DNA from: Streptomyces sp. ST2-7A
Lineage (GTDB): Bacteria; Actinomycetota; Actinomycetes; Streptomycetales; Streptomycetaceae
Assembly (NCBI RefSeq): GCF_021390475.1
Contig: NZ_JAJUWS010000007.1
Location: 62,001 to 126,000, forward strand
Direction of reading: 5' to 3'
DNA length: 64,000 bases
Within the stretch, counting starts at the first letter, position 1; each line of letters starts with the position of its first letter. Of the stretch, positions 1 through 64,000 are shown piece after piece. Below the pieces are notes generated by a model, which had not been told where the DNA came from, made no database searches, and saw nothing but the letters and a program-made list of their open reading frames with translations. Made by a program: the position numbers and the translations under genes.

Positions 1-2
1 GC

Positions 3-227
3 AACGCCCGCATCCTCCGCACCTGCCGCAAGTACCTGCACCACGTGCAGCGCAGCGTCTTCGAGGGACAACTCAGCCAGGCACAACTCCGCCTCTTCCG
101 CGCGGAGGTCGAATCGGTCCTGGACCTGTCGTACGACAACGTCCTCGTCTACACCTTCCCGCCGGGAACCACCCCGGTGCGCATGGAGTGGGGAGCGGTC
201 CGGGCAATGCCGACGGACGTACTCTGA
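3..227 (+). CDS. cas2: Cas2-like CRISPR adaptation protein, 3' end only
   Basis: Only the last 74 codons are inside the window; the 5' end lies upstream. Visible motifs are a basic helix with RILRTCRKYLHHVQ, the Cas2-typical QRSVFEGQLS strand, and a second helix followed by the strand VLVYTF. In the Cas2 family these belong to the ferredoxin-like fold that dimerises and docks Cas1 for spacer integration. The stop is only a few bases before the leader of the first CRISPR array, which is the usual place for cas2 at the end of a cas operon. The 30-nt repeat ending in AAC argues against subtype I-E and fits a type I-B or III-like locus, but the subtype genes are outside the window. Confident as Cas2 by motif plus position. 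Confidence 0.85.
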   Translation, partial: NARILRTCRKYLHHVQRSVFEGQLSQAQLRLFRAEVESVLDLSYDNVLVYTFPPGTTPVRMEWGAVRAMPTDVL

Positions 228-230
228 GGA

Positions 231-339
231 CCCGGATTTCAGCGACTCTCCGGGGTTTCGTGCACTACCGGAGGTTCGCTGAAAAACCGCCCCCGATCCC
301 GCCGCCTGGACCATGTCTGACCTGGACCTTCACAATGGG
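231..339 (+). promoter_or_regulatory. CRISPR leader 1 with inverted repeat and promoter-like boxes
   Basis: This about 110-bp sequence recurs nearly unchanged before all three arrays. It holds an inverted repeat: left arm 237-253 (TTTCAGCGACTCTCCGG), a 14-nt loop, and right arm 268-284 with two mismatches. It also holds a candidate promoter: -35 TGGACC at 307-312, an 18-nt spacer and -10 CACAAT at 331-336. The spacing is identical in leader 2 and leader 3, so transcription would begin at about the first repeat. The promoter assignment is inference from conservation and spacing. Confidence 0.75.
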
Positions 340-1169
340 GTCCTCATCACCCCTACGAGGGGTAACAACAGGTGCCCGAGACCCGGATCCACCAGATCAC
401 CGGCCTGTCCTCATCACCCCTACGAGGGGTAACAACTGCACTGCACGGGCGATCTGGGCGTGCGCCCGGACGGGTCCTCATCACCCCTACGAGGGGTAAC
501 AACGACAGATCGACCCGGCGACCAGCCGCCCCGGTGAGGGTCCTCATCACCCCTACGAGGGGTAACAACGCGAAGTACAGCGCCTGGGCGTCGCAGATCA
601 GAGCCGGGTCCTCATCACCCCTACGAGGGGTAACAACCGCACGGCGGCGGCCTGTAGGCCGCGCACGGTGCGGCGTCCTCATCACCCCTACGAGGGGTAA
701 CAACCGCTCCTGGCCCGCGATGCCGGGGCCTCCGGACCGGTGTCCTCATCACCCCTACGAGGGGTAACAACGGGTGGGTGGATGCGGGTGATGGTCACGG
801 TGGGGGGGTCCTCATCACCCCTACGAGGGGTAACAACAGCACGGCGACGGCTCTGCGGATCATCGTGACGGGTCCTCATCACCCCTACGAGGGGTAACAA
901 CAGGCCGAGCGCCGCCGCAAGGAGGAGCGCGAGCGCCGTCCTCATCACCCCTACGAGGGGTAACAACAGGAGATGGGGCGGGACGGCGGGCGCATCACCG
1001 GCCGGGTCCTCATCACCCCTACGAGGGGTAACAACGCGGTACCGGGCCCCCGATCGGGCCGGGTGGTCTGGGTCCTCATCACCCCTACGAGGGGTAACAA
1101 CGTGGGGGAGGCGGCGGCTGGCCGGTCCTCGGGCAGGGGTCCTCATCACCCCCTGCAAGGGGTAACTAC
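340..1169 (+). CRISPR. CRISPR array 1, 13 repeats and 12 spacers
   Basis: The 30-nt repeat begins GTCCTCATCACCCCTACG and ends GAGGGGTAACAAC, with an internal stem ACCCC/GGGGT. Repeats start at 340, 407, 474, 540, 608, 675, 742, 808, 872, 938, 1006, 1072 and 1139. Spacers are 34 to 38 nt, mostly 36-37. The first 12 repeats are identical. The last, at 1139-1169, is degenerate (an extra C, TGCAA in the loop, TAACTAC end), as expected at the leader-distal end. Orientation is set by the leader at 231-339. No spacer could be matched to a target without a search. Confidence 0.98.
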
Positions 1170-1196
1170 CGGCCCTGCCCTGCGGGCTGGGAGTGG

Positions 1197-1991
1197 TCAG
1201 GCGGCAGTGGCCGCGAGGAACGCCCGCAGCCTCGCGTTGGAGGGCTCGGAGTCCCGTGCGCCGATCCGCGCGGTCCAGGATCGGCAGCGCACCTCGCACC
1301 ACGCGGACAGTGCCTCCGCCGTGGCGGTTCGCCAGGCCGGGACGGTGCGGGCCCACCGCACGGCGGCCGCCGCGTCGTGGCCCTCTTCCATCAACCGAAT
1401 TCCGGTGTCGGCGATATCGATCCACGCCGGGCCTCTCGCGGCGGCAGCCCAGTCCACCAACCACACCCGGTGACCAGCACTGTCCACAAGTGCGTTGTGC
1501 CGGTGAACGTCCCCGTGCACCAGCCACCCGCCCCGCAGCGGCACCAGTTCCTCCCGCGTGCCCCAGCGTTCCCACCGCTGCGCGTAGCAGGGCAGGGCTC
1601 CGGCGGGGAGGTGGCACCGTCCGGTCGCCAGCGCGTCCCCCATCAGGGGCAGATCCGGTGACCCCGGTGCCAGGCTCGGGTACCGGCCGGCGACCACCAT
1701 GCTCGCGAGCACGTGCCAACCGCAGGTCTCGAGGTGCCACAGCATCTCCGGTGCCATCGCAGGCGCGAGAGTCCCGGCGGCGACCTCCCGTAACTGCGCC
1801 GCGTGCCCCTCGCCGTCGGTGGTCGGCACACCCTTGGCGAACACCTCGCCTCCGCCGACCGTGTGCAGTCGGGCGATGAACGCGGCGGTCAAACCGTCCT
1901 CGATCGCTTCGGCGATCGCGACCCGACCGCCGAGACGCCGCTCAACGGCGGACCGTACCGGAGCCGGGAGTTCCTCCCACATCACCCGCAT
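1197..1991 (-). CDS. Aminoglycoside phosphotransferase-like (APH) family protein
   Basis: A 264-residue protein with the kinase-fold signature of the APH/choline-kinase family: the catalytic loop LVHGDVHRHNALV, then a Mg-binding strand VWLVDWAAAARGPAWID. The N-terminal lobe is short and poorly conserved, so the substrate cannot be named. The family phosphorylates small molecules such as aminoglycosides, choline or fructosamine. The start at 1991 (MRVMWEEL) is preceded by a purine-rich GAGGG. The gene converges on CRISPR array 1, leaving 27 bp between them, and ends a minus-strand run with the 26-aa gene, the 140-aa cysteine protein and the XRE regulator upstream. It could be an accessory cargo gene rather than a resistance gene; nothing in the sequence shows resistance. 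Confidence 0.7.
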   Translation of the reverse strand: MRVMWEELPAPVRSAVERRLGGRVAIAEAIEDGLTAAFIARLHTVGGGEVFAKGVPTTDGEGHAAQLREVAAGTLAPAMAPEMLWHLETCGWHVLASMVVAGRYPSLAPGSPDLPLMGDALATGRCHLPAGALPCYAQRWERWGTREELVPLRGGWLVHGDVHRHNALVDSAGHRVWLVDWAAAARGPAWIDIADTGIRLMEEGHDAAAAVRWARTVPAWRTATAEALSAWCEVRCRSWTARIGARDSEPSNARLRAFLAATAA

Positions 1992-2001
1992 CGCAGAGCC
2001 C

Positions 2002-2082
2002 TCACCGTTGGGTGGTTCCGCACTTCCGGCAGCGCTGCGCGCCGCTCCAGGGCACCCAGTCGTGGTCACAATCGTTCCGCAT
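2002..2082 (-). CDS. 26-aa cysteine/histidine miniprotein
   Basis: The ORF encodes MRNDCDHDWVPW followed by a CRKC pair near the C-terminus, a possible zinc-binding C-x-H...C-x-x-C arrangement. It is preceded by a very strong Shine-Dalgarno sequence, AGGAGGAGA, ending four bases before the ATG at 2082. Its stop lies in the ribosome-binding region of the phosphotransferase gene 10 bp downstream, so the two are probably translated from one mRNA. The opening MRND is shared with the 82-aa protein at 7680-7928. No family is recognised. The strong ribosome-binding site is the main reason to call it real. Confidence 0.5.
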   Translation of the reverse strand: MRNDCDHDWVPWSGAQRCRKCGTTQR

Positions 2083-2171
2083 GTCTCTCCTCCTGGTGGT
2101 GGTTCCCGCAGCCCCGGCACGGTCGGGCCGGGAATGGCCGCCGATGCCGGACGGGCGTGTCGGGCCGCCGG

Positions 2172-2594
2172 TCACAGCCCGGCCCCGGCGGGTGTGGCGC
2201 GGCGCAGAGCCGCCAGTTCGGTGCCCTCCACAAGCCACAGGCGCTCGCCCGTGGCGATGTCCAACCGTGTGCCGTGCAGGCTGCGGGTCACCCGGGCGAC
2301 CTCCCAGCGGCGGTCGCCCACCAGGAGCACGTCGTGCTTCCGGACGGTGTCGCGGGTGACCGCCACCGTCGTCTCGGTGGGCGGGCGCGAGAGATGTGCG
2401 GGCGGGGGACCGGCGTGCGGGCCGCAACCGGGCCGCTCGCAGGCATACAGGGGTTCCTCGTGTTCCCCGGACCGGTCAACGGCTTCCGCTGTTTGGGTCA
2501 ACTCCCTGCACCAGGCGCAGCGGCGCAGACCTCGGACGGGGTCCCGGAGCACCGGGGCCATGGCCACCGATGCCCCGGGTCTCGGATCGGACAT
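2172..2594 (-). CDS. Small CxxC protein fused to a beta-rich domain seen in paralogues
   Basis: A 140-residue protein. Residues about 25-60 hold two cysteine pairs (CAWC and CERPGC), which suggests a zinc ribbon. Residues about 75-130 match, strand by strand, the separate 83-aa protein encoded at 7157-7408: TVRKHDVLLVG aligns with TVRVEDRVIIG, and TGERLWL with EGERLWL. The start at 2594 has GGAGGAGA six bases upstream. A motif TGTGACG..TGTA (plus-strand reading, 2620-2633) recurs upstream of the paralogous operon at 7943-7953 and may be part of a shared promoter. It lies between the XRE regulator and the 26-aa gene on the minus strand. Function unknown. Confidence 0.65.
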   Translation of the reverse strand: MSDPRPGASVAMAPVLRDPVRGLRRCAWCRELTQTAEAVDRSGEHEEPLYACERPGCGPHAGPPPAHLSRPPTETTVAVTRDTVRKHDVLLVGDRRWEVARVTRSLHGTRLDIATGERLWLVEGTELAALRRATPAGAGL

Positions 2595-2693
2595 GCCGTC
2601 TCCTCCATGGTGGTCATCGTGTGACGCACTGTATGAAGGGAGCGTGAAGGCAATATTCCTTTCGGTAATAGCCGCTGATCAGCGAGGTCTCAT

Positions 2694-3938
2694 TCACTCG
2701 TCCAGGTGAAAGCGGACGGACATGCGACGGATCTTCTCCTTCACTGTCGCGCGCTCCGCCGCCCGGATCCTGCGCAGCGTCGCGCGCGCGACCGGATGGT
2801 TGCGGATCAGCTGTGGAGCGGTCCGCTCGGCGGCCTCCAGCTCACTCAGTGCCCGCTCCCGCCGCCCGGACCACAGGTATGCCCGGGCCAGATCCATCCG
2901 GTAGTGCCCCCGCCGCGACCGGGGCAGCGCGGACACCACTGTTTCCGGGATCTCCTGGTGCAGCAGCAACGCCCGATCGTGCTGCGCCATCTCCAGCTCG
3001 ACATTCACGCCGTGGATCGCGACGTTGCCCCGGGAGAACGTCAACGAGTGCCGATCGAACGCCAGACGCGGCAGTCGGGAGGCCGCCTCCTCGGCTTCCC
3101 CGATCCGGTGCCGGGCCTCGGCCTCCGCTCCACCGCGCGCGGCGGACACCGCCGCCCGCAGGTGCAGGCTTCCCCACACCCGTACGGCCGCCGCGTCCCC
3201 CCGCCGGTACGGCTCCTCCACGGCACGTAGCGCCTGGTCGGTGAGCGCCAGGGAGTCGTCCCAGTCGGCGGTGGCCCACATGTCCCACACCCGCATCCAG
3301 TCGGCCACGGCCGGCAGCATCTCGTCGCCCGAGCGTCGAGCGGCCCAGGACGCGCGCTCGCAGCTCATCGCCACCAGCTCGGCGTGACCGAGGGCGTGCG
3401 CGGCGGTGTGCCCGAACTTGCAACCGACGGCGTACACCGCGTACGCCTCTTCCCGCTCCCGGCCGCTCGCGTGTTCCGCCAGGGCCCGGGCCTCCCGCAG
3501 CAGCTCCGGAAGCAGCTCCAGAATCCGGGAGTTCGCCGCGTCGTCCCGCAGCCGGTGCAGTACCGCCGTCTTCCGCCACAGGTCGGTGGACGACGGGGGA
3601 GCGCCTTCCCACCGGGGCGGCAGGTCGTAGCGGCGCAGCTCCCGCAGGATCAGTGCCGCCGACTTCTGCCACCGCACGTCTTCGACAGCCGTTGGGTAGG
3701 GCCTCTCGATCAGGTCGTTGGGATGGACGTGCAGTGCGGCGGCCAGTTCGTTGATGACACTGGTGCGGTCCAGCTCCTGACGGCCCTTCTCCACCTTGCT
3801 GACCCAGCCCTGCGAACGCCGCAGTTCGGCGGCGAGATCGGCCTGGGTCAGACCGAGGCGCAACCGGGCGTTACGGACGCGCTGTCCGATCGCCTCGGCC
3901 TCGGTGAGCATGATGCGCGGCGGACGGTGCTGGGGCAT
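2694..3938 (-). CDS. XRE-family regulator with TPR-like C-terminal region (regulator 1)
   Basis: A 414-residue protein. Residues about 15-75 form a helix-turn-helix of the Cro/CI (XRE) type: RVRNARLRLGLTQADLAAEL, then RRSQGWVSKVEKG. The remaining 330 residues are Ala/Leu/Arg-rich helices with TPR character (AYLWSGRRERALSELEAAE). The ATG at 3938 was chosen because ACGGAGG precedes it by about six bases; longer reading into upstream sequence lacks coding character. A TACCGT -10-like box lies on the minus strand about 36 bp upstream, as it does for regulator 3. Its N-terminus differs clearly from regulators 2 and 3, so it is a more distant relative. It points away from a relic CRISPR leader that begins about 200 bp upstream. 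Confidence 0.85.
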   Translation of the reverse strand: MPQHRPPRIMLTEAEAIGQRVRNARLRLGLTQADLAAELRRSQGWVSKVEKGRQELDRTSVINELAAALHVHPNDLIERPYPTAVEDVRWQKSAALILRELRRYDLPPRWEGAPPSSTDLWRKTAVLHRLRDDAANSRILELLPELLREARALAEHASGREREEAYAVYAVGCKFGHTAAHALGHAELVAMSCERASWAARRSGDEMLPAVADWMRVWDMWATADWDDSLALTDQALRAVEEPYRRGDAAAVRVWGSLHLRAAVSAARGGAEAEARHRIGEAEEAASRLPRLAFDRHSLTFSRGNVAIHGVNVELEMAQHDRALLLHQEIPETVVSALPRSRRGHYRMDLARAYLWSGRRERALSELEAAERTAPQLIRNHPVARATLRRIRAAERATVKEKIRRMSVRFHLDE

Positions 3939-4134
3939 CGTGGCCTCCGTTCGTCTTGCGGGTCGCACTCCGGACGGTACCCCCGGTCTTCGGGCCGGGA
4001 TCAGCGGAACGGCCCCAAGGCCGCCCGCTGACGGCGTCGTTCCGCTGTGCCGGCTCGCCGAGACCGACGGCCTGCCGATCATGACCGGCAACCCGCTCCA
4101 CCCAACTGCCCCGACCCCGGTCTCGCCCTCGCTG

Positions 4135-4267
4135 CCGGAGGTTCGCTGAATAGGGGAGAAGCCACCTCAACGGCATCGATGTCCACGATCAGGTGGACGA
4201 CGGCGCGCACGTCGTTCACAGCGGCCCGCCGGACCCTCTCGCCCTCGTCACCCTTACGGGGCAACAG
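4135..4267 (+). repeat. Relic CRISPR leader and degenerate repeat
   Basis: Positions 4135-4150 (CCGGAGGTTCGCTGAA) match 16 of 16 bases of the right hairpin arm of leader 1 (268-283). About 90 bp downstream, 4241-4267 reads GCCCTCGTCACCCTTACG then GGGCAACAGC. It aligns with the array 1 repeat with about five substitutions and a two-base gap. No further repeats are visible before the next gene ends at 4340. The layout (leader arm, then repeat, on +, about 200 bp upstream of a divergent XRE gene) matches the intact modules. I infer a decayed fourth array; the repeat match alone would be weak. Confidence 0.5.
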
Positions 4268-4339
4268 CACGCGGCCGTGGTGCCGGACGCCTCGCTCCCC
4301 GGCTCCCCCTTCCTGTGCCAAGGGGAGGGACGAACCCCG

Positions 4340-5530
4340 CTACAGGGGCAGACGCACCGCTTCGGCCAGCTCTCGCATCCGGGGGGTCAGAGTTCGGCGC
4401 CGCCGCACCATGCGGCCCATGATGTCTCGCGCGTACCGCTGGTGGGGGAGCCACTGGGGCGCCGCCCGGTGCACGTCGAGCAGGGTCTCCACGGCATCCC
4501 CGTACTGTCGGGTGCGCACCTGGGCGTCTGCCACGTCGAGAAGGTGACGGTTGCGGTGTCCGACAACGGGGGCCAGTTTCCGACCGTTGATGCGTCCGGC
4601 CACCTTCAACGCGGTGTCGGGACGGTCGCAGATCACGGCGAACTCGGTGCGCTGCATCGCCACGGTCAGCGGCCCCCAGGTCCGGGTGCGGCCGGAGGTC
4701 TGCGAGCCGTCTCCGCGTGGTTTCTCCCCGGCCCACAGTGCCGCAGCCGCCTCGGCCAGCCGCAACGCATGTTCCGCCTCGTCCTCCCTGGCGTCCCGCG
4801 ACGCCGCCGCGGCCACTCGCCCCAGGGCGATGCCCCAGGCCGCCAGGTCTTCCGGCATGGCCCGGGACAGCCGGGGCTCCAGCTCATCCGCCCAGTGGGC
4901 GGCCAGATCCCGGGCCTCGGAGAGGCGCCCCTGCCGCAACAGCAGCCAGCACCGACTCTCCACCATGTCGGCCGCTGTGGTCACCCCCTGTACCAACCCG
5001 GCCTCCTCCGCCCGGTCCAGCGCGAGGGCGGCGGCATCATATTGGCGGGTCTGAATCATCAACCGTCCCGCCAACAGCAGCACCCGGGCCTGCACCGGTC
5101 CGCCGAGCGCGGCGGCGTCCCGCAACAGGCGGGGAAGCATCTCGGCAGCGGCGGCCAAGTCCTCTTTCACCAGGCGTGTCCCCATGGCGTTCAGCGCCCC
5201 CGTGACACCGGCGATGGTGGGAGGGTGGTCCCCTTCCACGGCTTCCTCGGCGTTCGGATCGAGAAGCGCGGCACGGACCGGGGCCCACGGGACGGCGGGG
5301 TCCGAGTCCTGCGGGGGTTGGTACTCCGCCACCAACAAGGCGGTGGTGGGAACTCCGAGGGCGGCGGCGAGCCGGCGGGCGGTTTCCAGCCGTGTGTCCT
5401 GCCGGGCGCCCTGTTCCAACTTGGAGATCAGGGAAAAGGAGAGGCCGGCGGCGCCCGCGAGTTCCCGTTGGGTGAGACCCGCGCGTTTCCGCGCTTCGCG
5501 AAGACGGTCCCCGAAGTTTTGATCAACCAT
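4340..5530 (-). CDS. XRE-family regulator with TPR-like C-terminal region (regulator 2)
   Basis: A 396-residue protein beginning MVDQNFGDRLREARKRAG. Residues about 6-65 are an XRE helix-turn-helix (GLTQRELAGAAGLSFSLISKLEQG). The rest is helical and repeats-rich, ending RYARDIMGRMVRRRRTLTP. It is a full-length paralogue of regulator 3 (8049-9218): FGDRLR.ARK.AG, RLETARRLA.AL and the C-terminal RNRHLLDVA and HQRYARDI blocks are shared. The start at 5530 follows GGGAG; a TACCGC-like box lies about 46 bp upstream. CRISPR leader 2 starts about 215 bp upstream on the other strand. No small cargo gene follows it; the relic array lies downstream. Confidence 0.85.
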   Translation of the reverse strand: MVDQNFGDRLREARKRAGLTQRELAGAAGLSFSLISKLEQGARQDTRLETARRLAAALGVPTTALLVAEYQPPQDSDPAVPWAPVRAALLDPNAEEAVEGDHPPTIAGVTGALNAMGTRLVKEDLAAAAEMLPRLLRDAAALGGPVQARVLLLAGRLMIQTRQYDAAALALDRAEEAGLVQGVTTAADMVESRCWLLLRQGRLSEARDLAAHWADELEPRLSRAMPEDLAAWGIALGRVAAAASRDAREDEAEHALRLAEAAAALWAGEKPRGDGSQTSGRTRTWGPLTVAMQRTEFAVICDRPDTALKVAGRINGRKLAPVVGHRNRHLLDVADAQVRTRQYGDAVETLLDVHRAAPQWLPHQRYARDIMGRMVRRRRTLTPRMRELAEAVRLPL

Positions 5531-5744
5531 GGCTTCACGACTCCCGTTCCATCGGGCAAGAGGTCGCTCCCAGGGGCGGTATGCCCGGTTCCCGAGTGGA
5601 ACCAACGACCGGGCACCGCATGGGCGAAAACGGTGTGCTTCTCCCATGGAACTCCTCGCGCCACGCCTCGGTACCCATGACCGGAGGCGAGTTGAGTGCG
5701 GTGTACGAGCCCTCGGCGGAGGTCTGTCGGCGTAGTCTGGGACC

Positions 5745-5853
5745 CCCGGATTTCAGCGACTCTCCGGGGTTTCGTGCACTACCGGAGGTCTGCTGAAAAA
5801 TCGGCTGTCGAGGGCGCTACTCGACTGTGCCTGACCTGGACCTTCACAATGGG
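5745..5853 (+). promoter_or_regulatory. CRISPR leader 2 with inverted repeat and promoter-like boxes
   Basis: Near-identical to leader 1. Inverted-repeat arms are 5751-5767 and 5782-5798 around the same 14-nt loop. The candidate -35 TCGACT is at 5821-5826 and the -10 CACAAT at 5845-5850, again with an 18-nt spacer. The right arm reads GGTCTGCTG where leader 1 has GGTTCGCTG. Confidence 0.75.
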
Positions 5854-6873
5854 GTCCTCATCACCCCTGTGAGGGGTACCAACTCACACTCCGACCGCAG
5901 GATGCCCGCGGCCCACCGCGTCCTCATCACCCCTGTGAGGGGTACCAACTTCCGGCCGCCGGCCTTCATCGCCGCCACCTCGTCACGTCCTCATCACCCC
6001 TGTGAGGGGTACCAACGGCGCCTCCCGGGCGTAGTCAGTGAGCAGGTATCGCGTCCTCATCACCCCTGTGAGGGGTACCAACGGCCTGTGGCGGGTGGAC
6101 CTGGGGGCCGTCTCCGAGGTCCTCATCACCCCTGTGAGGGGTACCAACCCCCAGCGGGACCCGGCGAGGGTCACTCCGTAGTGCGTCCTCATCACCCCTG
6201 TGAGGGGTACCAACGCCGCCGGGCCGATCTTGCCCTCAATCGACGTGAGGTCCTCATCACCCCTGTGAGGGGTACCAACTCCCCGCCGGTGGTGCGGACC
6301 GCGCGGACCGGCCGGAGTCCTCATCACCCCTGTGAGGGGTACCAACAAGTTGGCGCGGGCCACGGAGGACGCACTGACGACGGGTCCTCATCACCCCTGT
6401 GAGGGGTACCAACAGCGGGAGGCGATCCGGGCAGCCGAGGCGACCGAGGCGTCCTCATCACCCCTGTGAGGGGTACCAACCCCGGCCGCGCGTACGTCAG
6501 CAGCTCGCGGAACCTCGTCCTCATCACCCCTGTGAGGGGTACCAACGCGAGGTACGCCTCGATCTCCGACGCACGGGCGGTCGTCCTCATCACCCCTGTG
6601 AGGGGTACCAACGCGCTGGTGCTGCTGCAGTACAGCCGGTCCGCACGGGTCCTCATCACCCCTGTGAGGGGTACCAACCACGTACCCCTCGGGGCGTCCC
6701 ACCGGATGAGCAGGGGTCCTCATCACCCCTGTGAGGGGTACCAACGGATCAATCCAGTCCGACCGCAACATCCGAATCTCGGGTCCTCATCACCCCTGTG
6801 AGGGGTACCAACACCAAGGCCCGGTTCAGCAGCCCTTCCGCGGCAAGAGGTCCTCATCGCCCCTGTGAGGGGC
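5854..6873 (+). CRISPR. CRISPR array 2, 16 repeats and 15 spacers
   Basis: The 30-nt repeat begins GTCCTCATCACCCCTGTG and ends AGGGGTACCAAC. It differs from array 1 at the loop (TGTG for TACG) and near the 3' end (TACC for TAAC). Repeats start at 5854, 5920, 5987, 6053, 6119, 6185, 6250, 6317, 6384, 6451, 6517, 6583, 6649, 6716, 6783 and 6850. Spacers are 35-37 nt. The last repeat keeps only about 24 bases (ATCGCCCC, ending GGGGC), marking the leader-distal end. Confidence 0.98.
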
Positions 6874-6923
6874 AGGGGCGTTCCAAGAGGGGAGTTCTTC
6901 CCCGGGTGTCGCCGAGGTGGGAT

Positions 6924-7160
6924 TCAAGCGTTCTCCGTCGGTGAGGTCGAGGCGCGGGCGGTGGCGTGGACGCGTTCGGTCAGACGGTCGGTGCATTCCC
7001 GGCAGGCGGTCAGGGGCACCCGCAGGGGGCCGTGCTCCACCGTGCCGAGCCATTGCACGGGGAGTTCGTCCCGGTCGCACCACAGCCAACAGGTCCCCGA
7101 GTGCCACCGGTCGGGGAAATGGTCGCGCACCATCGCCGGCGGGTGTATTCGGCTGCTCAC
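6924..7160 (-). CDS. 78-aa cysteine-pair small protein
   Basis: Translation reads VSSRIHPPAMVRDHF, then CWLWC at residues 24-28, and CREC at about 53-56, so four cysteines in two pairs suggest a small zinc-binding fold. The GTG start at 7160 overlaps the TGA of the upstream gene (GTGA), so it is translationally coupled. It is the last of four coupled genes downstream of XRE regulator 3 and converges on array 2. Residues resemble the N-terminal cysteine part of the 140-aa protein at 2172-2594, which seems to be a fusion of this type of protein with the next one. Function unknown. Confidence 0.6.
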   Translation of the reverse strand: MSSRIHPPAMVRDHFPDRWHSGTCWLWCDRDELPVQWLGTVEHGPLRVPLTACRECTDRLTERVHATARASTSPTENA

Positions 7161-7408
7161 CGTTCTCGGTTTCCGGAGGGGTCGATGTCGGGGTCGCGGA
7201 AGGCGGTGAGTCGGCTGCGGGTGGTCAGCCAGAGGCGTTCGCCCTCTTCGAGGTCGAGGCGGACACCGGTGTGGGTGCGAACCACGTCCACGATCCGCAT
7301 GGGGACCCCGCCGATGATGACGCGGTCCTCGACACGGACGGTGGTGCGGGTCAGGGCCACCGTTTCCATGTACTCGCCGAATCCGAGCGCGGGCTCGTGG
7401 GCGGTCAT
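7157..7408 (-). CDS. 83-aa small beta-rich protein, paralogue of the 2172-2594 C-terminal half
   Basis: The protein reads MTAHEPALGF..., with the core TTVRVEDRVIIGG, then VRLDLEEGERLWLTTRSRL. The same pattern occurs as residues about 75-130 of the 140-aa protein at 2172-2594 and in a relic ORF at 44359-44499 (TGERVWLTASGEL). I chose the ATG at 7408, which overlaps the upstream stop (ATGA), over the in-frame ATG at 7414. It is coupled to both neighbours. No cysteines or membrane segments. Not assigned to a named family; a small beta-barrel or SH3-like fold is possible from the strand pattern only. Confidence 0.65.
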   Translation of the reverse strand: MTAHEPALGFGEYMETVALTRTTVRVEDRVIIGGVPMRIVDVVRTHTGVRLDLEEGERLWLTTRSRLTAFRDPDIDPSGNRER

Positions 7409-7683
7409 CGCCACCGGCCGGGGACGGCGCGGTACGGGCGGGTGATGATCTCCCGGTAGGACAGGTGCTCGGGATGGGCGCGCAGGTGGGCGAGCATCCA
7501 GCCGGTGAGGTGTCCGCCACCCTCACCGGTGGGCCCGAGGCGTCCGCACACCGCGCACTGCCCGGTGAAGGCGATGGGTTCGGCGTCCGGTTCGAGGTCG
7601 GGCTCGATGGAGTACTCACGGAAGCGGAACACCCCGGTAGGGGTGTCGGTGTCGGCGCCGGACCGCCCGGGCGGGGCGGTCAC
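7405..7683 (-). CDS. DUF7848-like small protein
   Basis: A 92-residue protein. Its centre, FREYSIEPDLEPDAEPIAF, followed by GQCAVCGRLG and near the C-terminus HLSYREIITRPYRAVP, resembles the small Streptomyces proteins annotated as DUF7848, in which a CxxC pair and a final REIIT block are typical. I recall that family from general knowledge and could not check it. The GTG start at 7683 overlaps the preceding TGA (GTGA). Second gene of a four-gene coupled cluster behind XRE regulator 3. Function of the family is not known. Confidence 0.7.
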   Translation of the reverse strand: MTAPPGRSGADTDTPTGVFRFREYSIEPDLEPDAEPIAFTGQCAVCGRLGPTGEGGGHLTGWMLAHLRAHPEHLSYREIITRPYRAVPGRWR

Positions 7684-7928
7684 CGTGCCTCGTCCGCGCA
7701 CATCGGGCAGTGCCACACCGGCGTGCCCTCGTCGTTCTCCCCGACCGGCCGACCCTCCTGGGTGAGGGTGGAGCAGGCGGCGCAGCGCACCAGCGCCCGC
7801 ACCGGTCGAGTGCCCGGCACCGGGAGCGGTGGCGGGGTGTCGGCCAGACCGGCGGCGGCGTCGGCCAGGTCCTCCCGACGTTTGCGTTGCTGCGGGGTGA
7901 GGCGGTGGGTGGGCGCGTCGTTGCGCAT
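7680..7928 (-). CDS. 82-aa double-CxxC small protein
   Basis: The protein begins MRNDAPTHRLTPQQRKRRED and has CAAC and CPMC pairs (residues about 48-51 and 75-78), a typical zinc-ribbon spacing. The ATG at 7928 follows CGGGAG by six bases; a GTG 12 codons further upstream has no ribosome-binding site. The TGTGACG..TGTA motif at 7943-7953 lies just upstream and also precedes the paralogous module at 2594. It is the first gene of the coupled set and starts about 90 bp after the XRE regulator 3 region. Its MRND opening is shared with the 26-aa protein at 2002-2082. Confidence 0.6.
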   Translation of the reverse strand: MRNDAPTHRLTPQQRKRREDLADAAAGLADTPPPLPVPGTRPVRALVRCAACSTLTQEGRPVGENDEGTPVWHCPMCADEAR

Positions 7929-8016
7929 GGGAACTCCCGTGATGTGACGTGTACTTTCCGTCACTCACCACGCTAGGGCGGGGATGGGGTGGGCCTCAAC
8001 GTCGGAGCGGTGTCAC

Positions 8017-8052
8017 TTAAGCCGAGAGTGACGACTTGTGCCACACCGTCAC
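8017..8052 (-). pseudogene. 11-codon remnant resembling the start of a DUF397 protein
   Basis: A GTG at 8052 overlaps the stop of XRE regulator 3 (GTGA) and opens a reading frame VTVWHKSSLSA followed at once by TAA. Streptomyces XRE regulators are commonly followed by a coupled DUF397 gene whose product begins W-x-KSS-x-S. The match in position, coupling and first residues suggests a truncated DUF397 gene. It is very short, so it could also be a real coupled micropeptide or chance. Confidence 0.4.
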
Positions 8053-9218
8053 GTGGGTAGATGGACTCTCTGTGTCAACTGACGCATTTCGGGGGTCAGT
8101 TTGCGGCGACGCTCGGTCATCGCCTGCACGATATCCCTGGCATACCGCTGGTGCCCGAGCCACTGGGGTGCGTCCCGCTCGACCCGCAGCAGGGTCTCCG
8201 TCGCCTCCCCGTACCGTCGGGTGCGGATCTGGGCGTGTGCCACGTCCAGGAGATGACGGTTCCGACTGTTCACCGTGGGGGCCAGTCGTAGAGCGCCGAT
8301 GCGGTCGGCCAGGCGCAGCACCTCGTCCGGGCGGTCCTCCACCATGGCCCGTTCCGCCCGCTGCATGGCCACCGTCACCGAGGAGAATCCCCGGTAGAAC
8401 CCGGCCGTTCGCGCTTCCTCGGCTCCGCCCGGCCGCATCATCGCTCCCGCTGCGGTGGCCAGACGGAGGGCGTGTTGCGCGTCGTCGGAACGACTGTCCC
8501 GGGCGGCTGTCGCGGCCACCCGGAGCAACATCGCTCCCCACGCGGAGAGTTCTCCGTTGGTGGCGGTGGACAGGCGCGGTTCCAACTCCACGGCCCACCG
8601 GGCGGCCAGATCGGAGGCTTCCTCCAATCGCCCGCTGCGCAACAGAAGCCAGCAGCGGTTGTTCGCGAGTGAGGCGCCGTGGAGGGTGTCGGGCACCAGG
8701 CGGTCGGCGCGGTCGAAGGCCGTGGACGCGGTTTCGTACAGGCGGATTTGCGTCATCAGCCGCCCGGTGAGTTGCAGGACGCGCATCTGCAAGGAGGTGT
8801 CGGCGAGGGCTGTGGAGTCGCGTACCAGGGCGGGGAGGAGAGTCGCCAGGTCCGTGAACCGGCCGCGCACGTAGAGATCCACGGCGGAGTTCAGGCCCGT
8901 GCTCACCCCGGCGGGTGTGGGTTCTTCCTCGATGTCTCCAGGGCTCGGTGCGGTCACGGTGGCCACCAACTCCGCCCACAGGTCGTGATCAACCGGCGGT
9001 GCGCTCTCCCGGGGTTCCGTGGCGAGGAGTCGAGTGGTGGGGATATCGAGCGCGGAGGCCAGCCGGCGTGCGGTTTCCAACCTGCTTTCCCGACTGCCCT
9101 GCTCGATCTTCCGGATCATGGAGAGGGACACGCCGGACCGGGCGGCGAGGTCGTGTTGGGTGATGCCGGCCAGTTTGCGAGCTTTCCGCAGGCGGTCCCC
9201 GAAGGTGTGTCCTGGCAT
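8049..9218 (-). CDS. XRE-family regulator with TPR-like C-terminal region (regulator 3)
   Basis: A 389-residue protein starting MPGHTFGDRLRKARKLAG. An XRE helix-turn-helix covers residues about 6-62 (GITQHDLAARSGVSLSMIRKIEQG); the remainder is helical with TPR character, ending RYARDIVQAMTERRRKLTP. It is the clear paralogue of regulator 2. The ATG at 9218 is preceded by GGAGA; a TACCGT box on the minus strand lies about 45 bp upstream. CRISPR leader 3 begins about 245 bp upstream on the opposite strand. Downstream are the DUF397-like remnant and four coupled small genes. Likely binds DNA near its own promoter, hence possibly near leader 3; that is inference. Confidence 0.85.
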   Translation of the reverse strand: MPGHTFGDRLRKARKLAGITQHDLAARSGVSLSMIRKIEQGSRESRLETARRLASALDIPTTRLLATEPRESAPPVDHDLWAELVATVTAPSPGDIEEEPTPAGVSTGLNSAVDLYVRGRFTDLATLLPALVRDSTALADTSLQMRVLQLTGRLMTQIRLYETASTAFDRADRLVPDTLHGASLANNRCWLLLRSGRLEEASDLAARWAVELEPRLSTATNGELSAWGAMLLRVAATAARDSRSDDAQHALRLATAAGAMMRPGGAEEARTAGFYRGFSSVTVAMQRAERAMVEDRPDEVLRLADRIGALRLAPTVNSRNRHLLDVAHAQIRTRRYGEATETLLRVERDAPQWLGHQRYARDIVQAMTERRRKLTPEMRQLTQRVHLPT

Positions 9219-9461
9219 GGGCGTATGTCTCCGTTTTCCCCGTTTCGGCCGTCTCGTGCAGGACGGTACTGCCTTTCGGGTGGGAAGGGGAGAGCGCCTG
9301 GGCATCGCTGCCCAGGCGATGGGCCAAGATGCTTGGGGTCGAGTGAAGCCCGTTGAAATGAAAGTGCGTTGGCTAGGTGGCTCATCCAGCTCTGCTTGGG
9401 AGCAGTGGCTTCCTCGGACAGAACGCCGTGCGAGCCGCCGGCTATCGACGTACGCTGGCGG

Positions 9462-9575
9462 CCCGGATTTCAGCGACTCTCCGGGGTTTCGTGCGCTACC
9501 GGAGGTCTGCTGAAAAATCGGCTGTCGAGACGGGGGGCTCGACTGTGCCTGACCTGGACCTTCACAATGGGGACG
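9462..9575 (+). promoter_or_regulatory. CRISPR leader 3, with 4 extra bases at the leader-repeat junction
   Basis: Inverted-repeat arms are at 9468-9484 and 9499-9515. The -35-like TCGACT is at 9539-9544 and the -10 CACAAT at 9563-9568 with the same 18-nt spacer. Unlike leaders 1 and 2, where three bases separate CACAAT from the first repeat, here seven do (GGGGACG). Confidence 0.72.
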
Positions 9576-9806
9576 GTCCTCACCACCCCTATGAGGGGTA
9601 CCAACGTCGATCTCCACTCTGTGATCAGCGCGTCCCGTGATCGGTCCTCACCACCCCTATGAGGGGTACCAACGACAGCGCCCGGGTGAGTACGGCGTCC
9701 GCCTCGGTGGTCCTCATCACCCCTATGAGGGGTACCAACATCAGGTCCGCGACCACGTGCATGGTCGCACCGACCGGCCCTCCTCACCCCTGTGAGGGGT
9801 GCCGAC
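9576..9806 (+). CRISPR. CRISPR array 3, short: 3 full repeats plus a degenerate terminal repeat
   Basis: Repeats start at 9576, 9644 and 9710, with a degenerate one at about 9781-9806. Spacers are 38, 36 and about 40 nt. The repeat carries TATG in the loop and ends GGGGTACCAAC. The two leader-proximal copies read GTCCTCACC where the third reads GTCCTCATC as in arrays 1 and 2. Since new repeats are copied from the first repeat, this pattern fits a mutation in the first repeat followed by at least one acquisition. Confidence 0.93.
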
Positions 9807-9843
9807 CACCCGGCCAGGAGGCCGGCGACCAGTCGGTGGGGCG

Positions 9844-12072
9844 TCAGTCGGCGGGGCTGGGGGGCGGGGTGCCGTTGAGGCGGGCCGGAGCGGAGCCGTT
9901 GCCGCTCGGTGGAGGGAGGTCGGCGGACCGCACGGGTTCCCCGGGAAGGTCGCCCGGCCGCGCCGCCGACGAGGTCCCGGCCGCCCCGGCCGCCACGGCG
10001 GCCCCCGCCGCCGGGCGGGCGGGTTCGCCGAGTTCGAACCAGGTGGTCTTGCCGTCGCCGCGCGGGTCCACGCCCCAGGCGTCGGAGAGGCACTCCATCA
10101 GCACCAGCCCCCGCCCCGAGGAGGCCAGTTCGCCGGGTTCGCGCCGGTGCGGCAGTTCGTCGCTGGTGTCGGTGACCTCCACCCGCAGCAGCCGTTCGCC
10201 CATCGGCCCGCTCAGTTCGGCGACCACTATGGCGTCGCTGTCGGTGTGCACGAGGACGTTGGCCAGCATCTCCGAGAGCATGAGCACCGCGCCGTCCACC
10301 TGTTCGGGGTCGGACCAGTCGCGCAGCAGGCCGGCGAGTTGCCGGCGGGCCTCGGCGATGCGGGCCGGTTCGGCCTGGTCGACGCAGAGCACGGTGCGGC
10401 GCAGCGAGGCCGAACCCACCGGGGCGGGGCGGCGCAGCAGGACCAGGGCGATGTCGTCCTCGCGGCGGTCGGTGAGCGGCCCGGTCAGCCGGTGGGAGGG
10501 CGGGCCGTGGACGGCGGCGACGATGGAGTCGGCGAATTTCTCGAGGTCGTCGGCGGGTTGGTTCTCCAGCACCGCCCGCAGGCGTATCCATCCGGTGTGC
10601 AGGTCGTGGCCGCCGGTCTCCAGCAGGCCGTCGGTGCACATCAGGAGCACTTCCTCCGGTTGGAGGGAGATGCGGGTGGTGGGGTAGGCCCACTCGTCGA
10701 GGACGCCCAGCGGCGGCCCACCGGCGGTGGGCCGCAGGGTGGTGGTGCCGTCGGGTAGTCGGACGGCGAGGTCGGGGTGTCCGGCGCGGACGACGTCGAG
10801 GGTGCCGGTGCGCGGGTCGGCCTCCAGGTAGAGGCAGGTGGCGAAGCGGGGGTCGGTTCCGTTGACGAGCCCGGCGAGGAAGCGGGAGGCGCGGGAGAGG
10901 ACGGCGTCGGGGCGGTGGCCCTCGGAGGCGTAGGCGCGCAGCGCGATGCGCAGTTGCGCCATGATCGCCGCCGCTCGTACGTCGTGGCCCTGGACATCGC
11001 CGATGACCAGGGCGATCCGGCCCGATGGCAGGGGGATGACGTCGTACCAGTCGCCCCCGATCCGGAGGCCGCCGCCGGTGGGGACGTAGCGGGTGGTGAT
11101 CTGCACACCGGGGACCTCGGGATTGCCGAGGGGGGCCATGGTGTGTTGGAGGTCGGCGGACAGTTCCCGCTCGGACTCCAGGGTGTGGGTCCGGGCGAGA
11201 GCCTGCGCGAGCATGCGTGCCACGGTGGTCAGTACCGATCGTTCGTCGGGGGTGAAGGCGACCCGCTGGGGGAAGCCCGCGAGCCAGGCGCCCATGGTTC
11301 GGCCGCCGTCGATGAGCGGGAGGTAGGCCCAGGATTTGCGGCCGAAGCCGCGCACGACCTGCCAGGCCTCGGGGAACCTTCGTTCGTATTCGGCGGGGGA
11401 GTGGATGTAGAGGGCGCGGCCGGTGCGGATGGCCTCGGCGGCGGGGTAGTTCGAGCCGACGGTGAGTCGGAAGAGGCGTTTGACGCGGGCCTCGTCCTCG
11501 GGGGTGTTCACGGGGTAGCCGTGGTACTTGAGGACGCGCAGGCGTTCGCCGTCCGTGCCGAAGACGACCAGGCCGTTGGGGGTGAAGCCGGGCAGGGAGA
11601 GGCGGCCGGCGACGCGCAGCACCTCGCCGGTGGTGCGGGCCTCGGCCAGGGCGCGGCCGGCGTCGAGGAGGAACGCCTCGCGGGAGAGCCGCCAGTCGCC
11701 GGAGCAGCGGCTCTGTTCCGGGATGTCGTCGTCGATCTCCTCGAACAGGCCGTGCAGGGCGAAGTCGGTGCCGTCGCCGAACGAGTGCAGTCGGGTGCGC
11801 ACGGTGCGGCGGACGCGGCCGCTGCGGTCGAGCACCCGCAGGCGGGTCACGGTGGGACGGTTCTCGGTGGCGGCCATGCCGGCGACCCGGTGCAGGTCGA
11901 TCCAGTCCTCCACGTGCACGCGGGCGCGCATGGCGGATTCGCTGAGGGTGGTGGGACGGGCGGGGAGCCCCATCAACCGGGCCGCGATGGTGTCCAGGAC
12001 GACCACGCCCGTGGCGTGATCCCATTGCCACAGGCCGGTTTCCACGTGGGCCAGCACGTCGTCGGAACGCAT
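9844..12072 (-). CDS. SpoIIE-family PP2C phosphatase with PAS, GAF and RsbW-like ATPase domains
   Basis: A 742-residue soluble protein. Domain order by motif: PAS-like (about 5-110, [15 protein letters not shown]), GAF-like (about 130-305), a PP2C/SpoIIE phosphatase core (about 315-545, with [16 protein letters not shown] and the closing DDIALVLL), and a HATPase_c domain of the anti-sigma-factor type (about 555-690, [13 protein letters not shown] and SGRGLVLME). The last 50 residues are Pro/Gly/Ala-rich. Such proteins control partner-switching by dephosphorylating anti-anti-sigma factors, and the ATPase part may act as a kinase; the partner is not encoded nearby. Start at 12072 (MRSDDVL) is favoured by a GGTGAG upstream; an ATG four codons earlier at 12084 is possible. 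Confidence 0.9.
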
Positions 12073-12589
12073 TTGTCTCACCATATGCACACATTCGGGC
12101 GATCGGCGAGTAGCGGGAGGCGGAAAACGGGGTAAGAATTTCGGCCGGCCCGGCGCCGGGCCGGCCGTCCGATGGGGGCGGCGGGGCCGGTGGGATGCCC
12201 CGGCGGGCCGTGGACGCGTCGCGTCGGGAGACCCGTTCCCCGCGGTGCCCGTGGCCCGCCGTCGCGGTGCCCCACGATCCCGTTCCGCGCCGTCGTGGGG
12301 CTTTCCCCGCGCCGTCGCGGTGCCCGTGGCTCGCCGTCGCGCTGCTCTCACGCCTCCCGCCTCCCGCCCCGGTGCCGTGCCCGGGCGGTCCCCGGGCGGT
12401 CCCGCGCCCCGCCCGGCAACACTCCCGGGCCGCGCCCCCGCCGCCCGGTCGGCCACCCACCCACCCGCCCATACGGGCGGTAGTCTGAGGTGTCCACCAT
12501 CCGGCCGGACCGCGACAGCGCGGCCGTGCCCCGCGGACCGGCCCGCCCGGTCGGTCCCGACGCCCCCGACGACTTGGATTGAGCGAGCG
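12073..12589. other. Divergent intergenic region before aspS
   Basis: No gene is seen. The region is extremely C/G-rich and contains imperfect direct repeats of GCCGTCGCGGTGCCC around 12258-12272 and 12312-12326, with a partial third copy near 12333. A TAGTCT hexamer at 12481-12486 could be the aspS -10 box. Promoters for the divergent phosphatase gene must also lie here. Confidence 0.4.
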
Positions 12590-14383
12590 ATGCATCGGTA
12601 CCGGTCCCACACCTGCGGCGAGCTGCGACCCGCGGACATCGGCACGGATGTCCGGCTGTCCGGCTGGCTGCACAATCGCCGGAACCTGGGCGGCATCCTC
12701 TTCATCGACCTGCGCGACCACCACGGCGTCACCCAGCTCGTGGTCCGCCCCGGCACCGAGGCGGGCGAACTGCTCGGCTCGCTCTCCAAGGAGACCGTCG
12801 TGCGGGTGGACGGCCGGGTCGTGGCCCGCGGCGAGGAGAACGTCAACCCCGAGCTGCCCACCGGCGAGATCGAGGTGGAGATCGGCGGTGAGTCGGCCGG
12901 CGGGGTCGAGGTGCTGGGCGGTTCCGACCAGATCCCGTTCACCATCAACGCCGAGGACGGCGTGAACGAGGAGCTGCGGCTGGAGTACCGCTTCCTGGAC
13001 CTGCGCCGGGAGCGGATGCACCGCAACATCATGCTGCGCTCGGCCGTGATCTCCGCGATCCGGCAGAAGATGACCGCGCAGGGCTTCAACGAGATGGCCA
13101 CCCCGATCCTGTCCGCGACCTCCCCCGAGGGCGCGCGCGACTTCCTGGTGCCCTCCCGCCTGCACGCCGGCCGCTTCTACGCGCTGCCGCAGGCTCCGCA
13201 GCAGTTCAAACAGCTGCTGATGATCGCCGGCTTCGACCGGTACTTCCAGATCGCGCCCTGCTTCCGCGACGAGGACGCCCGCGCCGACCGCTCGCCGGGC
13301 GAGTTCTACCAGCTCGACGTGGAGATGAGCTTCGTCGAGCAGGAGGACGTCTTCCGGGTCATCGAGAAGGTGATGACCGAGCTGTTCGAGGAGTTCGGTG
13401 GCGGGCGCCACGTCACCTCGCCGTTCCCCCGCATCCCGTTCCGCGAGGCGATGCTGAAGTACGGCTCGGACAAGCCGGACCTGCGGGCGAAGCTGGAGCT
13501 GACCGACGTCACCGAGGTCTTCGCGCACTCGGACTTCAAGGCGTTCGCGGGCAAGCACGTGCGCGCCCTGGCCGTCCCGGACACCGAGGCGCTGCCGCGG
13601 AAGTTCTTCGACCAGCTGGGCGACTTCGCCGTCGAGCAGGGCGCCAAGGGCCTGGCCTGGGTGCGGGTGGCGGAGAAGGACGGCGCGATCTCGCTGACCG
13701 GCCCGATCGCCAAGTTCCTCACCGAGGAGAACACCAAGGCGCTGCTGGAGGCGCTGGGCGCGGGCCCGGGTCACGCGATCTTCTTCGGCGCCGGTGATTT
13801 CGACGAGGTCTCCCGGATCATGGGCGCCGTCCGGGTGGAGGCCGCCAAGCGGGCCGGCCACTTCGAGGAGAACGTCTTCCGGTTCTGCTGGATCGTGGAC
13901 TTCCCGATGTTCGAGAAGAACGAGGACACCGGGGCGATCGAGTTCTCGCACAACCCGTTCTCCATGCCGCAGGGCGGCCTGGAGGCCCTGGACACCAAGG
14001 ACCCGCTGGACGTCCTGGCCTGGCAGTACGACATCGTCTGCAACGGCGTGGAGCTGTCCTCGGGCGCCATCCGGAACCACGAGCCGGAGATCATGTACCG
14101 GGCGTTCGAGATCGCCGGGTACTCCAAGGAGGACGTGGAGCGTGAGTTCGGCGGCATGCTGCGGGCCTTCCGCTTCGGCGCCCCGCCGCACGGCGGGATC
14201 GCGCCGGGCGTGGACCGGATCGTCATGCTGCTGGCGGACGAGCCGAACATCCGCGAGACCATCGCCTTCCCGCTCAACGGCAACGCGCAGGACCTGCTGA
14301 TGGGCGCGCCGAGCGAGGTGGACGACAAGCGGCTGCGCGAGCTGCACCTGGCGCTGCGCAAGCAGCCGAAGGCGCAGGACTGA
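12590..14383 (+). CDS. aspS: Aspartyl-tRNA synthetase
   Basis: A 597-residue class II synthetase that charges tRNA-Asp in the cytoplasm. The N-terminal OB fold (about 1-110) binds the anticodon ([15 protein letters not shown]). Class II motif 2 is seen at [19 protein letters not shown] (from about residue 224), the bacterial insertion (GAD) domain spans about 285-420, and motif 3 is [14 protein letters not shown] (from about 537). Length agrees with bacterial AspRS. The ATG at 12590 ([12 protein letters not shown]) matches the family N-terminus. Monocistronic: a strong hairpin follows the stop. Very confident. Confidence 0.98.
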
Positions 14384-14403
14384 CGGCCGGACCGGTTTTC
14401 CGT

Positions 14404-14439
14404 CGCCCCTCGGCGCCCGTGGACGGGCGCCGAGGGGCG
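14404..14439 (+). terminator. Hairpin terminator after aspS
   Basis: A perfect 16-bp stem (CGCCCCTCGGCGCCCG and its complement) with a four-base loop starts 20 bp after the aspS stop. There is no T-run, as is usual in actinobacteria. Confidence 0.8.
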
Positions 14440-14881
14440 ATGTCGTTCCGGGGGCCTTCCCGGGGTCTTCCGGTCTGCCTTCCGGCCTGCGTTCCGGAAC
14501 CGGTCCCCGAGGCGTGACGAAGGCAGGTGCCCGCCGGCCGGTTCCTCCGGGCGGGTGGGTGATGTTTCCGGCCGGTTGGTTTGCCTGCCATTCCGGCGGG
14601 GAAGTCCGTTCACTGTCACGGCATGGCGCGCAAGCGGAGCGTGACGGGAGGGTCGGGATGCGGGCATTCCCGGTGGTCGCCCGCGAGCAGGGGGTGGACC
14701 GGGGGCGCATGGGAAGCGCGAGTGCGCCCCGACAGGTGTCCACGCGTTCCCGGTGATCGTGCGTGATTCCCTCGGATGAGGCGGTCCTCGTCGGCCGTTT
14801 CTCCCATAGTTCGGTGCACTCCCGGCGGAAACGGTGAGCGCGAGGTTGCGCTCCGCGTCGGGGGATGAGGGGGAATCCCGC
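14440..14881. other. Intergenic region before the cyclase-like gene
   Basis: No convincing gene. Composition is a little less GC-rich than its flanks in places. A CATAGT hexamer near 14806 could be a -10 box for the downstream two-gene unit. Nothing else recognised. Confidence 0.35.
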
Positions 14882-15958
14882 GTGGACCTCACACCACAGC
14901 ACCATCTGATCGTCATCATCGACATCGTCGGTTCCGGCCGGCGCACGGACCCCGACCAGTCCTGGCTGCGCGACCGGCTCTACGCCATGACCGACCGCGC
15001 GCTGCGGACGGCCGGCATCGAGGGGGAGGAGAGCGAGGACCGGGGGGACGGCATCCTGGTCCTGTTGCCGGGCGGCGTGCCCAAGACCGCACTGCTCGGC
15101 CCGTTCGTCGACGCCCTCGACGCCGAACTGCGCGCCCATGCCCGGCTGTACCGTACGGGCCCCCGCGCCCTGCGACTGCGGGCCTCCCTCCACGCCGGGG
15201 AGGTCGCCCGGGACGAGCGGGGCTGGGTGGGAGCCGACCTGAACGCGGCCTTCCGCATGGTGGACCTGCCCGCCCTGCGCGACACCCTGGAGACCGCCGA
15301 GCGCGCCGTGCTGGCGCTGGCCGTCTCCGACCTGCTGTACCGGGCGATCGTCCGGCACGACCACCCGGGCATCGAGCCCACCGAGTACCGGGACGTCCCG
15401 TTCTCCGCGAAGGAGATCAGTGGGGAGCGGCTGTGGATCCGGGTCCCCGGCTACTACGAGCCGCCTGGCCTGCCGACCCCGGAGGCGTCGGATTCGGATC
15501 CGGCCGGGGCCGCCCGGGAGGCACGGAGGACCGCCCCCGCCGAGGGTCCCCCCTTCGACCCGGCTCCCGGCAACAGCGGTATCGGCACGGTGCACGGGGG
15601 CATCAGCGGGGGCGCCGTCGGCGTCAACAACGGTGAGGTGCGTCAGCAGTGGATCGGCGCCATGGGCGCCGACACCGGGGAGGAGGCCGCGAACCTGCGG
15701 CGTGAGCTGGAACGGCTCCGCGTCGAGCTGAAGGAGGCGCTGGAGCGCCGCGAGATCGACGAGGAGACCCACCGGGAGGCGGGTGCCGAACTCGACGAGG
15801 CCGAGCGGCACGCGGAGGGTGCCGAGGCCCGACAGGAGCCGGCCCGGGGCCGGGTGCTGCGCGCGTTGCGCAAGCTCAAGGGACTGGTCGAGGACGTCGG
15901 CGGGCTCGCCGGCGCCGTCACCGCCCTGATCAACACCGTGCGGGGAGGTGCGGCGTGA
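14882..15958 (+). CDS. Class III cyclase-like protein with Gly/Asn motif and C-terminal coiled coil
   Basis: A 358-residue protein. Residues about 8-190 resemble a nucleotide-cyclase catalytic fold: IIDIVGSG at 12-19, EDRGDGILVLLP at 52-63 and a GADLNAAFRMVD strand at 117-128. Metal and base-binding residues cannot be assigned securely, so activity is uncertain. A disordered linker leads to a Gly/Asn motif at 230-259 (NSGIGTVHGGISGG, then VGVNNGEVRQQ) that is repeated in the next gene's product. Residues about 265-340 form a charged coiled coil (RRELERLRVELKEALERR). GTG at 14882 was chosen for the GAGGGGGA just upstream. The stop overlaps the next start. Resembles an effector or receptor of an actinobacterial conflict system; the cyclase label is moderate. 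Confidence 0.65.
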   Translation: MDLTPQHHLIVIIDIVGSGRRTDPDQSWLRDRLYAMTDRALRTAGIEGEESEDRGDGILVLLPGGVPKTALLGPFVDALDAELRAHARLYRTGPRALRLRASLHAGEVARDERGWVGADLNAAFRMVDLPALRDTLETAERAVLALAVSDLLYRAIVRHDHPGIEPTEYRDVPFSAKEISGERLWIRVPGYYEPPGLPTPEASDSDPAGAAREARRTAPAEGPPFDPAPGNSGIGTVHGGISGGAVGVNNGEVRQQWIGAMGADTGEEAANLRRELERLRVELKEALERREIDEETHREAGAELDEAERHAEGAEARQEPARGRVLRALRKLKGLVEDVGGLAGAVTALINTVRGGAA

Positions 15959-18249
15959 ACACCACGAGGACCTTCGTTCCCCCGCCCGCCTCTCCTCCAC
16001 CCGGCGGCAACAGCGGGATCGCCACCCTGTACGGCGGGATCAGCGACGGCGGCATCGGCGTCAACCACGGCAACGTGTACCAGTACCACGTGGGTCCGGA
16101 CGCCTCTCCGGAGGAGCGGGCCCGGATGGCCGTGCGCTGTCTGGGCGCCGGACTGCGCGAGCGTGCCGAGCGGTTGTTCGAGGAGGCGATCGCCGGTGGG
16201 CGGGAGACCGCCGACGTGCGGTACGGGCGCCTGCTGGCGGTGGTCAGCCGGCGGGCACCGGAGGAGTTGAGCGACGCCGACTGGCGACGGCTGCACACGC
16301 TCTTCCCCGGCCCCGGCGTCGACTCCTCACCGGACCCCGAGGGGTACCGGGCGGCGACCCGCGCCGCCGCCCGGCTCCTGACGGCGGTGCTCGACCCCGA
16401 CCTCCCGGACCCCGACCTCCCGGACCCCGGGGCCGATCCCTCGCCGGGTGGTTCGCCGTCGCCGGAGCCCGGCGACGTCACCGCGCTCCTCGCGGGCCTG
16501 CCGCTCGGACGCCGTGAGGAGATCGAGGACCACCTGCGGCACGTGATCGAGGCCCTCCGGCGACGGCTGAGCGACGCCGAGGAGGTGAGGGCCCTGGAGA
16601 ACGCGCGCCTCGCCGACCGGCGGGCCGAGCGGGTGCCCTACTTCTTCACCGCCGACCCCCTCCCCCCGAGGAGGCCGGACCCGCCCGCCGTGTCGCGGAC
16701 GCTGCCGAACGTGAGGGTGGGGCTCGTGGTCACCGGCACGGCCCTGGTGGTGGGGCTGTTGGTCGGGTTGATCGCGCTCGCCTCCTCCGACTCCGGCGGT
16801 GGCTCGGGCCCGGGGTTCGACTCGGGCTCGGGGTTCGACTCCGGATTCGGTTCGTCCCCCTCGACCTCGTCCTCCTCGGAGGAGGAGGCCACCGTCGGTC
16901 TCGTGGTGATGGCCCTGATGGGAGTGGGCATCGCCGGAGGACTGTTCGCCCTGACCCTGAACCGGACCGCCCCGCGGCGGCTGCACGAGCGACGCCTGCG
17001 CCTGTGGGCACCGCCCGTCCCGCGGCCCGACGAGCCCGCCGGAGTCGCCGGCCGGCTGTTGCGCCGCCGAGCCGGTACCCGGGCCGAGGCGCAGGCCGAT
17101 GCCTCCGCCCGTCGCCTGGACGCGTTCCGCTCCACGATCACCGACCTCGTGGAGGCCCGGTACTCGGCCCTGGCCCCACCGGACCCGGTGGGGGCGGCGC
17201 ACTGGATGACGGCCACCGCCCGGCGTCGTACCGAGCTGGCGGCCGAACTGACCTACTACCACTGGCGCACCGGCGACGCGGCCGGTCTCGACTGGCAGAT
17301 CCAGCGCCGTGCGGCCGAGGACGCCCGTCGTCCGCCCACCGTTCCGCGCCCCGTCGACGCGGGCGGGACCTCCGACGGTTTCCGCTGGGCGCGGGTGATC
17401 GGTGGGGTCGTCGGGGGGTTCTGTCTGCTGATGATCCTGGTGGCGGCCGTGGCGGTGGGCGCCCTGTGGGTCACCCTCATCGCCTGGGGCATCGCACTGT
17501 ACGCCGGACCGGAGACCGCCCGGGTCGCCGCCCTGGTCCGCATCCACGAGGAGGAGCGGAAGCGGTGGGAGGAGGACCGTCGGTGGCAGCGCTCGTGGGC
17601 GGACACCCTGCTGCGCAACCGGCCGGACGACGTGCGGATGGCCCGCTGGCTGGAGGTGGACAAGCAACGTCTGCGCCGCGACATGCTGGCCGAGCACCGG
17701 ATGGAGAACCGGGACATCATCTTCGACTTCTTCGTGCTGGAGGCGGCTTCGGACTGCGTGCGCGCCCGGGTGCCCGGCGGGCCGGTGCGCTATTCCGAGT
17801 CGGTGCTCAAGCTGTTCGTGCTCACGGGCAAGGGGGTGTGGGTCAGTTCCTGGCGGGTGGACTCCGCCACCGGCGGGCACACCGGCCGCAACGACGTGGT
17901 CTTCCGCTACGACGCCATCAGCTCCGCCATGCTCGACACCGACTCCGGCCGGCCGGGGGACGGGGGGGAGGTGGGACGGGTCCCGCGCGAGGCGCTGCGC
18001 CTGGTCCTGCACAACCGGCAGGACATCGAGGTCACCATGGAGGACTACGCGCTGCTGGGGGAGACCGGGGAGGAGGCGGGGAACCTGCGTGAGCTGGCCC
18101 GGGAGTTCTCGGGAGCGGCGGACGGTTTCCGGATGCTCGCGGCGCTGACCACCGAGGGCAGGGAGTGGTTCGACCACCGTCGCCGGCAGGCCCACCGGGC
18201 CTTCCACGGGCGGCGGAGCGGGAGGGAGGACCGGCCGGTCGGGGTGTGA
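15955..18249 (+). CDS. Large membrane protein sharing the Gly/Asn motif of the upstream cyclase-like protein
   Basis: A 764-residue protein whose GTG overlaps the upstream stop (GTGA), so the two are coupled. Residues 17-47 contain NSGIATLYGGISDGG then GVNHGNVYQY, aligning with residues 230-259 of the upstream protein. Next comes a helical segment that may be TPR-like (50-230). Hydrophobic segments lie at about 254-278, 313-338 and 482-518, the last long enough for one or two passes; the first two are separated by a Ser/Gly-rich loop. Residues about 570-690 are a soluble domain with a beta-rich stretch (VLKLFVLTGKGVWVSSW). No enzyme motif is visible. A membrane-acting partner in a signalling or suicide pathway is inference only. 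Confidence 0.6.
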   Translation: MNTTRTFVPPPASPPPGGNSGIATLYGGISDGGIGVNHGNVYQYHVGPDASPEERARMAVRCLGAGLRERAERLFEEAIAGGRETADVRYGRLLAVVSRRAPEELSDADWRRLHTLFPGPGVDSSPDPEGYRAATRAAARLLTAVLDPDLPDPDLPDPGADPSPGGSPSPEPGDVTALLAGLPLGRREEIEDHLRHVIEALRRRLSDAEEVRALENARLADRRAERVPYFFTADPLPPRRPDPPAVSRTLPNVRVGLVVTGTALVVGLLVGLIALASSDSGGGSGPGFDSGSGFDSGFGSSPSTSSSSEEEATVGLVVMALMGVGIAGGLFALTLNRTAPRRLHERRLRLWAPPVPRPDEPAGVAGRLLRRRAGTRAEAQADASARRLDAFRSTITDLVEARYSALAPPDPVGAAHWMTATARRRTELAAELTYYHWRTGDAAGLDWQIQRRAAEDARRPPTVPRPVDAGGTSDGFRWARVIGGVVGGFCLLMILVAAVAVGALWVTLIAWGIALYAGPETARVAALVRIHEEERKRWEEDRRWQRSWADTLLRNRPDDVRMARWLEVDKQRLRRDMLAEHRMENRDIIFDFFVLEAASDCVRARVPGGPVRYSESVLKLFVLTGKGVWVSSWRVDSATGGHTGRNDVVFRYDAISSAMLDTDSGRPGDGGEVGRVPREALRLVLHNRQDIEVTMEDYALLGETGEEAGNLRELAREFSGAADGFRMLAALTTEGREWFDHRRRQAHRAFHGRRSGREDRPVGV

Positions 18250-18263
18250 CCCCCACGGCATCG

Positions 18264-18306
18264 CGACGGGGGCGGGACGCGCGCGGCGCGCGTCCCGCCC
18301 CCGTCG
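18264..18306 (+). terminator. Strong hairpin terminator
   Basis: A perfect 20-bp stem (CGACGGGGGCGGGACGCGCG paired with 18287-18306) with a three-base loop begins 15 bp after the stop of the membrane protein gene. Confidence 0.85.
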
Positions 18307-18468
18307 GCGTTCTCCCGGGCGCTCCCCGTGGTGCGCGTGTTGGGCGAAACGGGCGAAATGGATGCGCCGAAAAGGTGAGCTTCCGCATCACCGGAGTACA
18401 AATGGGTACACGCGCCCCGGGCCCACGGCGTGGAACGAACGCCTTCGAGCACGAAGGAAGCGAGAACA

Positions 18469-20127
18469 GTGACAGACGTAGCAGGTCAGGGATCCGCGTC
18501 CGACGACGACCGTCCGATCCTCACCAACCGGCAGGGTCATCGCGTCTACGACAACCAGAACCAGCGGACGGTCGGCGCGCGCGGCCCGGCCACGCTGGAG
18601 AACTACCAGTTCCTCGAGAAGATCAGCCACTTCGACCGCGAGCGCATCCCCGAGCGGGTGGTGCACGCCCGGGGGGTGACCTCCTACGGTTACTTCGAGA
18701 GCTACGGCAAGTGGGGCGACGAGCCAATCGGTCGGTACACCCGTGCCAGGCTGTTCCAGGAGGAGGGCAAGCGGACCGACGTGGCCGTGCGGTTCTCCAC
18801 GGTGATCGGTGGCCGGGACTCCTCCGAGGCCGCCCGTGACCCGCGTGGCTTCGCGGTGAAGTTCTACACCGAGGACGGCAACTGGGACCTGGTCGGCAAC
18901 AACCTGGGGGTGTTCTTCATCCGGGACGCCATCAAGTTCCCGGACGTGATCCACTCCCTCAAGCCCGACCCGGTCTCGCACGAGCAGAAGCCCGGCCGGA
19001 TCTTCGACTTCATGTCGCAGACGCCGGAGTCGATGCACATGCTGATGAACCTCTTCAGCCCGCGCGGTATCCCGGCCGATTACCGGCACATGCAGGGATT
19101 CGGCGTGAACACCTACAAGTGGGTGAACCAGGAGGGCGGCACCGTCCTGGTCAAGTACCACTGGATGCCCAAGCAGGGCGTGAGGAGCATGACCGAGGAG
19201 GACGCGGCGGCCGTCCAGGCGGGGGAGCTGGGCCACGCCACCAAGGACCTGTACGAGGCGATCCGGCGCGGGGATTACCCCGAGTGGGAGCTGCTGGTCC
19301 AGGTGATGGAGGACCACGAGCACCCGGAGTTGGACTTCGACCCGCTGGACGACACCAAGACCTGGCCGGAGCAGGAGTTCCCGCCCAAGCCGGTGGGTCG
19401 GATGGTGCTGGACCGCACCGTGGACAACTATTTCGCGGAGAACGAGCAGATCTCCTTCGGCACCGGCGTGCTGGTCGACGGCCTGGACTTCTCCGACGAC
19501 AAGATGCTGGTCGGGCGGACCTTCTCCTACAGCGACACCCAGCGCTACCGGGTGGGGCCGAACTACCTCCAGCTCCCGGTCAACCAGCCGAAGAACGCCA
19601 CCGTGCACACCAACCAGCGCGACGGTCAGATGGCGTACGACCAGGACCAGCACGCGGGCAACCCGGAGGTCAACTACGAGCCGTCGATCACCGGTGGCCT
19701 GCGCGAGGGGACGTACCCGACCGTCGATGAGCAGGGGCCGGAGATCCGGGGCCGGCTCACCCGCAAGCGCATCCCGCGTACCAACGACTACCTCCAGGCC
19801 GGGCAGCGGTTCCGGCTGATGGAGGACTGGGAGCGGGACGACCTGGTGAAGAACTTCATCGACCTGATCTCGCAGGCGGAGCGGGCCGTGCAGGAGCGCA
19901 TGGTGTGGCACTTCCTGCTGGTCGAGAACGAGCTGGGCCTGCGGGTCGGCGAGGGTCTGGGGATCTCGCCGAAGGACGTCGCCCACCTGGAGCCGCTGGC
20001 CTCCCAGGACCTCACGGACGAGGACCGCAAGCGGCTGGAGAACCTCGGCGAGAACCCGCCGCGCGACGTCTCCGGCCTGACCATGACGCACTGCGTCCCC
20101 AACGAGCGGCACGTCGTCACCCGCTGA
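18469..20127 (+). CDS. Monofunctional haem catalase
   Basis: A 552-residue small-subunit catalase that converts hydrogen peroxide to water and oxygen. The distal His is His66 in ERVVHARG, the distal Asn lies in the [11 protein letters not shown] segment (about 141-150), and the proximal haem ligand Tyr354 is in [12 protein letters not shown]- and C-terminal segments agree with the family. The GTG at 18469 (VTDVAGQGS) is preceded by GAAGGAAG. Spacer 18307-18468 holds short repeats of GGGCGAAA that could be a regulator site; no fur or catR gene is adjacent. Gene symbol not given because Streptomyces carry several paralogues. Confidence 0.97.
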
Positions 20128-20444
20128 CGGCCCCGCGCCACCCCACGGGCGGCGTCTTCCGGCCGTAACGCCGGTTCACGACTCGCGGTGCGCGACCCGA
20201 GGTGCGCGATCGGGACGGTGTCGCCTTCCCGGGTGCTCCACGTGTGGGTGTTCACCCCGAGCCCCCGCGTGTGCGGGTGGCCGGTCGGGCCGACCACCTG
20301 CCGCACTTTCGAAGTTGTTCGGCCCGGGCCGCCTCCCGAACCATGATGCGGCGCGCCCGGATCTCGTTTCACGGGGCCGGTCCCCGCCGGGCGGGCGCGT
20401 CGTCCGGCGGTGATGGGTCACCGCCCCGATCCCTGGAGCAGGGC
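20128..20444. other. Intergenic region between catalase and membrane protein genes
   Basis: No gene is supported. There is a short direct repeat GGTGCGCGA at about 20187 and 20201. No strong hairpin follows the catalase stop. Confidence 0.35.
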
Positions 20445-21446
20445 ATGACACAGGCAGCGGAACGATCCCCCGCCCCTCGCACCCCGCATCCGTCGAAGGA
20501 GCGGAACCCTCCGCCCACCCCGTCCTTCTTCTTCAACGGGCACGTGCCGCGTCGCAGGCGCGCGGTGATCGCCGTGTCCGCGCTGGTGGGGTTCGCCCTC
20601 ACCGTGGTGTGGTCGGCGCACTTCGTCGACAAGACCATCGGCGGGACCGTCGCCGACGGCCTCCTCGGCCACCCGGCCGCCGAAACCCCGATCGCCGGCG
20701 TGACGGCGGGGCTCGTGTTCGCGTTGGTGACCGGCATCGCCGGTACCTTCACCGCCTGCAACGTGGCGGTCTTCGGCGCCCTCGCGCCCCTCACCGGCCG
20801 ATCCTCGACCGCACGCGGTCGGATGACCGCCGCTCTGCGTCCGCTGGGGGTGCTCACCGCCGGCGCGGTCGCGGTGTCGGCGGTGTACGGCGTGGTGGTG
20901 GCGCTCGTCGGCAGCGGGATGCCACAGTTCCAGGAGAACGTGACCACCGGTGGCGCGCTGGTGCTCTCGGGTCGTTTGATCCAGGCGATGGTGGTCTACG
21001 GCATCATCGGGCTGATCATGATCCACCTGGGGTTGGTCGCCCTCGGTTACGCGCGCGACCCCCTGGCGCGTCTCACCGAACGGTTCCCCGACGCCCCGAT
21101 GGTGTTCATGGGCGCGCTGATCGGCGGATTCCTCATCGGCCGCCCCTTCCCCCTTTTCCGGCACCTGTTCCGGGACGCCGCCGAGAGCCACAACGTCCTC
21201 TACGGTGCCTTCGCCTTCGCTCTTCAGACGGTGGGCAATCTGCTGATCATGGGCGTGCTGTTCCTGGTGGTGGTGGGGGTGTTCGGGAAACGGCTGCACG
21301 GATGGCTGACCGCGCGTCCGACCCGTTCCTCGTCGCTGATGGCGGCCGGATTCCTCAGCGCCGGTGTGTTCATGGTCCTGTACTGGAACGTGCGCCTTCT
21401 GTCCCGGGTGGACCTGATCTGGTATCCGGTGGCCCCCTGGGTGTGA
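20445..21446 (+). CDS. Integral membrane protein, distantly DsbD/CcdA-like
   Basis: A 333-residue protein with a Pro-rich cytoplasmic N-terminus and about seven to eight transmembrane helices (for example AVIAVSALVGFALTVVW, GVTAGLVFALVTGIAGTF and a C-terminal LMAAGFLSAGVFMVLYW). The segment FTACNVAVFGALAPL has the flavour of the thiol-transport DsbD/CcdA or related transporter families, but has one cysteine rather than the usual pair. ATG at 20445 follows GGAG. It converges with the copper ATPase gene, which may be coincidental. Transport or assembly role possible; substrate unknown. Confidence 0.6.
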   Translation: MTQAAERSPAPRTPHPSKERNPPPTPSFFFNGHVPRRRRAVIAVSALVGFALTVVWSAHFVDKTIGGTVADGLLGHPAAETPIAGVTAGLVFALVTGIAGTFTACNVAVFGALAPLTGRSSTARGRMTAALRPLGVLTAGAVAVSAVYGVVVALVGSGMPQFQENVTTGGALVLSGRLIQAMVVYGIIGLIMIHLGLVALGYARDPLARLTERFPDAPMVFMGALIGGFLIGRPFPLFRHLFRDAAESHNVLYGAFAFALQTVGNLLIMGVLFLVVVGVFGKRLHGWLTARPTRSSSLMAAGFLSAGVFMVLYWNVRLLSRVDLIWYPVAPWV

Positions 21447-21452
21447 GCCGGA

Positions 21453-21492
21453 GCGGGGCCCGGGGGAGCGGACACGCGGCCCCGGGCCCCGC
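21453..21492. terminator. Bidirectional hairpin between convergent genes
   Basis: Arms GCGGGGCCCGGGG (21453-21465) and its complement (21480-21492) form a 13-bp stem between the convergent membrane protein and copper ATPase stops. Confidence 0.7.
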
Positions 21493-21494
21493 CG

Positions 21495-23840
<2,346 letters not shown>

Positions 23841-23887
23841 GTCGAACCCTCTCCTCACAATGGTGGTGCGCCGTCCAGCATACGCCT

Positions 23888-23940
23888 CATACCCCTATGG
23901 GGTATGGGATTCCCTGTATACCCCCTTGGGGTATACAGGG
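23888..23940. promoter_or_regulatory. Two CsoR-like copper operators
   Basis: Box A at 23888-23906 is CATACCCCTATGGGGTATG, a perfect palindrome. Box B at 23912-23940 is a perfect 13-bp inverted repeat (CCCTGTATACCCC, a CTT centre, then its complement). Both carry the TACCCC...GGGGTA core known for CsoR repressors. They lie 48-100 bp before the copper ATPase start, consistent with repression relieved by Cu(I). Confidence 0.85.
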
Positions 23941-24299
23941 CAACCGGTCGGCCCGAAACCGCCGGTCGGCGGGGAGCCCCCGGCGCGGGCCGTGGGGAGC
24001 GGGTCGGCCCGGCCGGCGACGTGCCCCGGGCCCCCGCCCGGCGCCCGCACCACAGCGGCGGGGACGGGCTCCGGCGTTCCGCCCCGGCGCCGGGCGGGGA
24101 GCGCGAACGCCCGGGCCGCGCGGGGGCGACTGTCGGTGGCCGGTGCCATGCTGGGGACAGGACGGGACACCCGGGCGCCGACGGGCGGCGGATGGCCCGT
24201 CGGGTCCATGGCCGCGCCCCGGCCGGGTCCGACGGGGGCGCGGCGGCCCGTTCCCGCCGGGCCCGGGCGTCCCACGGACGACCCCTGGAGGTTTCCGTC
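23941..24299. other. Intergenic region between copA operators and the VOC gene
   Basis: Very GC-rich with no supported gene. A GGAGG at about 24287-24291 serves the VOC gene start. Nothing else recognised. Confidence 0.35.
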
Positions 24300-25100
24300 A
24301 TGCTCACCACCGACTACGCGCCCGGTTCCCCGTGCTGGCTGGACCTCGGCGTTCCCGACGTCCCCGCCGCGCTCGCCTTCTACGGGGCGGTCTTCGGTTG
24401 GGAGTTCGCCGACGCCGGTCCCGAGGCGGGCGGCTACGGCTTTCTGCGGCAGGACGGGCACACCGTCGCCGGCATCGGGCCGCGCGCGGGTGGCGAGGAC
24501 CGTCCCTCCTGGACCCTCTACTTCGCCACCCCCGACGCCGAGGCCTCCGCCCGGGCCGTGGAGCGGGCGGGTGGATCGGTGCGGATGCCGCCCATGGACG
24601 TCCTGGGCCTGGGGCGGATGGCGGCCTTCGCGGACCCGCAGGGGGCGGAGTTCTCGATGTGGCAACCGGACGTGCTGAAGGGCCTGGACGAGGTCTCCAT
24701 CCCCGGCACCCTGTGCTGGACCGAGCTGTACACCACCGACGCGGCGGGGGCGGTCGCGTTCTACCGCTCCGCCCTGGGCTGGGGCACCGAGGTCACCGAA
24801 CTGCCCGGCGGTCGGGAGAACTACACCGTCGTCTTCCCCGGCACCCGGAAAAACGCCGGCCCGGAGCACGCCTGCGGGGGCATCATGCAACTGTCCGCCG
24901 AACACCTGGAGCCCGTCGGCGGCCCGTACTGGCAGCCGTACTTCGAGGTCGACGAGTGCGACGCGGCGGTCACCCGGGTGCTGGCCCACGGCGGCCGGCT
25001 GCACAGGGAGCCCTCCGACCACGAGGGCGTGGGGCGGATGGCGCTCTGCGTCGACCCGGCGGGCGCGCTGTTCGCGCTCATCACCAGCTCCGAGGAGTAG
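24300..25100 (+). CDS. Two-domain VOC (glyoxalase/bleomycin-resistance fold) protein
   Basis: A 266-residue protein made of two tandem VOC modules. The first (about 8-125) has PCWLDLGVPDVPAALAFYGAVFGW, the second (about 140-262) has CWTELYTTDAAGAVAFYRSALGW; each ends in a metal/substrate strand region (AAFADPQGAEFSMWQ; ALCVDPAGALFALI). Members include glyoxalases, dioxygenases and antibiotic-binding proteins; the metal ligands are not clear, so the reaction is unknown. ATG at 24300 has GGAGG eight bases upstream. Single gene; a short tandem repeat and the ABC exporter genes follow. Confidence 0.9.
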   Translation: MLTTDYAPGSPCWLDLGVPDVPAALAFYGAVFGWEFADAGPEAGGYGFLRQDGHTVAGIGPRAGGEDRPSWTLYFATPDAEASARAVERAGGSVRMPPMDVLGLGRMAAFADPQGAEFSMWQPDVLKGLDEVSIPGTLCWTELYTTDAAGAVAFYRSALGWGTEVTELPGGRENYTVVFPGTRKNAGPEHACGGIMQLSAEHLEPVGGPYWQPYFEVDECDAAVTRVLAHGGRLHREPSDHEGVGRMALCVDPAGALFALITSSEE

Positions 25101-25274
25101 GCCCGGGGGCGGGACCGTGGAGTGGGACCCGGGGGCCTCGCGGGCCGGTGGTCGGGGGCGGGGACCCGCGAGATCGGGGCCGGCGGGATGCCGGCCGGGA
25201 TCTCGCGCCCAAGGGGTGAGGGCTTTCGGCCCGGGCCGTCCGACGGCACCGGGGCCGGTCCCGACCGGCACCAC

Positions 25275-25326
25275 GCACGGGCACGACAAGCGGCGCACGG
25301 GCACGACGCACGGGCACGACGCACGA
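25275..25326 (+). repeat. Short tandem repeat in front of the ABC exporter
   Basis: Three copies of GCACGGGCACGAC start at 25275, 25295 and 25308, followed by a partial copy, just before the ribosome-binding site of the exporter ATPase gene. It could mark replication slippage or a regulator site. Confidence 0.7.
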
Positions 25327-25345
25327 GGGGAAGGACCCGACCACC

Positions 25346-26422
25346 ATGAAGGAATACCCCGACGGACCGGCGATCGAGACGATCGGCCTGGTCAAACGCT
25401 TCGGGGACACCAAGGCGGTGAACGGCGTGGACCTCACGGTCCGCCCCGGCACGGTCTACGGTGTGCTCGGACCCAACGGCGCCGGCAAGACCACCGTGGT
25501 CAAGATGCTGGCCACCCTCCTGCGGCCCGACGGCGGCGAGGCCCGGGTCTTCGGCCGGGACGTGGTGCGCGACCCCGACGCGGTGCGCGGCCGGGTCAGC
25601 CTCACCGGCCAGTACGCCTCCGTCGACGAGGACCTGACCGGCACCGAGAACCTGGTCCTGCTGGCCCTACTGCTCGGCCACCGGCGGCCGGCCGCCCACC
25701 GACGGGCGGCGGCGATGCTCGACGCGTTCGGCCTCTCCGACGCGGCCGGCCGGCAGGCGAAGAACTACTCCGGCGGCATGCGGCGGCGCCTGGACATCGC
25801 CGCCAGTCTGCTCAACACCCCCGACCTGCTCTTCCTGGACGAGCCCACCACGGGCCTGGACCCGCGCAGCCGCAACCAGGTGTGGGACGTGGTGCGCACG
25901 GTCGTCGCCGCCGGCACCACCGTGCTGCTGACCACCCAGTACCTGGAGGAGGCCGACCGGCTCGCCGACCGCATCGCGGTCATCGACCGGGGGCGGGTCA
26001 TCGCCGAGGGCACCCCCGGCGAGCTGAAGTCCTCGGTGGGCGCGGGCGCGGTCCACCTGCGACTGCACGACACCGCGCAGCGCGAGGAGGCCCGTCGGGT
26101 GCTGGAGAAGACCCTGCCCGACGCCGAGGTCGCCCTCGACTCCGACCCGGTGGCGCTCACCGCCCGGCTCACCGGGGACGGCTCCGCCGGCGCGGCGGCC
26201 GGGCACGCCGCCCGTGCGCTGGCCGAACTGGCCGCCGCCGGCGTCCCGGTCTCCGACTTCTCGCTCGGGCAGCCGAGCCTGGACGAGGTCTTCCTCGCCC
26301 TCACCGACCAGCCCGTCGACCCCGACACCGACGGCACCCCCGGGGACACCCCCGCCGGCGAGTCGGCGGCGCCGACCGATCCCGACCGCAGCACCACGAC
26401 CGTCAAGGAGCCGGCGGCATGA
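25346..26422 (+). CDS. DrrA-type ABC exporter ATPase
   Basis: A 358-residue nucleotide-binding subunit. Walker A GPNGAGKT is at 42-49, the signature is YSGGMRRR, and Walker B/D-loop is [15 protein letters not shown]. The C-terminal about 100 residues end in the [12 protein letters not shown] block typical of daunorubicin-resistance (DrrA) ATPases, followed by a 35-residue Pro/Asp-rich tail. It powers export by the permease encoded next, whose start overlaps its stop (ATGA). GGGGAAGGA precedes the ATG. No antibiotic cluster is adjacent, so the substrate is open. Confidence 0.95.
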
Positions 26423-27324
26423 GCGCGCCCACGGACACCCGAGAGACCTCCGACACCCGCGACCCCCGCGCCACCGCCGCGCCCGGCCCGGCCGGCGCCA
26501 ACGGAGCGGAGGGCACCCCCGCCACCGACCGGCTGCGGGAACTGCTGCTGACCGAGGAGCGACCGCCCCGCCCGGGCCCGTTCTCCGCCTCGCTCGCCTT
26601 CGGGTGGCGGGCCATGCTGAAGATCAAGCACGTCCCCGAGCAACTCATCGACGTCACGGCGTTCCCGATCATGATGACGCTGATGTTCACCTACCTGTTC
26701 GGGGGCGCGCTGGCCGGCTCGACGAGCGAGTACATCCAGTTCCTGCTGCCGGGCATCATGGCGATGAGCGTGGTGATGACCACCATGTACACCGGCGTCG
26801 CGGTCAACAACGACATCGCGAAGGGCGTCTTCGACCGGTTCCGCACCATCGCGATCTGGCGGCCGGCGCCGATGGTCGGCTACCTGCTGGGCGACGCCTT
26901 CCGGTACACCGCCGCCTCCGTGGTGATCCTGGTGGTCGGCCTGATCCTGGGCTTCCGGCCGGGGGGCGGGCCGATCGGGGTGATCGCGGGCATCGCGCTG
27001 CTGGTCGGCTTCTCCTTCGCCTTCTCGTGGGTCTGGACGATGTTCGGGCTGATGCTCCGCTCGGAGAAGTCCGTGATGGGCGTCAGCATGATGGTGCTCT
27101 TCCCGCTGACCTTCCTGAGCAACATCCTCGTCGAGCCGGAGACCATGCCCGGCTGGCTCCAGTCGTTCGTCAACGTCAACCCGGTGACCCACCTGGTCGA
27201 GGCGGTGCGCGGCCTGATGCACGGCGAGGCCGCGATGGGCGACGTCACCTGGGTGTTCATCGCCTCGGCGGCGCTGATCGCCGTCTTCGGCAGCCTCACG
27301 ATGCGGCTGTACAACCGCAAGTGA
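26419..27324 (+). CDS. DrrB-type ABC-2 permease
   Basis: A 301-residue permease with an about 60-residue disordered N-terminus and six membrane segments ([18 protein letters not shown]-like first helix; final [14 protein letters not shown]). The motifs [11 protein letters not shown] and [17 protein letters not shown] match ABC-2 type (DrrB/NodJ) permeases. It forms the membrane channel for the ATPase encoded upstream; the two are coupled by ATGA. Confidence 0.95.
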
Positions 27325-27328
27325 TCCC

Positions 27329-27366
27329 GGACCGTCCCCCCGGCGGCGAGGCGCCGGGGGCGGTCC
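27329..27366 (+). terminator. Hairpin between exporter operon and convergent regulator
   Basis: GGACCGTCCCCCCGGCG pairs with CGCCGGGGGCGGTCC across a short loop with one bulge, a few bases after the permease stop. A second GC-rich inverted repeat lies at about 27379-27410. Confidence 0.7.
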
Positions 27367-27503
27367 GTACCGACGGACGGCCGGGCCCGCACCGGGGAGG
27401 GGCCCGGCCGTCGCCGTGCGTTCCGATGCGGGCCCTTCGCGGCCCGCGTCGGGGCGCGACCGCTCATGCCCGGGCCGACCCGGGACGGTCGAGGCCCGGC
27501 CGG

Positions 27504-30500
27504 TCACAGCCGCCAGGTGGTCTCCCGCTCCGGCAGGTACCGGCAGTCGCTCCCCGTGGACACCGACGCCCGCAGGTGCGCGGCCAACTCCGGATGCCGG
27601 TCGTCCAGCTTGCGCAAGGTGTCACGGATCCGGGCCGTCACGGTCTTGCGGGCCCGCTCGGCGGCGTCGCCCAGCCGCCGCCCGCGTCCGGCCAACCCGG
27701 CCGCGCCGCGCAACTCGGCCAGCAGCGCGGCGCGTTCGCGCTCCAGGGCGGAGGCCGCCCCGTCCGCCCCGCGCAGGGCGGCGCGGTCGATCTCCTCGTC
27801 CAGCTCGGTCAACCGGCGCCGGTAACGGAGCTTCGCCTCCTCGTCCAGCACCGGGTCACCACCCATCCGGTGGGCGGCGACGACCTCCGGGTCCGCGCCG
27901 GGCGCCAGCAGGTGGACGGCCGGCACGTCGCGGCCGGGGGCGCCCAACAGGCGGTGCAGATCCCCCAGCCCCTTGGCATCGGGCAGGTGCACGACCCGGC
28001 CGCCGTAGCCCAACCGCCACACCGGACCCTCGCGGCGGAACTCGTTGACCGGAGGGGGCACGCCGTCACCGGCCGCCCCGCCGCTCGCACCGGGCCCCGG
28101 AGCGGCCCCGGCCGGGACCGCCGTCGGCCCGTCGCCCGCCGGGACCACCCGGACGGGCGCCGCGCCCCCGGCCCGCAGCCGGCGGGCCCGCTCGGCGGTG
28201 TGCTCCAACCCGGCGCCGGCGGCCTCCCGCGCCACCCGACCCAGCAATTCCCTCGCGGCCTCCCGGTCACCGGCGGCCCCCCGCGCGAGCAGCGCCTCGG
28301 CCAGGGCGGCGCGCGACCGCAGCAGCCACGGTGGCGAGCCCATCCGCTCCGCCGACCGGCAGGCGCTCCGCGCGGCCCGGACGGCCCTCTCCGTGTCCCC
28401 CGCGACCCGGCGCAGCCGGGAGAGCAGCAGGTCCACCGGGCCGCCGATGTCGCAGCCGAAGACACCGACCAGCCACTGCCCGGAGTACGGCTCCAGATCG
28501 GCGACGCACCGGGCGACGGCAACCTCGTCCCCCTCCCGCATGGCCACCTCCGCCGCCAACCGCATCCGGATCGGCAGCAGCATGCGCGGCAGCGGATCCG
28601 CAGTCGCGGCCAGCTCCCGCCGCGCGGCGACGAGGTCGTTCCGCTCCAGAGCGGCCAGGCCCTCCCGCAGCCGGGCGAGCGGGGAGGACGAACCGGTCAG
28701 CGGCGAGTCGTCGGCGGGCCCGGGCGGGGGCCGGGGTGGCTTCCGCTCGCGCAGCAGCGCCAGCGACCAGCGCAGGTGATGCAGGACACCGGCACCGAAG
28801 GGGTGCTCCCGCCCCGGCCCGGTGACCAGCGGTTCCGCCCGGCGCAGGGCCTCCTCGGCCTCCGCGAACCGGCCCTGGAGGCCGTCGATCAGGCAACGGT
28901 CCATCAGGGAGTTGAAGGAGGTCTCCGGGGAGGCCGCCGGCGCGGCCACGGCCAACTGCTCGCGGAACTGCTCGGTGTAACGGGGGTCGTCCAACTCCAG
29001 GAGGGCGACCCAGCGCAACGAGGTGGCGTAGAACTCCAGCAGGCGCATCCCGCGTCGAGCTGCCAGCTCCCGCAGCCCGCCGGTGAGCCGGAGCCGTTCG
29101 CGGGCCGTGCCGGGACCCCAGATGGCCTGGTGGCGGGCCCACAGGGCGAAGGTCAGACCCTCCTCGTCCTCCAGACTGTGGGCGTGCCGGGCCAGGGCGT
29201 CGGTGAGACGCAGGACGACGGCCTCCTCCTCGGCCGGGGTCATCGGCGCGTCGCCGTCGGTGGGGACGGTGGTGGGGGTGGAGGGGGTGAGGGTGTTGGA
29301 GCCGGGGACATCGGCGTCCCGGGTGACCGGAGGACTCCCCGGCCCCCGGCTCTCCCGGGGACCGCCGCCCCGGGGGGCGCCCCTCCCGACCGCCTCCCTC
29401 CCGGTGTCACCCGCGCCGGCACCCTCGGCCCGATCCGGGTCGGCCGTCCGGTCGCCGCCGGCACCCGGGCCGCCGTCGGTATCGCGTCCGCCTCCGACGT
29501 ACCCGTCGGCGCCGTGATCCGGACGGGCGGGAAGGGTTACGCCGGGGCCGTGTCCGTCGGCACCGACGACCGGGGCATCGGCACCGGCGGGACCCCGGCG
29601 GCGGTCCGCCGCGCGCAGCGCGCGCGGGCGCAGCGCCTCGCCGCCGGGCAGCTCCCTGGCGCCGTAGACCATCAGGGCGGTGCGGATGGCCGGGGCCGGG
29701 TCCGCCACCCGCCGGGCCAGTTCCTCCGCGTCGGCGAGCACCCGCCACCCCTCGGCAATCTCCCCCGCGTGCAGCAACTCGCCGCCCAGCGCCAGGGCGA
29801 CCCGCACCCGCCGCTCGATCGGCAACCCGCCCGCGACCGCCACGCGATGGGCGCGTCGGTGGTGCTCCACCGCCTCGCGCGGCGCGAACCGCAGCCGCGC
29901 GTCCAGCGCCGCGGCGGCGAACAACTCCACGGCCGTCCCCGGGTCCAGCGCCTCGCCGGCCCGGTGGGCGTGTTCGGCGACCTCGGCGACGCGCGTCGAT
30001 CCGTCCGCCGCCCTCCCCGCCGTGCCCTCCTCGGCTCCCTCGGCTCCCTCGACTTCCTGGGGCCCCTCGGCCTCCAACGCGTGCACGACGGCGGCGTGCA
30101 GGGCGAGGCGCTCGGCGCGCGGAAGTGCCTCGTACAGGGTCTCGCGGACCAGATCGTGGATGAACGCGCGCGGCGGGGGGTCGGTGGCATGCGCCGGTGC
30201 CGCCCCGCCCGGGGGGCCGCCGGTGGTGATCAGGCGGGCGGCCTCGGCCCGGGCCAGCAACCGCTCCACCTCGCCGAGGGGCCGACCGTCGACCGCCGCG
30301 AGCAGCGCGGGGCGGAACCGCCGGCCGAGAACGGCGGCCCGGCCCAGCAGCTCCGCCACCCCCGCCGGCAACAACCCCAACCGGCGTCGGATCGCCTCCC
30401 GCACGCCCGACGCGATCGCCCCGGCCGGCGCGCCCGCACTCCACAGGCGGGCCGTCTCCTCGATGAAGAAGGGGTTGCCGCCGGTGCGGCGGTGGACCTC

Positions 30501-31202
30501 GGCCACCACCTCCGGCGCCGGTATCCGACCGTGTACGCGAGCGATCAGCGCGCCGGTGTCCTCCGGCTCCAGCCCGCCGAGGGTGAGGGTGGTGCCGGCC
30601 GCCGCCGGAAGGGCGGTGAGCGGCGGGTGCAGCGGGTGGTCCGGCGACTCCGTCTCCACGTCCCGGTAGGTGCCGATGAGCAGGACCCGCTCGAACCAGG
30701 TGTGACGGGCGGCGAACTCCAGCAGCCGCAGCGAGTCGGGATCGGCCCGGTGCAGATCCTCCAGCACCACCACCAGCGGATGGTGGTGGGAGAGGGCGAC
30801 CAGGGCGGTGGTGACGGAGTCGTGGAGCGCGAAGTCGTCCATCGGTGGGCCGCCGCCGGTGCCCTTCCGGTCCGCGACACCGTCCAACAGGAGCTCCGGG
30901 CCCGGCCCGGCTGCCTCCAGCGCCTCGGCCCACCGCCGCGGGCCCGCCACCCGCCGCAGACCCCGCAGCACCTGCACCCAGGGCCAGTGGCCGGGGGCGT
31001 TGTCCGACTCCCAGCAGGAGCCGGCCAGGACCGGCGCGCCGTGTCGCCGGGCCTCCTCCACGGCCTCGGTGACCAAAGTGGTCTTGCCGATGCCTGCCTC
31101 GCCGGTGATCAGCACCAGGCCGCCGTGGCTGTCCAGGGCGCGCCGGACACGGGAGCGGAGCAGCGCGAGGGGGTGCTCGCGCCCGAGGGGGCCGGCTGTC
31201 AT
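27504..31202 (-). CDS. Large AAA/TPR transcriptional-regulator-like ATPase
   Basis: A 1232-residue protein. The N-terminal AAA domain (about 5-300) has Walker A GEAGIGKT at 34-41 and Walker B LVVVLEDLHRAD near 145, as in large LuxR/AfsR-like STAND regulators. A Gly/Asp/Pro-rich insert of about 110 residues (from about 540) separates it from an alpha-helical TPR region. The C-terminus does not show a LuxR helix-turn-helix; instead WRLGYGGRVVHLPDAKGLGDL, a coiled segment and ARKTVTARIRDTLRKLD may form a different winged-helix DNA-binding domain. ATG at 31202 follows GGAGG. Monocistronic, with no obvious target cluster beside it. Confidence 0.85.
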   Translation of the reverse strand: MTAGPLGREHPLALLRSRVRRALDSHGGLVLITGEAGIGKTTLVTEAVEEARRHGAPVLAGSCWESDNAPGHWPWVQVLRGLRRVAGPRRWAEALEAAGPGPELLLDGVADRKGTGGGPPMDDFALHDSVTTALVALSHHHPLVVVLEDLHRADPDSLRLLEFAARHTWFERVLLIGTYRDVETESPDHPLHPPLTALPAAAGTTLTLGGLEPEDTGALIARVHGRIPAPEVVAEVHRRTGGNPFFIEETARLWSAGAPAGAIASGVREAIRRRLGLLPAGVAELLGRAAVLGRRFRPALLAAVDGRPLGEVERLLARAEAARLITTGGPPGGAAPAHATDPPPRAFIHDLVRETLYEALPRAERLALHAAVVHALEAEGPQEVEGAEGAEEGTAGRAADGSTRVAEVAEHAHRAGEALDPGTAVELFAAAALDARLRFAPREAVEHHRRAHRVAVAGGLPIERRVRVALALGGELLHAGEIAEGWRVLADAEELARRVADPAPAIRTALMVYGARELPGGEALRPRALRAADRRRGPAGADAPVVGADGHGPGVTLPARPDHGADGYVGGGRDTDGGPGAGGDRTADPDRAEGAGAGDTGREAVGRGAPRGGGPRESRGPGSPPVTRDADVPGSNTLTPSTPTTVPTDGDAPMTPAEEEAVVLRLTDALARHAHSLEDEEGLTFALWARHQAIWGPGTARERLRLTGGLRELAARRGMRLLEFYATSLRWVALLELDDPRYTEQFREQLAVAAPAASPETSFNSLMDRCLIDGLQGRFAEAEEALRRAEPLVTGPGREHPFGAGVLHHLRWSLALLRERKPPRPPPGPADDSPLTGSSSPLARLREGLAALERNDLVAARRELAATADPLPRMLLPIRMRLAAEVAMREGDEVAVARCVADLEPYSGQWLVGVFGCDIGGPVDLLLSRLRRVAGDTERAVRAARSACRSAERMGSPPWLLRSRAALAEALLARGAAGDREAARELLGRVAREAAGAGLEHTAERARRLRAGGAAPVRVVPAGDGPTAVPAGAAPGPGASGGAAGDGVPPPVNEFRREGPVWRLGYGGRVVHLPDAKGLGDLHRLLGAPGRDVPAVHLLAPGADPEVVAAHRMGGDPVLDEEAKLRYRRRLTELDEEIDRAALRGADGAASALERERAALLAELRGAAGLAGRGRRLGDAAERARKTVTARIRDTLRKLDDRHPELAAHLRASVSTGSDCRYLPERETTWRL

Positions 31203-31476
31203 GACGTCCTCCATTGGACACCATCGCCCGCCCGGGGGCCAGGCGTCGCCCCCGTGAGGGCGGGGCCGGGAAGCGGACCCGTCGGCTCCGGGCGGAGGGC
31301 TTCCGGGCGGGGCGTTCCCGGCCGGGGCGTCGGGGGCGGGACCACCGGGGGTTCCCTCCCGTCCGCCGGTGGGCGGGGCCGGCGGCGTCCCGGCGGCGGA
31401 GCCGACCGACATCGGTAGGACGGGGGGAGCCATGGATGTCTCCTGTGTTCCCTGCGGGCGGGGACCGGGACGGCGC

Positions 31477-31923
31477 TCAGGCCCCCGCGGGGGCCCGGGC
31501 GGCGTCCTTGTCGGCCGACATGGAGGCCGCCATCGCTTCCATGTCCATGTACATGACTTCCCAGACGTGGCCGTCGATGTCCCGGAAGCTCGCCCCGTAC
31601 ATCGGGCCCTCGTCCGTCACCGGCTTCCACGGCTCGGCACCCGCCGCCAGCGCGCGGGAGAGCAGGTCGTCGACCTCCTTCCGGCTGTCGGCGGAGAGGC
31701 ACACCAGCACCTCGGTGCCGGCGTCGGCGTCGGCGACGGGGCCGTTGATGAAGTCCTTGAAGCGCTCCTCGGTGAGCAACATGACGCCGATGTTCTCCTC
31801 GATCACGACGTGGGCGGCGTGGTCGTCGGAGAAGGCGTCGTTGAACGAGAAGCCCAGCGCCGCGAAGAACTCCCGGGAACGGGCGATGTCCTTCACCGGA
31901 AGGTTCACGAAGATCATGCGCAT
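31477..31923 (-). CDS. VOC-family (glyoxalase-like) protein
   Basis: A 148-residue single-module VOC protein: MIFVNLPVKDIARSREFFAA at the N-terminus, a central VLVCLSADSRKEVDDLL, and a C-terminal strand VWEVMYMDMEAM. The pattern resembles the PhnB/extradiol-like subgroup that acts as small-molecule binding or isomerase proteins. The ATG at 31923 has GAGGAGG seven bases upstream. It is transcribed away from a HxlR-type regulator with an operator-like palindrome between them, so the regulator probably controls it. Confidence 0.9.
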   Translation of the reverse strand: MRMIFVNLPVKDIARSREFFAALGFSFNDAFSDDHAAHVVIEENIGVMLLTEERFKDFINGPVADADAGTEVLVCLSADSRKEVDDLLSRALAAGAEPWKPVTDEGPMYGASFRDIDGHVWEVMYMDMEAMAASMSADKDAARAPAGA

Positions 31924-32048
31924 GACGGTGCCTCCTCGGCACGTGCGGCGCGGCCCCCCGGGCGCTGTCGCCCGGGCGTGCGAAACCACGCCCGACCTGC
32001 CCCGATGTCCTGTGCGGACCGCCCGGGGAGGACGTACTTGCAAACTAA

Positions 32049-32060
32049 CAGTGGCCACTG
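32049..32060. promoter_or_regulatory. Palindromic operator candidate between VOC gene and HxlR regulator
   Basis: CAGTGGCCACTG is a perfect 12-bp palindrome at 32049-32060, centred in the 292-bp divergent spacer and set in AT-richer sequence (GCAAACTAACAG). HxlR regulators bind such dyads. Confidence 0.55.
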
Positions 32061-32215
32061 ACAAAGGCGCATCGTCCGCGACGGCTCCCGCACCGGAACC
32101 GTCGGCGCCCGGGTAGCATCGAAAGCGGAGGAACCGCCTCTCCCGCGGAAACACCTCCCCGGAGCGGGCGGGACGCGGCGCGGCGACACGCGGGACGGAA
32201 CGGACGGCACGCGGC

Positions 32216-33091
32216 ATGAACGGCAAGGGGACGGCGAACGCGCCGACCGGCACCGGCGCGACGGGCGCCCGGGCGGTGGTGACCAAGCGCAGCTACGACG
32301 ACGCCTGCGGCGCCGCGCACGCCCTGGACCTGGTCGGCGAACGCTGGGCCCTGCTGGTCGTGCGCGAATTGCTGCTCGGCCCCAAGCGGTACAGCGACCT
32401 GCTCGCCGATCTCCCCGGCATCAGCACCACCGTCCTGTCCCACCGGCTGACCGAACTCGAACGCGGCGGAGTGGTGCGGCGCCGCGAACTGCCCCCGCCC
32501 GCCGCCTCCCGGGTGTACGAACCCACCGAGTGGGGGGCGGAGTTGGAACCGGTCATCATGGCGTTCGGCCGTTGGGGCGCCCGCTCCCCGGCCCACCGCC
32601 GGGACCTCCACCTGAGCGTCAACTCCTTCGTGCTCTCACTGCGCACCAACTTCGACGCCGAGCGTGCCGCCGGAGTGCGGACCGAGGTGCTGCTGCGCCC
32701 CGGTGGGCGCCCCTTCCTCGCCCGGGTGGCGGACGGCCGGTTGCGGATACGGCCGATGGACCCGGCCGGGGCCCCGGCCCCCGTGACGAGGGGTGACCAC
32801 ACCGACCACACCGACGGCCCGGACCCCGACGGCGCCCAAACCGACACCGACACCGACACCGGTACGGGCCCCGGCACCGCGACCGGCCCGCGCGCCGACA
32901 TCGCCGGCCCCCCCGGCGGACTGGCCGCCGTCGTCTACGGCGGGGTCGGTCTCGCCGAGGCCCGCGAGGGGTTCGGGGTCGGGATCACCGGCGACCGGGA
33001 GGCCGCCCGCCGCTTCCTCTCCCTGTTCACCCTCCCCGACCCGGCCCGCCCCGCCGGGGACACCGGGACGAACGGCCCCGCCGGCGGATGA
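32216..33091 (+). CDS. HxlR-family winged-helix regulator with C-terminal extension
   Basis: A 291-residue protein. Residues about 22-125 form the HxlR/MarR-type winged helix (ALDLVGERWALLVVRELLLG, then YSDLLADLPGISTTVLSHRL). Residues 126-200 are an additional domain, followed by a Thr/Asp-rich low-complexity stretch (TDTDTDTGTG) and a second short beta-rich part (LAAVVYGGVGLAEA), which together may resemble an SCP2-like sterol-carrier tail. GGCATGAA provides the start at 32216; no strong ribosome-binding site. Expected to repress the divergent VOC gene; the effector is unknown. Confidence 0.9.
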   Translation: MNGKGTANAPTGTGATGARAVVTKRSYDDACGAAHALDLVGERWALLVVRELLLGPKRYSDLLADLPGISTTVLSHRLTELERGGVVRRRELPPPAASRVYEPTEWGAELEPVIMAFGRWGARSPAHRRDLHLSVNSFVLSLRTNFDAERAAGVRTEVLLRPGGRPFLARVADGRLRIRPMDPAGAPAPVTRGDHTDHTDGPDPDGAQTDTDTDTGTGPGTATGPRADIAGPPGGLAAVVYGGVGLAEAREGFGVGITGDREAARRFLSLFTLPDPARPAGDTGTNGPAGG

Positions 33092-33149
33092 TCCCCGCGG
33101 GGCCGGGAAACCGCTTCCGGTCCCGTCCGGGGTCCACCAGGATGAGCCC

Positions 33150-34958
33150 ATGGCTCACCAGAACCCCACCGGAACGCCCGCCACGAGCACCCCGTCCGGC
33201 CTTCCCGGCGCCCCCGGCACCACCGGGGACGCGGGCACCACACCCCGTCTGATCGCCGACCGGTACGTCGAGACGTACGCCGACCTCGACCCCGCCGCCG
33301 CCCTGATGATGGGCATCCGCCCCGGCAGCGACCTGCTGCCGGACTTCTCCCCGGAGGGTTGCGGGGCCCGGGCCGCCGCCGCCCGCGACACCCTCGCCGA
33401 ACTCGACGCCCTGGTGCCCGAGACGGCCGTCGCCGACCTGCCGGACGTCGAGCGCCGCGCCGCCCGCCTGCTGCGCGAGCGTCTCGGCTCCGACCTGGAC
33501 CGTGACGAGGCCGGCGAGGAGACGGTCGCCCTCGCCCCGTTGATGACCCCGGTGCAGCGGGTGCGGATGATGCTCGACCTCACACCGCGCGGCGACGCGG
33601 AGGAGTGGGCCGTCCTCGCCCGTCGACTGCGCCGCATGCCCGCCTCCCTGGACGGCTACCGGCGGACCCTGGCCGCCGGCCTCGACGGGGGCCGGGCCGC
33701 CGCGCCCCGCCAGGCCGAGGCGGTCGCCGACCAGCTCACCGAGGCCCTGGACAACCGCTGGTACCACTCCCTCGTCGCCGAGGCGGACGCCCTGCCCGGC
33801 GGGGGCCCCTCCGTCGCGCTGCGCGCCGACCTCGCCGAGGCCGCCGACCTCGCCGCCTCGGCGGCCACCGGACTCCGCGATTACCTGCGCGCGAAGTACC
33901 TGCCGGCCGTCGCCGGGGTCCCGGACGGGGTGGGCGAGGAGCGCTACCTGCTCGGCGCCCGCCGCTGGACCGGCGCCGACCTCGACCTCGACGACGCCTA
34001 CGCCTACGGCTGGGAGGAGTACCGCCGGCTGCGCGCCGAGATGATCGAGGCCGCCGGCGCGGTCCTGCCCGGTGCCGACCCGGCCTCCGCCATGGAGTAC
34101 CTCAACCGGCACGGCCGCGCGGTCGAGGGCGTGGAGGAGATGCGCGTCTGGCTCCAGGAGTTCATGGACCGCGCCATCGCCGACCTGCACGGCACCCACT
34201 TCGACCTGCCGGAGCCGGTACGCCGGGTGGAGTCGATGATCGCGCCGTTCGGCTCGGCCGCCGCCCCCTACTACACCGCCCCCTCGCTGGACTTCTCCCG
34301 CCCCGGCCGCACCTGGCTGCCGACCATGGGCGAGACCCGGTTCCCGCTGTGGAGCCTGGTCAGCACCTGGTACCACGAGGGCGTTCCCGGCCACCACCTC
34401 CAGCTGGCGCAGTGGACGTACCTCGCCGACCGGCTCTCCCGCTACCAGACCGGCCTCGGCAAGGTCAGCGCCTCCACCGAGGGGTGGGCGCTGTACGCGG
34501 AGCGGCTCGCCGATGAACTCGGCCTGCTCACCGATCCCGGTGACCGCCTCGGCTACCTATCCGAGCAGATGCTGCGCGCGATGCGGGTGATCATCGACAT
34601 CGGCATGCACACCGGGCGGCGGATCCCCGTCGACGTGCCGCAGCCCGGCCCGGGCGGCCCCGAGCTGAACCCGGGCGACGCCTGGACGCCGGAGTTGGCG
34701 CACGCCTTCGTCTCCGCGTACAGCGGGATGGAGCCCAGGTACATCACCTCCGAGATCACCCGCTACCTGGGCGTTCCCGGCCAGGCCATCAGCTACAAGT
34801 TGGGTGAACGGGCCTGGCTGGCCGGTCGGGACGCGGCCCGCGCGGCGCACGCGGCGCGCGGCGCGGAGTTCGACCTCAAGGCCTGGCACACGGCGGCCCT
34901 GTCGCTGGGCTCCCTCGGTCTGGACGACCTCGCCGACGAACTGGCGCCCCTGCCGTGA
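33150..34958 (+). CDS. DUF885-family metallopeptidase-like protein
   Basis: A 602-residue cytoplasmic protein of the DUF885 family. The zinc motif HEGVPGHH is at 409-416, inside WYHEGVPGHHLQ. Downstream GWALYAERLADELG supplies the likely third ligand region. The C-terminus has YITSEITRYLGVPGQAISYKLGE, a family hallmark. The first 30 residues are Thr/Pro-rich. ATG at 33150 (MAHQNPTG) is preceded by AGGATGAG. Peptidase activity is inferred from the zinc motif; substrate unknown. The TPR protein gene overlaps its stop. Confidence 0.92.
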   Translation: MAHQNPTGTPATSTPSGLPGAPGTTGDAGTTPRLIADRYVETYADLDPAAALMMGIRPGSDLLPDFSPEGCGARAAAARDTLAELDALVPETAVADLPDVERRAARLLRERLGSDLDRDEAGEETVALAPLMTPVQRVRMMLDLTPRGDAEEWAVLARRLRRMPASLDGYRRTLAAGLDGGRAAAPRQAEAVADQLTEALDNRWYHSLVAEADALPGGGPSVALRADLAEAADLAASAATGLRDYLRAKYLPAVAGVPDGVGEERYLLGARRWTGADLDLDDAYAYGWEEYRRLRAEMIEAAGAVLPGADPASAMEYLNRHGRAVEGVEEMRVWLQEFMDRAIADLHGTHFDLPEPVRRVESMIAPFGSAAAPYYTAPSLDFSRPGRTWLPTMGETRFPLWSLVSTWYHEGVPGHHLQLAQWTYLADRLSRYQTGLGKVSASTEGWALYAERLADELGLLTDPGDRLGYLSEQMLRAMRVIIDIGMHTGRRIPVDVPQPGPGGPELNPGDAWTPELAHAFVSAYSGMEPRYITSEITRYLGVPGQAISYKLGERAWLAGRDAARAAHAARGAEFDLKAWHTAALSLGSLGLDDLADELAPLP

Positions 34959-35803
34959 CCGCCGCCGACGGCCCGGGGGTCGTTCCCGGGGCCTTCGGCG
35001 GGACCGGTTCCCGGGGTGACGCGCTCCCGGGTTCGGCGTCCCCGCCGGGGTCCGGGACGTCCGGCGGGCTGTCGGCGGCGGGGCCCGGGACCGGGTCGTC
35101 CGGTGACACCACCGTTGGTTCACCGGCCGGGACCCCGACCGGCTCGGGGGACGGGTCCGGGGCGGGTTCCCGGGGCGATGCGCCGACCGGGTCCGGGGGA
35201 ACGCCGGGGTCCGGGGCGCCCGGCGGTTCGACGGAGGCCGGCGGCGATGCGGTCGTCCTGGACGAGCGGCTGCGGATGGTGCCCGCCGACCCGGTGGCGT
35301 ACCGGGCCGCCCACGCGCGTGCCGAGGCCGCTCTCGCGGAGGCCCGCGCCGGGGGCGGTCCGGTGGGGTTCGCACTGCTGCGGCGGGTGGGTGTCGGGCG
35401 GCTGGTGCTGGGTGATCCGGCCGCCGCCCGGGGCCCGCTCGCCGAGGCGGTCCGACGCTCGGACACGCCGCGCCGGCGGGTCGCGGCGCTGGTCAACCTC
35501 GCCGACGCCCACCGCTACGACGACCGGGGCCCGGACGGCGGGGACGCCGCCCGGGCCCCGGCGCTGCCGCTGTACCGGCGGGCCCTGCGGTTGGCCCGTC
35601 GGGCCTGCCCGGAGCTGGAGCACTTCGTTCTCCAGCACCTGGGCAAGCACCACCTGGAGGCGGGGGAGCCGGAACGGGCCCGGCCGGTGCTCCTGCTCGC
35701 GTTGCGAACCCGCCGGGAGATGGGCGACGCGGAGCTGATCGCCTCCACCGGGGCGGCGCTCGCCCGCTGCGGCGGTCCACCGGCCGGTCCCGGGGCAGAC
35801 TGA
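34955..35803 (+). CDS. TPR-like protein with Gly/Ser-rich N-terminus
   Basis: A 282-residue protein. The GTG at 34955 overlaps the peptidase stop (GTGA). The first about 100 residues are a Gly/Ser/Pro/Thr low-complexity tail. The remainder is TPR-like: ALVNLADAHRYDDRG, FVLQHLGKHHLEAGEPERARPVLLLAL and RREMGDAELIAST. Likely a protein-interaction module; no catalytic motif. The aminotransferase gene follows after 5 bp. Confidence 0.7.
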   Translation: MTAADGPGVVPGAFGGTGSRGDALPGSASPPGSGTSGGLSAAGPGTGSSGDTTVGSPAGTPTGSGDGSGAGSRGDAPTGSGGTPGSGAPGGSTEAGGDAVVLDERLRMVPADPVAYRAAHARAEAALAEARAGGGPVGFALLRRVGVGRLVLGDPAAARGPLAEAVRRSDTPRRRVAALVNLADAHRYDDRGPDGGDAARAPALPLYRRALRLARRACPELEHFVLQHLGKHHLEAGEPERARPVLLLALRTRREMGDAELIASTGAALARCGGPPAGPGAD

Positions 35804-35807
35804 CGGG

Positions 35808-36791
35808 ATGACGGAGACGCACCGTGTTCCGGGGGTTCCCGACGGGCCGACCCCGCCCGACGTGCCGACCCACTCCGAGGGTCCCGAGGGGGCACCGCCG
35901 CCCGACGGGCCGGCGCCGCTGCCACCGCCCGCCCTGTTGGACGGCCGGGCCGTCGAGCCGGAGGAGCTGCGGGCCCTCGCCCTGACCGGCTACGGCCACT
36001 TCACCACCCTGCGGGTGGAGGACGGCCGGGTGCGCGGCCTGGACCTGCACTTGGAGCGGCTGACCCGGGACGGGCGCGCGTTGTTCGGCGTGGCGCCCGA
36101 CCCGGGGCGGGTGCGCGAACTGCTGCGGCGTTCCCTGGGGCTGTTCGCGGCGGCCTCGGCCGAGGAGCCGCCGACGGTCACCGCCCGGGTGACCGTCTTC
36201 GACCCGGCCCTGGACATCGTCCGCCCGGAGGCGGCCGACCGGCCCGCCGTCCTGGTCACCCTGCGTCCGGTGCCCGACGGCGGGGCGACGCCCTCGCCGC
36301 TGCGGTTGCGCACGGTCCGCTGTGTCCGTGAGCTGCCGGAGATCAAGCACACCGCGCTGCTGGGGGCCCTGCGCCGGCGGCGGGAGGCCCGTCGGGAGGG
36401 CTGGGACGACGCGCTGTTCGTCGATGCCGCCGGACTGATCGCGGAGGGCCCCACCTGGAACATCGGGCTGTGCGTGGCCGAATCCGGCCCGGCCGGGGAT
36501 CGGCCCGGCGCGGCCCGGGTGGTGTGGCCGCGCGCCGCCGCCCTGCCGGGGGTCACGGCGGCGCTGCTGCGGGAGCGGTGCGGCGCGGGTTCCGGGCACG
36601 CGCACGTGCCGGTGCGCCGCGACGCGCTGCCGGAGATCGCGGGCGGGACGGTGCGGGCGGCGTTCGTGACCAACGCGACGGTGGGGGTGCGGCCGGTCGC
36701 CGCCGTGGACGACCTGGAGTTGGACCCGGCGCACCCGCTGATCACGGAGTTGGCGGAGCGGTACCGGGCCCTGCCCGGCGACCCGCTCTGA
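35808..36791 (+). CDS. Class IV aminotransferase-family PLP protein
   Basis: A 327-residue protein with a Pro-rich N-terminal tail of about 45 residues. The PLP Lys is Lys180 in ELPEIKHTALLGAL, and DDALFVDAAGLIAEGPTWNI carries the class IV aminotransferase/ADC-lyase signature. C-terminal LPGVTAALLRERC and AAFVTNATVGVRPV are also typical. The class includes branched-chain and D-amino-acid transaminases and aminodeoxychorismate lyase; the substrate cannot be told. ATG at 35808. Residues about 131-198 are repeated at nucleotide level downstream (36798-37000). Confidence 0.88.
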   Translation: MTETHRVPGVPDGPTPPDVPTHSEGPEGAPPPDGPAPLPPPALLDGRAVEPEELRALALTGYGHFTTLRVEDGRVRGLDLHLERLTRDGRALFGVAPDPGRVRELLRRSLGLFAAASAEEPPTVTARVTVFDPALDIVRPEAADRPAVLVTLRPVPDGGATPSPLRLRTVRCVRELPEIKHTALLGALRRRREARREGWDDALFVDAAGLIAEGPTWNIGLCVAESGPAGDRPGAARVVWPRAAALPGVTAALLRERCGAGSGHAHVPVRRDALPEIAGGTVRAAFVTNATVGVRPVAAVDDLELDPAHPLITELAERYRALPGDPL

Positions 36792-36797
36792 CGGGCG

Positions 36798-37000
36798 TCG
36801 ACCCGGCCCCGGACATCGTCCGCCCGGAGGCGGCCGACCGGCCCGCCGTCCTGGTCACCCCGCGTCCGGTGCCCGACGGCGGGGCGACGCCCTCGCCGCT
36901 GCGGTCGCGCACGGTCCGCTGTGTCCGTGAGCTGCCGGAGATCAAGCACACCGCGCTGCCGGGGGCCCTGCGCCGGCGGCGGGAGGCCCGTCGGGAGGGC
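36798..37000 (+). pseudogene. Partial duplicate of the aminotransferase gene (203 bp)
   Basis: Bases 36798-37000 copy 36199-36401 at 599-bp offset with four differences, at 36810, 36861, 36906 and 36960. All four replace T with C in a TG dinucleotide. No start, stop or flanking domain is present, so it is a non-functional fragment. It sits 6 bp after the parent gene's stop. Confidence 0.85.
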
Positions 37001-37346
37001 CCGAACGGTCCGCCGTCGACGCCGGGGCCGGTGTTCCGGGGGCGAGGCTCCCCGGGGTGCTCGGGTCGGGTGCCGGGCTCTCGTGGCGGGCGATGGCCGG
37101 CCGGTGGGAGGCCGTCGACGCCGGACACGGCGCTCCGGCGGGGGCCCGGCGGGTCCGGGCGGCGTGACCCCGCCCGGGAGGGGAGACCGTCGGTGTCCGC
37201 ACGCAGTCGGGAAGGCCGGCCCCCGCTTCGGCGTCCGACCGGCGGCGGGGGCCGACGCGGTCCCGTCACGTCGGTCGATGCCGCCCCGGCCGTGTGCGTG
37301 GCTCGTCCGACCCGCTTCTCGGGGCCCCGGGCCGGGGGCGGATGGC
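37001..37346. other. Intergenic region downstream of the aminotransferase duplicate
   Basis: No gene is supported in either strand; GC-rich with no hairpin of note. Sequence after 37001 is unrelated to the parent aminotransferase gene. Confidence 0.35.
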
Positions 37347-37917
37347 TCAGCGGCGTCCGGGCGGGGTCCACACCTCGCCGCCGAGCACCTGCCGCATCCC
37401 GATCCACACCATGTTCATCATCCGCAGCGCGGTGTCCTCGGCGGAGCGGCGCGGGTGGCGTTCCATCCAGTCGGTGAGGGAGTCGGCGGCACCGACCAGG
37501 GCGTGGGCCACGAACTCGGCGTCCTCGCCGCCGAGTCGGGTGGCGGGGGCGCCCGGTTCGCCGACCAGGGCGATGCCGTCGCGCACCAGGCGCGCCACCT
37601 CGGTCATGATCGACGCGCGGGAGCGGGTGACCTCCACGGCCACGGCCCCGCCGAGGTCGAGGGTGTCGCCGGTGTGCGCGGCCTCACGGAGGGCGGCGAC
37701 CAGGCGTTCGGACTCGCGTCGGACGCAGGCGACGAACACCGCTTCCTTGGAACCCGGATAGACGTAGAACCATGGGCTTGCTGATGCCGGCGCGTTCGCA
37801 GATGTCGTCCACGGCGGCGGCGTGGTAGCCGCCTCGGGAGAACACCCCGACCGCCGCGTCGACGATCTGCCCCTCGCGCACCGCGCGCGGGAGACGGCAC
37901 CCGGGTTTCCCCGTCAC
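37347..37917 (-). pseudogene. TetR-family regulator split by a single-base frameshift
   Basis: The N-terminal part (from ATG 37917: MTGKPGCRLPRAVREG) has a complete TetR helix-turn-helix, VGVFSRGGYHAAAVDDICERAGISKP. At about 37768-37769 one extra A (plus strand) moves the frame: removing it joins the helix to VYVYPGSKEAVFVACVRRE and on to the C-terminal ligand-binding domain ending at 37347, giving one protein of about 190 residues. As given, the reading stops early in the wrong frame. Could be a true inactivation or a sequencing error. The gene lies opposite an acyl-CoA dehydrogenase gene with operator-like repeats between, so it would have controlled it. Confidence 0.8.
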
Positions 37918-37961
37918 CCTTGCACCCTATCCGGAGGGCATTTAGTGTGATCCGCCGGTCA

Positions 37962-38004
37962 ACCTACCGGTCGGTCGAACAAGCGCGGTCGGTCGAACAA
38001 GCGG
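37962..38004. promoter_or_regulatory. Operator candidate between TetR and acyl-CoA dehydrogenase genes
   Basis: ACCTACCGGTCGGT at 37962-37975 is a dyad (ACCNACCGGTNGGT). An 18-bp direct repeat, CGGTCGGTCGAACAAGCG, occurs twice in a row at 37969-37986 and 37987-38004. TetR-type operators of lipid-metabolism regulators often use such palindromes. Confidence 0.6.
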
Positions 38005-38103
38005 CCCCGGCCGGCCCCGGCGCCGATCCCGGTTCCGGCACGTCCACCCGGTCGTCGCGCCGGGGCCGCGCCCCCACCGGCCCCGGCGCGAAGGATCCCC
38101 GGC

Positions 38104-39387
38104 ATGAGCGGTTTCGGTCTCGACCTCGACGACGACCAGCGCACCCTGCGCGACTGGGTGCGCGGCTTCGCCGAGGACGTCGTCCGCCCGGCCGCCGCAG
38201 AGTGGGACGAGCGCGAGGAAACGCCCTGGCCGGTCATCCGGGAGGCCGCCCGCATCGGCCTCTACGGCTTTGAGTCCCTCGCCTCGATGCACGCCGACCC
38301 CACCGGTCTCTCCCTCCAACTCGTCAACGAGGAACTGTTCCGGGGTGACGCCGGAATCGGCATGTCCCTCTTCGGCACCTCCCTCGCCGTCGCCGGGATC
38401 TTCTCCGCCGGCACCCCCGACCAGCTCGGCGAGTGGATCCCGCAGTGCTTCGGGGACGCCGCGGACCCGGCCGTCGCCGCGTTCTGCGTCTCCGAACCGG
38501 AGGCCGGCTCCGACGTCTCCGCCCTGCGCACCCGCGCCCGGTGGGACGAGGCGCGGGACGAGTGGGTCCTCGACGGACAGAAGGCGTGGATCACCAACGG
38601 CGGCATCGCCCGGGTGCACGTCGTCGTCGCCTCAGTGGACCCGGACCTCGGCGCCCGGGGGCAGGCCGCCTTCGTCGTTCCGCCCGGCACACCGGGCCTG
38701 GCCGGCGGGCCGAGGATCAAGAAGCTCGGGCTGCGCGCCTCGCACACCGCCGACGTCTTCCTCGACGGTGTCCGTGTCCCCGGCTCCTGTCTGCTCGGCG
38801 GGAAGGAGAAGCTGGACGCCCGTCTGGCCCGGGCCCGCGAGCGCCTGCGCTCCGGCGGGGCGACGGGCGGGAACGGCGCCGGGAACGGCGAGAGGAACGG
38901 CGAGGGGAAGGCCGCCGGCTCCCGGCGCCAGGACGCCATGGCCACCTTCGAACTCAGTCGCCCCACCGTCGCCGCCCAAGCCCTCGGCATCGCCCGCGCC
39001 GCCCACGAGTACGCCCTGGAATACGCCGACGGCCGGATCGCCTTCGGCCGGCCGATCATCGAGAACCAGTCCATCGCCTTCGCCCTGGCCGACCTGCGCA
39101 CCGAGATCGACGCCGTGCGGTTGCTGATCTGGCGGGCCGCCTGGATGGGTGCCACCGGCAAGCCCTTCGACGCCGCCCAGGGCTCGATGTCCAAGCTGCG
39201 CGCCGGTGAACTGGCGGTCGCCGCGACCGAGAAGGCGATCCAGGTCCTCGGCGGCGCCGGCTACAGCCGTGAGCACCCGGTGGAGCGGATGTACCGGGAC
39301 GCCAAGATTTATACGATCTTCGAGGGGACGAGCGAGATCCAGCGGCTGGTCATCGCCCGCGCCATCACCGGTCGCCACATCCGCTGA
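38104..39387 (+). CDS. Acyl-CoA dehydrogenase
   Basis: A 427-residue flavoprotein of the acyl-CoA dehydrogenase superfamily that introduces an alpha,beta double bond in an acyl-CoA with FAD. Signatures include FCVSEPEAGSDVS (FAD-binding strand region), WITNGG, and the C-terminal YRDAKIYTIFEGTSEIQRLV with the catalytic-Glu region. An about 35-residue Gly/Asn/Arg insert (AGNGERNGEGKAAG) interrupts the middle, unusual for the family. ATG at 38104 was chosen from the conserved start of the reading. Controlled probably by the broken TetR gene opposite; the substrate chain is unknown. Confidence 0.93.
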   Translation: MSGFGLDLDDDQRTLRDWVRGFAEDVVRPAAAEWDEREETPWPVIREAARIGLYGFESLASMHADPTGLSLQLVNEELFRGDAGIGMSLFGTSLAVAGIFSAGTPDQLGEWIPQCFGDAADPAVAAFCVSEPEAGSDVSALRTRARWDEARDEWVLDGQKAWITNGGIARVHVVVASVDPDLGARGQAAFVVPPGTPGLAGGPRIKKLGLRASHTADVFLDGVRVPGSCLLGGKEKLDARLARARERLRSGGATGGNGAGNGERNGEGKAAGSRRQDAMATFELSRPTVAAQALGIARAAHEYALEYADGRIAFGRPIIENQSIAFALADLRTEIDAVRLLIWRAAWMGATGKPFDAAQGSMSKLRAGELAVAATEKAIQVLGGAGYSREHPVERMYRDAKIYTIFEGTSEIQRLVIARAITGRHIR

Positions 39388-39607
39388 CCGCCGTCCCGGA
39401 GCCGGGGCGGTGCCCGGTGCCCGGTGCGAGGAGCTCCGGTGCGGCGGTGTGGGGGGTCGGTCGCCCCCGGGTCCGGCCGTGCACGTGCTTCGCCGTGCGG
39501 ATGGTCGCCGCTGCGGGCTCCGCCGTGCCGAGGTCCGGGCGAGGGCTCCCGCCGTGGCCGGGCCCCTCACCCGCCGGGGCCCGGCCCGGGAGACCGGGCG
39601 GGAGGAC

Positions 39608-40744
39608 TCAGGTGAGCCGACCGAAGTCCTCCCGGGTGAAGGTGACCACCTCGCCGGCGCGGCCGGTGCGGATCTTCTCCGTCCACTCCGGGTCGGTGAG
39701 CAGGGCCCGGCCGACGGCGATCAGGTCGAACTCGTCCCCGCCGAGGCGCTCGAGGAGCTGATCGAGGCCGGTGGGGTGGGCCTCCCCGCCGGTGAAGGAG
39801 GCGGTGAACACCTCGTCCAGGCCCACCGAGCCCACCGAGATGACGGGCAGTCCGGTCAACTTCTTCACCCACCCGGCCAGGTTGAGAGGGGAACCGTCGA
39901 ACTCGGGCAACCAGTAGCGGCGGGTGGAGGCGTGGATGGCGTCCACGCCCGCCTCGACCAGCGGGGTGAGGACGGATTCCAGTTCCGCCGGGGATTGCGC
40001 GATCCGGGCCGTGTAGTCGCTGCCCTTCCACTGCGAGATCCGCAGCACGACCGGGAAGTCGGGCGAGGTGGCCTCGCGGACGGCGGCGATGATCTCGGCG
40101 GCCAGCCGGGTGCGGGCCACGGGGTCGCCGCCGTAGGCGTCGGTGCGGCGGTTGGTGCCCTCCCACAGGAAGCTGTCGATGAGGTACCCGTGCGCGCCGT
40201 GCAGTTCCACCCCGTCGAAGCCCAACCGCTGTGCCGTCGCGGCGCCTTCGGCGAAGGCGGTGATCACGGCCCCGATGTCGCGGGCGGTGGGCACCGGACC
40301 GGCCGCGCCGATCGGGGTGCCGTCGGGGCCCAGGCCGGAGGGGGTGAACACGGGGGCGTCGGGGAAGGGCGGCGCGCCCGGCTTGCGGACCGGGCCGACG
40401 TGCCACAGCTGGGGCATGATCCGGCCGCCGGCGGCGTGCACCGCCTCCACGACGCCCTTCCATCCCAGGAGCGCCTCCTCGCCGTGGAAGCGCGGCACGT
40501 TCGCGTACTCGCCCGCGCTCGGATGGTCGACGTAGGTGCCCTCGGTGACGATCAGTCCGACACCGCCGGCGGCCCGGCGCGCGTAGTACGCGGCGACATC
40601 CGGCCCGGGCACCCCGTCGGGGGAGAACCGCCGGGTCATGGGGGCCATGACCACGCGGTTGGGCAGATCGAGGGTGCCGAGGGAGAAGGGGCGGAAGAGG
40701 GGGGCGACGGCCGGATCGGTCGGGGTCCGGGTGGATGTGGTCAC
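39608..40744 (-). CDS. Old Yellow Enzyme family NADH:flavin oxidoreductase
   Basis: A 378-residue TIM-barrel flavin enzyme. Family motifs are PLFRPFSLGTLDLPNRVVMAP at the N-terminus, GVELHGAHGYLIDSFLWEG with the active-site His pair, NRRTDAYGG, and the FMN-binding C-terminus GGDEFDLIAVGRALLTDPEW. Such enzymes reduce alpha,beta-unsaturated carbonyls. GTG at 40744 (VTTSTRT) with GAGG upstream; longer readings add non-coding-like residues. Divergent from a TetR regulator with paired operator dyads, so it is probably induced by an electrophile or aromatic ligand. Confidence 0.94.
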   Translation of the reverse strand: MTTSTRTPTDPAVAPLFRPFSLGTLDLPNRVVMAPMTRRFSPDGVPGPDVAAYYARRAAGGVGLIVTEGTYVDHPSAGEYANVPRFHGEEALLGWKGVVEAVHAAGGRIMPQLWHVGPVRKPGAPPFPDAPVFTPSGLGPDGTPIGAAGPVPTARDIGAVITAFAEGAATAQRLGFDGVELHGAHGYLIDSFLWEGTNRRTDAYGGDPVARTRLAAEIIAAVREATSPDFPVVLRISQWKGSDYTARIAQSPAELESVLTPLVEAGVDAIHASTRRYWLPEFDGSPLNLAGWVKKLTGLPVISVGSVGLDEVFTASFTGGEAHPTGLDQLLERLGGDEFDLIAVGRALLTDPEWTEKIRTGRAGEVVTFTREDFGRLT

Positions 40745-40840
40745 GACGGTGTCCTCGGGTCGGTCGAGGGTCCCGGTGGGGGCCGGGGCCGAAGGGGCCG
40801 GTGCGGCGCGGCCGGGGTGCGGGCCGACGCTTCCGGTATG

Positions 40841-40889
40841 CGGAGCAAGTGTTCCGGTTGACCGTAACACAAGCGGAGCGAGTGCTCCG
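40841..40889. promoter_or_regulatory. Paired operator dyads between OYE and TetR genes
   Basis: Two near-identical elements, CGGAGCAAGTGTTCCG (40841-40856) and CGGAGCGAGTGCTCCG (40874-40889), are spaced 33 bp centre-to-centre, about three helix turns. A TAGGCT at 40908-40913 lies seven bases before the TetR GTG, so that gene may be leaderless. Confidence 0.8.
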
Positions 40890-40919
40890 TTCCGCTCCGC
40901 GAACCGGTAGGCTGGGCCC

Positions 40920-41657
40920 GTGAACCCCGCCGTTCCACCTCCCGTCGATCCGCCCGCCGCCCGCCCCGGGGCCGCCGGACGCGTCCGGCGCGCGGACGCG
41001 GAACGCAACCGCCGCGCGATCATCGAGGCCGCCGACGCCGTCCTCGCCGAGCAGGGCGGCGCCGTCGACGTCCGCGAGATCGCCCGCCGCAGCGGCGTCG
41101 GCATGGGCACCCTCTACCGCCACTTCCCCACCAAGGACGACCTCCTCCACACCGTGCTGGAAGGGCAGTTCGCGAGCTGGGCCGGCGCCGCGAGCCGCGC
41201 CGCCGGCACCACCGGCGACCCCCGCCGCGCCCTCCGCGAGTTCTTCGAGAACGCCCTGGAGGACCGGGCCCGACACCGGGCCGTCGTCGAGCACTGCGGC
41301 ACCGCCTGGACCGGTCCGGCGCCCGACTGCGTCGGCCTGCTCACCCCTGTCATCGACGACCTGCGCGGTCGCGCGCTGGCGGCCGGTGTCCTGCGTCCCG
41401 ACGTCACCACCGAGGACCTCTCGCTCCTGCTCGCCTCGCTGGGACAGGTCGTGCAGATGACCGCCGGGACCTGTCCCGGCATGTGGCGGCGCCACCTGCG
41501 GATCTGCCTGGACGGTCTCGACCCCGCGCACACCGAACCGCTCCCGGCCGCCGGGTCCCGCCCCGTTTCCGACCCGGACGGGACCGGGAGTGTGGCCGGG
41601 GGCGGGGAGGTCCCCCGGGTCGACGCACCCGGGCCCGGGGTCGGTGCCGGGGGGTGA
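40920..41657 (+). CDS. TetR-family repressor
   Basis: A 245-residue regulator. The N-terminal helix-turn-helix (about 28-75) reads AIIEAADAVLAEQGGAVDVREIARRSGVGMGTLYRHFPTKD (in two adjoining parts), typical TetR. The C-terminal helical domain has FENALEDRARHRAVVEHCG. A Pro/Gly-rich tail of about 40 residues ends the protein. The GTG start at 40920 coincides with the predicted transcription start, so it may be leaderless. It faces the OYE gene and most likely represses both through the paired dyads. Confidence 0.93.
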   Translation: MNPAVPPPVDPPAARPGAAGRVRRADAERNRRAIIEAADAVLAEQGGAVDVREIARRSGVGMGTLYRHFPTKDDLLHTVLEGQFASWAGAASRAAGTTGDPRRALREFFENALEDRARHRAVVEHCGTAWTGPAPDCVGLLTPVIDDLRGRALAAGVLRPDVTTEDLSLLLASLGQVVQMTAGTCPGMWRRHLRICLDGLDPAHTEPLPAAGSRPVSDPDGTGSVAGGGEVPRVDAPGPGVGAGG

Positions 41658-41719
41658 GGCCGGGGAACCGGGGGCGGGAGCCGACCGGTTCCCCGCGTTC
41701 GTGTCCCGTCCGACGGGTT

Positions 41720-41760
41720 GCCGTCCCCGGGGTGCCGTCCCCGGGGTGCCGTCGCCCGGT
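41720..41760 (+). repeat. 14-bp tandem repeat
   Basis: GCCGTCCCCGGGGT occurs twice in tandem (41720-41733, 41734-41747), followed by a partial third copy. It lies in the TetR-to-54-aa spacer. Probably slippage. Confidence 0.7.
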
Positions 41761-41937
41761 TCCCCTTCACCACCGCGAACCGGATACCGGCCGTTGGCCC
41801 GCCCTCGGGTGGTCGCGCCTGCCCCGCCCGGAGCCCGCGCCGTCGCCGGTCGCCGCTCCCCCCGCACCGGCCCGGGCGGTTGCGGGAAGCACACCCCGGG
41901 AAGTCTCCGCTACATCCCTTGATCGAACGGAGAACCG

Positions 41938-42102
41938 ATGACCCCTCCCACTCGCACACGCCGCGACCTGACCCGTATCGCCCGCCTGATCGGCCACGAC
42001 GGTGGAAACACCCGCCGGTCGGCCGCCGACACCGAGCGGCTGCGGGACGCCCGGCGACGGGCCCGACTGGAGATGAGGGCCCGGGGCCACCGGGCCGGAT
42101 GA
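41938..42102 (+). CDS. 54-aa basic protein of unknown function
   Basis: The short ORF begins MTPPTRTRRDLTRIARLIG and is strongly basic with many arginines (RDARRRARLEMRARGHRAG). ACGGAGA precedes the ATG by six bases. It starts about 280 bp after the TetR stop and is isolated. No domain recognised. A nucleic-acid-binding role is a guess from charge only. Confidence 0.4.
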   Translation: MTPPTRTRRDLTRIARLIGHDGGNTRRSAADTERLRDARRRARLEMRARGHRAG

Positions 42103-42170
42103 GCCGACCGGGACGGACGTGACGGGCGCCCGGGAGCGACGGGCGCGAGGCGTGCGCGGACGTGACGTGA

Positions 42171-43403
42171 TCAGTCCGCCGGGCCCTCCTCCACCACCGC
42201 GAACCGGATGCCGGCCGCCGTCAGGCGGTCGATCAGCGCCCCGCCCATCGCCGCCGCCGTGGTGACCTGCCCGGAGGACTTCGGCAGCCCCTCGTCCAAG
42301 GCCAGGCACATCGCCGCCTCGGCCAGCATCTTCGAGGTCTCGTCGTAGCCCGGCTCCCGGCCCGCCACCTCCGTGACCACCCGTCGGCCGCCGCCCTCGC
42401 CGACGAACCGGACCCGGAACCAGCCCCGCGCGCGTTGCTCGGGGGAGGGCCCCTCGCCCGGGGTGGTCCGTGTGAGTAGCCACTCCCGGGTGATCCGGGG
42501 ACCGGAGAGCGCCGCCAGGCCCGCCGCCGCGCCGGCCAGCCCCACGGCCTTCGGCAGGCGCTTCACGGCCAGGTGGTGGGCATAGGAGAAGTCCGGCCCG
42601 TACCGCTCCAGGGCGCGGGCCGAGCGCAGCACGACCTGCGGGTCGACCGTCGGCATCGGCAGCGCCCAGCCGTCGGCCGCCTCCGGGCCGCCGCGCCGCA
42701 ACCGGCGCGGTCGGGGGCGTTCCCCGCGCACCCGCCGGTCGGCCGGTCCCTCCCCGGCCGGCCGGTGCTCCTCGACCCTGCGCCGCTCCGCCGCCCCGGC
42801 CGCCGCCGTGGCGCGCCGGCCCAGCATCCCCACCGCCGAGTGGACGGTGCCCGCCGACGGGGCGAAGGACACGGCGAGGTACCCCCGCACCCGCAGCGGC
42901 ACCCCCGTCGGCAGACGGTTGACGGTGAACAGCACGCCCAGGTCGTGCGGGATGGAGTCGAAGCCGCAGCAGTGCACCAGGCGGGCGCCGGTGCTCATCG
43001 CCCGCTCGTGATGGCGCAGGAAGGAGCGGTCCACGAACTCCGGCTCACCGGTCAGGTCCAGGTAGTCCGTGCCGGCCTCGGCGCAGGCGGCGACCGGCCC
43101 GTCCCCGTACCGCAGATAGGGGCCCACGGTGGTCACCAGGACCCGGGTGGACCGGGCCAGGGTCCGCAGCGAGACGGGATCGCCGGTGTCGGCGGTGAGC
43201 AGCGGCAGGTCGGCCAGGCGGGCGTCGATGCCGGTCAGTCGCTCGCGGACGGTCTCCAGCTTCTCCCGGTTCCGGCCCGCGAGGGCCCAGCGCAGGTCGG
43301 CGGGGGCGTGCCGGGCCAGGTACTCGGCGGTCAGGCCGCCGGTGAAGCCGGTGGCACCGAGGAGGACGACATCATGGCGGCGGGCTTCCGATATGTCCGT
43401 CAT
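42171..43403 (-). CDS. Trans-acting enoyl reductase / saccharopine dehydrogenase-like NADP protein
   Basis: A 410-residue protein. Residues about 10-35 hold a Rossmann dinucleotide motif VVLLGATGFTGGLTAEYLA. HCCGFDSIPHDLGV and ARVVLVTTVGPYLRYG (in part) match the saccharopine dehydrogenase C-terminal-like family annotated in mycobacteria as trans-acting enoyl reductase. A charged Arg/Gly insert (RRRVEEHRPAGEGPADRR) interrupts the middle. ATG at 43403, weak ribosome-binding sequence. Reaction in this organism unknown. Confidence 0.85.
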   Translation of the reverse strand: MTDISEARRHDVVLLGATGFTGGLTAEYLARHAPADLRWALAGRNREKLETVRERLTGIDARLADLPLLTADTGDPVSLRTLARSTRVLVTTVGPYLRYGDGPVAACAEAGTDYLDLTGEPEFVDRSFLRHHERAMSTGARLVHCCGFDSIPHDLGVLFTVNRLPTGVPLRVRGYLAVSFAPSAGTVHSAVGMLGRRATAAAGAAERRRVEEHRPAGEGPADRRVRGERPRPRRLRRGGPEAADGWALPMPTVDPQVVLRSARALERYGPDFSYAHHLAVKRLPKAVGLAGAAAGLAALSGPRITREWLLTRTTPGEGPSPEQRARGWFRVRFVGEGGGRRVVTEVAGREPGYDETSKMLAEAAMCLALDEGLPKSSGQVTTAAAMGGALIDRLTAAGIRFAVVEEGPAD

Positions 43404-43753
43404 CCCATCACCCTAGGGGCGTCCGCCGGTCGGGGCCCTCGCGACACGACCCCTCCACGGGGGTCGGATGGCCGGATCGGAGCGCCGGGTTTCCGGGGGA
43501 GTCCGCGCCCATCGGCCCTTCCCGGCGCGCCTTCCGCCGGGTCACCGGACGGCCGCGTCACCGGACCGCCGGGTCACCGGACTGCCGGGTCACTGCGGCT
43601 CGACCCCCCGGCCGGCCCCGGCCGGCTCCCCGACGATCCGGCCCGACCGGGGACGTCGGGGTCCCCGGACGGCGCTGCCCCGGGTTTCCCGGCCGTACCC
43701 CCGGGCACCCGACCCACCGGTACGCAGTCCGCACGAGCACAGGGAGGACCCCC
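43404..43753. other. Intergenic region with tandem repeat
   Basis: No gene. Bases about 43547-43597 are imperfect tandem repeats of about 16 bp with the core GTCACCGGACNGCCG (four copies). A GGGAGGA at 43742-43748 serves the next gene. Confidence 0.55.
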
Positions 43754-44263
43754 ATGGCCGCAGACGCCGCGGACGCCGCGGAGGGAATGGGCGACGAGGT
43801 CTACCAGCCGACGGGCTCCGACACCGGGGACAACCCCGACGACCTCGACCTGCAGAACGAACTGGGTGGCCGGGACGGCCGGGGCATGGACGAGATGCTC
43901 GACGAGGGGTACTCGCCGCCGGAGAAGCCGCTGGGCGTCACCAAGCACGGCACCACCGCCCGCGAGCAGCGCGAGGGGGAGACCCTGGACGAGCGGCTTC
44001 GCGAGGAGGAGCCGGATGTCGGTGAGCAGATCCCGCTCGGCGACGGCATCGGCGACCAGCCGGGCATGGAGGGCGAGCCGATCGACGAGGACGAGGTCGG
44101 TGACGACCGCGCCGGTCGACTGACCGAGCCGATCACCGGCGAGGCGGTGGCGGGCGTGGACGTCGGTATCGACGGCGGCGCCGCCGGGGCCGAGGAGGCG
44201 GCGATGCACATCATCGACGACAACCCCGACGAGATGGACCCGCCCACCGGCGGCCGACGCTGA
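43754..44263 (+). CDS. DUF5709-family protein
   Basis: A 169-residue acidic protein. The core EGYSPPEKPLGVTKHGTT is followed by AREQREGETLDERLREEEPD; this is the DUF5709 hallmark of Actinobacteria. It is largely hydrophilic and probably disordered. ATG at 43754 has GGGAGGA seven bases upstream. A strong hairpin follows. Function unknown; related genes are often stress-responsive, but that cannot be read here. Confidence 0.92.
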   Translation: MAADAADAAEGMGDEVYQPTGSDTGDNPDDLDLQNELGGRDGRGMDEMLDEGYSPPEKPLGVTKHGTTAREQREGETLDERLREEEPDVGEQIPLGDGIGDQPGMEGEPIDEDEVGDDRAGRLTEPITGEAVAGVDVGIDGGAAGAEEAAMHIIDDNPDEMDPPTGGRR

Positions 44264-44278
44264 CCACGGGACGCGAAC

Positions 44279-44320
44279 CGGCCCCCGTCCCCGCCCGGTG
44301 AACGCCGGGGACGGGGGCCG
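44279..44320 (+). terminator. Hairpin terminator after DUF5709 gene
   Basis: A perfect 15-bp stem (CGGCCCCCGTCCCCG at 44279-44293 and its complement at 44306-44320) with a 12-base loop. Confidence 0.8.
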
Positions 44321-44358
44321 ACGCGTGCCCCGGCGACGGTTCGGGCCTCCGGGGGTGA

Positions 44359-44499
44359 TTCCAGGCGTCCCGGGTCGCCTTGGAGGTGGAGGCGTCGCGG
44401 AAGACCGACTTTCCGGACACCGGTGAGCGGGTGTGGCTCACCGCGAGCGGCGAACTGTCCGTCCGCCGGGACTCGGACGGGGACCCCGGGGACGACTGA
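44359..44499 (+). pseudogene. Relic of the small beta-rich family seen next to the CRISPR arrays
   Basis: The frame 44359-44499 is open but lacks a start with a ribosome-binding site. It ends DTGERVWLTASGELSVRRD and then a stop. This matches the C-terminal strand of the 83-aa protein at 7157-7408 (EGERLWLTTRSRLTAF) and of the 140-aa protein at 2172-2594 (TGERLWLVEGTELAAL). The upstream part is missing, so it is a truncated copy. It lies just upstream of an ATPase-nuclease defence gene pair, in lower-GC DNA. Confidence 0.4.
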
Positions 44500-44687
44500 T
44501 GACGTCGAGTGTGGGACGTGGTGGATGGGCTGTCTCCCGACGGGGGGACACCCGGGTCGCCAACTGTCGCTCCTGGGTTCTCGATCGAGTGACAATCACG
44601 TCCTGCGCTTGTGTTTGGGGGACTCTCAGGGCAAGTTTTGACCTGAGGAGCGCTGAGAGGCCCGGTATCCCCACATCAGGAGGCGTC

Positions 44688-45983
44688 ATGCTGTTGCGCT
44701 TCACGGTCGCCAACTTCGCCTCGTTCAGGGATGAAGCGGAACTGACGCTCATCGCCGAGAAGCGTCACGAGGATCTGGCGGTCCGAGCGGTTCCCCGTTC
44801 GCGGCAGTGGGCTCTGCCGGTGGCCGGCGTCTTCGGCCCGAACGCCGCCGGCAAGAGCAACCTCAGCCACGCGCTCGCCTTCGTCAGGGGAGCGGTCCTC
44901 AACTCTCATCAGCGTTGGCGCCCCCGGGCCGAGATCGCCAGGCGCCCGTTTCTGTTGGACCCCGAAACGGTGAAGCAACCAAGTCGATTCGCCGTCGAAT
45001 TCGTGGCGGGTGGCATTCGTTACGACTTCGGTTTCGTGTGTGACTCCAAGGAGTTTCTCGAGGAGTGGCTGTACTCCTATCCAGAGGGGCGTCCACGGAA
45101 GGTTTACGAGCGTCGGGCGGGTTCCCCCATCGTCTTCGGCCCGACCCTTCACGGTCAGAAGGTCCAGCTGGAACGAATGCTCCGACCGAACAGCTTGTTT
45201 CTCTCTGCCGCCGCGGCGAACAACCACGAACAGTTGCTTCCGGTTTTCGACTGGTTCGCCGATGATCTGCGAATCGCTTGGGAGCATAATTTTGAAGGGC
45301 GTCTGCGGGAAACCCGGCATTACCTGGAGGCACGTGAGTCGAAGGCGGTTCTGGCTCTGTTGAAGTACGCGGATCTGGGAGTGGAAAACGTCTCGTTCTC
45401 CGATGTCAAACTCTTGCCGGAGCAAGCTGCCAGGATCGCGGAGTTGATTCGGCACTTGGACTCCGACGCGGATGGCGTGTCACCGGACGGGATCTCCGCC
45501 GGAATGGAGGTCGAACTGTCCCATGTGGTCGGTGGTCGCGAGTTCAAATTGCCGCTGGAACTGGAATCCAGTGGAACGCGAACATGGTTGGGTATCGTCG
45601 GACCGATTGTTTCCACCCTCATGGGTGGATGTGTTCTGGTGATCGACGAATTGGACGCGCGACTGCATCATCATCTGTCGGCACAGTTCATCAGACTGTT
45701 CCAGGACCCCCGCACGAATCCGAACGGCGCGCAGCTGCTGTTCAACACGCACGATGCCGGTCTGCTCGGCCCCGAGGCCGTGGCGACCCTCCGTCGTGAC
45801 CAGGTGTGGTTCAGCGAGAAGGTCGACGGCGCCACCTCGTTGTACCCGTTGATGGACTACAAGGTGCGTTCCGTCGAGAACATGGAGAAACGATATCTCG
45901 GTGGCAGGTACGGCGGGCTTCCGTTCTTCGATGAAGAACTTCTCGAAATCGTGGCATCAGAGGTGAGGGCGGCGGGGGCGTGA
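44688..45983 (+). CDS. RloA/AbiLi-like AAA ATPase of a defence pair
   Basis: A 431-residue P-loop ATPase of the OLD/AAA15 type. Residues 1-20 are the start motif MLLRFTVANFASFRDEAELT, Walker A GPNAAGKS is at 50-57, and the Walker B is VLVIDELDARLH with Asp320-Glu321, followed by FIRLFQDP and FNTHDAGLL. This family pairs with an RloB-like nuclease in AbiL-type abortive-infection systems; the ATPase is thought to sense phage and gate the partner. ATG at 44688 follows AGGAGG. The next gene overlaps it by GTGA. Base composition is more AT-rich than the neighbours, suggesting transfer. Confidence 0.9.
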   Translation: MLLRFTVANFASFRDEAELTLIAEKRHEDLAVRAVPRSRQWALPVAGVFGPNAAGKSNLSHALAFVRGAVLNSHQRWRPRAEIARRPFLLDPETVKQPSRFAVEFVAGGIRYDFGFVCDSKEFLEEWLYSYPEGRPRKVYERRAGSPIVFGPTLHGQKVQLERMLRPNSLFLSAAAANNHEQLLPVFDWFADDLRIAWEHNFEGRLRETRHYLEARESKAVLALLKYADLGVENVSFSDVKLLPEQAARIAELIRHLDSDADGVSPDGISAGMEVELSHVVGGREFKLPLELESSGTRTWLGIVGPIVSTLMGGCVLVIDELDARLHHHLSAQFIRLFQDPRTNPNGAQLLFNTHDAGLLGPEAVATLRRDQVWFSEKVDGATSLYPLMDYKVRSVENMEKRYLGGRYGGLPFFDEELLEIVASEVRAAGA

Positions 45984-46636
45984 GCCGACACGGCAGGTCA
46001 CTGCGGCGGAAACCAGCGGGGAAATCCGCGAGTAGAAGAGTTCTCGTTTGTTTCGAGGGGGATGTCACGGAACGTCTCTATGTCAACGGACTCAGGAAAA
46101 TACTGCGCAGGCACCCGGTGTACATCGAGCAGGGAAGCGCCAATGGTGAGCCGTTGAAACTGGTGCGTGGCGCCATCGCCCGGATGAAAGAAGTTCGCTC
46201 CGGCGACGCGTACGACGATGTGTGGTGTCTGTTCGATGTTGAGACGCCACCGCACGGAAGTCTGGATGCGGCACTTTCTCTCGCCGCAAAAAACAATATC
46301 AATTGCGCGGTGTCCAATCCCTGCTTCGAGTTGTGGTTGCTTCTGCACGTGACCTCGTGCAACCGCTACATGACAACGAGCGACATGATCGAATGTGCCA
46401 CGAGAGAGCTTCCCTCCTACTCTGGAAAGAGCTTCGCCTTCGAAGACTTCGAAGGGTTTATCGAGGTGGCATCGATCCGGTCCATGGAGCTCGAGAAGAG
46501 GTATGGCGCGCACGAAAAGGTGCAGCGAAAAAACCCTTCCACGTCCGTGTGGAAATTTATTCGGGTGCTGGAAGAACATGGGGGGTTCGATTTCGCTTCC
46601 CGCTCGTCCTCATCGCCGGGGCCCACGATGGGATGA
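45980..46636 (+). CDS. RloB/AbiLii-like Toprim-type nuclease partner
   Basis: A 218-residue protein. The active-site-like motifs VLVCFEGDVTERLYV (18-34), WCLFDVETPPH and SNPCFELWLLLH match the RloB family, a putative Toprim-related nuclease. The GTG at 45980 overlaps the ATPase stop, so they form one coupled operon. The product is basic at its N-terminus. The function as the toxic effector activated by the ATPase is inference from the AbiL family. It converges with the HxlR gene, 30 bp away. Confidence 0.9.
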   Translation: MSRHGRSLRRKPAGKSASRRVLVCFEGDVTERLYVNGLRKILRRHPVYIEQGSANGEPLKLVRGAIARMKEVRSGDAYDDVWCLFDVETPPHGSLDAALSLAAKNNINCAVSNPCFELWLLLHVTSCNRYMTTSDMIECATRELPSYSGKSFAFEDFEGFIEVASIRSMELEKRYGAHEKVQRKNPSTSVWKFIRVLEEHGGFDFASRSSSSPGPTMG

Positions 46637-46666
46637 CCTTCCCGCCCGGCACGGTCGTCCGGCCCC

Positions 46667-47050
46667 TCAGGGCTCGAAGCGGGTGCGGGAGGCCTCGATG
46701 TGGGCGAGGTGACGGTGGGTCCAGTCGCACATGCCGTCGACCGTGGCCCGCAGGGCCCGGCCCGGTTCGGTGAGGGTGTACTCGACGCGCGGCGGGACGG
46801 TGGGGTGCACGCACCGCTCGACCAGACCGTTGCGCTCCAACATGCGCAGGTTCTGGGCGAGCATCTTGTGACTGATGCCCTCCACCTCCCGGCGCAGCTC
46901 ACCGAAGCGCAGGGTGTCCTCCCCGAGGGCCTCGATGATCAGCAGCGCCCACTTGTTGGCGATGTCGGAGAAGATCTCCCGCGCCAGGGAGTCCGCGCGT
47001 CGCAGATCCGCCTGTTCGCCGGCCGAGCCCGTGACCTGCTTGCTCACCAT
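46667..47050 (-). CDS. HxlR-family regulator
   Basis: A 127-residue winged-helix regulator. FSDIANKWALLIIEALGEDT, LRREVEGISHKMLAQNLRML and the tail DWTHRHLAHIEASR match HxlR. ATG at 47050 with AGGGAA upstream. It faces the RidA gene, with a 15-bp direct repeat between, so it most likely controls that gene. Redox- or aldehyde-sensing cysteines are not obvious. Confidence 0.93.
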   Translation of the reverse strand: MVSKQVTGSAGEQADLRRADSLAREIFSDIANKWALLIIEALGEDTLRFGELRREVEGISHKMLAQNLRMLERNGLVERCVHPTVPPRVEYTLTEPGRALRATVDGMCDWTHRHLAHIEASRTRFEP

Positions 47051-47052
47051 GA

Positions 47053-47121
47053 GGTTCCCTGGTTACCGAAAAGTGCGTTCTTCCACGTCAACGCTCACTC
47101 TCCTACGGTTCCCCGGTAACC
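47053..47121. promoter_or_regulatory. Operator-like repeats between HxlR and RidA genes
   Basis: GGTTCCCTGGTTACC (47053-47067) and GGTTCCCCGGTAACC (47107-47121) are near-identical, 54 bp apart, each containing a partial dyad GGTNACC. The first overlaps the start region of the HxlR gene. Confidence 0.6.
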
Positions 47122-47188
47122 ACAAGAGAGCGAGTGGGGCCGAGTCGTGCGACAACCGACCCGGCCCCGGAACGAGGAGGTGGGCGGC

Positions 47189-47596
47189 ATGGCCGTCACG
47201 CTGGTCAACCCCGAGGGGTTGCCGAAGATCGACGTGTACCACCAGGTGTCGATCGCCACCGGTTCGAGGCTGGTCTTCGTCGCCGGGCAGGTCGGGTGGG
47301 ACGCGGAAGGCGTCACGGTCGGGGAAGGGGATCTCGCCGCCCAGGTGGAGCGGTGCTACCTCAACGTCGCGACCGCGCTCGCCGAGGTCGGCGGTTCCTT
47401 CGCGGACGTGGCGAAGCTGAACGTGCACGTCGTCGACTGGACCCCCGACAGGATGCCCGCGCTCCTGGAGGGGATCTCCCGGGCCTCCGAGAAGCTGGGA
47501 CCCACCGCGACACCGCCCGCCACCCTGCTCGGGGTCGCGGCCCTGGACGTGCCCGAGCACCTGGTCGAGGTCGAGGCCGTGGCCGTTCTGGACTGA
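47189..47596 (+). CDS. RidA-family (YjgF/UK114) protein
   Basis: A 135-residue RidA-like protein. VFVAGQVGWDAEG, CYLNVATALAEVGGSFADVAKLNVHVVD and PPATLLGVAALDVPEHLVEVEAVA are the family signatures. RidA proteins hydrolyse reactive enamine or imine intermediates; active Arg is not seen at the usual place, so enzyme activity is unsure. ATG at 47189 has GAGGAGG upstream. Divergent from the HxlR gene. Confidence 0.93.
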   Translation: MAVTLVNPEGLPKIDVYHQVSIATGSRLVFVAGQVGWDAEGVTVGEGDLAAQVERCYLNVATALAEVGGSFADVAKLNVHVVDWTPDRMPALLEGISRASEKLGPTATPPATLLGVAALDVPEHLVEVEAVAVLD

Positions 47597-47740
47597 CTTC
47601 GAGGCCGTCCGGCTCGGCGCACGAGCGTGTCTCCCGGAGGTCATCGACGCGGAGGGTCATCCGAAACAGGCTGGAAGCGGGTCCCGGCCGGTCTTCATCG
47701 GCTTCTAGACTGCGGATGCCCCGTCGAAAGGAAACAGGAC

Positions 47741-48223
47741 ATGAGACCCGAGCGGTTCCGGGACTTCGCGTTGGAGATCTACGGCCGGGCACCCGGGATC
47801 ACAGCGGCCGAAAGTTGGTCCGAGGGAACCAATCGCCCCTTCGGCGTCGAGATCACCCTGGCGAACGGTGCCCGCCTTCGGCACGCGATCACTGCCCAAG
47901 CCGCCGAAGGTGATCGTTACGACGAGCCGGAAAAGCCCGTGGAGAAGGATCCGCCCGCCGAGGTTCCTGTTCCGGAGCTCGGGACCGGACGAGGCATCGC
48001 CCTTGTTGACATCGAGCGGTATCTCGCGGCCGTGCTCAACAATTCCGGAAGTCCGGAGATCGAGCGGACCTACTCCTACCGGGGTCGCGAGCAACCCTCC
48101 ACAACCACTGGCGTCGGAGTGGTCTTCCACAGCGGGGCACGGATCTTCGCACCCTTTGTCCATGTCATGCGAGCCGGCGAGCGTACGCCGGGCCGCCCCT
48201 ACGACCTTCCCCCGGAGGTATGA
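47741..48223 (+). CDS. Unknown 160-aa protein
   Basis: The protein begins MRPERFRDFALEIYGRAPG and contains GVEITLANGARLRHAI, LVDIERYLAAVLNN and VVFHSGARIFAPFVHVMRAG. The pattern is of a compact globular actinobacterial protein but I do not recognise the family. AAGGAAACAGG lies before the ATG at 47741. Its stop overlaps the start of a 55-aa cysteine protein (ATGA), so the two are coupled. Confidence 0.75.
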   Translation: MRPERFRDFALEIYGRAPGITAAESWSEGTNRPFGVEITLANGARLRHAITAQAAEGDRYDEPEKPVEKDPPAEVPVPELGTGRGIALVDIERYLAAVLNNSGSPEIERTYSYRGREQPSTTTGVGVVFHSGARIFAPFVHVMRAGERTPGRPYDLPPEV

Positions 48224-48387
48224 CCGTGGCGTCTTTCGGAAGGCTCGACCCGGCCGTGTGCCGGGGGTATTGCCCCGAGTGCGGGGCATATGTGGGTGCG
48301 GAACCGGGTGAGACGGTGCCCCATCACCAGCCGGTCAACAGCGACGACCGGGGGGCCTGTCCCGGCAGCGGGATGACAGCCACCTGA
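48220..48387 (+). CDS. 55-aa zinc-ribbon-like protein
   Basis: Coupled to the preceding gene by an ATGA overlap. The product begins MTVASFGRLDPAVCRGYCPEC (two parts of one stretch), giving a CxxxCxxC set, then HH and a later CPG; this suggests a zinc-binding fold. Too short for a family assignment. The coupling and compact composition make it likely real. Confidence 0.6.
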   Translation: MTVASFGRLDPAVCRGYCPECGAYVGAEPGETVPHHQPVNSDDRGACPGSGMTAT

Positions 48388-48427
48388 CAACGACCCCCGC
48401 CCCGGGCGGACCATCGGGGCCGGACGC

Positions 48428-48664
48428 TCAGGAGGCGCCCGGCCCCGACGGGCGGCCGGAGCCGCGTATCTCCAGCCCTTCCAACAGCCGTCCGGTCGCC
48501 GCCTCCACCGCGGCCACCGCCTCGTCGAAGACCGCGCGGTTGTGGGCGGCGGGCGCCCTGAACCCGGAGACCTTCCGGACGTACTGGAGCGCCGCCGCGT
48601 GGATGTCCTCGTCCGTCACAACGGGCATCGCGGGAGCGCGAAGGGTTTTGATGCTGCGGCACAT
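48428..48664 (-). CDS. DUF2277-family protein
   Basis: A 78-residue protein beginning MCRSIKTL, followed by EDIHAAALQYVRKVSGFRAPAAHN (in two parts) and FDEAVAAVEAATGRLLEGLE. The MCR-IKTL start and the VRKVSGF helix are the DUF2277 signatures. ATG at 48664. Function not known. Confidence 0.92.
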   Translation of the reverse strand: MCRSIKTLRAPAMPVVTDEDIHAAALQYVRKVSGFRAPAAHNRAVFDEAVAAVEAATGRLLEGLEIRGSGRPSGPGAS

Positions 48665-48973
48665 GTCCCCAGTGTGGACCCCGCCACCGACAATCGGTCT
48701 TCGGCCGGGATCCGGGGGGATACGGGCGGGAAGGGACGGGCGCTCCCACGCGGGACCCGCACGCCATCGGCACGGCACGGCCCCGGCGGGGTGGGGGCAT
48801 GGGCAGGCGCGGGGTGCGCGGGACCCGTGACGGTTCGCGTCGTACCGGCACGACGTCTCGGTCGTGTCCGAGCCGTCGCCGCGTCGAGCCGCGCCGCTCC
48901 CGGACGGGCCGGGGGCCGGGGGTCGGGGTCCGCGGGGGACCCCCCGTCGGGAGCCCTCCACTCCCACCGCCCC
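48665..48973. other. Intergenic region upstream of the DUF2277 gene
   Basis: No gene is supported. The spacer is very GC-rich. It should hold the DUF2277 promoter on the minus strand and the 3' end of the ligase transcript. Confidence 0.35.
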
Positions 48974-50521
48974 TCAGCGCAGCAGGGCGAGCACGTCGGC
49001 CACCGTGTCGGCGTCCGCCGGCCGTTTGTCCTCCCGGTAGCGGATCAGCCGCGCGAAGCGCAGCGTCACCCCCTCCGGGTACCGGGAGGAGCGCTGCACC
49101 CCGTCGAAGGCGATCTCCACCACCAGTTCCGGGCGGACCGGCACCGTGTAGTCGTTGCCCGGATCGGTCTCGTCCGGAGGCAAGGCCAGTTCCCGCAGGC
49201 GTTCGGTCTGCCAGGCCAGGGTCTCGTCCGTCATGCCCTTGAAGGTCTTGCCGAGCATCGCGAACCCGCCGTCCGGGCGGCGGGCGCCCAGGTGCAGGTT
49301 GGACAGGAAACCGGTGCGCCGCCCGCTGCCCCACTCGGCGGCCAGCACCACCAGATCGAGGGTGTGCACCGGTTTGACCTTCACCCGGGCCGCGCCCCGC
49401 CGCCCGGCGCTGTACCCGGCGTCCAGGGATTTGAGCAGCACCCCCTCGTGGCCGTGCTCGATGACCTGCTCGGTGAACTCCTCTGCGGCTCTCCGCTGTT
49501 CGGGGTCGGCGGGGTCGGTGACCACCAGGCGTCGCACCCGGTGTTCGGCGGGCAGCAGCCGGGCCAGTTCGGCGTGTCGCTCGGCGGTGGGGCGGTCCAG
49601 CAGTTCGCGGTCGTCCACGCTCAGCAGGTCGAAGAAGACCGCCCGTACCGGCAGGGTGTTCTCCGCGCCCGCCGCGCGGGTGGCGACCCGGCCGGAGACC
49701 TCCTGGAACGGCCGCGGGCGGCCGTCCGGGCCGGGTGCGATGACCTCGCCGTCCAGCACGGCCCGCTCCACCGCCAGGTCGTGTCCGGCGGCCACCACCT
49801 CCGGCAGCCGGTCGGTGATCTCCTCCAGCGTCCGGGTCCAGAGCCGGACCCGCCCGCCGTCGCGGTGGAGTTGGATCCGGATGCCGTCCAGCTTCTCCTC
49901 CACCGCGCACGGGCCCAGCCGGTCCAGCGCCTCGGCCACGCCGCCGGCGCTCCGCGCGAGCATCGGCTGGATCGGTCGGCCGACCTCCAGCCGGAATTCC
50001 GCGAGGGCCCCGGCGCCGCCGGCCAGTACGGCGGAGGCCACGGTGCCGAGCGAACCGCCGAGCATGACGGCGCGGCGCAGCTCGGCGGGGTCGGTGTCGG
50101 TGGCGGCGGCCAGACCCTCGACGGCGAGCGCGTCCAGGGCGCCCTGCCGCAGTTCACCGCCGACCAGACGTACCAGGAAGTCCTGTTCGGCGTCGGTGGC
50201 CTGCTCCAGCAGGGCGGTCCAGTGGCGATGGCGCTCGGCGGTCGCGCCCTTGCCGGAGACGCCGGCGATGGCGGTCAGCGCGGTGTCCACCTCGCGGACG
50301 GTGAGTCGGGGCGCGTCGGCGGGTTCGGGGCGTTCGGTGAGCGAGCGCCACCCCGGGCCGGTGCGGCGCTGGGGCAGTCGGCCGGCGAGGTGGGTGATCA
50401 CGAGGGGCGCGTCCGCCGGTTCGGCGGCCCGGAACAGCCGGGCGAGCGCGGCGGTCTTCTCCGTGCGGGAGGAGGTGGCGGCGACCTCCCGGGAGGTGCG
50501 GGCGAGATCGGCGAGCAGCAT
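48974..50521 (-). CDS. ATP-dependent DNA ligase, LigB/LigC type
   Basis: A 515-residue ligase. The nucleotidyltransferase motif I is EEKLDGIRIQLH with the adenylated Lys; DGEVIA and FFDLLSVDDRELL follow; motif V is HEGVLLKSL and LKSLDAGYSAGRRG; the C-terminal OB fold has VVEIAFDGVQRSSRYPEG. The N-terminal DNA-binding domain begins MLLADLARTSREVAAT. Such ligases act in DNA repair rather than replication in actinobacteria. ATG at 50521 sits near a weak purine box. No Ku or Pol gene is adjacent. Confidence 0.94.
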   Translation of the reverse strand: MLLADLARTSREVAATSSRTEKTAALARLFRAAEPADAPLVITHLAGRLPQRRTGPGWRSLTERPEPADAPRLTVREVDTALTAIAGVSGKGATAERHRHWTALLEQATDAEQDFLVRLVGGELRQGALDALAVEGLAAATDTDPAELRRAVMLGGSLGTVASAVLAGGAGALAEFRLEVGRPIQPMLARSAGGVAEALDRLGPCAVEEKLDGIRIQLHRDGGRVRLWTRTLEEITDRLPEVVAAGHDLAVERAVLDGEVIAPGPDGRPRPFQEVSGRVATRAAGAENTLPVRAVFFDLLSVDDRELLDRPTAERHAELARLLPAEHRVRRLVVTDPADPEQRRAAEEFTEQVIEHGHEGVLLKSLDAGYSAGRRGAARVKVKPVHTLDLVVLAAEWGSGRRTGFLSNLHLGARRPDGGFAMLGKTFKGMTDETLAWQTERLRELALPPDETDPGNDYTVPVRPELVVEIAFDGVQRSSRYPEGVTLRFARLIRYREDKRPADADTVADVLALLR

Positions 50522-50712
50522 CCCCCCATCGTCACCCCCCCCGGCTCTCGTGTCGCACGGGGGCGCACGGGGGCGCACGAGGCGGACGCGCGCCGGGGGC
50601 GCGCCGGGGGCGCGGACGGGGCGCGTCGCGCGTCCGCCCCGGCGCCGGTCGTCGGACCGGTCGTCGGGGCGGTCGCGCTCGGCCGGGTGCGCTCAGCGGG
50701 GCAGACGGGACG

Positions 50713-51072
50713 TCAGCACCACGGGACGGGGTTGTTGTTGCGCACGTAGCGGGCGGTGACCCAGCCGGTGCGGCCCTCGACCTTGTACCAGATGTGGTTG
50801 CCGTCCACGTTCTCGCCGTAGACCTTGCAGCGCAGGGCGATGGTGGCGCCGTAGGGGTAGGTGTCCAGGACCCGGGAGCGGGTGTTGGGCTCGGAGCGGA
50901 CGTTCACGCCGGTGCGTGCGACCACGGTGCCGGTCGCCTGCTTGGCGTGCGCGACCGAGTCGGCGGGAACGGCGGCGCGCTGCTCGCCGGCGAGGGCGGG
51001 GGAGGCACCCAGCAGACCCAGGGCCAGCGCCCCGGCGGCCACCGCGACGGTGGTCTTGACGTTCTTGAACAC
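50713..51072 (-). CDS. Secreted SH3-domain protein
   Basis: A 119-residue protein with a Sec signal peptide (VFKNVKTTVAVAAGALALG, then SPALAGEQ with an AxA cleavage site). The mature part has a bacterial SH3b domain: RTGVNVRSEPNTRSRVLDTY, then GNHIWYKVEGRTGWVTARYV. Probably a cell-envelope protein that binds peptidoglycan. GTG at 51072 is preceded by GGAAGAGG; a longer upstream reading has no signal character. Confidence 0.9.
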   Translation of the reverse strand: MFKNVKTTVAVAAGALALGLLGASPALAGEQRAAVPADSVAHAKQATGTVVARTGVNVRSEPNTRSRVLDTYPYGATIALRCKVYGENVDGNHIWYKVEGRTGWVTARYVRNNNPVPWC

Positions 51073-51357
51073 GACCTGCCTCTTCCTCGAGGGGACGGGT
51101 CGGCGACCCCGGTGCGGGACCGCCGGTACCGTCACGGTCCGTCGCGGGGGTCGGGTGCCACGGGTGGCGGGGCGGCCCGGTCACCTGCCCGGGCCGGCCG
51201 CCCCACCCGTCCGGAGGAGCGCACGCCCGCCGGACGGGTGACCGCCCGACGGGCGCGGATGGAATCGTCGTTTCTTCCGGTCATCCGCTCACGTGTCGAT
51301 GTGCTCCCGACCCGGGGTCGGGGCCGGCCGAACCCCCGGGCCGCGGACCCCGGCTCC

Positions 51358-51771
51358 TCAGGCCGCGTCGTCCCCGTGGTCCGGGGCGCCGTCCACCCGG
51401 GTCGGACCGCTCGTCAACCGGTGTCCCGGAGCGTCGATCGGCTCGCCCCGCAGCGCGGCCGACAGCCGCAGGTGGCGGCGGGCCTCGTCGGGTCGGTTCT
51501 GCCGTTCCAGGGCGCGCCCCAGCATCAGGTGCGCGTAGGCGTCCGTCGGGTCCCGTTCCACGATGAAGCGCAGCTCCGTCTCCGCCCGACCCAGCCGGGC
51601 GGAGTGGTAGTAGGCGCGGGCCAGCAACAGCCGGGCCGCCAGGTTGTCGGGCTCCGCCTCGACCACCAGGCTCTGCCGACGGGCCGCCTCGCCGTAGTCG
51701 CGGATCTCGAAGAAGAGCTTGGCCAGACGGTACTCCTCCGCCGGGTCCACGGTGCCGCCGTTCCCGTCCAC
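51358..51771 (-). CDS. TPR-repeat protein
   Basis: A 137-residue protein with about three tetratricopeptide repeats: YRLAKLFFEIRDYGEAARR, NLAARLLLARAYYHSARLGRA and AYAHLMLGRALERQNRPDEARRHL (long stretches shown in parts). A GTG at 51771 follows GGAGAGGAGAG. Scaffold function expected. A lipoprotein gene interrupted by a TAG lies upstream. Confidence 0.85.
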   Translation of the reverse strand: MDGNGGTVDPAEEYRLAKLFFEIRDYGEAARRQSLVVEAEPDNLAARLLLARAYYHSARLGRAETELRFIVERDPTDAYAHLMLGRALERQNRPDEARRHLRLSAALRGEPIDAPGHRLTSGPTRVDGAPDHGDDAA

Positions 51772-51840
51772 GCGCCGCTCTCCTCTCCGTCGTCCGCCGG
51801 GGACCTTTTCGTCCTTCCCCCAACGGCTCCGGGCGACGCG

Positions 51841-52434
51841 CTATTCCACCGGACGCACCGAGACGGAGACCCCGGTCACCCGGTCCCGCAACTCCAGTCG
51901 GGCTCCGCGGATGACGGTCTCCCTCTCGTCGGAGCCCTTCCGGTTCCCGTCGGGGGACAGCCATCTGCCCACGTCCTCGGGCAGCGCCCCCTCCATCCCG
52001 GCGGCGGTCGCGCAGTCGCCGAGGAAGGCATTGGGCAGGGGAACCGGGTAGGCGGGCAGGTCCAGCGCCTGACAGCGGAACCTCGACGGCCAACCCTCCG
52101 CGTCGGTCCGGGCGAGGACCCGGTACTTCGCCTAGGAGGCTTCCTCCCCGGCGGCGCCCCCTTCCGGTACGTGGTCGGCAGGGTCGTATCCCACCGTGGC
52201 CGAGCCCTCCCGCACCAGGTGCTCCGAGCCGTCGTCCCCGGCCGGCTCACCCTCGCGCTCCCACTCGATGCCGTGGATCGCGCTCATCATGGTCGCCCAC
52301 GCCTCGATGTCCCCGTCGGGCAGGCGGGGCGGGGAGACGGCGTTCCCGTCCCCCGAGGAGCAGGAGGCGGCGCCGAGTAGCAGGACCACCCCGGACGCGG
52401 CGGTCCCCAACACGGCCATGGTGGTCTGTCGCAC
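51841..52434 (-). pseudogene. Lipoprotein-like gene interrupted by an in-frame TAG
   Basis: From a GTG at 52434 (preceded by GGGGGGAC) the frame encodes a signal segment VLGTAASGVVLLLGAASC, with a lipobox-like AASC, and about 100 residues ending AGEEAS. A TAG follows at 52134-52132. The same frame continues without a break for 96 codons to 51841: AKYRVLARTDAEGWPSRF, PLPNAFLGDC, REDV-type residues and VSVRPVE before the real stop. The second part reads like genuine sequence, so the two were one protein of 197 codons. A nonsense mutation (AAG to TAG would restore it) or a sequencing error is likely; readthrough is possible. Confidence 0.75.
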
Positions 52435-55574
<3,140 letters not shown>

Positions 55575-55963
55575 CGGGGACGTTCCGTCGGCCCCCGGCC
55601 CCCGGCCCCCGGCCACGCGGCCCCCGGCCACGCGGTCCCCGGTCCCGCCGTTCCGGCTCCGCCCCGGGTCGGGACGGCGGGACCGTCGTCGTTCCCGGCC
55701 CGGCCGATGACCGCGTGGCCGGTGGGCCCCGGGCGGGTGAGCCGGGCCCCGCCGGCCACGGCCGCGCGGAGTAACCTGGCGGCGTGGTGCCGGGCGGCCG
55801 GGGACGGTCGCCGGGGCCGCGCGGCGGTGGGGCCCGCCGCCCCGAACCGCCGCCCACCGGCCGGCCGACGGTCCCTGTTCGCGGAAGTCCGACAGACCGT
55901 CGCCGTGTCCGGGAACCGGCCCACCCGCCGGGGCGCCCGGGGGAGGGAACAGGGAACGACCCC
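55575..55963. other. Intergenic region with GC-rich tandem repeats
   Basis: No gene seen. Bases about 55592-55640 are tandem repeats of GGCCCCCGGCC-type units (CCCCCGGCCACGCGG twice). The crcB ribosome-binding region (GGGAGGGAACAGGGA) is at 55941-55955. Confidence 0.5.
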
Positions 55964-56536
55964 GTGCGATCCATCGAACCCGGTCGGCCGGGTGAGCCCG
56001 GGCCTCCCGAGGAGCCCACCGCCGTGCCCGCCGGTCGGGCCGAACCCCCGGACTCCGACCCGGGCGCCGCCACGGGGCCGGGTGCGACCCGCCGGAGTCC
56101 CCGCCCCGGGCCCCGGCTTCCCCTCGTGCTCGCGGCCGTCGCCGCCGGGGGCGCGCTCGGTGCCCTCGCCCGGTACGGCGTCTCCCTCTCGTGGCCGACC
56201 CCCGACGAGGCGTTCCCCTCCGCCCTGCTCACCGTCAACATCCTCGGCAGCGCGCTGCTCGGCGTCCTGGCGGTGACGGTCACCGACCGCGCCGCGCACC
56301 CGCTGCTGCGCCCGTTCCTCGGCACCGGCCTGCTCGGTGGGTTCACGACCTTCTCCGTGCACGCCGTGGACATCGAGCGGCTGATCGCCGGCGGCCGCGC
56401 GGCGATCGGCCTCGGCTACGCGGCGGCCAACCTGGTCGGCGCGCTGCTCGCGGTGTGGGCCGCCGCCGTACTCACCCGGCGTGCGTCGAACCGTCCGCAC
56501 CCCGCCGGCGGGACCGAGGGCAGGGGCGCGTCGTGA
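55964..56536 (+). CDS. crcB: CrcB/FluC fluoride channel subunit, first copy
   Basis: A 190-residue protein with a long Pro/Gly N-terminus and four helices. GGALGALARYGVSL, TVNILGSALLGVLA and GTGLLGGFTTFSVHAVD are FluC signatures, including the Asn and the Phe box that line the fluoride pore. FluC exports fluoride passively as a dual-topology dimer. GTG at 55964. Its stop overlaps the second gene's ATG, a common actinobacterial pair whose two subunits form a heterodimer. Confidence 0.93.
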   Translation: MRSIEPGRPGEPGPPEEPTAVPAGRAEPPDSDPGAATGPGATRRSPRPGPRLPLVLAAVAAGGALGALARYGVSLSWPTPDEAFPSALLTVNILGSALLGVLAVTVTDRAAHPLLRPFLGTGLLGGFTTFSVHAVDIERLIAGGRAAIGLGYAAANLVGALLAVWAAAVLTRRASNRPHPAGGTEGRGAS

Positions 56537-56907
56537 TGTGGTGGTGGGTCGCCCTCGGCGGTGCGCTGGGCGCCTGTCTGCGGTACCTGATCGACACGGG
56601 GGTACAAGCCCGGTTCGGCTCGAGGTTCCCCCTTGGCACGCTGACCGTCAACCTGCTGGGAAGCCTCGCCCTCGGGGTGCTGACCGGCGCGGTTCTCGCC
56701 GACGCGGCGGGCGAGACGCTCGCCCTCGCGCTGGGTACGGGGCTGTGCGGGGCGCTCACCACCTACTCCACCTTCTCGTGGGAGACGCTGCGGTTGTGGG
56801 AGACGGGCGCCCGGGGTCCGGCGGTGCTCAACGCGGTGGGGAGCGTCGTCGCGGCGGTCGGCGCGGTGGCCCTCGGCCTGGCCGTCGGCTCCGCCCTGTG
56901 GGGGTGA
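56536..56907 (+). CDS. crcB: CrcB/FluC fluoride channel subunit, second copy
   Basis: A 123-residue protein of four membrane helices: WWWVALGGALGACLRYL, TLTVNLLGSLALGVL, GTGLCGALTTYSTFSWET. ATG at 56536 overlaps the last base of the previous stop (TGATG), or GTG at 56533. Pairs with the upstream subunit. Confidence 0.93.
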   Translation: MWWWVALGGALGACLRYLIDTGVQARFGSRFPLGTLTVNLLGSLALGVLTGAVLADAAGETLALALGTGLCGALTTYSTFSWETLRLWETGARGPAVLNAVGSVVAAVGAVALGLAVGSALWG

Positions 56908-56929
56908 GGGCGGGGCCGCACCACCCCTC

Positions 56930-56967
56930 CCCGCCGGAGCCCGGGGGCGCCCCCGGGCTCCGGCGGG
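56930..56967. terminator. Hairpin between convergent crcB and response-regulator genes
   Basis: A perfect 18-bp stem-type palindrome (CCCGCCGGAGCCCGGGGG and its complement) lies about 20 bp after the second crcB stop and before the convergent response-regulator region. Confidence 0.75.
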
Positions 56968-57130
56968 TGGGCGACGCCCGGGCGCGTACACGTCCCCCGG
57001 CTCCGGAATCGGGCCCGGCCGGCACCGTTCGGCTCCCGATGCCGGCACCGTCCCGGCTCCGGTCCTCCGTCCTCGGCCCGGGCTTCGGTCCCGGTTCCCG
57101 GCCTGCCCGCTCCCGCCACCGCTCCCGGCC

Positions 57131-57790
57131 TCACCGCTCCCGGGGCGGCCCGCCGGTCGCCCCGCCGAGCAGGCCGCGCTCGTAGGCGACCGCCACCGCG
57201 GCGGCCCGGTCCTTGACCCCCAACTTCTCGTAGACGTGCACCAGATGCGTCTTGACGGTCGCCTCGCTGACGAAGAGTTCGCGGGCCACCTCCCGGTTGG
57301 GCCGCCCCAGCGAGACCAGCCGCAGCACCTCCGTCTCCCGGGCGGTCAACTCCCCGGTGCGGGAGGACCGGGCCCGGGAGGCGAGGCGGCCGGCGACCGC
57401 CGGTGAGAGCACCGACCTCCCCTCCGCCGCGGCGCGGATCGCGGCGAAGAGGTCCTCGCGCGGGGCGTCCTTCAACAGGTAGCCGGTGGCGCCGGCGTCC
57501 AGGGCGGCGGTGATCTCCCGGTCGGTGTCGTAGGTGGTGAGCACCAGCACCCGGGCCGTCGAGCCGGAGTCCCGCAGTCGGGCGGTGGCCTCGACCCCGC
57601 CCATGCCGGGCATCCGCAGGTCCATCAGCACCACGTCGGGGGCGAGTCCGGCGGCCAGCGCGAGTGCCCGGGTGCTGGCCGCCGCCTCCCCGACCACCTC
57701 GAACCCGTGGACCGCCTCGCACATGCCGCGCAGCCCGTCGCGAACCACCGGGTGGTCGTCGACCAGCAGCAGCCGCACCCGCTCAGGCAT
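57131..57790 (-). CDS. NarL/LuxR-type response regulator
   Basis: A 219-residue regulator. The receiver domain has VDDHPVVRDGL, the phospho-acceptor Asp57 in DVVLMDLRMPG, and LTTYDT and KDAPRED. The C-terminal LuxR helix-turn-helix is ELTARETEVLRLVSLGRPNRE, then VSEATVKTHLVHVYEKL (parts). ATG at 57790 overlaps the end of the histidine-kinase fragment. Its cognate kinase and ABC partner are broken, so it may be an orphan. Confidence 0.95.
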   Translation of the reverse strand: MPERVRLLLVDDHPVVRDGLRGMCEAVHGFEVVGEAAASTRALALAAGLAPDVVLMDLRMPGMGGVEATARLRDSGSTARVLVLTTYDTDREITAALDAGATGYLLKDAPREDLFAAIRAAAEGRSVLSPAVAGRLASRARSSRTGELTARETEVLRLVSLGRPNREVARELFVSEATVKTHLVHVYEKLGVKDRAAAVAVAYERGLLGGATGGPPRER

Positions 57791-58244
57791 CGCGCACCGC
57801 CGGAACCTTCAGGCAGACGGCGGTCCCCGCCCCGGGGCCGGACTCCACCACGACCTCCCCGGCGACCCGGGCGGCGCGCTGTCTCATGCCGGGCAGGCCG
57901 AGGCCGCCCGTCCCGTTCGGAGCGGGTACACCGTTCGGTGAGGCTTCGAAGCCGGTTCCGTCGTCGCGCACGTCCAGGGTGAGCACCTCGCCCATGTAGG
58001 AGAGGGTGACGCCGACCCGGGAGGCCCCGGCGTGCTTGTCCACGTTGGTCAGCGCCTCCTGCGCCACCCGCAGGACGGTGGCCTCGACGTCCCGGTGCAG
58101 CGGCTCCGGCTCACCGTATCGCGTGGCGACCGCCCCCGCGGCCGGGGCCCAGGCGATGAGCACGACCACGTCGCGGACGGCCGGCCAATCCCCCGCCCCG
58201 GCGGCGTCCAGGGCCAGGAAGGCGTCGTCCAGGGTCGCGTCCAC
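57783..58244 (-). pseudogene. Histidine-kinase C-terminal fragment fused to ABC remnants
   Basis: Reading from a GTG at 58244: about 13 residues of an ABC ATPase C-terminus (DATLDDAFLAL), then an ABC-2-permease-like end (DWPAVRDVVVLIAWAPAAGA, about 58117-58190), then a HisKA_3 kinase ATPase half (GEPEPLHRDVEATVLRVA, EALTNVDKHAGASRVG, DVRDDGTGFEAS, GLGLPGMRQRAARVAGEV) to 57783. The sensor and dimerisation parts are absent. The composite looks like the scar of an internal deletion that removed most of a permease gene and the kinase N-terminus while keeping one frame. Confidence 0.75.
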
Positions 58245-59097
58245 GACGCGCAGCCCACCGGGCCGTACACCCCCGCGCCGACAGCAGGGACAGCACCTCG
58301 ATGACGGCCTCGTCGGTCAGGTTGAGCTCGAGCCGGCCGTCCCCCCGCGTGCGGACGCGGTCCACGCCCTCGATCGCGGCCAACTCCCCGGTGTCCGTAC
58401 CGGCGGGGGCGGAGAAGGACATCACGGTGGGGATCCGGGTGTGCCCGATCAACCCCGCCGGGGTGTCGAGCGCGATGATCCGGCCCCGATCGAACAGGGC
58501 CAGCCGGTCACACAGGTGTTGCGCCTCCTCCATGGAGTGGGTGACCAGGAGGACGGTGGTGCCGTCCGCCCGGGCCTCCTCGATCACCTCCCACACCGCC
58601 CGCCGGGAGCGCGGGTCGAGCCCGGTGCTCAGCTCGTCGAGCAGCGCGATCCGGGGTCGTCCGATGAGAGCCAACGCGATGGCCGGCCGCTGCTGCTGGC
58701 CGCCCGACAGCTTGCCGTAGCGGGTGTCGAGTTTCGGACCCAGCGCCAACTGTTCGGCGAGCGCGACGCCGTTGGCGGGGTTGTCGTGGAACGAGGCGTA
58801 CAGGGCCAGGGCCTCGCGCACCGTGAGCTTGGCCTGGAGTTCGGCCTGTTGGAGCTGGACGCCGACGATCCGGTTCAGCCGGTCCCGGTCGCGCCCCGGG
58901 GTCAGACCGGCCACCCGCAGGGTCCCGGCGTCCGGGTCGCGCAGCCGGGCCACGCACTCGACGGTGGTGGTCTTGCCCGAACCGTTGGGGCCCGGGATGC
59001 CGAGGATCTCCCCCTCGTCCACGTCGAGGTCGATGTCGTCGACCGCCACCGTGGTTCCGTAGGTCTTGCGCGGTCCGCGCGCTTCGATGCTGGGCAT
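58201..59097 (-). pseudogene. ABC-exporter ATPase gene with a one-base frameshift
   Basis: From ATG 59097: MPSIEARGPRKTYGTTVAVDD, Walker A GPNGSGKT, signature LSGGQQQRPAIALALIGRP, and [12 protein letters not shown]. The reading is typical until about 58269, where one extra base shifts it. Removing that base joins LSARG to VRPGGLRVVDATLDDAFLAL, the normal DrrA-like C-terminus, which then runs into the permease remnant. As given, the protein ends out of frame at 58111. Several core residues are unusual for the family (GIPGPNG, QQQRPAI), a further sign of decay. Confidence 0.75.
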
Positions 59098-59208
59098 GGT
59101 GTCAGCCTGGCGTGCCGGCGTGGCGCGGACATCAACCGATCGGCCGGCTTTCGGCCGGCCGGGCCGCCGGTCACCGGGCCGCGCCGCCGGCGGATCACGG
59201 CCGCCGGG

Positions 59209-60063
59209 TCAGCCCCGGGTGACGGCAGACGGCCCGGCGGTGAGCAACAGGCCCATGGCGGTCACGGCCACCACCAGCACCGCGTTGAAGGCCGCCCGCG
59301 ACCCCGGCCGCCGCCCGCGCGCCAGTCCCACCCCCACCACCAGCGCCGCCACCGGCAGCACCGCGATCCGGGCGCCCCCCGGCACACCGTCGGGGCCCGC
59401 CGGGCCCACCACCAGCAGCGCCGAGGCCGCCAGCACCAGGACCCCCGCCGTCACCCGGCTGACCGGCGCACCCCACCGGTGCGGCAGGCCGCGCACCCCC
59501 ACCGCCGCGTCGTCGGCCAGGTCCGGCAGCACGTTCAGGAAGTGCGCCGCGCACCCCAGCAGCGCCCCGGCGGCCGGCAGCCACCACGGCGGCCACGGCG
59601 CGCCGGGCAGGGCGAGCACGACGAAGGTCGGCAGCAGGCCGAAGGAGACGGCGTACGGGGCCACCGACCAGCGGGTCGACTTCACCCCCAGGTCGTAGGC
59701 CCACGCCGAGGCCAGGGCGATCAGGTGGGCCGCCGCCGCGAGGAGTCCGGCCGCCAGGGACAGCACGGTGGCCACCCCGGCGGCGAGCACCGTGGCCACG
59801 GTCACCGCCCGTCGGGACACCAGCCCCCGGGCCACCGGTTTGTCGGTCCGACCGACCCGGGCGTCCCGGTCGGCGTCCACCAGGTCGTTGAGCCAGCCCA
59901 CGGAGAGCTGTCCGGCCAGCACCGCCGCCGTGACCAGGAGTGTCCCGCCGGGGGTGTGGCCGACCGCGATGGCCAGGCCGGCGGTGACCGCCGTCACCGC
60001 GACGACGGGCAGGGGATGGCAGGCACCGATCCACGCCGACACGCGTCGGGAAACGATCCGCAT
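59209..60063 (-). CDS. UbiA-family prenyltransferase-like membrane protein
   Basis: A 284-residue protein with about eight to nine helices. The first Asp-rich loop is LNDLVDADRDARVGRTDKP, the NDxxDxxxD motif for diphosphate binding; the second loop has NVLPDLADDAAVGVRGLP (DxxDD). The family attaches prenyl groups to aromatic or other acceptors. ATG at 60063, leaving 27 bp to the divergent methyltransferase start. It may modify the polyketide made by the downstream type III synthase; that link is inference. Confidence 0.9.
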   Translation of the reverse strand: MRIVSRRVSAWIGACHPLPVVAVTAVTAGLAIAVGHTPGGTLLVTAAVLAGQLSVGWLNDLVDADRDARVGRTDKPVARGLVSRRAVTVATVLAAGVATVLSLAAGLLAAAAHLIALASAWAYDLGVKSTRWSVAPYAVSFGLLPTFVVLALPGAPWPPWWLPAAGALLGCAAHFLNVLPDLADDAAVGVRGLPHRWGAPVSRVTAGVLVLAASALLVVGPAGPDGVPGGARIAVLPVAALVVGVGLARGRRPGSRAAFNAVLVVAVTAMGLLLTAGPSAVTRG

Positions 60064-60090
60064 GGGGAACGAGTGTGCCAGCCTGTCGGT

Positions 60091-61005
60091 ATGACGAGCC
60101 CGAGTGAACGTCGTGGCCCCACCGTGTCGGAGCCGTCGTTCGCACCCTCGTTCGCACCCTCGTTCGCCCCGCCGTCGTCCCTGCGGTCGTCCTCGGCCCG
60201 CGCCGGCGCCCGTGTCCGGGGGCTGCCGGGCGCCCTGCGCGGCCTCCTGCCGCGCCGCGCGCCGGCCCCCGCCCCCATCCCCAACGATCCGGCCCTGTAC
60301 GAGCGGTTGGCAGACCGGTGGGGGGACCCGCGCGGGGACTTCGCGATGCTGCACTGGCTGGCCGCGGCCCGGGCCGAACTCGTCCCACCCGCCTCGCGGC
60401 CCGGGGCCGTACTGGTCGATCTGGGATGCGGGGGAGGCCTCTTGGCCCCGCACCTCGGGGGCCACGGGTACCGGCACATCGGGGTGGACCTCTCCCCCCG
60501 ATCGCTGGCCGTCGCCCGTGGGCGCGGCGTGCTCCCTCTGCGGGGTGACGTGACGGCGGTGCCCCTGGCCGACGGTGTCGCCGACGTGGTGGTGGCCGGG
60601 GAGATCCTCGAACACGTCCCGGACCTCTCCCGGGCGGTCGCGGAGGCGTGCCGACTGCTGCGGCCCGGGGGCCTCCTGGTCGTGGACACCCTCGCCGACA
60701 CGACGCTCGCGCGTTGGGTGGCCGTTCACATCGGAGAACGGGTTCCGCGCGTGGCGCCCCGGGGTGTGCACGACCCCGCTCTGTTCGTCAACCGCGAGCG
60801 CCTGGGGCGTGAATGCGCCCGGCACGGCGTGCGGTTGCGCATCCGGGGGGTGCGGCCCGCGCTGCGCGACCTGCCGGCATGGCTGGCCGGTCGGCGCGAC
60901 ACCGTTCGGATGCGACCCGTTCGGGACACCTCGATCCTCTACCAGGGCATCGGGCGCAAAGCCGTCGCCCCTCCTTCCGCGTCGGTTCCCCGGAGCGTGC
61001 GGTGA
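60091..61005 (+). CDS. UbiG-like class I SAM-dependent methyltransferase
   Basis: A 304-residue methyltransferase. The SAM motif I is LVDLGCGGGLLAPHLG (from about 109), motif II/III GEILEHVPDLSRAV and LLRPGGLLVVDTLA follow, and the fold resembles 3-demethylubiquinone O-methyltransferase. A low-complexity N-terminus includes the triple repeat FAPSFAPSFAP. ATG at 60091; a GTG at about 60121 is an alternative. Divergent from UbiA, 27 bp apart. Likely O-methylates a phenol. Confidence 0.88.
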   Translation: MTSPSERRGPTVSEPSFAPSFAPSFAPPSSLRSSSARAGARVRGLPGALRGLLPRRAPAPAPIPNDPALYERLADRWGDPRGDFAMLHWLAAARAELVPPASRPGAVLVDLGCGGGLLAPHLGGHGYRHIGVDLSPRSLAVARGRGVLPLRGDVTAVPLADGVADVVVAGEILEHVPDLSRAVAEACRLLRPGGLLVVDTLADTTLARWVAVHIGERVPRVAPRGVHDPALFVNRERLGRECARHGVRLRIRGVRPALRDLPAWLAGRRDTVRMRPVRDTSILYQGIGRKAVAPPSASVPRSVR

Positions 61006-61274
61006 GACCCCCTCCGCCCCGTGGCGCCCGGCGGCGCGCCGGGAGGAAGCCGCCGGGTCCCGGACGGGACGCCGGACCACCGCGCGGGCGACCGATGAGT
61101 GGAACCACCCGGGACGTGGCATGCGATACGGCGAACGCGGTGGGGCCCCCTCCGCTCCGTCACCGTTCCGGCCGGCCCATCCGACCCCGCCCGTGATCGA
61201 CCGGATCGGAGCCCGGGCCCCGACCCGGTGGCAACGCACCGGGAGGCCCGGCCCGGAACGAGAGAGGACGCCCC

Positions 61275-62669
61275 ATGCCCCCGCACCCACCCCCGCGGCC
61301 CGACACCTCGCCCACCACCGTTCCCCGACACACCGACAACCCCGACGGCCCCGACGGCCCCGACCCGCGGGCCACCGACGGCCCGGGCCCGACCCCGGCT
61401 CCGCCCCCGGCCGACCGGGGGACGACCGGCGTCGCGGAATCACCGGCCGGTGCCCCGGCCGCCGACGCGGCCGGTGCCCTGGAACGCGTCCGCGCCCTGG
61501 TCCCCGCCGTCGCCGAGCGGGCCGCCGCCCACGACGAGGCGGGCACCTTCCCCACCGCCGACTTCGCCGATCTGCGCGCGGCGGGCCTGCTCGGTCTCAT
61601 GGTCCCCCGCCGGCTCGGCGGCAGCGGGGCCGACTTCGCCGACTACACCGCCGTGGCGGCGGAGTTGGCCGCCGGGGCGGGAGCCACCGCGCTGATCCAC
61701 AACATGCACGCCTCGGTCACCGGGGCCCTGGCCCACACCCCGGACGACCTGGCCCGCGCGCTGGGCGCCCCCGACAGTTGGTTCACCACCCGCGACCGCG
61801 TGCTACGGGAGGCCGCCGGGGGCGCGCTGTACGGGGTGGCGATGAGTGAACGCGGCGCCGGCTCCCGGCTGTCCCGCATCACCACCGGCTACCGCCGCAC
61901 CGCCGGGGGGTACCGGATCACCGGACACAAGGCGTTCGTCTCCGGGGCCGGACACGTGGACGCCTACCTCGTCGCGGCCCGGGACGAGGACGCCCGGGAC
62001 GCCGGTGCGGGGGACGACGGCGCGGGGGACGCCGATGTCCGCGTCTCCTACTTCCTGGTGCCCGCCGGAGAGGGTGTGCGGGTGGACCCCACCTGGGACT
62101 CCCTGGGGATGCGGGCCACCGGCAGCCATGACCTGCGCCTGGACACCGAGGTGCCCGCCGACGCGCTGCTGGGGGGCGTCGAGGGACTGGCACTGCCGAT
62201 CGCCGAGGTGATGCCGCAGTGGCTCGTCGCCTCCTACGCCGCCGTCTACGTCGGGGTCGCCCGGGCGGTGCTGCGCGCCGCCGCCGACCACCTGGGGGCA
62301 CGCGGACTGACCGGACTGCCCGCCGTGCGGGCGCGGGTGGGGCGTGCCGACGCTGCCGTGGAGGCCGCCGCCCTGGCGGTTGGCGAGGCGGCCCGCCGGG
62401 TCACCGACCGACCGGGGGAACCGGAGACCAACCGGTGGGTGTGGCGCGCCAAGTTGCTGGCCGGGGACACCGCCGCCGAGGTGGCCTCCTCGGTGTTGGA
62501 GGCGGCCGGCGCCTCGGCGACCCGTCGCGGTCACCCGCTGGAACGGCTCTACCGGGACGCCCGCTGCGGGGCCCTGCAACCCGCCACCTCGGACGTGTGC
62601 GCGGACTGGCTGGGGGTGGCCGCCCTGGGGGGCGACCCGGCCCGGGACACGGCGGTGTCCCGATGGTGA
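61275..62669 (+). CDS. Acyl-CoA dehydrogenase-like flavoprotein
   Basis: A 464-residue protein. After a 70-residue Pro/Asp-rich tail come acyl-CoA dehydrogenase features: LGLMVPRRLGGSGADFADY, MSERGAGSRLSRITTGY and the C-terminal helix HPLERLYRDARCGALQPATS. The final block lacks the YEGTSEIQ-type Glu-region of true acyl-CoA dehydrogenases, so it may act on another substrate or as a flavin monooxygenase-like enzyme. ATG at 61275 after GAGAGGA. Its stop overlaps the type III PKS start, so they are co-translated. Confidence 0.85.
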   Translation: MPPHPPPRPDTSPTTVPRHTDNPDGPDGPDPRATDGPGPTPAPPPADRGTTGVAESPAGAPAADAAGALERVRALVPAVAERAAAHDEAGTFPTADFADLRAAGLLGLMVPRRLGGSGADFADYTAVAAELAAGAGATALIHNMHASVTGALAHTPDDLARALGAPDSWFTTRDRVLREAAGGALYGVAMSERGAGSRLSRITTGYRRTAGGYRITGHKAFVSGAGHVDAYLVAARDEDARDAGAGDDGAGDADVRVSYFLVPAGEGVRVDPTWDSLGMRATGSHDLRLDTEVPADALLGGVEGLALPIAEVMPQWLVASYAAVYVGVARAVLRAAADHLGARGLTGLPAVRARVGRADAAVEAAALAVGEAARRVTDRPGEPETNRWVWRAKLLAGDTAAEVASSVLEAAGASATRRGHPLERLYRDARCGALQPATSDVCADWLGVAALGGDPARDTAVSRW

Positions 62670-63811
62670 GCCCCGGACGCCCCTCTTCCGCCGTCCCCGG
62701 CCCGGCCCCCGTGATCACCGCCTTCGGGGTGGCGGTACCCGAACCGGTCTCCCAGCACCACCTGTGGGACGGCTTCTTCCGGGACCACTTCGCCGGCAGC
62801 CGGCTCGCCCGACGCGTCTTCGACTCCGCCGGCGTCGCCCGGCGGCACACCGTGGTCAACCCGATCACCGAGCCGCCGACCCACTGGACCACCGCCGAGC
62901 GGATGAGCCGTTACGCGGTCGAGGCGCCGGCGTTGGGACGGCGCGCGGTGGCCGCCGCGCTGGAGGCGGCCGGGCTCGACGCCGACGCGGTCGGCATGCT
63001 GGCCGTCGCCTCCTGCACCGGCTACGACACCCCCGGTGTGGACATCCGGGTGGCGTCCGCCCTCGGTCTGCGACCGGACACCCGTCGGCTGCTCGTCGGC
63101 CACATGGGCTGTTACGCGGCGCTGCCCGGCCTGGGCAGTGTGACCGATTACGTGGCGGCCCACGGGCGGCCGGCGGTGCTGCTCTGCGCGGAGTTGACCA
63201 CCCTGCACCTCCAGCCGCCCACCACCGATCCCCAACAGGTGGTCACTCACGCGTTGTTCGGGGACGCCGCCGTCGCGGTGGTGGTGCGTCCCGGAGGTTC
63301 CCCGGAGGACGGCGCCTCGACCACGGGGACCACGGGGACGACAGGGATCACGGGGAAGGCCGAGCCCTCGCTGGAGGTGGTCGATCTCGCCTCCCACACC
63401 GATGCCGACACCGGTGGGCACATGACCTGGCGGATCACCGATCTGGGGTTCCGGATGGGACTGGCCCCGGAGGTGCCGGAGGTTCTGGCCAAGCACGTGC
63501 GCCCGGTGGTGACGGAACTGCTGGCGCGCAACGGCGTGGCGCCCGACTCCCCGATCGGTTGGGCGGTGCATCCGGGCGGGCCCCGGATCCTGGACACCGT
63601 TCGGGACGAACTGGACCTCCCGGAGTCGGCGTTGGCCTCCTCGCGGGAGGTCCTGAGCGGCTACGGGAACTGTTCCTCGGCCACGGTGCTGCTGGTGCTG
63701 GACCACCTGCGGGGGACAGGCGGTCTCGTGCCCGGAGCGCACGTCGTCGCGCTCGCCTTCGGGCCCGGGCTGACGTTGTGGGCGGCGCTGCTGCGCGTGC
63801 CCGTCGGCTGA
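62663..63811 (+). CDS. Type III polyketide synthase
   Basis: A 382-residue chalcone/stilbene-synthase superfamily enzyme. The catalytic triad is Cys150 (GHMGCYAALPG), His303 (WAVHPGGP) and Asn336 (SGYGNCSSATV). It condenses acyl starter units with malonyl-CoA. ATG at 62663 or GTG 62666, both overlapping the upstream stop. A Thr/Gly insert (TTGTTGTTGITG) lies at about 215-225. With the UbiA, methyltransferase and flavoprotein genes it forms a candidate alkylresorcinol/pyrone or prenylated phenol cluster. Confidence 0.95.
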   Translation: MVSPGRPSSAVPGPAPVITAFGVAVPEPVSQHHLWDGFFRDHFAGSRLARRVFDSAGVARRHTVVNPITEPPTHWTTAERMSRYAVEAPALGRRAVAAALEAAGLDADAVGMLAVASCTGYDTPGVDIRVASALGLRPDTRRLLVGHMGCYAALPGLGSVTDYVAAHGRPAVLLCAELTTLHLQPPTTDPQQVVTHALFGDAAVAVVVRPGGSPEDGASTTGTTGTTGITGKAEPSLEVVDLASHTDADTGGHMTWRITDLGFRMGLAPEVPEVLAKHVRPVVTELLARNGVAPDSPIGWAVHPGGPRILDTVRDELDLPESALASSREVLSGYGNCSSATVLLVLDHLRGTGGLVPGAHVVALAFGPGLTLWAALLRVPVG

Positions 63812-64000
63812 TCGGGCCGGGGGCGCACCGCCGGCGTGCCCGCCGGCCGCCGGCCCGGGGCGACCCGACCGGGCCCGCCGGTCCGAAACCCCCACCGGCG
63901 CTCCGCAACAACCCCCGTCCGTCTCCCCGTCCTCGACGGCGGCCGGCTCCTCGAACAGGCCCGAGCCGCCGCACACCCCCGTCTCCGGCAGGACCAGCTC
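63812..64000. other. Right edge, no supported gene
   Basis: On the minus strand, 63896-64000 reads a Cys-rich stretch (PETGVCGGSGLFEE, then GGCCGAP) that looks like the C-terminus of a metal- or arsenic-related flavoprotein, but no frame has a stop before the polyketide synthase, so it cannot be called. It may be the end of a gene lying to the right, or a chance frame. Confidence 0.3.

Follow-up and report, generated by a model that had tools for sequence, protein, structure and literature searches.

Small genes between CRISPR arrays of Streptomyces sp. ST2-7A as probable cargo of HTH regulators from a family common to Streptomyces hosts and R4-like phages

Two groups of small genes lie between the CRISPR arrays of a stretch of Streptomyces sp. 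ST2-7A DNA (contig NZ_JAJUWS010000007.1; the 64,000 nt analysed are called the window), and we asked whether they are parts of a defence system, toxins or components of a regulatory circuit. Our analyses indicated that modules A and B are probably cargo operons of HTH regulators belonging to one family found in both phages and hosts, phrog_5823, and that their products would be regulator-controlled co-regulators; they are more likely to belong to a regulatory switch than to be a toxin or to form a defence system of a new kind.

As originally predicted, module A (2002-2594; 140 aa and 26 aa) and module B (6924-7928; four genes) consist of real genes on the minus strand, each module lying 3' of an HTH gene. 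Module A carries A1 (2172-2594), in which a zinc-ribbon-like part (CxxC..C) is joined to a beta domain resembling B3 with no DUF7848 between them, and A2 (2002-2082), the gene of a CxxC peptide with a strong Shine-Dalgarno sequence (AGGAGG), for which no convincing relative was found among the fetched loci. Module B carries B1 (7680-7928; an 82-aa zinc-ribbon-like protein), B2 (7405-7683; DUF7848), B3 (7157-7408; an 83-aa beta protein) and B4 (6924-7160; 78 aa, Cys-rich, CWLWC..CREC). The predicted overlaps were found as GTGA at B1/B2 and ATGA at B2/B3, and also as GTGA at B3/B4 if B4 starts at 7160; the ATG at 7133, giving 69 aa, may be the start instead.

Profile searches showed that B2, described earlier as DUF7848-like, is a true DUF7848 (PF25232), scoring 91.4 bits against a curated Pfam cut-off of 24.5. 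In the B2 alignment C46, H66 and H73 were invariant and C43 nearly so, which suggests a C2H2-like zinc site. Comparison of DUF7848 with known folds gave a best Foldseek E of 0.31 and a best VIA Z of 3.5, which is not proof of a new fold. The predicted structure of B3 has six strands and resembles the domain-I barrel of EF-P/eIF5A (VIA Z up to 6.9, below 8; rmsd 2.0 over 56 residues), and most of the top Foldseek rows were eIF5A/EF-P, with a best E of only 0.008. A1 had been regarded as a fusion of the 78-aa cysteine type with the 83-aa beta type. The beta half of that proposal held, the C-terminal part being 45% identical to B3 (E 2e-12), while the other half did not: the N-terminal part gave no match to the 78-aa B4 in direct comparison and was 47% identical to B1 over 36 aa (E 9e-6). 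In a paralogous operon of the same genome the A1 halves match C22:90288-90440 and C22:90722-90919, on either side of a DUF7848 gene (C22:90456-90686), and because they flank DUF7848 there, A1 looks like a ribbon-DUF7848/beta operon after loss of DUF7848.

All three regulators of the window, XRE-a (2694-3938), XRE-b (4340-5530, between the modules and without cargo) and XRE-c (8049-9218, 389 aa), are encoded on the minus strand and are covered over nearly their whole length by the phrog_5823 profile (E 1.1e-72, 3.2e-100 and 2.3e-101, respectively). XRE-b and XRE-c are 55% identical, and XRE-c is 49-51% identical to the regulators of phages R4 and Janus (49% to R4 gp52). Their C-terminal region gave weak TPR signals, with TPR_19 at E 0.025 in XRE-a and TPR chains at E about 1e-4 in which no stretch passed alone.

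The same gene arrangement was found in R4-like phages, where the order regulator - small gene - DUF7848 adjoins the serine integrase; B2 matches phrog_10944, the family of R4 gp50. A homologue of XRE-c covering 80% or more of the query was found in 53 phage records; 40 of these were listed, some being two records of one phage, and 33 of the 40 also stood among the 43 records with an R4-gp50-like DUF7848 when compared by eye. The order was present at 20 of 20 DUF7848 loci from IMG/VR, which are not all independent and which include L162, where the gene caller missed the DUF7848 gene covered by a tblastn match, and L177, where the regulator runs past the contig start. Scanning viral sequences with the alignment labelled A2 gave no confirmed match. 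A role of XRE-c as phage immunity repressor was considered and rejected, the annotated repressor of R4 being a separate gene, gp29; a repressor-stoperator system is described for R4 (PMC10276819). No report of the cassette itself was found in titles or abstracts of the open-access papers that the searches returned, and the name DUF7848 was absent from the open-access texts searched.

Inspection of the regulator loci revealed a family dyad accompanied by a promoter-like element, TGGCACTT-N17-AAGTGCCA being the dyad, whose strict form lies 3' of the stop codon in 13 of 37 phrog_5823-type regulators, a count that is partly owed to selection since the dyad was discovered at these loci. In a set of 1,313 genes from other loci the strict form occurred nine times, always at family members and at none of the remaining 1,304 genes; extended by TTGA, the pattern had four occurrences in 150 whole genomes, all of them directly 3' of a family member, and the reversed control gave none. 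The strict dyad is absent from the other 24 regulators, including XRE-a, XRE-b and XRE-c. XRE-c carries a degenerate putative operator right behind its stop codon (TGGCACAA-N17-AAGTGACA; 8011-8043, minus strand) that retains 13 of the 16 family-dyad positions, with location and spacing unchanged, a score reached by 3 of 3000 shuffles, while XRE-a and XRE-b score at background and nothing of the dyad is discernible at XRE-a. A putative promoter of module B, TTGAGG-N18-TAGCGT, was read from the sequence at 7970-7999 (minus strand). The motif TGTGACG..TGTA, predicted to precede both first genes, is indeed present at both (2620 and 7943); the two copies differ in gap (3 versus 0) and only the copy of module B forms part of a dyad, GTGACG-N9-CGTCAC (7944-7964, just 5' of B1), which is kept in S. 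calidiresistens. As TGTGACG-N0-4-TGTA, a pattern derived from those same two sites, it occurs twice in 64 kb against 0.05 expected, and two sites were seen in 0 of 100 shuffles. A single operator for all DUF7848 operons was rejected, nothing being common to most of them; the best 8-mer, which differs from this motif, was present in 12 of 94 DUF7848 upstream regions and in 3 of 285 controls (uncorrected Fisher 7e-6).

These elements suggest how module B may work. XRE-c most likely binds the dyad just 3' of its own stop codon, near the cargo promoter's -35 box, and would thereby control, probably activate, module B. The ribbon protein, the C2H2-like DUF7848, the EF-P-domain-I-like B3 and the Cys-rich B4 would most likely act as protein partners whose feedback reaches either the regulator or transcription, in line with earlier suggestions for BldB (DUF397) and WhiJ, and the C-terminal region of the regulator may sense a signal. 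Module A would be a shortened version, with A1 under the distant paralogue XRE-a.

The distribution of DUF7848 supports the predicted "recurrent cargo" and regulatory role: besides the retained order in phages, the domain gave 14 matches, some partial, in the ST2-7A genome and a match in 76 of 150 family genomes, and its upstream neighbours are rich in XRE-type regulators. Plasmid records with DUF7848 numbered 4. Neighbours were surveyed at 94 loci (the 14 own-genome loci and the first 80 other matches by rank, so that weak matches are under-represented), several of them clipped at contig ends and two, L025a and L025b, overlapping; genes were called with a custom script, which missed 13 of the 94 DUF7848 genes, and these were positioned by rule. 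Taking the closest gene encoding 150 aa or more, which was present upstream at 77 loci and downstream at 76 (68 scanned, 8 long ones dropped), HTH_31 was found in 30 and DUF5753 in 23 of the 77 upstream genes, and neither stood among the 25 families listed for the 68 downstream genes. Against the cargo reading, DUF7848 is not bound to a single regulator type, because XRE-c-type regulators were found at only 12 of the 94 loci, 23 of the 77 upstream genes are of the DUF5753 type and 51 of the 77 are divergent. DUF397 was present at 25 of the 94 loci, and relatives of the ribbon protein, of B3 and of B4 at three each, nearly all in the own genome.

Four plus-strand elements place the modules in a CRISPR neighbourhood: leader and array 1 (231-1180), immediately 3' of cas2 in a type I-B-like locus, leader and array 2 (5745-6880), leader and array 3 (9462-9740), and a probable leader relic with one decayed repeat (4135-4266). 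In the relic, 16 nt match the leader exactly (4135-4150) and the repeat (4243-4266) scores 15.5, above the 12.5 reached at most by shuffles, while the leader alignment scores 18.5, below its shuffle maximum of 23.5. It is unlikely, in our judgement, that cassettes and arrays merely co-occupy variable genomic islands, the cargo having unrelated or decaying roles. The relic, the cargo-less XRE-b, the loss of DUF7848 in A1 and the variable genes 3' of host regulators do suggest fast turnover, but from species to species the reading frames, their overlaps and the dyads are preserved, and the gene order is retained in phages.

A role of the modules or regulators in controlling, or cooperating with, the CRISPR arrays is very unlikely, even though XRE-b and XRE-c start divergently from the leaders of arrays 2 and 3, respectively, an order kept in S. 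calidiresistens, and XRE-a likewise from the relic. CRISPR proximity, which sister species have in common, looks non-random in the own genome: DUF7848 lies within 6 kb of four of six array loci (types I-B and I-E), and random placement gave at least four in 0 of 20,000 trials, the limit and the count of six having been fixed after data inspection and the six, from a search with two repeat types, leaving out single hits and one weak repeat pair each on C19, at 2 kb from a DUF7848, and on C70. On the contrary, array 1 has a similar leader and no XRE, and outside this lineage the families lie mostly apart from defence or CRISPR neighbours, the setting that the original prediction had held to speak against it: arrays were found at two of the 80 other DUF7848 loci (one clear, one doubtful) and, with flanks of about 3.4 kb, at none of 20 XRE-c-family loci, and among the matches listed for other genomes, compared by eye from a shortened DUF7848 list, no type I-E cas1 had a DUF7848 at 20 kb or less. 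The predicted anti-phage role found no direct support, A1, A2 and B1-B4 having no PADLOC match at E 0.01. PADLOC matches to the window regulators were confined to the N-terminal HTH region; those among upstream neighbours were mostly to HTH models, with single matches to CARF, Csa3 and PDC-S07, and those among the 68 downstream neighbours were scattered (mad2 4, Csa3 3, pVip 2, GajA 1 and other singles). Compared with known phages, the spacers of array 1 gave nothing better than E 0.3 and those of array 2 no match.

Highly improbable, and offered as a conjecture, is a broader scheme in which R4-like temperate phages and Streptomyces hosts have a common signal-sensing switch, the HTH regulator sensing a ligand or peptide and turning on zinc-finger and beta-barrel partners through the dyad behind its own gene, with copies that were captured between the arrays of this lineage, face away from the leaders and tie array expression to a phage-derived signal. 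Least probable is the predicted toxin-antitoxin role, with the regulator as antitoxin and a small cargo protein as toxin: the small genes share an operon with an HTH gene, have many copies and occur in phages, the regulators match HTH models of antitoxins, TIGR03070 for example, below the cut-off, and XRE-DUF397 pairs were formerly proposed as toxin-antitoxin systems (PMC2701414), but no direct support was found, the small proteins have no toxin family match in Pfam, NCBIfam or PADLOC, XRE-b exists without cargo, and 0 of 14 analogous XRE/DUF397 pairs acted as toxin-antitoxin on overexpression (PMC10364602).

With the modules read as cargo of HTH regulators, DUF7848 and its partners, families without known role, gain a setting, that of host and R4-like-phage regulators, and a defined DNA element that can be tested. 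Phage R4, going by the host named in its record, grows on laboratory Streptomyces, so that what gp50-gp52 do next to the integrase can be examined directly. The locus also cautions that genes between CRISPR arrays are not necessarily defence genes.

Among known arrangements, gp52-gp51-gp50 of R4-like phages (Arquatrovirinae; phrog_5823, phrog_15135, phrog_10944) has the same regulator family over its full length, likewise overlapping starts, and a dyad 3' of the regulator stop that is degenerate in the window. It differs in its middle gene, mostly of an 80-aa beta type with no detectable kinship to B3 (homology of B3 to the phage and host beta proteins was rejected, HHalign giving no support), in that no ribbon protein, B3 or B4 was seen in the phages, and in adjoining a serine integrase and not CRISPR. 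The XRE-DUF397 (WhiJ/BldB/AbaA) cassettes of Streptomyces likewise combine an HTH regulator with small partner genes and have many paralogues per genome; DUF5753 is the usual domain of their regulators, while in Pfam searches XRE-a, XRE-b and XRE-c had no DUF5753 and the six small proteins, which belong to other families, no DUF397. The HTH-TPR regulators of the RRNPP type, such as AimR, PlcR and ComR, likewise join an N-terminal HTH to a C-terminal region of similar size, for which the window regulators give the weak TPR signals, while the matches of the ComR profile to them were confined to the HTH. B3 is alike in predicted fold to domain I of EF-P/eIF5A, with weak sequence support, and is a single small domain that lacks the remainder of EF-P, including its additional OB domain(s).

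Analysis of the 6.18-Mb genome of strain ST2-7A, whose nearest named relatives by the small protein B2 are Streptomyces alkaliphilus (91% identity) and S. calidiresistens (87%), indicated that the window's left edge is the end of a CRISPR-Cas operon resembling type I-B, whose cas2 immediately precedes array 1. The operon carries Cas6, Cas7/Cst2, Cas5, Cas3, Cas4, Cas1 and Cas2 genes, some below the curated cut-off, and one 496-aa gene without a match in the profile search. After cas2 come three arrays with similar leaders, between which the small genes sit: the regulator XRE-a is followed by module A (A1 and A2), XRE-c by module B (B1 to B4, B2 being a DUF7848 protein), and XRE-b stands alone without a small-gene module. 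An APH-type phosphotransferase-like gene (1197-1991) lies directly downstream of A2.

The original prediction that A1 fuses two small-protein types holds for a ribbon and a B3-like domain, which are 47% identical to B1 and 45% identical to B3, respectively; the proposed partner, the 78-aa B4, gave no match to A1 and is replaced by B1. Since counterparts of both halves of A1 flank a DUF7848 domain fused to a ribbon in an operon of the same genome (contig C22, 90.3-90.9 kb), and the same fusion is found in S. alkaliphilus, A1 looks like a product of DUF7848 loss. The DUF7848 model (pLDDT 87) shows strands around one helix, with C43, C46, H66 and H73 spaced as in a C2H2-like site, and had no confident match among PDB structures. 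The B3 model (pLDDT 83.6) has six strands and its top rows in Foldseek and VIA were mostly eIF5A/EF-P, with E reaching 0.008 in Foldseek and Z 6.9 in VIA (rmsd 2.0 across 56 residues); a shared fold by itself assigns B3 no function.

Searches with tblastn returned 53 phage records in which XRE-c was matched across 80% or more of its length, and XRE-c is 51% and 49% identical to the regulators of the temperate phages Janus and R4. In R4, Janus and Hank144 the regulator is followed by an 82-aa gene and an overlapping 80-aa DUF7848 gene, this cassette sitting between integrase and ribonucleotide reductase. The order regulator - small gene - DUF7848 recurred in 20 of 20 IMG/VR loci, the small gene being, on our reading, of the beta type in 13 cases; in six it encodes a 70-aa protein and in one a 108-aa protein. 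Among the 40 regulator records listed, seven were outside the R4-gp50 list (Diane 2, Attoomi 2, P1312 and Vash 2); Attoomi has a divergent gene that by eye resembles DUF7848. In the stretches shown of phiBT1 and Lilbooboo, DUF7848 lies near the integrase without an annotated XRE-c-like regulator. The phiBT1 gene, gp25.3, adjoins attP and the integrase gene (L075 2535-3081). The regulator tree placed XRE-b, XRE-c and the S. calidiresistens XRE-c orthologue in one clade (support 100/100), nested in a larger group of mixed phage and host genes that leaves transfer direction either way, and XRE-a on a long branch.

ST2-7A has 14 DUF7848 matches, some partial, and of 150 family genomes 76 carry a match, which in 75 of them scores over the curated cut-off. 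Neighbours were surveyed at 94 loci, made up of the 14 own and 80 taken by match rank from other genomes, and the nearest gene of at least 150 aa was profiled upstream (n=77) and downstream (n=68). Upstream neighbours matched HTH_31 (30), HTH_3 (23) and DUF5753 (23), some genes counting under more than one family, and at most 7 of the 77 matched HATPase models; HTH_31 and DUF5753 were both absent among the 25 families listed downstream. Within the flanks searched, 28 of the 94 loci had a host beta protein, 25 had DUF397 and 12 an XRE-c-type regulator; relatives of B1, B3 and B4 were present at three each. RiPP-type neighbours, named on our own reading backed by single-sequence searches, were isoaspartate methyltransferase (7/94) and ATP-grasp (3/94), each count including one gene common to two overlapping own loci, and a lasso-peptide-like cluster (1/94). 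The latter (C22:91255-94006; L023 7255-10006), in which a precursor gene is accompanied by asparagine-synthase-like, PqqD-like and transglutaminase-like genes, comes immediately after a regulator/ribbon-DUF7848/beta cassette. At L230 4793-8001 a regulator - beta - DUF7848 - 161 aa cassette stands ahead of what may be a graspetide cluster, with precursor, ATP-grasp and methyltransferase genes.

A dyad, TGGCACTT-N(about 17)-AAGTGCCA, was found just 3' of the stop codon of many regulators of this phage family (phrog_5823), and is a candidate operator; in most hosts it is followed by TTGA and, about 17 nt further, TACGGT or TAGCGT, which we read as a candidate promoter. The strict dyad stood behind 13 of 37 regulators tested (phage 5/10, host loci 8/20, window genes 0/3, further relatives 0/4) and behind nine of 1,313 genes in the survey and host loci, all nine family members. 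The dyad plus TTGA pattern occurred four times in 150 genomes, each time behind a family member. XRE-c retains 13 of 16 dyad positions, with location and spacing unchanged, a score that 3 of 3,000 shuffles attained; XRE-a (9/16) and XRE-b (10/16) are at background level. The motif originally noticed near B1 sits in a second dyad (7944-7964) that is kept in S. calidiresistens.

The leaders of arrays 2 and 3 are divergent from XRE-b and XRE-c, respectively, and S. calidiresistens retains both orders. Upstream of XRE-a, a probable relic leader (16-nt exact core) with a decayed repeat (4135-4266) hints that array and XRE units may have been duplicated in tandem. DUF7848 lies within 6 kb of four of the six array loci of ST2-7A (contigs C1, C7, C12 and C22; not C18 and C28), which none of 20,000 random placements gave, the 6-kb limit and locus count having been set after seeing the data and random placement ignoring shared islands. 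That arrays and cassettes merely hitchhike in common variable genomic islands seems to us rather unlikely, if slightly less so after re-examination. The link itself looks lineage-bound, because arrays occurred at four of ten loci of named relatives (L065, L066, L069 and L073), and at two of 80 survey loci from other genomes (L120 and the doubtful L102), and the 20 XRE-c-family loci had none. Elsewhere in ST2-7A (C22:1-10000, L031) an XRE-DUF397 pair and a DUF7848 gene lie between type I-E-like arrays, and a comparable arrangement, close to an array, is seen in S. chumphonensis (L073). In an S. calidiresistens array (L066 936-1624) two spacers alternate repeatedly, as though a block of two had been duplicated.

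A regulator with dedicated, variable cargo is the best-supported account and, in our judgement, somewhat probable; confidence in it was lowered slightly on re-examination because 24 of the 37 regulators were without the strict dyad. Binding and activation by the regulator, and zinc and feedback on the part of the cargo, are putative. Fourteen XRE/DUF397 pairs are reported in PMC10364602 to be pleiotropic regulators, not TA systems. The nearest studied parallel is WhiJ-BldB, for which PMC10294661 describes WhiJ9-dependent activation of a neighbour gene upon loss of BldB, a DUF397 protein thought to be linked with WhiJ9.
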